Shown one piece after another: positions 1-36,674 of a DNA stretch of 36,674 nt. Both the position numbers and the translations under genes were made by a program. The stretch spans positions 1 to 36,674 of the forward strand of contig JAAZKC010000124.1 of assembly GCA_012800005.1 (NCBI GenBank), read 5' to 3'. Each line of letters begins with the position of its first letter. Within the stretch, counting starts at the first letter, position 1. A model generated the notes under the pieces. The model ran no database searches. It had not been told where the DNA came from and saw only the letters and a list, made by a program, of their open reading frames with translations. This DNA is from Acholeplasmataceae bacterium (lineage in GTDB: Bacteria > Bacillota_I > Bacilli_A > Acholeplasmatales > UBA5453).

Positions 1-732
1 CTATCTAAAAAACAACAGCGCCTTGAAAAAGAAAAAACTAAAGTAAAAATAGCCGTTAATGACTTATCTTTTACGACAAAACGTGGTGAAATATATGGCC
101 TTTTAGGCCCAAATGGAGCTGGTAAAACTACTACTCTTAGAATGTTATCTACACTAATTAAACCTGATAGTGGTGAGGCTTATATTATGGGATATGAAAT
201 TACTAAAAACCCAACTGAAGTTAGAAACAATATTGGTTTTCTAACGAGTGATTTAAAATTAGAGCCACATTTTACCCCTAACTATCTATTTGACTTTTTC
301 GGTAATTTACAAAATGTTCACGCTGACGTTATTAAAGAAAGAAAAGACTATTTATTTAATAAGTTTGGAATTGAAGAATTTAAGGAAGTTAAGGTACAAA
401 ACTTATCTACGGGAATGAAACAAAAAGTGTCATTAGTTATTTCAATTGTGCATAACCCAGAAATTATTATCTTTGATGAACCAACTAATGGTTTAGACGT
501 TATTACAGCGAAAACAGTAACTGACTTTTTACTTGAACTTAAGAGTTTAGGTAAAACAATTATCTTATCTACGCATATTTTTTCACTAGTAGAAAAGTTA
601 TGTGACCGTGTAGGAATTATTATAAACGGAAAAATGGTGGCTGATGATTTACTTAAAAATATGACTAAAGATAAATCGTTAGAAGACTACTTCTTTGAAC
701 TTTACCGTGAACATGGAGATGATGACCTATGA
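1..732 (+). CDS. ABC transporter ATP-binding protein (NatA-like), 5' end truncated by window edge
   Basis: Frame is open from base 1, upstream of the listed ORF start at 142: LSKKQQRLEKEKTKVKIAVNDLSFTTKRGEIYGLLGPNGAGKTTTLRM. Walker A GPNGAGKTT, signature LSTGMKQKV, Walker B IIIFDEP, H-loop STH. Confidence 0.93.
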   Translation, partial: LSKKQQRLEKEKTKVKIAVNDLSFTTKRGEIYGLLGPNGAGKTTTLRMLSTLIKPDSGEAYIMGYEITKNPTEVRNNIGFLTSDLKLEPHFTPNYLFDFFGNLQNVHADVIKERKDYLFNKFGIEEFKEVKVQNLSTGMKQKVSLVISIVHNPEIIIFDEPTNGLDVITAKTVTDFLLELKSLGKTIILSTHIFSLVEKLCDRVGIIINGKMVADDLLKNMTKDKSLEDYFFELYREHGDDDL

Positions 733-1907
733 AAAATATTATGACTATTGTTAAAAAGGAATTAAGAAGATTTTTTACTGATAGAAGAATGGTTGCATCA
801 CTAATTTTACCAGGAATAATTATTTTCGCTTTATATTCGATTATGGGTAGTTTTATGGGACGTCAAATGTCTGTTGAAGAGGACTATAAGTATGAAATTG
901 TTATTGTAAACTATGATAATAACTTAGATCCATATTTCGCTTTTTTAGATTCTGAACATTTTTCTATCACATATATTAATAATACTGATGATACTAATTT
1001 AACTAAGCTTGAAGATAAGGAACTTGATTTATATGTTGTCTATCCTAATAACTTCTATCAAGAATCGCTTAACTATGATTCTTCTGTTGATGGGGTCGGT
1101 AATTCACCAATTGTAAAAATCTATCATAACTCTTCTAAGATAGAATCGGCTGCCGCTTATAATATTTATTTATCAGGACTTTCTTATTATCAAGAAACTA
1201 TTTCTGAAAAATTTAGAGTTAATATTGGAAAAGAAAAGTTTGATTTAATTACTGATGAATCGATGACAATTCAAATTATTACGATGTTAGTGCCATTTTT
1301 ATTAATTACATTTTTATTTATTGGCGCTATGGGAATTAGTATTGAATCAATTGCCGGTGAAAAAGAAAGAGGAACGATTGCGACTATTCTCGCAACCCCA
1401 ATTAAACGTAATGAACTAGCATTAGGAAAAATTATTGCCTTAAGTATTTTAGCTTTAATAAGTGCGGCATCAAGTTTTACTGGATTAATGTTATCTATTC
1501 CTAGATTAATGTCGGGAATTAACTTAGATTTATCAATTTATGGACCTGTTGAGTATTTATTACTATTGTTTGTGATTATTTCCACTGTATTAGTTTATGT
1601 AGTGTTAGTTTCAATTGCTTCAGCTTATGCAAAAAATATTAAAGAAGCTAACTCATTTGCCGCAATACTTTCAATTCTTAATATGGCTGTTGGAGTTACT
1701 TCAATGGCGGGAATAAGTTCAAAAAATATTGTAGTATACTTAATTCCTATTTATAACTCAACTCAAGTAATTTCAGCTATCTTATCATTAGAAGTTAACA
1801 TTATTAATTTATTAGTAACTACTTTTGTTAACTTAGGTATAGTAGGAATTGGCGTATTTCTATTAACTAAAATGTTTAATTCTGAAAAAGTTATGTTTAA
1901 TTCTTAA
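729..1907 (+). CDS. ABC-2 type transporter permease (NatB-like)
   Basis: ATGA overlap with the upstream ATPase; N-terminal TM, large extracytoplasmic domain, C-terminal TM block with GEKERGTIATILATPIKR motif typical of ABC-2/NatB permeases. Confidence 0.88.
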   Translation: MKNIMTIVKKELRRFFTDRRMVASLILPGIIIFALYSIMGSFMGRQMSVEEDYKYEIVIVNYDNNLDPYFAFLDSEHFSITYINNTDDTNLTKLEDKELDLYVVYPNNFYQESLNYDSSVDGVGNSPIVKIYHNSSKIESAAAYNIYLSGLSYYQETISEKFRVNIGKEKFDLITDESMTIQIITMLVPFLLITFLFIGAMGISIESIAGEKERGTIATILATPIKRNELALGKIIALSILALISAASSFTGLMLSIPRLMSGINLDLSIYGPVEYLLLLFVIISTVLVYVVLVSIASAYAKNIKEANSFAAILSILNMAVGVTSMAGISSKNIVVYLIPIYNSTQVISAILSLEVNIINLLVTTFVNLGIVGIGVFLLTKMFNSEKVMFNS

Positions 1908-1911
1908 TTAT

Positions 1912-1938
1912 AAAGACCGCGTTGTGGCGGTCTTTTTT
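1912..1938 (+). terminator. Rho-independent terminator of natAB-like operon
   Basis: AAAGACCGC-GTTGT-GGCGGTCTTTTTTT stem-loop plus T-run directly after the stop. Confidence 0.85.
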
Positions 1939-1951
1939 TATGTTTTAACAA

Positions 1952-1976
1952 GAAAAAAGGACCTTTAAGGTCCTAA
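1952..1976 (-). terminator. Rho-independent terminator downstream of rpsU
   Basis: Minus strand GGACCTTAAAGGTCC followed by TTTTTTC. Confidence 0.75.
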
Positions 1977-1978
1977 AA

Positions 1979-2149
1979 TTATCTTTTGCCTCTTGATGCT
2001 TGGCGCTTCAATTTTCTATTAACACTTGGTTTAACATAATACTCTCTTTTACGTGCTTCTTGAAGGGTGCCCGAACGAGAAACATCTCTTTTAAATCTGC
2101 GTAGTGCATCTTCTAAAGATTCAGATTCTTTAACAACGATTTTTGGCAT
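1979..2149 (-). CDS. rpsU: 30S ribosomal protein S21
   Basis: Short ORF missing from the supplied track: [56 protein letters not shown] (56 aa), typical S21; GGGGGG-type SD upstream. Confidence 0.95.
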
Positions 2150-2225
2150 TCTATCCCCCCTTCCATGTGAGTTTTCTTTAAACCGAATACATTATATCTA
2201 AAATAAGTGCTTTTGTAAAGTTTTT

Positions 2226-3332
2226 TTAACTTTTGAACATGTTTTTAAACTTTTCCCATGGTGTTTCTTTGCTTTCTAATGCGTCAAACGCCTTTAAGGC
2301 ATCAATTTGAGCTTTTGTTAAATTTTTTGGTGTTTCAATATTTACTGTAACAAGTTGATCACCTTTTCTACCAGTATTTACATTCATAACACCACGATCA
2401 CGCATTCTTAAAATTGTTCCTGATTGTGTCCCTTGAGGAATTTTAAGTTTAACATCCCCATAAATTGTTGGCACTTCAATTTGATCGCCTAGTGCGGCTT
2501 GTGTAAAGGAAATAGGTACTTCTAATAAGATATTATCTCCACTTCTATTAAATACTTTGTGTGGTCTTACTTTAAAGCGTAAGTATAAATCTCCCGCTGG
2601 ACCTCCATTAATCCCACCTTCACCATAACCAGCCATTCTTAGTGACATATTATTATCAATTCCTGCAGGAATTTTAACTTTAACCTCTTTAGTAGTTTTT
2701 TGCCTTCCAGAGCCATTACAACTCATACATTTATTTTTAATAGTTTTACCTTTACCATTACATTTAGAACATACTTGTTGAGTTCTCATTGAACCTAGGA
2801 TTGTTCTTTGTTCAACCGTGACAAAACCTTGACCTTTACATCTGTCACATGTTTCTACATCACTTTTAGTCTTACCACCAGTACCACCACATGTATGACA
2901 GTTTTCTTCTACTTCAACTTTTAAAGTTTTATTAGTTCCCAGTACTGCCTCTAAAAAGTCAATTGTAATATTTCTTTCATAGTCATGACCTTTTCTTGGT
3001 GCGTTTGGATTAACTCTTTGGCTACCGCCACCAAAAAACGATGAGAAAATATCGGAAAATCCGCCAAAGCCTTCAAATCCACCAAAACCTTGACCACCAA
3101 ATCCACCATTACCAAATGGTGATTCATGACCAAAACGGTCATAATTGGCGCGTTTTTCATCATCACCTAAAGTGTCGTATGCTTCTTGAACTTCCTTAAA
3201 TTTTTCCTCAGCATCTTTTTCACTAGATACATCCGGATGATATTGTTTAGCTAAACGCCTGTAAGCTCTATTAATTTCATCTTTTGATGCGTCTTTATTA
3301 ACACCTAAGACGTCATAGTAATCTCTTTTCAT
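2226..3332 (-). CDS. dnaJ: Chaperone DnaJ
   Basis: J domain with HPD, G/F-rich region, four CxxCxGxG-type zinc repeats, C-terminal substrate-binding domain. Confidence 0.97.
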   Translation of the reverse strand: MKRDYYDVLGVNKDASKDEINRAYRRLAKQYHPDVSSEKDAEEKFKEVQEAYDTLGDDEKRANYDRFGHESPFGNGGFGGQGFGGFEGFGGFSDIFSSFFGGGSQRVNPNAPRKGHDYERNITIDFLEAVLGTNKTLKVEVEENCHTCGGTGGKTKSDVETCDRCKGQGFVTVEQRTILGSMRTQQVCSKCNGKGKTIKNKCMSCNGSGRQKTTKEVKVKIPAGIDNNMSLRMAGYGEGGINGGPAGDLYLRFKVRPHKVFNRSGDNILLEVPISFTQAALGDQIEVPTIYGDVKLKIPQGTQSGTILRMRDRGVMNVNTGRKGDQLVTVNIETPKNLTKAQIDALKAFDALESKETPWEKFKNMFKS

Positions 3333-3348
3333 AAGTTAAACTCCTTTA

Positions 3349-3375
3349 AAAGGGGCAAGTGTTTGCCCCTTTTTA
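3349..3375 (-). terminator. Intercistronic hairpin between dnaK and dnaJ (partial terminator or processing site)
   Basis: AAAAGGGGCAAGTGTTTGCCCCTTTTT inverted repeat immediately after the dnaK stop and before the dnaJ SD. Confidence 0.65.
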
Positions 3376-3377
3376 TG

Positions 3378-5801
<2,424 letters not shown>

Positions 5802-5805
<4 letters not shown>

Positions 5806-6809
5806 TTCTTATATAATTTTGTAATATTCTTGGCGATATATTCCATTAATGGGATAACTTTCGCATAATCCATTCTTGTTGGACCAATAATAGCGATAGT
5901 CCCAACCTCTTCATCACTAACTGCGTAAGGAACACTAATAATTGTACATCTATCTGTAGGCATAAATTCCGCTTCCCTACCAATTTTAAAAGTTAATTTA
6001 TTAGTTCTTCCAATAACTTTTAGAACATCTTTTTGATCTAAAACATAAAGTAGGCGTCTTAATTCTTCTGGATCTTCAATTTCTGATTGCGTAATCATAT
6101 TTCCTAACCCAGCCAAATAAACATCTTCTTCACTCATCTTAGTAAAAGCTCTAATAAACGCATCAACAATCTTTTCTTGATACTCCATATAACCAATAAC
6201 ATCATCTTTCATAAATGATCTTGACAAGATTTCTTTTGCATCTTTTAAGTATCTATTTCTTAAGAGTTCATCTAAAGTTGTGATGGTTTCTTTAAACTGA
6301 GTTGCCCCAAAACCATTAATTTTGAATGTTTGACTTTGAACATGACCTCTATCAGTAACAATTAAGATAACCGCTTCACGATCGTTAATTTTTACAAAGT
6401 CAATTTTTTTAATACGAGTTAAATCTTCATTTGGTCCTAAAATAACTGAAGTGTAATTAGTTAATTCTGATAATAAATCAATTGCCCTTTTAACAATTAC
6501 ATCTTTACTTGTTTCACGTTCAAAAAGTGAGTCAATCATTGGAAACACAGTATTAACATTAGAATCTCTTGTGACAAGGTTATCTAAATAATAACGATAT
6601 CCTAATCTAGAAGGAACTCTACCTGATGAAGTATGAGTTTTTTCTAAATAGCCACTTTCTTCTAATACTTGCATATCATATCTAATTGTCGCACTAGAAT
6701 AGCCTAAATATGGCCAATCTGTTAACAACTTAGAGCCAACAGGTTCTCCCGTTTCCACATAGATTTCAATTATTGCTTTTAAGATTAATTTTTGTCTATT
6801 TGTTAGCAT
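5802..6809 (-). CDS. hrcA: Heat-inducible transcription repressor HrcA
   Basis: N-terminal wHTH (LTNRQKLILKAIIEIYVETGEPVGSKLL...SSATIRYDMQVLEESGYLEKTHTSSGRVPSRLGYRYYLD), HrcA family; first gene of hrcA-grpE-dnaK-dnaJ. Confidence 0.97.
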
Positions 6810-6821
6810 ATAATCATCCTT

Positions 6822-6848
6822 TTAGCAATCTTCAAATTTGACTGCCAT
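6822..6848 (-). promoter_or_regulatory. Degenerate CIRCE-like operator (proximal copy)
   Basis: Minus strand ATGGCAGTC-N9-GATTGCTAA; 6/9 and 8/9 matches to TTAGCACTC-N9-GAGTGCTAA with the exact 9-nt spacer. Confidence 0.65.
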
Positions 6849-6852
6849 TTTG

Positions 6853-6881
6853 ATTATACAACATTGTTTTGGCACTGTCAA
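6853..6881 (-). promoter_or_regulatory. Sigma-A promoter of the hrcA operon
   Basis: Minus strand TTGACA (6876-6881), 17-nt spacer, TATAAT (6853-6858): perfect consensus. Confidence 0.88.
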
Positions 6882-6895
6882 GTATAAAGTGCAAA
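6869..6895 (-). promoter_or_regulatory. Degenerate CIRCE-like operator (distal copy, overlaps -35)
   Basis: Minus strand TTTGCACTT-N9-CAGTGCCAA; 7/9 and 7/9 matches to CIRCE half-sites, 9-nt spacer. Confidence 0.65.
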
Positions 6896-6902
6896 TAAAT
6901 TA

Positions 6903-6925
6903 AAAACAGCCATATTTAGGCTGTT
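6903..6925 (-). terminator. Terminator overlapping the end of the MATE gene
   Basis: Minus strand AAACAGCC-TAAATAT-GGCTGTTT followed by TTAATTT; the stop codon lies in the loop. Confidence 0.55.
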
Positions 6926-8331
6926 TCTAGTTCATCTATTGTTAAATTCTTTAACCATACTCCCTTTTTAATAAAGCTAATTGATAATATTAATTTGAAA
7001 ATATCACTTGCTTTACTCGCAAGGAAAATTGCTAAAATATTAATGTTTAATTCATGTCTATATTTACTTAATATCATTACTGTTGGAAGCCCAACTAAAT
7101 AAGTTGGCAGTTGGTCTACTAAAAAACTTCTTACCGTATCGCCACCAGCTCTTAAGGCGTAATAACTAACCGCGTTATAACCATAGATAATAATAAATAT
7201 TAGGTTAATTAATATTATCTTATAGGCAAGCCAATATAGTTCATTTACTGGTGTTAAAAATAATAATATTGCTGGCGATAAAGCCGCTATTAAGATGATT
7301 ACACCAATATTTGTAAAAATCATAATACCTCTTAATTTCTTTAAGTAATCTTTAGCTTTTTCAAAGTCACTTTCACCTAGTGCTTGACCAATTAAAATAC
7401 CTGAGGCAGTTCCCATTCCTGAATAATAAACAAAAAATATATCTGTAGCAGTTTGTGAGTATCCATATGCAGTTACCCACTCATAAACCCCACTTGTAAT
7501 ATACTTAGCGAATAATACCATTCCAAAAGCCCATAATACTTCATTTGCGATAATTGGTATTCCTTTTTTAAAATACATTGAAACTAATCTTCCAGTAATT
7601 AAAGGCTTTTTAAAGATTTCTTTGGCGTATTTATCTTTACTATAAAATAACGCAATCACTACTAAAACTAATAGTTCTACTATTTTAGAAACTACAGTAG
7701 CAACCGCCGCTCCAGTAGCTCCTAACTCTGGAAAACCAAAATGTCCAAAAATCAAGATGTAGTTTAAACTAATGTTAACGCCAATCCCAATAATACCAGC
7801 TATTAACGGTACTCTAGGTCTTCCAGTAGATCTAAAGAAGACTGAAATCATAAACGGCAAAATAAAGAAAATCGCTCCATAACCAATTACTTTAATATAA
7901 TTTATTCCATACTCGACCGCTGCTAGTTGATCAGGATCATCAAGTGGTAAGAAAGATTTAATTAAAAGGGGCCCAACAAAAACAATCACAAAAGTTGAAA
8001 TAACCCCAACAATTACCGCAAGTATCATTCCCAACTGCATTGTCGCAGTAAGGTTCTTCTTATCTTTAGCACCATAGTATTGAGAAATAAAAATACTAAT
8101 TGCCGCAGTTAAACCTATCCAAAAGAAGTTTACAATATACATAAATCTATTCGCGGTTGATACTCCTGCATAAGCATTGACAGAAAACCCATTAATCATA
8201 AAGTTATCAACAAAGCCTGCGATTGATAAAATCATTTGCTGAATTACAACAGGTATAATTATTGCGAAAGCCTTTTTGTAAAAGTCTTTTGTGCCGATGT
8301 AATTTTTAAATTTACTTCTAATCTGACCCAT
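6916..8331 (-). CDS. MATE family efflux transporter
   Basis: About 12 TM protein; N-terminal IIIPVVIQQMILSIAGFVDNFMI and repeated MATE halves. Confidence 0.92.
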   Translation of the reverse strand: MGQIRSKFKNYIGTKDFYKKAFAIIIPVVIQQMILSIAGFVDNFMINGFSVNAYAGVSTANRFMYIVNFFWIGLTAAISIFISQYYGAKDKKNLTATMQLGMILAVIVGVISTFVIVFVGPLLIKSFLPLDDPDQLAAVEYGINYIKVIGYGAIFFILPFMISVFFRSTGRPRVPLIAGIIGIGVNISLNYILIFGHFGFPELGATGAAVATVVSKIVELLVLVVIALFYSKDKYAKEIFKKPLITGRLVSMYFKKGIPIIANEVLWAFGMVLFAKYITSGVYEWVTAYGYSQTATDIFFVYYSGMGTASGILIGQALGESDFEKAKDYLKKLRGIMIFTNIGVIILIAALSPAILLFLTPVNELYWLAYKIILINLIFIIIYGYNAVSYYALRAGGDTVRSFLVDQLPTYLVGLPTVMILSKYRHELNINILAIFLASKASDIFKLILSISFIKKGVWLKNLTIDELETA

Positions 8332-8353
8332 TTTATTTTCTTTTAAGCCATAT

Positions 8354-8381
8354 AATAAGCAAGCATCAAGGCTTGCTTATT
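8354..8381 (-). terminator. Hairpin between MBL hydrolase and MATE genes
   Basis: AATAAGCAAGC-ATCAAG-GCTTGCTTATT, 11-bp stem; weak T-run. Confidence 0.45.
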
Positions 8382-8979
8382 TTAAAATCGCTTTAATATG
8401 TGGCTTATACCTTTCTTCTCTTAGTGTAGTTATCTCACCATGTCCTGGACACACTTTAGTTTTTAGTGGCAATTTAAAAATCTTAATAATTGAACGCCTT
8501 AATTTACCAATTGAGGCATGTGGATGATTACTTTTGCCAATTTCATCTTTTAATAATGTATCACCTGTATAAAGTGTATCATCAACATAATAACAGACAC
8601 TTCCATGTGTATGTCCTGGTGTATGAATTACTTTAATATTTTTATCCATTAAGGGAATTAAATCACCATCATTAACAAATCTAATAAAAATTTCATCGTT
8701 TTTATATGATTTTTCAATTTGACTTTCTTTATAACCATTTAGATTATCGTTTAAAAAGAGCTGATAATCCTCTCTATGTAGGTAAATTGGACAATCAAAC
8801 TTACCAATTAGATGCATATGATCGCTATCAGCATGTGTTAACAATACTCCAAGTAATTTATAACCTTTAATTTGTTCTAAGATAGTTTCTAAGTTATATG
8901 AGGGGTCAATTAAAATAACCGCATCAAATCTTTTTAAAAGATAAACATTAGAAACTTCTTTCGTTCCCTTAATTAACAT
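8377..8979 (-). CDS. MBL-fold metallo-hydrolase (glyoxalase II-like)
   Basis: THADSDHMHLIG (HxHxDH-like), TPGHTHGSVCYYV, YTGDTL, CPGHGE. Confidence 0.88.
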   Translation of the reverse strand: MLIKGTKEVSNVYLLKRFDAVILIDPSYNLETILEQIKGYKLLGVLLTHADSDHMHLIGKFDCPIYLHREDYQLFLNDNLNGYKESQIEKSYKNDEIFIRFVNDGDLIPLMDKNIKVIHTPGHTHGSVCYYVDDTLYTGDTLLKDEIGKSNHPHASIGKLRRSIIKIFKLPLKTKVCPGHGEITTLREERYKPHIKAILK

Positions 8980-8983
8980 AAAG

Positions 8984-9006
8984 AAAAAAACTATTCAAAA
9001 CGAATA
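8984..9006 (-). terminator. Rho-independent terminator after rpmG
   Basis: Minus strand CTATTC-GTTTT-GAATAG-TTTTTTTC. Confidence 0.75.
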
Positions 9007-9008
9007 GC

Positions 9009-9158
9009 TTACCTTTTCTCTCTGTGTACTGTATGTTTTCTTTCTCTAGGACAGTACTTCTTTAATTCAAGACGTCCTGGCGTATTTTTCTTATTTTTGT
9101 CTGTATGATAGTTCTCTTCGCCACATTCAGTACAAATCATTTTTACTAATTCACGCAT
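9009..9158 (-). CDS. rpmG: 50S ribosomal protein L33
   Basis: [57 protein letters not shown] upstream of ATG at 9158 (track ORF extends further upstream to 9212). Confidence 0.95.
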
Positions 9159-9225
9159 GATATCCCTCCAAATGTTCCAATAAATAATAACATAAGATAT
9201 TATTTTTAGCAAGTGAAAAAGTCTT

Positions 9226-10068
9226 TTATATTTTATTTATTAAAATACCTATTGAAAATGATACTACTGAAACACAGATTGCGATTAAAGCCATTGTTAA
9301 GAAATTTTTTAGTAAACTCTCTTTTTTCGCAATGCTTAAATAAACATTAAAAGTAAAGATTATTAATATTACTGTTCCAATCATTACGCCTAAGGCGACA
9401 TATTTAGAAAGAAACAAATAAGGTAATATTAATAAGGCTACCACCACACTATAAGTTATAAATGTGTATAAAGCGCTCTTTAATGGATTTTCATGATTAT
9501 CAGTTTTTGCGCTTAAAAACTCGCTTGCGGCCATACTTAGTGATGCCGCAACTCCCATAATTAAGGAAACTACCGCAATAGATTTAGAATTTTCTACTGC
9601 GAAAGTAAATCCCGCAATCGCCCCACTCATTTCTATTAAAGCGTCATTTAAGCCTAAAATAACGCTTGAAGCATATAAGAGTTTTTTATCTTTTAGGATA
9701 TTATCTAATTTTTCCTCATGTTTTTTCTCTTCAGTAACTACTTCTTTTATAATAGGAATTTCTTGTTCATATTTTGCATATTTTATATGTGATTTTCTTT
9801 CTCTTTTTTCAAACAATCTTAATGTAAAAATTACTCCAAAAAAAGTTAAAATAAATTTGTAAAAACGATATTGTTTTTTAGAATAGGTATTAATATCTAT
9901 CTTTTCATCCAATAATTCATTTAATTTATGAAAATGTTCTTTTTCTTGAAGCGCGATACCTTTTAAAATTTCTTTATGAGATTCATCAGTTTGTTTTTTA
10001 GAAACCATATTGTATAAATGGTAAGCTAATGCTTCATCTTGGGCAAATTTTTTAATAATTTTTTGCAT
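9226..10068 (-). CDS. VIT1/CCC1 family iron/manganese transporter with N-terminal ferritin-like (rubrerythrin-type) domain, MbfA-like
   Basis: N-terminal ExxH-type motifs ([20 protein letters not shown]) then VIT1-like membrane domain ([38 protein letters not shown]). Confidence 0.82.
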
Positions 10069-10163
10069 AAAATCATTCCTTAGTGTTACTTGTTAAATTA
10101 TACTATTTTCCATTAAATAAAACAATAATTAAAATAAATGATATAATTAACTTGGTGATTATA

Positions 10164-11204
10164 ATGCATAGATCGAAAACTAGAGAAGTTAAAGTAGGAA
10201 ATTTAACTTTAGGTGGTAATAATAAAGTATATATTCAATCAATGACTAACACAAAAACACATGATGTTGATGCGACTGTTAATCAAATAAACAGTCTTAC
10301 AGAACTGGGATGTGAAATTGTAAGAGTCGCTGTTTTAAATCGCCGTGATGCGAAAGCATTAGGAGAAATTAAGAAAAAAATAACTATCCCTTTAGTTGCG
10401 GATATTCATTTTGATTATAATCTTGCCCTAGAGGCAATCCGCCAAGGCGTTGATAAAATTAGATTAAATCCAGGAAATATTAAATCTAAAGAAAAAGTTA
10501 AGTTAATTGTTGATGCCGCTAAAGAAAAAAATATTCCAATTAGAATTGGTGTTAATAGTGGTTCAATGATGGATAACCTTCCTGCAACACCTGAAAACAT
10601 GGTTAAAACTGCGAAGTTTCATGTTGATATTTTAGAAGATTTAGGCTTTTATGATATTGTTTTATCACTTAAAGCGACCGACCTTGAAACGATGATTGAA
10701 GCATACCGTTTGGCTTCTAAAACTTTTCCATATCCCCTTCATATTGGTGTTACTGAGGCCGGAACCGCGTTTAGTGGAACAGTGAAAAGCGCGATTGGAA
10801 TTGGAATTATTTTATCTGAAGGTATTGGTTCAACTATAAGAGTTTCACTAACCGATAAGCCAGAATTAGAAATAAAAGCCGCAAAAGAAATTTTAAAAAA
10901 CTTAAAGCTTATTTCTAATGTTCCAACATTAATAAGTTGTCCTACATGTGGACGCCTTGAATATGATATGTTTAGTATTGTTAAAAAGATTGATCAATAC
11001 CTAGAAACTGTTAAAAAGGATATAAAGGTTGCGGTGATGGGCTGTATTGTCAATGGTCCTGGTGAAGCTAAAGATGCGGATATTGGTGTAGCTGGAAGAA
11101 AAAATGAGGCTGTGATATTTAAAAAAGGTGAAATAGTTATGAAAGTTAAAGATAGTGAAGTTTATGATATTTTAGTTAAAATGATTGATGAATTTGAGGC
11201 TTAA
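10164..11204 (+). CDS. ispG: 4-hydroxy-3-methylbut-2-en-1-yl diphosphate synthase
   Basis: [15 protein letters not shown]...[18 protein letters not shown]; Fe-S motif [24 protein letters not shown]; likely start ATG 10164 with GGTGAT SD (track ORF starts 10083). Confidence 0.96.
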
Positions 11205-11219
11205 TGCCTCTTTTTTTTT
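11196..11219 (+). terminator. Rho-independent terminator of ispG
   Basis: GAGGC-TTAAT-GCCTC-TTTTTTTTT. Confidence 0.85.
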
Positions 11220-11222
11220 ACA

Positions 11223-11250
11223 AAAAAAAGGAAGAAAGACTCTTCCTTTT
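11223..11250 (-). terminator. Rho-independent terminator of nucleoside ABC transporter operon
   Basis: Minus strand AAGGAAGA-GTCT-TTCTTCCTTTTTTTT. Confidence 0.75.
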
Positions 11251-11257
11251 ATACTTT

Positions 11258-12220
11258 TTAAAACGGTATTCCCGCGGCTTTCGGTGCCCTCGATTTCTTT
11301 GAGGTGATTGCTAAAACAACCATTGTCACAATATAAGGTATCATTCTAAAGAACATCGCGATTGGCACATTAGGCATTGATTCAATCCAATTAGCAATAA
11401 AATCAAAACCAAAATAAATAACTGATAATGCTTTAAAGAAGCCAAAAATTACTGATGCTAAAAAGACTTTTAGTGGTCTCCACTGACCAAAGATTAATAC
11501 CGCTAATGCCAAAAATCCAGTTCCTGCAACAGAGCCGTTAAAACTTACTGAACTAGTAATAACATAAATAAGTCCCCCCACTCCCGCAAGTACTCCTGAT
11601 ATTATTACACCTACATAACGGTATTTAATAACGTTTATTCCCGCTGCTTGTGCTGCTTGTGGGTGTTCACCACAACTAGATAATCTTAAGCCAAACTTAG
11701 TGTATTTAAATAAAAACCATGATACTACTAAAATTATAATTCCTAAATAAGTTGTAAGATATGCTTTATTAAAGAAAATTTCATTAATAGGTCCAAGTTG
11801 ATGTAAAAAGTTTGACCTTAATTGGAAATTTGCTTGAAAAGGAATTCTCGTATCATTAATAATCCATTTCATTAAATATAACACTAATGCAGCTGCAAGT
11901 AAGTTAATTGCTGTTCCACCAATTGTTTGGTCAGCTTTCATATTAATTGAAAGGAATGCTAATAAAAGAGAGAAAATTCCTCCACTTAAAGCGGCAATCA
12001 ATATTGCTAATATTAATAATAGTTGAGGATTATCTAAGAAAAACGGATTTTTCTGCATAAAATGGATAAATAATGTTCCACTAAAAGCACCAATAACCAT
12101 TAATCCTTCTAAAGCAATATTAACAATTCCACTTCGTTCACTAAACATTCCCGCTAAAGCAACTATTAAAAGGGGAATAATAAATATCAGTGATTGGATA
12201 ATAATAAATTCAAGTGTCAT
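11258..12220 (-). CDS. Nucleoside/BMP ABC transporter permease (NupQ/YufQ-like)
   Basis: MFSERSGIVNIALEGLMVIGAF...GAINLLAAALVLYL...LFKYTKFGLRLSSCGEHPQAAQAAGINV; ATGA overlap with upstream permease. Confidence 0.9.
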   Translation of the reverse strand: MTLEFIIIQSLIFIIPLLIVALAGMFSERSGIVNIALEGLMVIGAFSGTLFIHFMQKNPFFLDNPQLLLILAILIAALSGGIFSLLLAFLSINMKADQTIGGTAINLLAAALVLYLMKWIINDTRIPFQANFQLRSNFLHQLGPINEIFFNKAYLTTYLGIIILVVSWFLFKYTKFGLRLSSCGEHPQAAQAAGINVIKYRYVGVIISGVLAGVGGLIYVITSSVSFNGSVAGTGFLALAVLIFGQWRPLKVFLASVIFGFFKALSVIYFGFDFIANWIESMPNVPIAMFFRMIPYIVTMVVLAITSKKSRAPKAAGIPF

Positions 12221-13461
12221 AAAACTCCCTCCTTTGGTGCTTCTTCTTCAATAATGCTAAGTTCTTTTCCTTCTTTACGTTTTTTTAAGAATTTAGATAC
12301 ATACTGGCTTACAATTAAGGAAAATGCACTAAAATATAAGATGATTGCGACAATCATATTAACCATTTCACTAGAAATTCCAATTGATTGTAATGCTAAG
12401 TCACTTTGTTTAATATAAGAAATAAATAGTGCACTAAAGAAAACTCCAATTGGATTACTATTTCCTAAAAGAGCGATAGGAATTCCATCAAATCCAGCTG
12501 GTAAAACAACACTTTCAACATTGTAGGTATTTCCTAAGTTAAAGATGCTTGGTGCTAAAATAAATAAAGCTCCACCCATTCCCGCTAACAATCCAGAAAT
12601 AGTCATTGATAAAATAATCGCTTTCTTTTCTGCAACTCCTGCATATTTCGCAGCGTGGTGGTTATAACCAACACTCTTTAGTTCTCTTCCAAAAACTGTT
12701 TTATTTAAAATAAAGTAAAATACTATAACCGCGATAATTGCCAAAATTATTCCAAAATCAGCACCTGAGTTAGGGAATATTTTATCTAAAAAGGCATATG
12801 GTGTTCTTCCAGCCTGATCAATAGGAATAGTTCTGTTTTGAGCTTGGTTAACCATTTTTGATTTTAATGGTCCATCAAGCATTCCATTAATAAAAAATAG
12901 TCCTATATAGTTAAACATTATTCCCGTAATAACAACATTCACATTAAAGTATGCTTTAAATGCTCCAGGTATCATTCCCCAAACAGCTCCAGCTAAGGCA
13001 CCACATAATACCGCAACCGGCCATTGCATAAAGCCTAAACTATCACCTAATATTCCAACAACCATTGCCGCAAATAAGCCTACCATATATTGTCCCGACG
13101 CCCCAATATTAAAGACACCAGTTTTAAAGGCGAACGCAACCGCTAACCCTGTAAATATTAGTGGAGTTGACCGGTACAATAACTGACCAATCCCTGACCA
13201 AAAGCCAAATGGATTATTAAGTGGTCCTCTAAGTAATCGCCAAATTCCATTAAGTGCGTTTCCTGGTTTATTAATTATTATTAAGATAATTCCAATTAAT
13301 AATCCCAATACAATCGCTAATAATGAAGCAATAAACTTCTTGTAACCTTCTTTTTCTTTTAAAACTTTATACTCTTTTATTAGATATTTAGCCGCTATAA
13401 CTATTTTTTCGCCAACTAATTTAAAAAAGTTTGTAAATTTATTTTTTTTCATAAACACCAC
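12217..13461 (-). CDS. Nucleoside/BMP ABC transporter permease (NupP/YufP-like)
   Basis: LIFTGLAVAFAFKTGVFNIGASGQYMVG, YNHHAAKYAGVAEKKAI. Confidence 0.9.
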   Translation of the reverse strand: MVFMKKNKFTNFFKLVGEKIVIAAKYLIKEYKVLKEKEGYKKFIASLLAIVLGLLIGIILIIINKPGNALNGIWRLLRGPLNNPFGFWSGIGQLLYRSTPLIFTGLAVAFAFKTGVFNIGASGQYMVGLFAAMVVGILGDSLGFMQWPVAVLCGALAGAVWGMIPGAFKAYFNVNVVITGIMFNYIGLFFINGMLDGPLKSKMVNQAQNRTIPIDQAGRTPYAFLDKIFPNSGADFGIILAIIAVIVFYFILNKTVFGRELKSVGYNHHAAKYAGVAEKKAIILSMTISGLLAGMGGALFILAPSIFNLGNTYNVESVVLPAGFDGIPIALLGNSNPIGVFFSALFISYIKQSDLALQSIGISSEMVNMIVAIILYFSAFSLIVSQYVSKFLKKRKEGKELSIIEEEAPKEGVL

Positions 13462-15052
13462 TTCTTTCTTTAACGATTTTTAGTTCACGACTATCAAACT
13501 TAACTTCAGGTATTTTATCTTTTTTAACACCTGCCATATATAATCCTAGTTCATTTACTGTGACATCTTTCGTTAAAATATCTTTAACAATTTCACCTTC
13601 ATAAATAACTAAAACTCGATCACTAACTGAAAATACTTCATCTAAATCTAAGGAAATCATTAAAATTCCTTTACCCTTATCGCGCTCTTCAATCATTTTC
13701 TTATGGGCAAACTCAACTGCCCCTACATCAAGACCTCTAACTGTTTGAATCGCTAAAATAAAGTCTGAATCTTTATCAATTTCTCTTGCGATAATGGCTT
13801 TTTGTTGGTTTCCACCACTCATATGACCCGCAAGTGATTTAGTCCTTCTTCCACTACGAATATCAAAATCTTTAATTAATTTTTCTCCTAAAACATCAAT
13901 TTCTTTTTGATTAATTAAACCATGTTTTTGATATGGAGCTAAATGATATTTTTTAAGTGAAAGATTATTAGATAAACTTTCTTCTAAAATAAGTCCATAT
14001 CTATGTCTATCTTCAGGTATATGACTCATGCCATTATCGTTACGATAACGAATTGATTTTTTTGTCACATCAACATAATTTAAATATATTTCTCCACTTG
14101 TTGGCTTTAAAAGACCACTAATCACATAACCTAACTCAGTTTGACCATTACCATCAATTCCCGCTAAACAAACAATCTCACCTCTATTAACTTTAAATGA
14201 AATGTCTTTTAAAACATGTTTTTTTGTAAAATCATCAACATAATTTATATCTTTTAACATTAAAACATTATCACCAATAACACTTTCCTTTTTTTGAACT
14301 GTAAAGTCAACATCCCTACCAACCATATAATAAGAAAGTTCTTCTTTATTAGTTTCACTAACATTTAATGTTTTAATTAATTTTCCTCTTCTTAAAACTG
14401 TAACACGATCACATACTGAAACAATTTCATCTAATTTATGCGTAATAAAAATAATTGATTTCCCCTCCGCTGCAAGATTTTTCATTGTAATCATAAGTTG
14501 ATCAATCTCTTGTGGAGTTAATACGGCAGTCGGTTCATCAAAAATCAAAATCTCATTTTCACGGTAAAGCATCTTTAAAATTTCTGTTCGTTGTTGCATT
14601 CCAACAGAAATATTTTCTATTATCGCATTTGGATCAACTTGAAGCTCATACTTTTCACAAAGTTCTAAAAGTTCTTTTTCAATTTCTTTTCTTGAAATAA
14701 TTCCATTTTTCGTCTTTTCAACACCTAATATAATATTATCAAGCACTGAAAAAACCTCAACTAACTTAAAGTGTTGATGGACCATTCCAATTCCATGATC
14801 ATTCGCATCATTTGGGCTTAAAATTGAGATAGGTTCACCATTTTTATAAATTTGACCACTATCTGCGGTATACATTCCAAATAAAATGCTCATTAAAGTT
14901 GATTTACCAGCTCCATTTTCACCTAAAAGAGCGTGAATTTCGCCTTTTCTAAGTTCAAAGGTAATATTATCATTAGCGATTATTCCAGGAAATGCTTTCG
15001 TAATATTCCTCATTTCAATAATGTTTTTTTCCATACTCACCTCATCATACAA
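13439..15052 (-). CDS. Nucleoside/BMP ABC transporter ATP-binding protein with two ABC domains (NupO/YufO-like)
   Basis: MRNITKAFPGIIANDNITFELRKGEIHALLGENGAGKSTLMSILFGMY, VGMQQRTEILKMLYR; second domain with degenerate Walker A (GIDGNGQTEL) typical of sugar/nucleoside type. Confidence 0.93.
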   Translation of the reverse strand: MYDEVSMEKNIIEMRNITKAFPGIIANDNITFELRKGEIHALLGENGAGKSTLMSILFGMYTADSGQIYKNGEPISILSPNDANDHGIGMVHQHFKLVEVFSVLDNIILGVEKTKNGIISRKEIEKELLELCEKYELQVDPNAIIENISVGMQQRTEILKMLYRENEILIFDEPTAVLTPQEIDQLMITMKNLAAEGKSIIFITHKLDEIVSVCDRVTVLRRGKLIKTLNVSETNKEELSYYMVGRDVDFTVQKKESVIGDNVLMLKDINYVDDFTKKHVLKDISFKVNRGEIVCLAGIDGNGQTELGYVISGLLKPTSGEIYLNYVDVTKKSIRYRNDNGMSHIPEDRHRYGLILEESLSNNLSLKKYHLAPYQKHGLINQKEIDVLGEKLIKDFDIRSGRRTKSLAGHMSGGNQQKAIIAREIDKDSDFILAIQTVRGLDVGAVEFAHKKMIEERDKGKGILMISLDLDEVFSVSDRVLVIYEGEIVKDILTKDVTVNELGLYMAGVKKDKIPEVKFDSRELKIVKERSGVYEKK

Positions 15053-15085
15053 AGTAAATATTTTTTAAATGATAATTAAAATAAG

Positions 15086-15107
15086 GGGGACAAAAATTTT
15101 TGTCCCC
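15086..15107 (-). terminator. Intercistronic perfect palindrome hairpin (BMP / ATPase genes)
   Basis: GGGGACAAAAATTTTTGTCCCC, 22-nt perfect palindrome between the BMP gene and the downstream ATPase gene; no strong T-run on minus strand. Confidence 0.6.
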
Positions 15108-15128
15108 ATATTTCTTCTTTAATCTAAA

Positions 15129-16236
15129 TTAAGAACCAAATGGTATAACTGTAACCTTAACTTCTGTTGTTTCAAATTGTTTTGCAGCGTTTCCATCGTC
15201 TCCAAATTCACCAATCACGCTACTAACTGTAACAGTTCCCGCAACTAATTTAGCATAAATATCATCATAATCAGCTTGTGAGAATGTTCTCCATCTAGAA
15301 TTTGCCATTGGTAAGCCAACACCTTCAGATTTAACATCTAAAATAACTGATTTACCACCGAATTCTTTATTGAACGTACCATAGAAGATTGCTTCAAGTA
15401 CTTGTTCAACTGAACCTGCTAAGTTCTTAGTAGAACTTGAAATAACTCTAGTTGAATCTGCGCTTTGGTCAACGTCAACACCGATAACCCATTTATCTGT
15501 ATCCGCTTCTGCTGCCGCCATAACTGATTGTCCTACTGCACCACCACATGCGAAGATTACTTCAACACCACCAGCATACATAGTTGCTGCTGCTGTTTGA
15601 ACTTCTGTAGTTGCTTGGAAGTCACCAGTATATAAATATTGGATTGTAACTGCGCCTGCTTCTAATCCTAATTCTTCAGCTGCTTTTGCTGCACCTTGAA
15701 CATAACCATGACCAAATCTTTGAACTGCTGGAACAGCCATTCCACCCATAAATCCTAGTTTTCTAAAACCATCTTTAACTGCTGCATAGCCTGCTAGGAA
15801 TCCTGTTTGTTCTTCAGCATAGAAAATTGATGCTACGTTTTTGTTAATCTTAACTTCTCCATCTACTGTTGGTGCTCCATCAAGTAAGATGAATTTAACA
15901 TTTTTGTGAGCTGATTGAACAGTTCCAATTGGTGCTTCAAATAAGAAACCTGGTGTTACAATAATTGTTGCTCCATCAGCGATTGCTTGGTTAATAGCCG
16001 CAATGTATTGTTCGTTGTTCGCTTCTGTTGGTTTTAAATATGCATATCTAACGCCTTCTTTATACACCAAACGCTTTAACACCTTCATAAGATCCTTGGT
16101 TAAATGATCTGTCTGTAATGTCTCCCTTGTCTGTGATTAAAACGATTTTTTGACTTTCTTTGTCAATCTTCTTATCACAGCCACTTAAACCTACGATTGC
16201 GAATGCCGCAATCAATAATGCTACTAATTTTCTCAT
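15129..16236 (-). pseudogene. BMP family ABC transporter substrate-binding lipoprotein, split by a single-nucleotide frameshift
   Basis: N-terminal 58-aa ORF 16236..16060: MRKLVALLIAAFAIVGLSGCDKKIDKESQKIVLITDKGDITDRSFNQGSYEGVKAFGV* (lipobox LSGC). The rest continues in the +1 frame (YKEGVRYAYLKPTEANNEQYIAAINQ... to 15129). SD GGAGGAGAAAG upstream. Confidence 0.85.
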
Positions 16237-16288
16237 TCTTTCTCCTCCGTTTTAATTAAATTTTTTTAGGTAAACGCTACCATAACTT

Positions 16289-16317
16289 GTTTTATCACAT
16301 TTATCTTTTTCTCTCAA
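16289..16317 (-). promoter_or_regulatory. Putative promoter of the BMP/nucleoside transporter operon
   Basis: Minus strand TTGAGA (16312-16317), 17-nt spacer, TAAAAC (16289-16294). Confidence 0.45.
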
Positions 16318-16341
16318 TGATTTTTTAACTTTTTTTAATCT

Positions 16342-16818
16342 TTACAATTCTTTTATTTCATTTAATTCTTTATTTGTGAATAAATAAAAGTCAAAACACT
16401 TCTCCAATGGTCTAATAAAAACTATTTCATTTTCATTAATATATTTAACCATCTTATTTGGATGCGGATAAACAATTAACATTTTAGGTTCTTCTACTAA
16501 ATCAAACCCGTTTAGGGGAATTAATTTAATCTTTTTAGCTGGTTTTACTTGCCAGTGTGTCTTAGAATTAATTGATAATTCTTTATAGCCACCAATATAT
16601 AATAGTTTAAGTTTGTATGTAACACCATTAACTAAAAAATCATAATGATAAGCCCCTTTATTTGATGGGGTTAAAGTACCTATTTCATTAAGTTTTTTAA
16701 TAATTTCTTTAGTTTGCTCTTTAATATTTACTTTAATTATTAAAGATACCACCGTAATAATCAAAATTCCTACCGCAATAAATATTAAAGATATCTCACC
16801 TATACCTAGTAAAAACAT
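16342..16818 (-). CDS. Hypothetical protein with one N-terminal transmembrane helix
   Basis: Open frame with N-terminal TM (IGEISLIFIAVGILIITVVSLII) and soluble domain; no family recognised. Confidence 0.75.
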   Translation of the reverse strand: MFLLGIGEISLIFIAVGILIITVVSLIIKVNIKEQTKEIIKKLNEIGTLTPSNKGAYHYDFLVNGVTYKLKLLYIGGYKELSINSKTHWQVKPAKKIKLIPLNGFDLVEEPKMLIVYPHPNKMVKYINENEIVFIRPLEKCFDFYLFTNKELNEIKEL

Positions 16819-16822
16819 ATAA

Positions 16823-18520
16823 TCACTCCACTAAATAAGTAATAGTCTCATAAGGTCTTAATGTTAAGTTTGTTAAGGCTTTATTTGGATTATCATAATT
16901 AGATAATAATACTTTCTTAACTTTATAACCTCTTATTGATACATTCACATCTTTATTAAAAAAGTTAGAAACTGTTAAAATCTTTTTATTTCCTATTCTC
17001 ACATAAGCATAAACATCTTTATGTCTAGGTAGTAATTGTTTATAACTACCATAAATTAAAGTGTCTTTATACTTAGGATTAGCCCTTAGTTTAAAGATTT
17101 CCCTATAATGTTTGTAAATACTTTTTTCATCTTCTAAGGCCTTTTTAACATTATATTCTTTATGATTAGGAAGAATGTTAAACCATGGTTTCACATTAGA
17201 AAAACCTGCATATTTTGAAGAGTCCCAACTCATAATTGTCCTTGCGTTATCACGACTCTTAATTCCCATCAAATAAATATATTCATCTTTATTAGGACTA
17301 TTTTCTATATCATTTAAGTAATAATTATTTTTATCTTGAACATCATTAAAATCATCAATAGTTCTAAAAGGATAATTAGTCATTCCAATTTCTTCTCCTT
17401 GATAGACAAATGGTGTTCCCCACATAAAATAAAGTGAACTTCCTAACATACTTCCAGATAAGTAAATGTTATTAGGATCTCCATATTGACTAATTAATCT
17501 AGGATGGTCATGATTTAACCAATAAATTGGCGTCCATGCTTTACCATAAAGACCGTATTGCCACTTTCTAAAGTTTTTCTTTAGATTAACTAAATCAACT
17601 ACTACTTGCTCTTTTTTATTTAAATCCCAAACATTATTACTCCAACAATGATCAAAGTTAAATACCATATTAAGTGAACCAGCTTCTAAATTTGAATATC
17701 TAAGTGCTTCTTCTGGTGTAGCTCCACCACCAACCTCACCGATTGTGACAATATCATATTTATCAAAAACATTTTCTTTAAACTCTCTTAAATAATCAAA
17801 AATAACTGGTAAATTAGAAAACATTCGCCAATCAGGTTTATATTTTCCTAAAGTATCCATAGTAGAATCAATAAGTTCATCTTTTCTTCCTAAGTGCGCT
17901 ACCGCATCAATTCTAAAACCATCAATTCCTAAATCAAGCCAAAAGGTGGCAACATTCATCATTTCATGTCTTACTTTAGGATTCTTATAATTTAAATCAG
18001 GCATTTTATTAGAAAATATTTTCATATAATATTGGTTAGTTAATATATCTTTTTTCCAACAAGAACCGCCAAAGAAAGAGGCCCAGTTTGTTGGTGGAGT
18101 TTCTACACCATCAACAATCTTTCCGTCTGCCCAAATATAGTAATCTCTATAAGGGTTATCTTTACTCTTTCTTGATTCAATAAACCAAGCATGTTCATCA
18201 CTTGTATGATTCATCACAAAGTCAGCGATTATTCTAATTCCTAATTTGTGTGCATCTTTAATTAACAACTTCATATCATCAAGAGTTCCAAATGATGGGT
18301 CAATATCAAAGAAATCCGCTACATCATAACCATTATCATCCATTGGTGATTTATAAAATGGACAAATCCAAATTAAGGTTATTCCTAAATCTTTTAAATA
18401 AGGAAGTTTTTCTCTAATTCCATTTAAATCTCCAATACCATCGTTATTGGAATCTTTAAAGCTTTTTAAATAAATTTGATAGCCAACTGCTTCTTTCCAC
18501 CAAGTAGGCTTATAAAACAT
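16823..18520 (-). CDS. Alpha-glucosidase / oligo-1,6-glucosidase (GH13)
   Basis: WWKEAVGYQIYLKSFKDSNNDGIGDLNGIREKLPYLKDLG; catalytic regions intact: IADFVMNHT, GFRIDAVAH, TIGEVGG, LNHDHPR. Likely start MFYKP (track ORF starts 18529). Confidence 0.93.
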   Translation of the reverse strand: MFYKPTWWKEAVGYQIYLKSFKDSNNDGIGDLNGIREKLPYLKDLGITLIWICPFYKSPMDDNGYDVADFFDIDPSFGTLDDMKLLIKDAHKLGIRIIADFVMNHTSDEHAWFIESRKSKDNPYRDYYIWADGKIVDGVETPPTNWASFFGGSCWKKDILTNQYYMKIFSNKMPDLNYKNPKVRHEMMNVATFWLDLGIDGFRIDAVAHLGRKDELIDSTMDTLGKYKPDWRMFSNLPVIFDYLREFKENVFDKYDIVTIGEVGGGATPEEALRYSNLEAGSLNMVFNFDHCWSNNVWDLNKKEQVVVDLVNLKKNFRKWQYGLYGKAWTPIYWLNHDHPRLISQYGDPNNIYLSGSMLGSSLYFMWGTPFVYQGEEIGMTNYPFRTIDDFNDVQDKNNYYLNDIENSPNKDEYIYLMGIKSRDNARTIMSWDSSKYAGFSNVKPWFNILPNHKEYNVKKALEDEKSIYKHYREIFKLRANPKYKDTLIYGSYKQLLPRHKDVYAYVRIGNKKILTVSNFFNKDVNVSIRGYKVKKVLLSNYDNPNKALTNLTLRPYETITYLVE

Positions 18521-18685
18521 AAAATACACCTCGCTTATATAAGTATACCATGTATAAGTTAAAAAACTAACATCCTATTTTATGTTTTTTTAGTTTTTTT
18601 GTTATAATATTGTATAACTTATTTTAGAGGGCTAATATTTATTAAAATTTAGTTATATGATAAAATTATCATGAGGTATATTATT

Positions 18686-21238
18686 TTGAGAACATTAAAG
18701 CTAATTATAACTACATCCTTACTATTAATAGGTCTTTTTGTAGGCTTTTTATTGCGTGCTCAAGATGAATCTTTAGAAATCTATTATTTTGACCCTTTAA
18801 ATCAATATGAAGACATCCAATTATCATTTGTGAGCACGGCTAAAAATGAACCAATAATAACTTTTGAAAGTGAAGTTGTTACTTTAAATAGCTTAAAAAT
18901 GGTTAGGTTTTCAACAACACACATAAGTTTTGAAAAAGCCCAACTTAAATTAACTTATACTAAAATAAAAGAAGAAATGCCTACCACTGTTGAAGAAACT
19001 TTTGAGATTGTCTTAAATGAAGAGTATAAAAGGGATAGTGTTTATAGGTATTATTTAAGAAACAATAAACTCTTTCAAACGGCAGTTGAGCTTAATAATG
19101 ATATTTTATATGCAACATTTGATAAACCAACATTTGGTAGTGTTGTAATAAAGTTTAAAACACTTCATCCAATTAGTGATTTAACAAAGATTACTTTAAA
19201 AGAAGGTGAAAACGAACTTCCAATCGAAGATATTCGACTTCACGGCGATACATATTTTTTTAATACAGATGAAATTGATATTAAAAAAGAATATCTTTTA
19301 GTGATTGACTTTTTAGAACTAGAAATTAAGTCTTATTATGTTCGTTATGACTTTTTATATGATGATGGCTCTTTTATGGGTAAATATAATTACTTTGGTA
19401 ATGATTTAGGAGCTAATTATAGTGAAACTTCGACAACTTTTAAAATATGGGCACCTTTATTAAAAAATATAACTTTAAATATTTACTCTACTATTGGTGA
19501 AAAAGAAAGTTCTTATGCGATGATTGAAGGTAACTTTGGTGTTTTTGAACGGAGAGTTCCTGGTAATCTTAAAAATAAAGAATACACCTTTTCTTTTGAA
19601 AGATATGGAAAAACTCATGAAATCATCGATCCAAATGCGAAATACATTAGCCATGATAATAAACGTGGAGTTATTATAAATCCACTAGAGGCAAACCCTC
19701 GCAATTATAAGAGTTATTCTTTAACTTTTAAGGGGACCTATGTTGATGCGGTTATTTATGAAGCGAGTATTGAAAAAATGACTAATGATTTTTCAATACC
19801 TAACAATTACAAAAATACTTTTTATGCCTTAACTAGAACAAATGCCACTCATCCTCTTGATAGTGAAATAAAACTAGGAATTAATCATTTGGTTGATTTA
19901 GGAATTACTCATATTACATTAAATGATATTTTTGATAGTACTAATTCTTTGAAAGCACCAAACAATAAATATAAACTTAAATCAAGTTCTAAACCAAAAG
20001 CGATGGGGGAGTTAAAAACACTAATTCATAAACTAAATGAGTATGATATTGGAGTTATTTATGAGTTTAATATTAATAGGCCAGTAATTGAGGCATTAGA
20101 ACTTTTAATGCCTGGTTATTATTATGAACATCTTGATGGTAATATTATTAAAAATGATGGTAATGCAAATTTCAATTTTAATAATCATATGGTCGAAAAT
20201 TACCTATCTTCTACTATTAGTTATTTAGTGGATGAATATAATTTAGCAGGTATTAAATTAAGTCCACTTAACCATTTTAAGGTAGACGTTGTCAATGAAA
20301 TGTATCAATCTTTACTTAATGATAATTCTAAATTTATTATGTATGGCGAGTTTGGATTAGAACCTCATAATAAAACTGGTAAAATTAATAAAACTAATTT
20401 AAGAAATGTTTCTTTAGTTGGGGTTATTGATACTAGATTTAAAACACTTAATAACTTTTTTAATGAGGGAACAGCTGATTTAAGAGAATATTTATTAAAA
20501 GAGCCAACTATTAACTTTCAAACTGCGAACATTAATCAAACATTTAATAAATTACCTAATTTAAGTTCCTATAAAGAATCTGAGCGCGCTCAAGCTTTAT
20601 ATATGAACTTACTTTCTTTTGGAGTTCCAGTTATCAAAGCCGGAGATGAATTTAATGATTATGGTGAGTATTTAACATATGATTATAGACTTACACAATG
20701 GAATTTCCATCGTAATTTTAAAGATTTAATTAAATTTAGACAAACTCAAAAATCACTTAAATTAGAAGAACATAGTGATGTTAAGAAAATGGTTTTATAT
20801 AAACATGAAGGCAATATTATTACCATTCAAATTACTAACCTTGACAATCAGTATCCAGAATTATTATTTATTTATAAAAACAAATTTACTTCTAATGAAA
20901 AAATTATTTTACCAGTTGGTCTAGATACCGAAGAAAAAAGAAAACCCAATGATGGGTCATTAGATTGGCGAACCATTTTTTCAAATGATTATAATTATGT
21001 AGATGGCATTTATGAAAGTGAACATGAAATGTCTTTAAATAATAACCAAACATTACTACTTCATTTTGGAGAAATTAGTGGTAAAATAGTTGAAATTCCT
21101 CCAAGAATACCGGAAAAACCACAAGATAACACAGGTATTTTATTAAAATCACTTATCTTTGTTGGAATAGCAATGGTGGTTGCGGGAATTTTCGTGACAT
21201 ACTTTATTTTAAAACCACCAAAAGAAAATAACTCTTAG
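18686..21238 (+). CDS. Membrane-anchored pullulanase-like GH13 protein, predicted catalytically inactive
   Basis: N-terminal TM (LKLIITTSLLLIGLFVGFLL), CBM48/pullulanase-like YNYFGNDLGANYSETSTTFKIWAPLLKNITLNIY, (beta/alpha)8-like region with eroded GH13 motifs, C-terminal TM (LLKSLIFVGIAMVVAGIFVTYFIL). Probable TTG start at 18686 preceded by GAGGT; track ORF starts at ATG 18671, which lacks an SD. Confidence 0.8.
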   Translation: MRTLKLIITTSLLLIGLFVGFLLRAQDESLEIYYFDPLNQYEDIQLSFVSTAKNEPIITFESEVVTLNSLKMVRFSTTHISFEKAQLKLTYTKIKEEMPTTVEETFEIVLNEEYKRDSVYRYYLRNNKLFQTAVELNNDILYATFDKPTFGSVVIKFKTLHPISDLTKITLKEGENELPIEDIRLHGDTYFFNTDEIDIKKEYLLVIDFLELEIKSYYVRYDFLYDDGSFMGKYNYFGNDLGANYSETSTTFKIWAPLLKNITLNIYSTIGEKESSYAMIEGNFGVFERRVPGNLKNKEYTFSFERYGKTHEIIDPNAKYISHDNKRGVIINPLEANPRNYKSYSLTFKGTYVDAVIYEASIEKMTNDFSIPNNYKNTFYALTRTNATHPLDSEIKLGINHLVDLGITHITLNDIFDSTNSLKAPNNKYKLKSSSKPKAMGELKTLIHKLNEYDIGVIYEFNINRPVIEALELLMPGYYYEHLDGNIIKNDGNANFNFNNHMVENYLSSTISYLVDEYNLAGIKLSPLNHFKVDVVNEMYQSLLNDNSKFIMYGEFGLEPHNKTGKINKTNLRNVSLVGVIDTRFKTLNNFFNEGTADLREYLLKEPTINFQTANINQTFNKLPNLSSYKESERAQALYMNLLSFGVPVIKAGDEFNDYGEYLTYDYRLTQWNFHRNFKDLIKFRQTQKSLKLEEHSDVKKMVLYKHEGNIITIQITNLDNQYPELLFIYKNKFTSNEKIILPVGLDTEEKRKPNDGSLDWRTIFSNDYNYVDGIYESEHEMSLNNNQTLLLHFGEISGKIVEIPPRIPEKPQDNTGILLKSLIFVGIAMVVAGIFVTYFILKPPKENNS

Positions 21239-21867
21239 ATTATTTCTAAAAGTTCTTTTAAATTACTAATTATTTTATAAGGTTTAAATATTTCTAATTC
21301 TTCTTTTCTTCTAAACCCATATGTTACCGCAATGGCTCTTATATTAGAGTTTATTGCGGTTTTCATATCGGTTTCTGTATCACCAACATAAATTGTTTCT
21401 TTCTTAGTTACGCCTAATGATTTCATAATATGATTAGGCATATCGCTTGCTGGTTTTCTCATAAATTTTTCACTGGTTCCAATCACAAAAGAAAAGACTC
21501 CAGGAAATAAATCTTCAATTAATGATTTAGTAATTTCATCTTGCTTATTTGAACATACCGCAAGCTTTAAATTTGTTTTCTTTAGTTCTTCTAATGTTTC
21601 TTTAACACCAGGATAAGGCTTAGTATTGTCGTTTTGGTGAATTTTATAATGAGCATCATAAACTTTATAAACTTCATCATAATTTTCAATTTCACCAAAA
21701 GATTTTTCTAGTAAATACCTTGGGCCTTGACCTAAAAAATATTTGATTTCTTCTTCCGTTCTTGGCTTTTTATTAAACTTATTTAATGTGTAGTTAACAC
21801 TATTTGTAATATCAGTTAATGTATCTAGTAGTGTTCCATCTAAATCAAAGATAATTAATTTAATCAT
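21235..21867 (-). CDS. HAD superfamily hydrolase, phosphoglycolate phosphatase-like
   Basis: IIFDLDGTLLDTLTDI, AVCSNKQDE, YVGDTETDMKTAINSNI. Confidence 0.9.
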   Translation of the reverse strand: MIKLIIFDLDGTLLDTLTDITNSVNYTLNKFNKKPRTEEEIKYFLGQGPRYLLEKSFGEIENYDEVYKVYDAHYKIHQNDNTKPYPGVKETLEELKKTNLKLAVCSNKQDEITKSLIEDLFPGVFSFVIGTSEKFMRKPASDMPNHIMKSLGVTKKETIYVGDTETDMKTAINSNIRAIAVTYGFRRKEELEIFKPYKIISNLKELLEII

Positions 21868-21897
21868 ATTCGTACCTTTCTTTTCTTTTAAAAATAT

Positions 21898-21926
21898 TTG
21901 TTTTTTATATTTAATTGTGATATTAT
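21898..21926 (+). promoter_or_regulatory. Promoter of tRNA-Lys
   Basis: TTGTTT, 17-nt spacer, TATTAT, 12 nt before the tRNA 5' end. Confidence 0.6.
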
Positions 21927-21938
21927 GTTTTTTAGCAT

Positions 21939-22014
21939 GCAGCCTTAGCTCAGTAGGCAGAGCACCAGACTCTTAATCTGGGAGTCGTGGGTTCGATCCC
22001 CACAGGCTGTACCA
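21939..22014 (+). tRNA. tRNA-Lys (anticodon CTT), CCA encoded
   Basis: Cloverleaf: acceptor GCAGCCT/AGGCTGT, D-arm GCTC..GAGC, anticodon arm CCAGA-CTCTTAA-TCTGG, T-arm GTGGG-TTCGATC-CCCAC, ACCA 3' end. Confidence 0.96.
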
Positions 22015-22024
22015 AGAAAATAAT

Positions 22025-22061
22025 AACACACTACTTCTTTTGGAAATAGCGTGTTTTTTTA
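22025..22061 (+). terminator. Terminator of tRNA-Lys
   Basis: AACACACTA...TAGCGTGTTTTTTTA hairpin (one mismatch) with T-run. Confidence 0.6.
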
Positions 22062-22087
22062 TTTTCAAATGGTTTTTAAAGCATTAA

Positions 22088-22486
22088 TTATTTTAAATGA
22101 TCCATTATTTCTACTCTACCGCTATATTGGTTGCTAATTACTTTATCTTCTATAAACAGTAATGTTGGTGTAACTCTTATTTTAATATTTTTAATTGCAT
22201 AAACGCCAATATTTTTATAGGCTGGATCATCAGTAATACCAATAGGATTTAAATCTGTATTAAAGAAATAACAAGTAATTTTATGTTTTTTCATTAATTC
22301 TTTTATTTTAGCAGTAGTCTCTATACATGCTTGACAATTTTCACCATAAAAATAGACATAATAACTGCCTTCAAATGATAAGATTTCTTCCCTTACGATT
22401 TGGGTTGGTTCGACTTCTTTCTTTTTACAACCACCTAATAATGATATCGCAAAGACCATTACCATTAAAATAAATGCTTTTCTCAT
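22088..22486 (-). CDS. Thioredoxin-like lipoprotein
   Basis: Lipobox LLGGC, redox motif CQAC (YGENCQACIET), cis-Pro VTPTLLFIE. Confidence 0.8.
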   Translation of the reverse strand: MRKAFILMVMVFAISLLGGCKKKEVEPTQIVREEILSFEGSYYVYFYGENCQACIETTAKIKELMKKHKITCYFFNTDLNPIGITDDPAYKNIGVYAIKNIKIRVTPTLLFIEDKVISNQYSGRVEIMDHLK

Positions 22487-22683
22487 TATCGTTTAGAAAA
22501 TTTCATTGTTAAATAGCCTTGTTCAAATGCTTCAGGATATGGATAACTTTCTTCTCTCATTCGTCTAAATTGAACAAAGACTAAATCTCTTTCATAATCG
22601 ATTCTTGTGATAACGCCCATTTCTTTTTCATTTTTTACAGAAACGCGTTCACCAATAATTTTTGATTCATCATGCCATGCCAT
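22486..22683 (-). CDS. Hypothetical small protein (65 aa)
   Basis: MAWHDESKIIGERVSVKNEKEMGVITRIDYERDLVFVQFRR...; ATG at 22683 preceded by GAGG; overlaps downstream ORF start. Confidence 0.7.
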   Translation of the reverse strand: MAWHDESKIIGERVSVKNEKEMGVITRIDYERDLVFVQFRRMREESYPYPEAFEQGYLTMKFSKR

Positions 22684-22719
22684 AAAATAATACCTCACTT
22701 CTTATACATTATAACATTT

Positions 22720-23805
22720 TTAAGTTAAGATGATAAGTGGTACACTTAATTCTTCTAATGTTTTTCCTGCGTGATGTGACTTAAAGGGATTTTCATCTAT
22801 TTCATAGGCAATTGCCTTATTAGATATTGAAATTGCGGTATATTCCCCAATAAATGAATCTAAGATTGGATTTATTTCTCCATAACCAAATAAATTAGAT
22901 TTTAACAATTCTTTTTTAGTGTAAAGAATAAATCCTGGTTGAAAATATTTATTAAATAAACTAACAAATTTATCTTTACATTCAGGTTTTACAAAAAATG
23001 TTTTCATTCTATCTTCAATGCTAGGTAAACGGTAAAATGTCTCTACCATTTCCTTATAATCTTTAACATAAAGATATTCAACATCAATAAGCCCGTGATC
23101 AGCAACTATAATTAATAAAACATTACTATCAAGTTTTTTTCTAAAACTATAAACTATTTCATTTAAATATTTAAGTTTATCAATCGCTTTAGGCCCGTTT
23201 ATACCCTCTTTATGAATAGTCGCATCAGGCTCATCAAAGTAACAATAACTTAAACTTCTTTTTCCTTTAGTAATCATTAATAATCTATCAAGTTGTTCAG
23301 TAAATGTTTCATAATCACTTCCATTAATTGGGGCAGGAAATATAGCTTCAACATGTAAGTCTTTATTAACTTCTTTTATTTGTTCAAGGAAGTTTGGTCT
23401 TAAAAGTAAGTCATAAAGATTATTAATAATTTTTTCATTAGTATAATAATCACGTTTTAAAAATATTGTGTCTGTCTTATTTTCAAACTTATTATATTGA
23501 CACCAACCTAAAAAACCTAATTCATATGGCGTTTGACCTCTTAAAAAGGCGTTCGTTGCCGCAACAGTTGTTGGGGGAAAAACACTTGATAAAGTCGTTT
23601 TTATGTTTTTTCTTAAAAATGAATCTTTAGGTAAGTTATTTAAAATATTTATTCCCATTCCATCTAATAACATCACTATTACATGTTTATAATTTTTAGC
23701 TAAGTATTCATCTAATAATGGTAATGTATTATGATGAGTTTTGGCGTTATAGTGTTTTAAAAGTGAATTTGTTACATTTATTAAATTATGTTTATAATTA
23801 ACCAT
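22720..23805 (-). CDS. Alkaline-phosphatase-superfamily protein (type I phosphodiesterase / nucleotide pyrophosphatase-like)
   Basis: VIVMLLDGMGINIL, SSVFPPTTVAATNAFLRGQTPYELGFLGW, IIVADHGLIDVEY, SHHAGKT. Confidence 0.87.
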   Translation of the reverse strand: MVNYKHNLINVTNSLLKHYNAKTHHNTLPLLDEYLAKNYKHVIVMLLDGMGINILNNLPKDSFLRKNIKTTLSSVFPPTTVAATNAFLRGQTPYELGFLGWCQYNKFENKTDTIFLKRDYYTNEKIINNLYDLLLRPNFLEQIKEVNKDLHVEAIFPAPINGSDYETFTEQLDRLLMITKGKRSLSYCYFDEPDATIHKEGINGPKAIDKLKYLNEIVYSFRKKLDSNVLLIIVADHGLIDVEYLYVKDYKEMVETFYRLPSIEDRMKTFFVKPECKDKFVSLFNKYFQPGFILYTKKELLKSNLFGYGEINPILDSFIGEYTAISISNKAIAYEIDENPFKSHHAGKTLEELSVPLIILT

Positions 23806-23823
23806 ATTAATCTCTCTTTTCTT

Positions 23824-24315
23824 TTATTCTACTGATAAATGATAAGCAAGTCTTTTATTATCACTATCAGTTAAAACATGAATAATACCTACTAATTTAA
23901 AATTATTTCTTTCTAAGGATTTAATCATTGGAATATTCTTTTTATGAGTATCAATTCTAATATCTTTAACTTTAAAATAATCAAAGATAAACTTATAAAA
24001 CTTATCAGTTATTTTTAAGCCTAATCCTTTATTACCTACCGCAATTCTATGAATAACCATATAATTATTATCATTTAACCAGGCACCTTTTATTTTCTCA
24101 TAAGTAGGTTCATAGTTAAAAACACTCATTGTCGCTAAAATTTCTTTATCCACATAAACAAATGTATGTCCACCATTAATATCTGTTGTAAGTATTTCTT
24201 TATTCGGATAATTGTTTTGCCACTGAGTTAAGTTAGATTCTTTCATTCTTTCCTGAGCTTCTTTAATAATTTTTAAAATATTTTCTAAATCACTAAGTTT
24301 AGCTTTTCTTATCAT
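23824..24315 (-). CDS. GNAT family N-acetyltransferase
   Basis: MIRKAKLSDLENILKIIKEA..., VIHRIAVGNKGLGLKITDKFYKFIFDY, RIDTHKKNIPMIKSLERNNFKLVG. Confidence 0.85.
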   Translation of the reverse strand: MIRKAKLSDLENILKIIKEAQERMKESNLTQWQNNYPNKEILTTDINGGHTFVYVDKEILATMSVFNYEPTYEKIKGAWLNDNNYMVIHRIAVGNKGLGLKITDKFYKFIFDYFKVKDIRIDTHKKNIPMIKSLERNNFKLVGIIHVLTDSDNKRLAYHLSVE

Positions 24316-24353
24316 ACATAAACCTCACAAAATAATTATAACATGGATTATAA

Positions 24354-24373
24354 AAACCGCACTAGGCGGTTTT
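24354..24373 (-). terminator. Terminator downstream of uracil permease gene
   Basis: AAAACCGC-ACTA-GGCGGTTTT hairpin with T-rich tails on both strands. Confidence 0.65.
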
Positions 24374-24400
24374 ATTTAAAGTTTTAATAATTTATTATAC

Positions 24401-25825
24401 TTATTCAGTTTCTACTACTTCTTTTTTAGCTTTTTGATATTTAATAAGTTCAGGGATTGATAGTAAAGCATTTAAAACTATTCCTACAATTGCCGCAATC
24501 GCGATTGCAGGGAAATATACGATTTGTCCTGAAACTTTATAAAGTGGAAATCCACCATTAGGTAAGGCGTAATGTCCGCCTAAACCAATTACGAAAATAA
24601 CCGCGATAATTGCCAAGTTTTTAGGATTAAACATATCTACTTTCTTTTCAATCATTAAAGTTATTCCTTGAGCAGCAATAACTCCGAATAAATAAATTGA
24701 AGCCCCATTTGTAACAGGTCCAGGTAAGAATGAGGCAAAATCCGCAAGTGGAGTAAATGCAAATAAAATTGCGAGTAACGCTGTTAAGCCAAAAACCCAA
24801 GTAGAAAACACTCTTGTAACGGCGCTTGCGCTAATATTTTCTCCATAATTTGTTCCTGCAGGTCCACCAAAGAATGTCGCAACTACGTCACAAATTCCAT
24901 CTCCAATTAAGTTGTCACCTAGTCTATCTTTAATATCATATTTCTTTTCTACGCCTTTTCTTTCCGCTAGATCATTAACATATAAATCTAGTTGATAAAC
25001 ATGTGCTGTTGATTCAGGAATTGTCACAAGGGCAATCGGTACAATCGCGAGTAAGGCTGCAGGTAAGTAACTCCAGTTTGCTTTAGGGAATGTTGAAAAT
25101 ACTGTCCAGTTTAATATTCTAAAACCAGTATCATGACCGCTTGCGCCAGTAAATAATGAAATATCAATAATTAAGGTTGCTAGAATTCCTACAAGTATTC
25201 CTAGTAAAATTGGTAATTGACCAATAAATCCTTTTCTTAAAAAAACTGTAAAGGCGATAATTGAAAGTAAGGTAATACTTGAAATAAAGAAACTTGAAGC
25301 ATTCATCATGCCAGTAGTAGCGTTAATTGTAAATGAATTAGAAACCGCACTTCCTGCTAGTGAAAGTCCAATTATTGCCGCAACTGGTCCAGTAACATGC
25401 GGCGGTAAGACTTTTTCCATCTTTTCTTGACCAAAATATTTAACAATTACACCCGCAATAACGGATAAAACTCCACTTAGTGCGATTGCAACTTGAATTG
25501 GCCCCATAATTTCTTTGGCAATTAATCCTACATCATTTAAATCTATTCCCAAACTTGAATAATAACTTGCGGCAATAATTGAAACCGCAGGGATATATGA
25601 GAAGCTTGAGCCAAAATAAAGTGGTATCTTTCCTTTAGTAACTAATAAAAACACTAAAGTAGCGACACCACTAGCGAAGATTGCAGTAGGAATATTGAAT
25701 TTCATCAATAACGCTGCTAAAACTGTTGCCGGTAACATTACTAAAAATTGTTGTACCGCAAATAATAACGATTTTGCTATCGTTGGCTTTTCATCAGGTA
25801 AATACCCAATAACTTTTTTTGTCAT
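24401..25825 (-). CDS. NCS2 family uracil permease (UraA/PyrP-like)
   Basis: LLFAVQQFLVMLPATVLAALLMKFNIPTAIFASGVATLVFLLVTKGKIPLYFGSSFSYIPAV, IPESTAHVYQLDLYV, GDGICDVVATFFGGPAGTNYGENI; likely start MTKKVIGYLPDEKP at 25825 (GAAAGGGG SD). Confidence 0.9.
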   Translation of the reverse strand: MTKKVIGYLPDEKPTIAKSLLFAVQQFLVMLPATVLAALLMKFNIPTAIFASGVATLVFLLVTKGKIPLYFGSSFSYIPAVSIIAASYYSSLGIDLNDVGLIAKEIMGPIQVAIALSGVLSVIAGVIVKYFGQEKMEKVLPPHVTGPVAAIIGLSLAGSAVSNSFTINATTGMMNASSFFISSITLLSIIAFTVFLRKGFIGQLPILLGILVGILATLIIDISLFTGASGHDTGFRILNWTVFSTFPKANWSYLPAALLAIVPIALVTIPESTAHVYQLDLYVNDLAERKGVEKKYDIKDRLGDNLIGDGICDVVATFFGGPAGTNYGENISASAVTRVFSTWVFGLTALLAILFAFTPLADFASFLPGPVTNGASIYLFGVIAAQGITLMIEKKVDMFNPKNLAIIAVIFVIGLGGHYALPNGGFPLYKVSGQIVYFPAIAIAAIVGIVLNALLSIPELIKYQKAKKEVVETE

Positions 25826-25861
25826 AAATAGACCCCTTTCTTTTTTAGCAGGCCATTTAAC

Positions 25862-25887
25862 AAAAAAGGACACCTATAGCGCCCTTT
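25862..25887 (-). terminator. Leader terminator of uracil permease attenuator
   Basis: Minus strand AAAGGGCGC-TATAG-GTGTCCTTTTTTG: 9-bp stem (two G-U) plus T-run, upstream of the permease start. Confidence 0.8.
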
Positions 25888-25912
25888 AATTACGTTAAAA
25901 AAGATTTGTATA

Positions 25913-25945
25913 CCTTTTGTTGCTCTCTGTCAACGGTTAAAGGAC
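25913..25945 (-). promoter_or_regulatory. PyrR-binding-loop-like anti-antiterminator in uracil permease leader
   Basis: Minus strand CCTTT-AACC-GTTG-A-CAGAGA-G-CAAC-A-AAAGG; hexaloop CAGAGA fits CNGNGA; 5' arm GTCCTTTAA can alternatively pair with the terminator arm TTAAAGGGC. Confidence 0.7.
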
Positions 25946-25964
25946 CTTACTTTTACTACTAACA

Positions 25965-25993
25965 ATGATACTTCATTTATTTTTAAAATACAA
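25965..25993 (-). promoter_or_regulatory. Promoter of uracil permease
   Basis: Minus strand TTGTAT, 17-nt spacer, TATCAT. Confidence 0.6.
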
Positions 25994-26024
25994 GTCTTTT
26001 TTAAAATATCTTTATTTTTATTTT

Positions 26025-26864
26025 TTATCCTAAAGCAATATCTAGAACCATCATCACAATAAAGCCAATTGTAAAGCCAAATGTTGAATAGTGAGCCCCT
26101 GTTTCTGTTGATCTATTTCTTGCTTCAGGAATTAATTCTTCTACTACTACAAATATCATCGCTCCTGCCGCAAAGGCTAAAGCGTAAGGTAATATTGGTA
26201 ACATAAACTGAACTAAGATTGCACCAATAACTGCGAATAGTGGTTCAACTAGAGCGCTAGCTTGACCGTAAAAGAATGATTTACTTCTACTTAGGCCTTC
26301 TTGTCTTAAAGGAATTGATACCGCTGCTCCTTCTGGAAAGTTTTGAATTCCAATTCCAATTGAAACAATAATCGCTGAAATTAACGCAGCTCTTGCATCC
26401 GCTACTGCTCCATCTCTTAAAAATGCACCAACCGCACCTATCGCAACCCCAACAGCTAATCCCTCAGGGATATTATGAAGTGTAATCGAAAAAATTAGTA
26501 ATCTTATTCTTGACCAACTTGTTTTTGGTCCTTCTGGTTTATGTCCTTCGCCAAAGTGTAGGTGAGGTAAACATCTATCAAAGATATATAAAAATATTAC
26601 TCCTAATAGTATTCCTATTGCCGCAACCAACCAAGGAATATAACCTAAATCTTCCGCATGTTCCAGCGCTGGAATAATTAAACTCCAAACCGATGCGGCA
26701 ATCATTACCCCACTTGCAAATCCTAGCATTAATGCATACGCTTTATTATTTATCTTCTTAAAAAAGAACACCAAGCCTGCCCCAAGTGCAGTTATTCCCC
26801 ATGTTAATAATCCTGCAAGTAAGGCAATTAACCAAACTGGCTGTTGTAATAACCAATCAATCAT
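26025..26864 (-). CDS. ZIP family metal transporter
   Basis: FSITLHNIPEGLAVGVAIGAVG and IGIGIQNFPEGAAVSIPLRQEG (HNxPEG / NxPEG motifs), 8 TM, His-rich loop. Confidence 0.93.
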   Translation of the reverse strand: MIDWLLQQPVWLIALLAGLLTWGITALGAGLVFFFKKINNKAYALMLGFASGVMIAASVWSLIIPALEHAEDLGYIPWLVAAIGILLGVIFLYIFDRCLPHLHFGEGHKPEGPKTSWSRIRLLIFSITLHNIPEGLAVGVAIGAVGAFLRDGAVADARAALISAIIVSIGIGIQNFPEGAAVSIPLRQEGLSRSKSFFYGQASALVEPLFAVIGAILVQFMLPILPYALAFAAGAMIFVVVEELIPEARNRSTETGAHYSTFGFTIGFIVMMVLDIALG

Positions 26865-26938
26865 ATTTTAAAGCCCTTTCTTATAAAAACATAATTGTAT
26901 ATAAAGGAAATCTGTAAAGATTTTCTTTAATTTCTAAA

Positions 26939-28183
26939 TTATACAGTTAATTCAATACCTTGGCTAATTTCATGGTTTTCAAATAATGAATCCATTGCCT
27001 TAGCTTTTGTATTATCAGCATCATTACATGAAACTGCCGTTAAGACATTATTATATCTAATCATAAATTCCATCGATAAATTTGTTGGTTTTTGAACATA
27101 GTATAAACGATACCCCTGTTTTACTAATAAATCGGCAACTGCACTTTCTAAAACAGCACTATTAAAGACATTTAAATTACCATCAATTATTTCTTGTTGA
27201 GCAACATAACCTAATTGACCTGTAAGTAAGCCAACATCTTTATAATAAACTTTAAAAATATCATATCTTGCGTGATTTGCAAGAGGTAACTTGTAATCTT
27301 CAAGTTGGAAAGAAATATGAATCATATCAGCATCATGAAGCCATAAAATTGATGATTCAAATTTTCTTGCGTTACCTTTATCTTCAACAACTCCATATTG
27401 AAATTTTTTATATTCTTTTACAAGTTGAGCTGGAAGTGAATTTAAGCACTGTTTAACTTTTCTTCTATCTGTTTTCTTTAAGTATTTATCGATATCTTTT
27501 TCATATTGTCGTAAAATAGCTTTTTGAAGTCTAATTACTGTTTTAAAGTTATGTTTATGAATAAAACTATAAACAACTTCAGGAAGACCACCAATAACCA
27601 TATACTCTTTAAACAAACTTATAAACTCTTCATGGAGCGCAATCGGAATAGGTGTTTTCGCATTAAAGTGTGACTCAACTTCGCTAATTGTTTTATCACT
27701 AACACCATTTGCCCATAAAAACTCTTCAAAGTCTAGGGAATGCATAGTTACTAAATATTCATTTTCTCTAATATCAGTATCAAATTTATTTTGATTACCA
27801 CCATAAACAGAACTCGCCATAATAACATCAAATCTACCATCTTCCATAAAAACTGGTGCCGCATCTCTTGCACGTTCACATAGATGAACTTCATCTAAGA
27901 AAATTAGTGTCTTTCTAGGAACTAACTTACTAGTTTGTAGTTTAAGCGTTATTTGTTTTGTCAAATTTCCCATATCTAATGAGCCAGCAAAAATTGATTT
28001 ATAAAGAGGATTAGTTTCAAAATTTATCGTAATCAAATTATCATAGTGTTCTTTTGCGAATTGTTCTACTAAAAAACTCTTTCCAACACCTCTCGGGCCT
28101 TTAATAAATAATGCCTTTTTATCTTCTATTGAAAACCATTCTTCTAATACATCTGTCATTTTTCTTCTTAACATTTTCATCAC
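26939..28183 (-). CDS. AAA_14/DUF4143-type ATPase
   Basis: Walker A KGPRGVGKSFLVEQFAKE, Walker B TLIFLDEVHLCERAR, DUF4143-like MVIGGLPEVVYSF...QYEKDIDKYLKK. Confidence 0.88.
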   Translation of the reverse strand: MMKMLRRKMTDVLEEWFSIEDKKALFIKGPRGVGKSFLVEQFAKEHYDNLITINFETNPLYKSIFAGSLDMGNLTKQITLKLQTSKLVPRKTLIFLDEVHLCERARDAAPVFMEDGRFDVIMASSVYGGNQNKFDTDIRENEYLVTMHSLDFEEFLWANGVSDKTISEVESHFNAKTPIPIALHEEFISLFKEYMVIGGLPEVVYSFIHKHNFKTVIRLQKAILRQYEKDIDKYLKKTDRRKVKQCLNSLPAQLVKEYKKFQYGVVEDKGNARKFESSILWLHDADMIHISFQLEDYKLPLANHARYDIFKVYYKDVGLLTGQLGYVAQQEIIDGNLNVFNSAVLESAVADLLVKQGYRLYYVQKPTNLSMEFMIRYNNVLTAVSCNDADNTKAKAMDSLFENHEISQGIELTV

Positions 28184-28297
28184 CTATCTTTATTATATCA
28201 TAATAAACTACTTTGTAAATGATAAAATACATATTTTTATAACTAATAATTTTTAATCTCACATTTATTAGTTTAGAATAAAATATTTTTTTGCATT

Positions 28298-28320
28298 AAA
28301 AAAGATTGCCAAAGCAATCT
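28298..28320 (-). terminator. Terminator downstream of mrp
   Basis: Minus strand AGATTGC-TTTG-GCAATCT-TTTTT. Confidence 0.8.
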
Positions 28321-29311
28321 AAATTAAATGAATTATCATCTCTGCGATTTCATCATAAATCTTACCAACTTCTTCATCTGCTTCATATATAAAACCTTCA
28401 TCTGGTTGGTTAATAGGTATTTGACCTAGTAGTGGAACACTTAGTCTATGAGAAACTAATTCTCCCCCACCTTCACCAAAGATAAACTCTTTTTTATTAT
28501 TACATGTATTATGATAATAACTCATGTTTTCAACTACACCAATAAGTTCATGACCTATCTGAACCGCACCAAGTCCCGCCTTTAAAGCAACATTTGATGC
28601 GTTAATATGCGGAGTTGTAATAATAATCATTTTTGCATCTGGAGCAAATCTATTAATATCTAGTGCAGCATCACCTGTTCCTGGTGGTAAGTCAATTAAG
28701 ACATAATCAGTATTATCTGCCCATTTAACACCGTTAAAATAATGTTCAAGCAATTTTCCAATCATAGGGCCACGCCACATTACTGGTTTATTATCTTCAA
28801 CAAAAAACGCTGTTGAAATAATCTCTATACCACTAGCTGATGGTGGAATCATTAACTCATTAGCTGTAGCGGTTGGTTTTTCAAAGGGAATTCCATAAAT
28901 ATCCGCGATAGTTGCGCCGTAAACATCCGCATCAATAATTCCTACCTTTTTACCTAAACGGGTCAAAGAATACGCTAAATTAGCTGTAAAAGTTGATTTT
29001 CCAACTCCACCTTTACCACTAGCAATTCCAATATAAGTTATTTTCTTTTCATCTTTTTCTAAAAATTCATTTTTCTCAAAAGTAATTTTTATTCCTGGAA
29101 ACCCTAATTCTAATTTTACTAATTTTGTTAATTCAATTTTAAAATCTATTTCATCTTTTGAATTAGGATATTTAAGCGCAATAACAACATCAACTATTCC
29201 AGTAGGGCCAACAGTTAACTTTTTAAGTCCATCTACCTTACCAATTTGTTTTTTATATCCAGGATCAACTAATGATTCAATTTTTGCTCTTAATTCTTGA
29301 TAATCTACCAT
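28319..29311 (-). CDS. Mrp/NBP35 (ApbC) family P-loop ATPase, Fe-S carrier
   Basis: N-terminal MIP18-like domain, deviant Walker A ASGKGGVGKSTFTANLA, VLIDLPPGTGDAAL. Confidence 0.94.
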   Translation of the reverse strand: MVDYQELRAKIESLVDPGYKKQIGKVDGLKKLTVGPTGIVDVVIALKYPNSKDEIDFKIELTKLVKLELGFPGIKITFEKNEFLEKDEKKITYIGIASGKGGVGKSTFTANLAYSLTRLGKKVGIIDADVYGATIADIYGIPFEKPTATANELMIPPSASGIEIISTAFFVEDNKPVMWRGPMIGKLLEHYFNGVKWADNTDYVLIDLPPGTGDAALDINRFAPDAKMIIITTPHINASNVALKAGLGAVQIGHELIGVVENMSYYHNTCNNKKEFIFGEGGGELVSHRLSVPLLGQIPINQPDEGFIYEADEEVGKIYDEIAEMIIHLI

Positions 29312-29362
29312 TTTTACACCTCGAAAATTATTATATCATGGATATCTTTTAATTTACAAAAT

Positions 29363-30709
29363 TTACAAAAAAATTGTCATATAAACAGGTAAATAAATAA
29401 TATCATCTTTAACAACTAAATCTTTTGTATGAAGCAAATATTTTCTTCCTAATTTATTTTTAAATTTAGTTTTAAATTTATTCATTGATGAAACAGTATA
29501 GTTTTTACCAGATTTAACTTCAATGGGTGAGATTTTAGTAGGTTTTTGTAAGTCTTTAATTAAAAAATCAATTTCCATAGTATTTTTACTATTAAGATTA
29601 TCATATCTAGAATAAAAATAAAGATTTTTCCCATTGGCACTTAGCATTTGTGCAACAACGTTTTCAAATATCATCCCATTATTAACTTCTAATTTATCCG
29701 CTATAATTTTTTTAGCTATTTCAGCTTGCATTTTACTATCTTCATCAAAAGCATGACTTAATAGTAACCCAGTATCTGCCATATACATTTTTAAAGTTAA
29801 TCTATCTTTATAAAGTGATAATCCCACAGTAGGATCATTCGCGTTATAACAAGGATTTGTTATCATAGCCTCATTAAGCCACATAAAAGCCTCTTCATAA
29901 TCTCTAAAACGAGCCTCCTTTTCAATTGCACTTAAACTAAACTTTTTCTCGTGTTTAGAAAGTTGGCTTGGGATTTCATCAAAAATACTCAAAACTTTAT
30001 ATTCATAACCTTTTGCATATTTTGAAATATCATTACGATAAAGTGTTAAAATGTCTCTTTTAACTCTATCTACTTTATTATAATCATTAGTATTAAGATA
30101 TTCTAAAACTGCTTGTGGCATTCCGCCCACTAATATATACGTTCTAAAAAGTTTCATTATTGACGAATGAAGAACTCTTAATGGATTTAATTCTTCAAAA
30201 TGATTTTTAATAACATTAAATAAATCTTCCTTCCCTAATGCTATACAAAACTCTTCAAAATTTAACGGATACATCTTTAGAATTCGCTCTTCAGAGGGAA
30301 TTAAAATATTTTCAACATTCCTTTTTAAACCCAAAAGTGAACCTATTTCAATATAATCATATCGATTATCAAAAACCAAATGTTTAATAAGTTGTCTTGC
30401 TTTAGGAAATAACTGGATTTCATCAAAAATAATTAGTGACTCCCTTTCGTATAAAGTTGTCCCAGTAATTGTTGATAATAAAAAGAAAAACTCATCTAAA
30501 TTAGATGCATATTTAGTAAATAACGATTTAACCTCATCGCTTGCGATGCTGAAATCAATAAAGATAAATGATTTGTATTCATTTTTCGCAAACTCCTTAA
30601 CTATGGTTGTTTTACCAACACGTCTAGCACCTTCAATAACTAACGCAGTCTTGCCTTGCTCTTTTTTCCAGTTAAGTAAATCATCATATATTTTTCTTTT
30701 AATGAACAT
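29363..30709 (-). CDS. AAA_14/DUF4143-type ATPase
   Basis: MFIKRKIYDDLLNWKKEQGKTALVIEGARRVGKTTIVKEFAK, LIIFDEIQLFPKARQLIKHLV, YILVGGMPQAVLEYL, C-terminal EIDFLI...PIEVKSGKNY; SD AGGAGG upstream of ATG at 30709. Confidence 0.9.
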   Translation of the reverse strand: MFIKRKIYDDLLNWKKEQGKTALVIEGARRVGKTTIVKEFAKNEYKSFIFIDFSIASDEVKSLFTKYASNLDEFFFLLSTITGTTLYERESLIIFDEIQLFPKARQLIKHLVFDNRYDYIEIGSLLGLKRNVENILIPSEERILKMYPLNFEEFCIALGKEDLFNVIKNHFEELNPLRVLHSSIMKLFRTYILVGGMPQAVLEYLNTNDYNKVDRVKRDILTLYRNDISKYAKGYEYKVLSIFDEIPSQLSKHEKKFSLSAIEKEARFRDYEEAFMWLNEAMITNPCYNANDPTVGLSLYKDRLTLKMYMADTGLLLSHAFDEDSKMQAEIAKKIIADKLEVNNGMIFENVVAQMLSANGKNLYFYSRYDNLNSKNTMEIDFLIKDLQKPTKISPIEVKSGKNYTVSSMNKFKTKFKNKLGRKYLLHTKDLVVKDDIIYLPVYMTIFL

Positions 30710-30735
30710 ATTAATAACCTCCTTTATCATCATTA

Positions 30736-30824
30736 TACACGTTTTTGAACTTTTTTAAAAGCCTTTTTTACACGTTTTTGAACTTTTTTAAAAGCTTTTT
30801 TACACGTTTTTGAACTTTTTAAAG
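30736..30824. repeat. Tandem imperfect repeat, period 32-33 bp, about 2.7 copies
   Basis: TACACGTTTTTGAACTTTTTTAAAAGCCTTTTT starting at 30736, 30769 and 30801. Confidence 0.9.
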
Positions 30825-30840
30825 AAATAAACCGAAGAAA

Positions 30841-30870
30841 AAGCCTTAATAATTAACTTATTTAAGGCCT
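30841..30870 (-). terminator. Terminator downstream of serpin
   Basis: Minus strand GCCTTAAATAAGTTAATTATTAAGGCTTTTTC imperfect hairpin with T-run. Confidence 0.65.
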
Positions 30871-30890
30871 AAATGTTATTTGTTATTTAT

Positions 30891-32210
30891 TTAAATGTTT
30901 GTTAATACTCCTATAAAGATAGGTAGGTTAGTTTGATTATCAATAATCATATAGACAAATGGTCTATCTAATTTTATATAATAATTATAAGAAAAGCTAC
31001 ATTCAATACCCATCTCCACAACAGTTACTGCCGCTGCCTTAGTTCCTAATTCATCAACTGAAATAAACGTTTTATGTAAAACACTACCAATATATGCATT
31101 TCCTCTAACAGAATTAACCATCTTAGTAAACTCAGCCATTTTAGAGTCAAAAGCTCTTTTCATTCCTAAATTTTTTAAAATATTATTCATAGTTATTTCA
31201 TATCCACAACTAAATTTAGGGATACTCGCAGTTATGCTTGCGTACATAGAATTATTTAACGTATTAGTTAAAGATTCTTTTGTTAATGAGTTAATATAAT
31301 CATAAATATCAACGCCTTCATTAGGCAACAATGCTGCGAAACTATATTTATTATCTTTATATGGTTTTATAAAACCTTGAGCATTACTATCAAAGATATA
31401 TCTTTGTTCTACTGAACTCATCATCGTAACTATTTGTTTTTCATTTAAAATATTAGTAAACTGTTTATTTTCAAAAATAGCTTCCTCTGCATACGCTACA
31501 TCCCACTTTGCATCAAATACTATTGCGTTTATTAAATACATTATGGCTTCAGCTGGGATTTCATTTAATATCTTTTTAATCATTCCATCTGTATTTTTAC
31601 TAACCCAATTATTAATATCCGTTAAAGTAGTTTCATTAAATGGTGCTTTATATAGTTCTGCATCATAATAATTCGTAACTGCTTGTAAAAAGTCTTCATC
31701 AAGAGTAAGATCTTCTTCATCGCGATACCAAATAGAGTTGGCTATTTTTAATTTGTTTTGTTCGTCTGAAGGTAAAGAATTAACATAGGTATATAAATAT
31801 TCATTTAAATCTTCAATTGTTATTCCACCACCTAATAAAGCTTCCATCTCACTTTTAGTCATTCCCTCTGCACCATTAGCGGTCATTGATAAGGCAAGTA
31901 AAACTGATAGTGGTGAAATTAACACATTTTTATTTTTACTCGCACTGACACTTTCTTTAAATAATTTCACTGCTAAATCAAACTGAGATTCAAGAAAAAC
32001 ATCACTAATAACTTTTCCTTCTACTTGTTCTATTTTTATTTCTTTTAATAAATTATCAGCCTCTTTTTTCTTTTCTTCTTGATTATTTGTTTCTATTTTT
32101 TCATCTATTTTGTTATTTATAACTTTATTATCTTTTTCACATCCCGCTAAAACAAAAACTGCCCCAAACATTAATAAAAATGTCATAATTACTTGAAAAC
32201 ACTTTTTCAC
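30891..32210 (-). CDS. Serpin family protease inhibitor, predicted lipoprotein
   Basis: Signal/lipobox FVLAGC; SPLSVLLALSMTANGAEG, INNWVSKNTDGMIKKIL, NAIVFDAKWDVAY, hinge ELGTKAAAVT, terminal LDRPFVYMIIDNQTNLPIFIGVLTNI. Confidence 0.93.
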   Translation of the reverse strand: MKKCFQVIMTFLLMFGAVFVLAGCEKDNKVINNKIDEKIETNNQEEKKKEADNLLKEIKIEQVEGKVISDVFLESQFDLAVKLFKESVSASKNKNVLISPLSVLLALSMTANGAEGMTKSEMEALLGGGITIEDLNEYLYTYVNSLPSDEQNKLKIANSIWYRDEEDLTLDEDFLQAVTNYYDAELYKAPFNETTLTDINNWVSKNTDGMIKKILNEIPAEAIMYLINAIVFDAKWDVAYAEEAIFENKQFTNILNEKQIVTMMSSVEQRYIFDSNAQGFIKPYKDNKYSFAALLPNEGVDIYDYINSLTKESLTNTLNNSMYASITASIPKFSCGYEITMNNILKNLGMKRAFDSKMAEFTKMVNSVRGNAYIGSVLHKTFISVDELGTKAAAVTVVEMGIECSFSYNYYIKLDRPFVYMIIDNQTNLPIFIGVLTNI

Positions 32211-32317
32211 ACTAATTCCTCCCTTATAAGTTTTATGTCTATATTTTCATTATATCTATATAAAATTAAAAGACACGTACTTTTAGGTATGTTGCATAAT
32301 TTTAAGGATATGTTACA

Positions 32318-32352
32318 AAAAAGGCCTTAATAAATAAATTATTAAAGCCTTA
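32318..32352 (-). terminator. Terminator downstream of the NatB/YhaP-like gene
   Basis: Minus strand AAGGCTTTAATAATTTATTTATTAAGGCCTTTTTT. Confidence 0.75.
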
Positions 32353-32355
32353 TTG

Positions 32356-33675
32356 TTATGAGTCCTTTGCCTTAAATGCTTTTTTAATTCTTTTACTCAT
32401 TTTTTCTCCAGTATCATATGATAAAATGGCTTGTTTATACATTGGCATAACTAATCTATATACGATTATTGTAGTAATGAGTAATAGTGCTAAACTAATT
32501 AATCCGTCCCACCAAGTAATACTTCCTGATAAATAAAGACTAGGAACCATCATTGGTGAGAAAAATGGAATATATGACATTATTCTTACAAATAAATTAC
32601 CATGGCCAAACATTGGGCCAAACATTGCTCCATAGAAACCGATTAACATTACAATCATCATTGGTGATTGGAATTGTTGGTATTCTTCGTTTGTAGTAGA
32701 TATCGCAGCGACAAAGGCCATTAAAACCATCATCATTAAGCCACCTACACCACTAAATAAAATTAAATAAAGAATTGTAAGTGGTAAATATTTAAGTAGT
32801 GAATCAACAATCTCTTTATCAATTCCTAGTGAGCCTGTTAACATTTCAGAAGCACCACCCATTCCACTAAAGCCTTGATTAAAGATTAATACCGATACTA
32901 GTGAAGCAATTAATCCATAAATTACTATTAGTAATGTTTGAACAACTAAGGCAATTAAACTTGTAAATATTTTTGCGAAAAAGTGTTGTTGTGGGCTAAC
33001 GTTTGCGATAATGTATTCAATTGCTTTTGATGATTTTTCCTCAACAATTGAACCTCCCACAAACTGAACAGCCATCATTAATAAAATATAAATTGGAATC
33101 GAAAGAAACATCGCAAGAGTCCCCATTGCCTCTCTTACTGCTGAGTCATCTTCAAGTCTATTTATAATTAACACATCTCTACCCACAGAACCATAATCAG
33201 TAATTAATGCTTTTTCTTCTTCGGTTTTACTTTCTAAGAAATATTTAGATGCCAAACCACCTACTGTCATAGCTAATACTTGTGTATTTGTTTCTGTTAG
33301 TTTAAATTGATGAAGCGTTCCTTTTAAATTACCAGCTTCATCAGTTTTTAAAATTAAAGTTGGTAACTTATCTTCTTCATTAAATAAATCAACACCTTCA
33401 AAATAAAGTCCACCATGCATCACTGCGCCATTTTTGTAAGTTTTTAGATAAAGTTCTTCTAAATCAGTAACTAAATTTATGCTAGTTGTTTCGTTAACTA
33501 CTAAAACCTTTTGACCTTTTTGATCTGGTTCAAATAATCTAATAATATTACTAATATTCGCAATCAATATTAAGGCTACTAAAGTAATAATGTTAGAAAT
33601 TAAAAATGATTTAGAGAAAATACGTTTTTTAAGTTGATACTTTAATAAATACTTAAACTTGCTCATACGCATCAC
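32356..33675 (-). CDS. ABC-2 type transporter permease (NatB/YhaP-like)
   Basis: KYQLKKRIFSKSFLISNI, VGGSIVEEKSSKAIEYIIANVSPQQHFFAKIF, C-terminal TM block. Confidence 0.88.
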   Translation of the reverse strand: MMRMSKFKYLLKYQLKKRIFSKSFLISNIITLVALILIANISNIIRLFEPDQKGQKVLVVNETTSINLVTDLEELYLKTYKNGAVMHGGLYFEGVDLFNEEDKLPTLILKTDEAGNLKGTLHQFKLTETNTQVLAMTVGGLASKYFLESKTEEEKALITDYGSVGRDVLIINRLEDDSAVREAMGTLAMFLSIPIYILLMMAVQFVGGSIVEEKSSKAIEYIIANVSPQQHFFAKIFTSLIALVVQTLLIVIYGLIASLVSVLIFNQGFSGMGGASEMLTGSLGIDKEIVDSLLKYLPLTILYLILFSGVGGLMMMVLMAFVAAISTTNEEYQQFQSPMMIVMLIGFYGAMFGPMFGHGNLFVRIMSYIPFFSPMMVPSLYLSGSITWWDGLISLALLLITTIIVYRLVMPMYKQAILSYDTGEKMSKRIKKAFKAKDS

Positions 33676-34558
33676 CTACTTTATCAATAAATATTTCTGA
33701 AAGTTTGGCTTGTTCAACATCAAACTTCATAATATTTTTTAATGTTTTCACATATTTAAAAACTTCATTCGCGTATGATTCATCTTCAATTTTCACAATC
33801 CATTGATTTGCATCAATTAAAACATCATAAACGCCTTCAATTGCTCTTAATTTTTCTTCTTTTAAGCCATCAGCGACAATTAAAATAGAATGTTTTTTGT
33901 AGTCTTTTTTAATTTCACTAATCTGTCCTTCTAAAACAACTTCACCTTTTTCTAAAACAATTAAGTTTTCACAAAACGATTCTACATGGTCAATTTGGTG
34001 AGTTGAAAAAATAATCATTGAACCTTTCTTTTGAAAATCTCTAATAACTTCAACAAATTTAAGTGTATTAAGTGGATCTAATCCTGAAAAAGGTTCATCT
34101 AAAATTAAAAGTTGAGGATTATTAATTATCGAAGTAATAAACTGTATTTTTTGTTGATTACCTTTTGATAAAGTATTAATCTTCTTTTCTTCATAATCAG
34201 GAATATTAAACCTTTCTAACCAGTATTTCATTCTTTCAATTATTATATCTTCTGGAATACTTTTTAAACTGGCATAATGAATAATTAATTCTTTTACTGT
34301 TAATCTTGGAAGTAAAGAACGCTCTTCAATCATATAACCAATCTTATCAACATCATCATAGGTTATTTCTTTTCCATCAAGAGTAATAGATCCTTCAGTT
34401 GGTTCTAAAAGTCCCATAATCATTTTAAAAGTTGTCGTTTTACCGGCACCATTAGTTCCAAGTAAACCAAATACCTCACCAGGTTTAATCGTAAAAGATA
34501 AATTATTGACTGCGGTAAAATCACCATAGTTCTTTTTTACATTGGAAACAATTAACAT
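33653..34558 (-). CDS. ABC transporter ATP-binding protein (NatA/YhaQ-like)
   Basis: LLGTNGAGKTTTFKMIMGL, LSKGNQQKIQFI, LLILDEPFSGLDPLN; overlaps the permease gene. Confidence 0.94.
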   Translation of the reverse strand: MLIVSNVKKNYGDFTAVNNLSFTIKPGEVFGLLGTNGAGKTTTFKMIMGLLEPTEGSITLDGKEITYDDVDKIGYMIEERSLLPRLTVKELIIHYASLKSIPEDIIIERMKYWLERFNIPDYEEKKINTLSKGNQQKIQFITSIINNPQLLILDEPFSGLDPLNTLKFVEVIRDFQKKGSMIIFSTHQIDHVESFCENLIVLEKGEVVLEGQISEIKKDYKKHSILIVADGLKEEKLRAIEGVYDVLIDANQWIVKIEDESYANEVFKYVKTLKNIMKFDVEQAKLSEIFIDKVGDAYEQV

Positions 34559-34567
34559 ATCTCACCT

Positions 34568-36490
34568 CTAATTTTTCTTATTTATTCTATCTTCTAATAG
34601 TTCTACAAATGCATCATAAGAAACAGTAAATTGCTTTTTAGAGCCATATTCGCGATATGTGATAGTGTTATCTTTAACCTCGTTATCACCAAAAACTAGT
34701 TGATATGGAATTTTCATTGTTTGATGATTTCTAATCTTTTTAGATAAGGTTTCTTCTGTGAAATCCGCTTCTACTCTAAAGCCTTTTAATCTTAATTTAT
34801 TTAATACATTTAAAACATGTTTTTTATGAATTTCTAAGTTCACAGGAATTAATACGGCTTGAGTTGGTGCTAACCATAAAGGGAAAATCCCTTTATATTC
34901 TTCTAATAAATAAGCAACAAATCTTTCCATAGTACTAACAATTCCTCTATGAATAACTACTGGCGTATTATCATTTTTACCATCTTCACCAACATAAGTA
35001 AGTTCAAATCTTCTTGGTAGTAAAAAGTCAAGTTGAATTGTTGATAATGTTTCTTCACTACCTAAGGCAGTTTTAACTTGAACATCTAATTTAGGCCCAT
35101 AAAATGCCGCTTCACCATAAGCCTCAACATAAGGTAGTCCAATTGAATCCATTACTGATTTTAATTCTTTCTCGGCATTATCCCACATTTCATCATCATC
35201 AAAGTATTTTTCTTTATTATCTTTATCACGATAACTTAATCTAAACTTATATTCAGTAATATTAAAGTCTTTATAAACATCTAAAAGCAAGTTTAAAACA
35301 CGTTTAAACTCATCTTTAATTTGATCAGGTCTAACAAAGATATGCGCATCATTTAGTGTCATTTCTCTTACTCTATGGAGTCCAGTTAACGCTCCTGATT
35401 TTTCATATCTATGCATCATTCCTAATTCCGCAATGCGAATAGGTAGGTCTTTATATGAATGCATATTTTCTTTATAAATCAACATATGATGTGGACAGTT
35501 CATCGGTCTAATTACTACTGTTTCTTCTCCCATTACCATTGGTGGAAACATAGAATCTTTGTAATGATCCCAGTGCCCTGAAGTAACATATAATTCTTTA
35601 TCGGCTAAAATTGGTGTATAAACATGGTCATAACCTAAACTAATTTCTTTATCTACAATGTAACGTTCAATAATGCGCCTTACGGTCGCCCCATTTTTTA
35701 ACCAAAATGGAAGTCCTTGACCAGCTTCATTACTTAACATAAAGATACCTAACTCTTTACCTAACTTTCTATGGTCACGCTCTTTTCTTTCTTCTAGCAT
35801 ATTAAGGTGTTTTTTTAAGTCTTTTTCGTTATAAAAACTAACTCCATAAACTCGCGTTAACATCTTATTATTAGAATCCCCTCTAAAATAAGCTCCCGCT
35901 AAACTTAAAAGCTTAAAGTGTTTAATTAGCCCTGTATGCTCAACATGCCCACCTCTACATAAATCACTAAATGCTCCTTGAGTATATGTAGTAATTACCT
36001 CACCTTCTAAATCCTTAATTAGTTCTGTTTTGTAAGGGTCATGTTTAAAAAGTTCTAAAGCTTCTTCATAAGAAACCTCACGTCTTATAATTGGACTATT
36101 ATTTAAAGATAACTCACGCATCTTAGTTTCAATCTTTTCTAAATCATCCACACTAATTTTCTCTTCAAAATCAACATCATAATAAAAGCCTTCCGCTATC
36201 GCTGGGCCTACGCCAAACTTAGCATTAGGATACAAAACTTTAATCGCTTCAGCCATTAAGTGTGCTGTTGAATGATTTAGTAAGTAAAAAGATTCTTCAT
36301 CAGTTTCCTTTAAAATCTTTAGTGAACCATCAATTAATAAAGGTCTACTTAACTCAATTAATTCACCATTATAAAGCGCTCCTATAGCGCTTTTTCTTAA
36401 ACTATTAGAAATGCTTGCGGCAATTTCTTTTGGCGTAATTCCTTTTTTGTATTCTACATTGTTACCATCTAAAAATGTAATTTTAATCAT
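34568..36490 (-). CDS. thrS: Threonine--tRNA ligase
   Basis: TGS domain, [14 protein letters not shown], class II motifs ([51 protein letters not shown]), anticodon-binding domain. Confidence 0.97.
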
Positions 36491-36502
36491 TTGCTTCCCT
36501 TG

Positions 36503-36544
36503 TATACTCTATTATGTAATATGCAGTCTACATTTTAGAGTATA
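36503..36544 (-). promoter_or_regulatory. Long hairpin in the thrS 5' leader
   Basis: TATACTCTA-tt-ATGTA-atatgcagtc-TACAT-tt-TAGAGTATA: 14 complementary bp around a symmetric T/T internal loop, ending about 12 nt before the thrS ATG. Confidence 0.6.
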
Positions 36545-36674
36545 TTATCCTTTCTTTTAAAAATTGACTGCTTATTATAAAATGAACTTAGGTGCTGTGG
36601 ATTTTCATCATTCGCTTACATCTTTGAATGTTTTAGGAGGGTACTACCACGGCCCTATTTCAAATCTTCAATTA

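Follow-up and report, generated by a model that had tools for sequence, protein, structure and literature searches.

Background

Type I pullulanases (GH13_14; TIGR02104, AmyX, PDB 2wan, 3wdh and 2e8y) are built from a CBM48, a GH13 barrel and a C-domain, in that order. In GH13 enzymes the [YF]NWGY loop, the region I His, the region II Arg and the region IV His contact the substrate, and the region I Asp does not act as one of the catalytic carboxylates; the aromatic residues of CBM41 domains bind glucan. Pseudoenzymes of the GH13 family have already been described in animals and in plants. The animal protein 4F2hc is a membrane-anchored subunit with a GH13 fold and without an active site (PMC8537225). 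In plants, ISA2 is a non-catalytic debranching-enzyme paralogue, with a CBM48 and a GH13 barrel, that is bound by ISA1, and the loss of its catalytic site is conserved across the whole lineage (PMC12510319). No description of a bacterial pullulanase pseudoenzyme was found in the open-access literature. The protein analysed here, encoded by wall-less relatives of Acholeplasma, represents to our knowledge a new bacterial pseudoenzyme family. Annotation pipelines may label it 'pullulanase', and thereby credit it with an activity that is almost certainly absent.

Results and discussion

The gene and its orthologues

The gene lies in a stretch of 36,674 nucleotides (the window), on contig C58 of an assembly of 1.4 Mb in 167 contigs (G000). 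It forms a single intact reading frame, 18671-21238 on the forward strand, of 855 codons and with zero internal stops, in agreement with the first-pass annotation, which had given about 850 codons. Translation probably starts at the TTG at 18686 rather than at the ATG at 18671, since the orthologue starts align there, a GAGG is found 9 nt upstream, and the spacing to the promoter-like element TATGNTANNAT is common to all five genes. This element is conserved at -27 to -30 from the start in every case; because it was picked after inspection, its shuffling rates (0.4-1.1% each) are merely indicative. A generic promoter scan stayed at chance level, and the motif emerged from the comparison of the orthologues. 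In G+C content, both overall and at third codon positions, the gene is like its neighbours, which gives no pointer to a recent foreign origin. Repeats within the gene are unremarkable.

Other genera of this Acholeplasmataceae family contain four full-length orthologues of about 36% identity (G002, G003, G005 and G006), so that 5 of the 13 family genomes carry the gene. It is absent from G001, a 100% complete genome of the same genus as the window. No further carriers turned up when 160 genomes of the order and a 395-genome sample of the class were searched with a profile. In a scan of named genomes the single protein gave no match, and the alignment matched the named records of these four orthologue genomes, all of them Acholeplasmataceae MAGs. 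Viral contigs contained no orthologue, and the active pullulanases and relatives found there served to deepen the alignment; on plasmids only distant, ordinary pullulanases were detected.

A probably secreted protein with a pullulanase fold

The assignment to the type I pullulanases made in the first-pass annotation is borne out. The protein matches the type I pullulanase family in NCBIfam (E 9e-44), at 149.5 bits against a curated TIGR02104 cut-off of 504.5, and PDB pullulanases are matched by the single protein (E 5e-29) and by the family profile (1.8e-58). Pfam yields CBM48 only (PF02922, 38 bits, cut-off 22.4). Homology to the pullulanase fold thus covers both the CBM48 and the barrel. An AF2 model of the 586 residues from the CBM48 through the barrel to the C-domain, built from 10 sequences, was of moderate confidence (pLDDT 69, pTM 0.63), and its best PDB matches in Foldseek were pullulanases (2wan, E 1.5e-35, TM 0.60); the Arabidopsis ISA2-ISA1 heterotetramer came lower in the match list. 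Regions I to III are well modelled in it, and much of the half that contains region IV falls below a pLDDT of 50. A full-length model based on 5 sequences (pLDDT 51.7, pTM 0.31) was set aside, and its Foldseek TM of about 0.2 was disregarded.

Two membrane anchors had been proposed, of which the C-terminal helix stands. The N-terminus has the short basic start and hydrophobic core of a Sec signal, followed by an x-x-Ala motif (in orthologues LRA|QD, VKA|EN and LFA|VN); the active paralogues begin in the same way. This hydrophobic stretch is probably a cleavable signal peptide, which leaves one anchor rather than two. Judged from these features, the protein is probably secreted and held by a single C-terminal helix, with its body facing outward. 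Between signal peptide and CBM48 lies a domain derived from CBM41: the PUD profile matches the active anchored paralogues, but gives no match at E<=1 for the pseudoenzymes, and the Trp pair of CBM41 is gone in all five. The features of the locus are collected in Table 1.

Table 1. Features of the pseudo-pullulanase locus (window positions; residues in the numbering of the 855-aa frame)
Feature	Position	Strand	Residues, basis and remarks
158-aa single-TM protein	16342..16818	-	Conserved neighbour
Divergent GH13 alpha-glucosidase-like gene	16823..18529	-	Catalytic motifs intact, no visible signal peptide; same neighbour in 5/5 carriers
Conserved extended -10 promoter-like element TATGATAAAAT	18656..18666	+	Orthologue comparison
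Shine-Dalgarno-like GAGG	18673..18676	+	Sequence; 9 nt upstream of TTG 18686
Pseudo-pullulanase gene	18686..21238	+	Probable start TTG 18686 (850 aa); ORF opens at ATG 18671 (855 aa); orthologue alignment, SD and promoter spacing
Probable cleavable signal peptide	18686..18760	+	Residues 6-30; hydropathy, -1 Ala in orthologues
Degenerate CBM41 (PUD)-derived domain	18773..19030	+	Residues 35-120; Trp pair lost; aligned to active paralogues
Second N-terminal beta domain	19037..19366	+	Residues 123-232; aligned with active anchored paralogues; strands in low-confidence model
CBM48	19406..19639	+	Residues 246-323; PF02922
GH13 barrel without catalytic residues	19733..20800	+	Residues 355-710
Deleted-loop site ([YF]NWGY in active enzymes)	19940..19945	+	Alignment
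Region I equivalent YEFNINR (active: MDVVYNH)	20060..20080	+	His lost; alignment
Region II equivalent AGIKLSPLN	20246..20272	+	Ser531 (codon 20261-20263) in place of the nucleophile Asp
Region III YGEF	20342..20353	+	Acid/base Glu560 retained; alignment
Region IV equivalent, about KLPNLSS	20549..20569	+	Residues 627-633; His-Asp lost
C-terminal transmembrane anchor, then short tail	21143..21211	+	Residues 825-847; mean hydropathy 2.62; kept in all orthologues
HAD phosphatase gene	21235..21867	-	Convergent; 4-base overlap with 3' end of pseudoenzyme gene

Loss of the catalytic site

The five pseudoenzymes were compared with 28 active paralogues, of which 20 are secreted and 8 are cytosolic, AmyX-like enzymes. 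The [YF]NWGY loop, the region I His, the Arg and the Asp nucleophile of region II, and the His-Asp of region IV are kept in 28/28 of the active set and are gone in 5/5 pseudoenzymes. A catalytic loss common to the orthologues, as a search for conserved substitutions had been meant to establish, is therefore found throughout. Two of the changes go beyond those listed in the first-pass annotation: the complete deletion of the loop (YNWGY in type I pullulanases) in all five proteins, and the loss of the CBM41 tryptophans.

The individual motifs differ in how far they have changed. Region I, reported as lost, is indeed altered, with the His gone from every protein, but its first position is still acidic in all five (a Glu in the window protein and an Asp in each of the four orthologues) and its Asn is kept in two. 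The reported loss of the nucleophile from region II is complete: Ser or Thr takes its place in 5/5, within a replacement K-[IL]-[ST]-P-L-N that is invariant among the five proteins, and profile alignment to 2wan sets K-I-S over R-F-D. The acid/base Glu of region III, described as remaining, is present in the window and in four of the five proteins altogether, but one orthologue reads YGD. For region IV the loss of His-Asp was correctly noted, but the string read as its remnant, ANINQTF, is out of register, as NINQTF matches the NP[NS]Q[ST]xNY strand that comes before region IV; the His-Asp is absent from 5/5, also under the alternative register. In spite of the residual Glu, the protein almost certainly has no catalytic activity, to judge from its sequence.

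The alignment of the active set has 89 invariant columns. Of these, 31 persist in four or more of the five pseudoenzymes, and 49 have disappeared from every one of them. All 49 map to the barrel region and none to the CBM48, where several of the persisting columns are found. At 18 active-conserved columns a different residue has become fixed in 5/5 (P419D, R486E, R529K and L532P among them, window numbering), in some cases at or beside the former active-site motifs. These fixed switches suggest that the cleft has been rebuilt, and not merely eroded.

Descent and selection

In a phylogenetic tree the five pseudoenzymes group together (100/100); the stem of their clade is long (2.73) and joins the active anchored enzymes of G008 and G009 (99/95); given the long branch the exact sister is uncertain. 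An active anchored paralogue is also encoded in four of the five carriers. In the fifth, G005 (85% complete), the pseudoenzyme and a cytosolic pullulanase were found and the active anchored paralogue was not detected, so that the pseudoenzyme may not depend on this enzyme as a partner.

Purifying selection on the pseudoenzyme is strong. The dN/dS analysis that had been suggested (Nei-Gojobori, one species pair, G003 versus G006) gave 0.086 for the whole protein, 0.067 for the barrel and 0.066 for the CBM41-derived domain, compared with 0.078 for the alpha-glucosidase neighbour; of the active pullulanases, the cytosolic one gave 0.037 and the anchored one 0.120. With a catalytic loss that is common to the orthologues and with selection of this strength, we are highly confident that the protein is a selected pseudoenzyme, and the earlier proposal of selection for a non-catalytic role is upheld.

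Gene neighbourhood

The alpha-glucosidase adjoins the pseudoenzyme on the opposite strand in 5/5 carriers, always within a GH13 neighbourhood, and its catalytic motifs are present, as had been noted. The small membrane protein downstream of it has no Pfam or NCBIfam match and occupies that position in G001 as well as in each of the five carriers. The HAD gene lies on the other side of the pseudoenzyme in G000, G003 and G005. In G002 one cyclomaltodextrinase-like GH13 gene (L038:5295-7118, +) separates the two, and in G006 the HAD gene is near the end of another contig. Such a cyclomaltodextrinase-like gene alone fills the gap between HAD and alpha-glucosidase in G001 and G004, and it was not seen at the locus in G000, G003 and G005. 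The arrangement in G001 and G004 indicates that the linkage of alpha-glucosidase and HAD is independent of the pseudoenzyme. The neighbourhood is thus an inherited position, and weak evidence for a role in alpha-glucan metabolism.

In G009 the equivalent slot, between the GH13 gene on the HAD side and the alpha-glucosidase, is taken up by the active anchored enzyme of that genome together with an ABC cassette of the maltodextrin type, an arrangement that may be ancestral or may stem from a second insertion. Two ORFs that by eye resemble insertion-sequence transposases lie beside the cassette (L043:2071-3677, -) and may mark how the slot was rearranged. The window also encodes, at 11258-16088 (-) beside the alpha-glucosidase cluster, a Bmp/PnrA-type substrate-binding protein, an ATPase and two permeases. 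In NCBIfam the ATPase and one permease come nearest to a putative B6 ABC transporter, with scores below the cut-off, and the system is not of the maltodextrin type.

The pairing of a surface binder with the neighbouring hydrolase, as put forward in the first-pass annotation, is unsupported as a physical pair. The alpha-glucosidase, lacking a visible signal peptide, should be cytosolic, whereas the pseudoenzyme would face outward; moreover, the linkage persists where the pseudoenzyme is absent.

Possible function

The catalytic residues have nearly all been lost, yet selection has kept the protein intact, which makes a different, non-enzymatic job probable. We tentatively favour a neofunctionalised, non-catalytic accessory or scaffold subunit of a cell-surface alpha-glucan machinery, with a remodelled cleft. 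Its ancestor would have been a paralogue of a secreted, C-terminally anchored CBM41-CBM48-GH13_14 pullulanase that lost its catalytic and most sugar-contact residues, probably on a single occasion before the carrier genera diverged; strong purifying selection would then have held it in the new form. After export a single C-terminal membrane helix would display the non-hydrolytic CBM48-barrel body outward. A partner, which would be a protein or, less likely, a glycan, might be bound through the old cleft face, the remodelled side of the barrel that carries the invariant residues D419, E486, K529 and P532-L533-N534. Both this partner and the alpha-glucan role are conjectural. Against an accessory subunit it can be said that the complete congener G001 lives without the gene, and that the neighbourhood exists without the pseudoenzyme.

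A surface role unrelated to alpha-glucans, in which the pullulanase fold is reused as an adhesin, a receptor or a 4F2hc-like transporter partner, seems somewhat unlikely to us. It would agree with the joint loss of sugar-binding and catalytic features, the new invariant residues, and the patchy distribution and fast divergence between genera, but less well with the alpha-glucosidase that adjoins the gene in all carriers, although that linkage predates the pseudoenzyme.

The surface glucan binding proposed originally is weakened by the loss of the CBM41 aromatic pair together with most sugar-contact residues of the barrel (the loop, the His of regions I and IV and the Arg of region II), and is still live. 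A lectin-like protein of this kind would hold maltodextrin or starch near the cell for an active enzyme or transporter by means of its CBM48 and the remaining barrel surface. Despite the well conserved CBM48 and the GH13 surroundings of the gene, we consider it improbable.

An enzyme with altered chemistry, which would combine Glu560 with a carboxylate from elsewhere (e.g. the region I Glu465 of the window), could draw on the Glu kept in 4/5 proteins and the acidic first position of region I in 5/5. That position does not provide a catalytic carboxylate in active enzymes, however, the fifth orthologue has Asp in place of the acid/base Glu, and along with most of the substrate contacts both the nucleophile and the region IV Asp have disappeared, so that such an enzyme is very improbable. 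Finally, a decaying gene or an assembly artefact, as might be suspected from its presence in only 5 of 13 family genomes and from a source MAG with an estimated contamination of 8%, is ruled out almost completely by the orthologues, which together with the window give an intact gene beside the same neighbour in five independent assemblies, by the low dN/dS and by the conserved signal peptide and anchor.

Comparison with known systems

The pseudoenzyme resembles type I pullulanases in sequence, in fold and in the order of CBM48, barrel and C-domain, but reaches only 149.5 of the 504.5 bits and lacks the loop, the region I His, the nucleophile and the region IV His-Asp. Its nearest branch in the tree consists of active anchored CBM41-CBM48-GH13 pullulanases, a type that also occurs in the same genomes (in G000 on contig C12, L040:6383-9181) with the same signal peptide, N-domains, CBM48, barrel and C-terminal helix. 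Unlike the pseudoenzyme, these keep all catalytic residues, and nearly all of them keep the CBM41 aromatic pair. As most carriers encode such active paralogues of the same architecture, the job of a dead debranching enzyme can be tested side by side with that of a living one.

By analogy with 4F2hc and ISA2, the protein might possibly act as an external subunit of a surface complex, containing a transporter or a pullulanase, that evolved independently in wall-less bacteria. Like ISA2, it is a non-catalytic paralogue with CBM48 and GH13 barrel and a lineage-wide catalytic loss, whereas ISA2 is a plant GH13_11 protein of separate origin, bound by ISA1 and without a membrane anchor. With 4F2hc and rBAT it shares a membrane-anchored extracellular ectodomain of the alpha-amylase family, the active site being absent in 4F2hc as well; these animal proteins, however, belong to a different GH13 lineage, carry the anchor N-terminal to the ectodomain and are bound to amino acid transporters.
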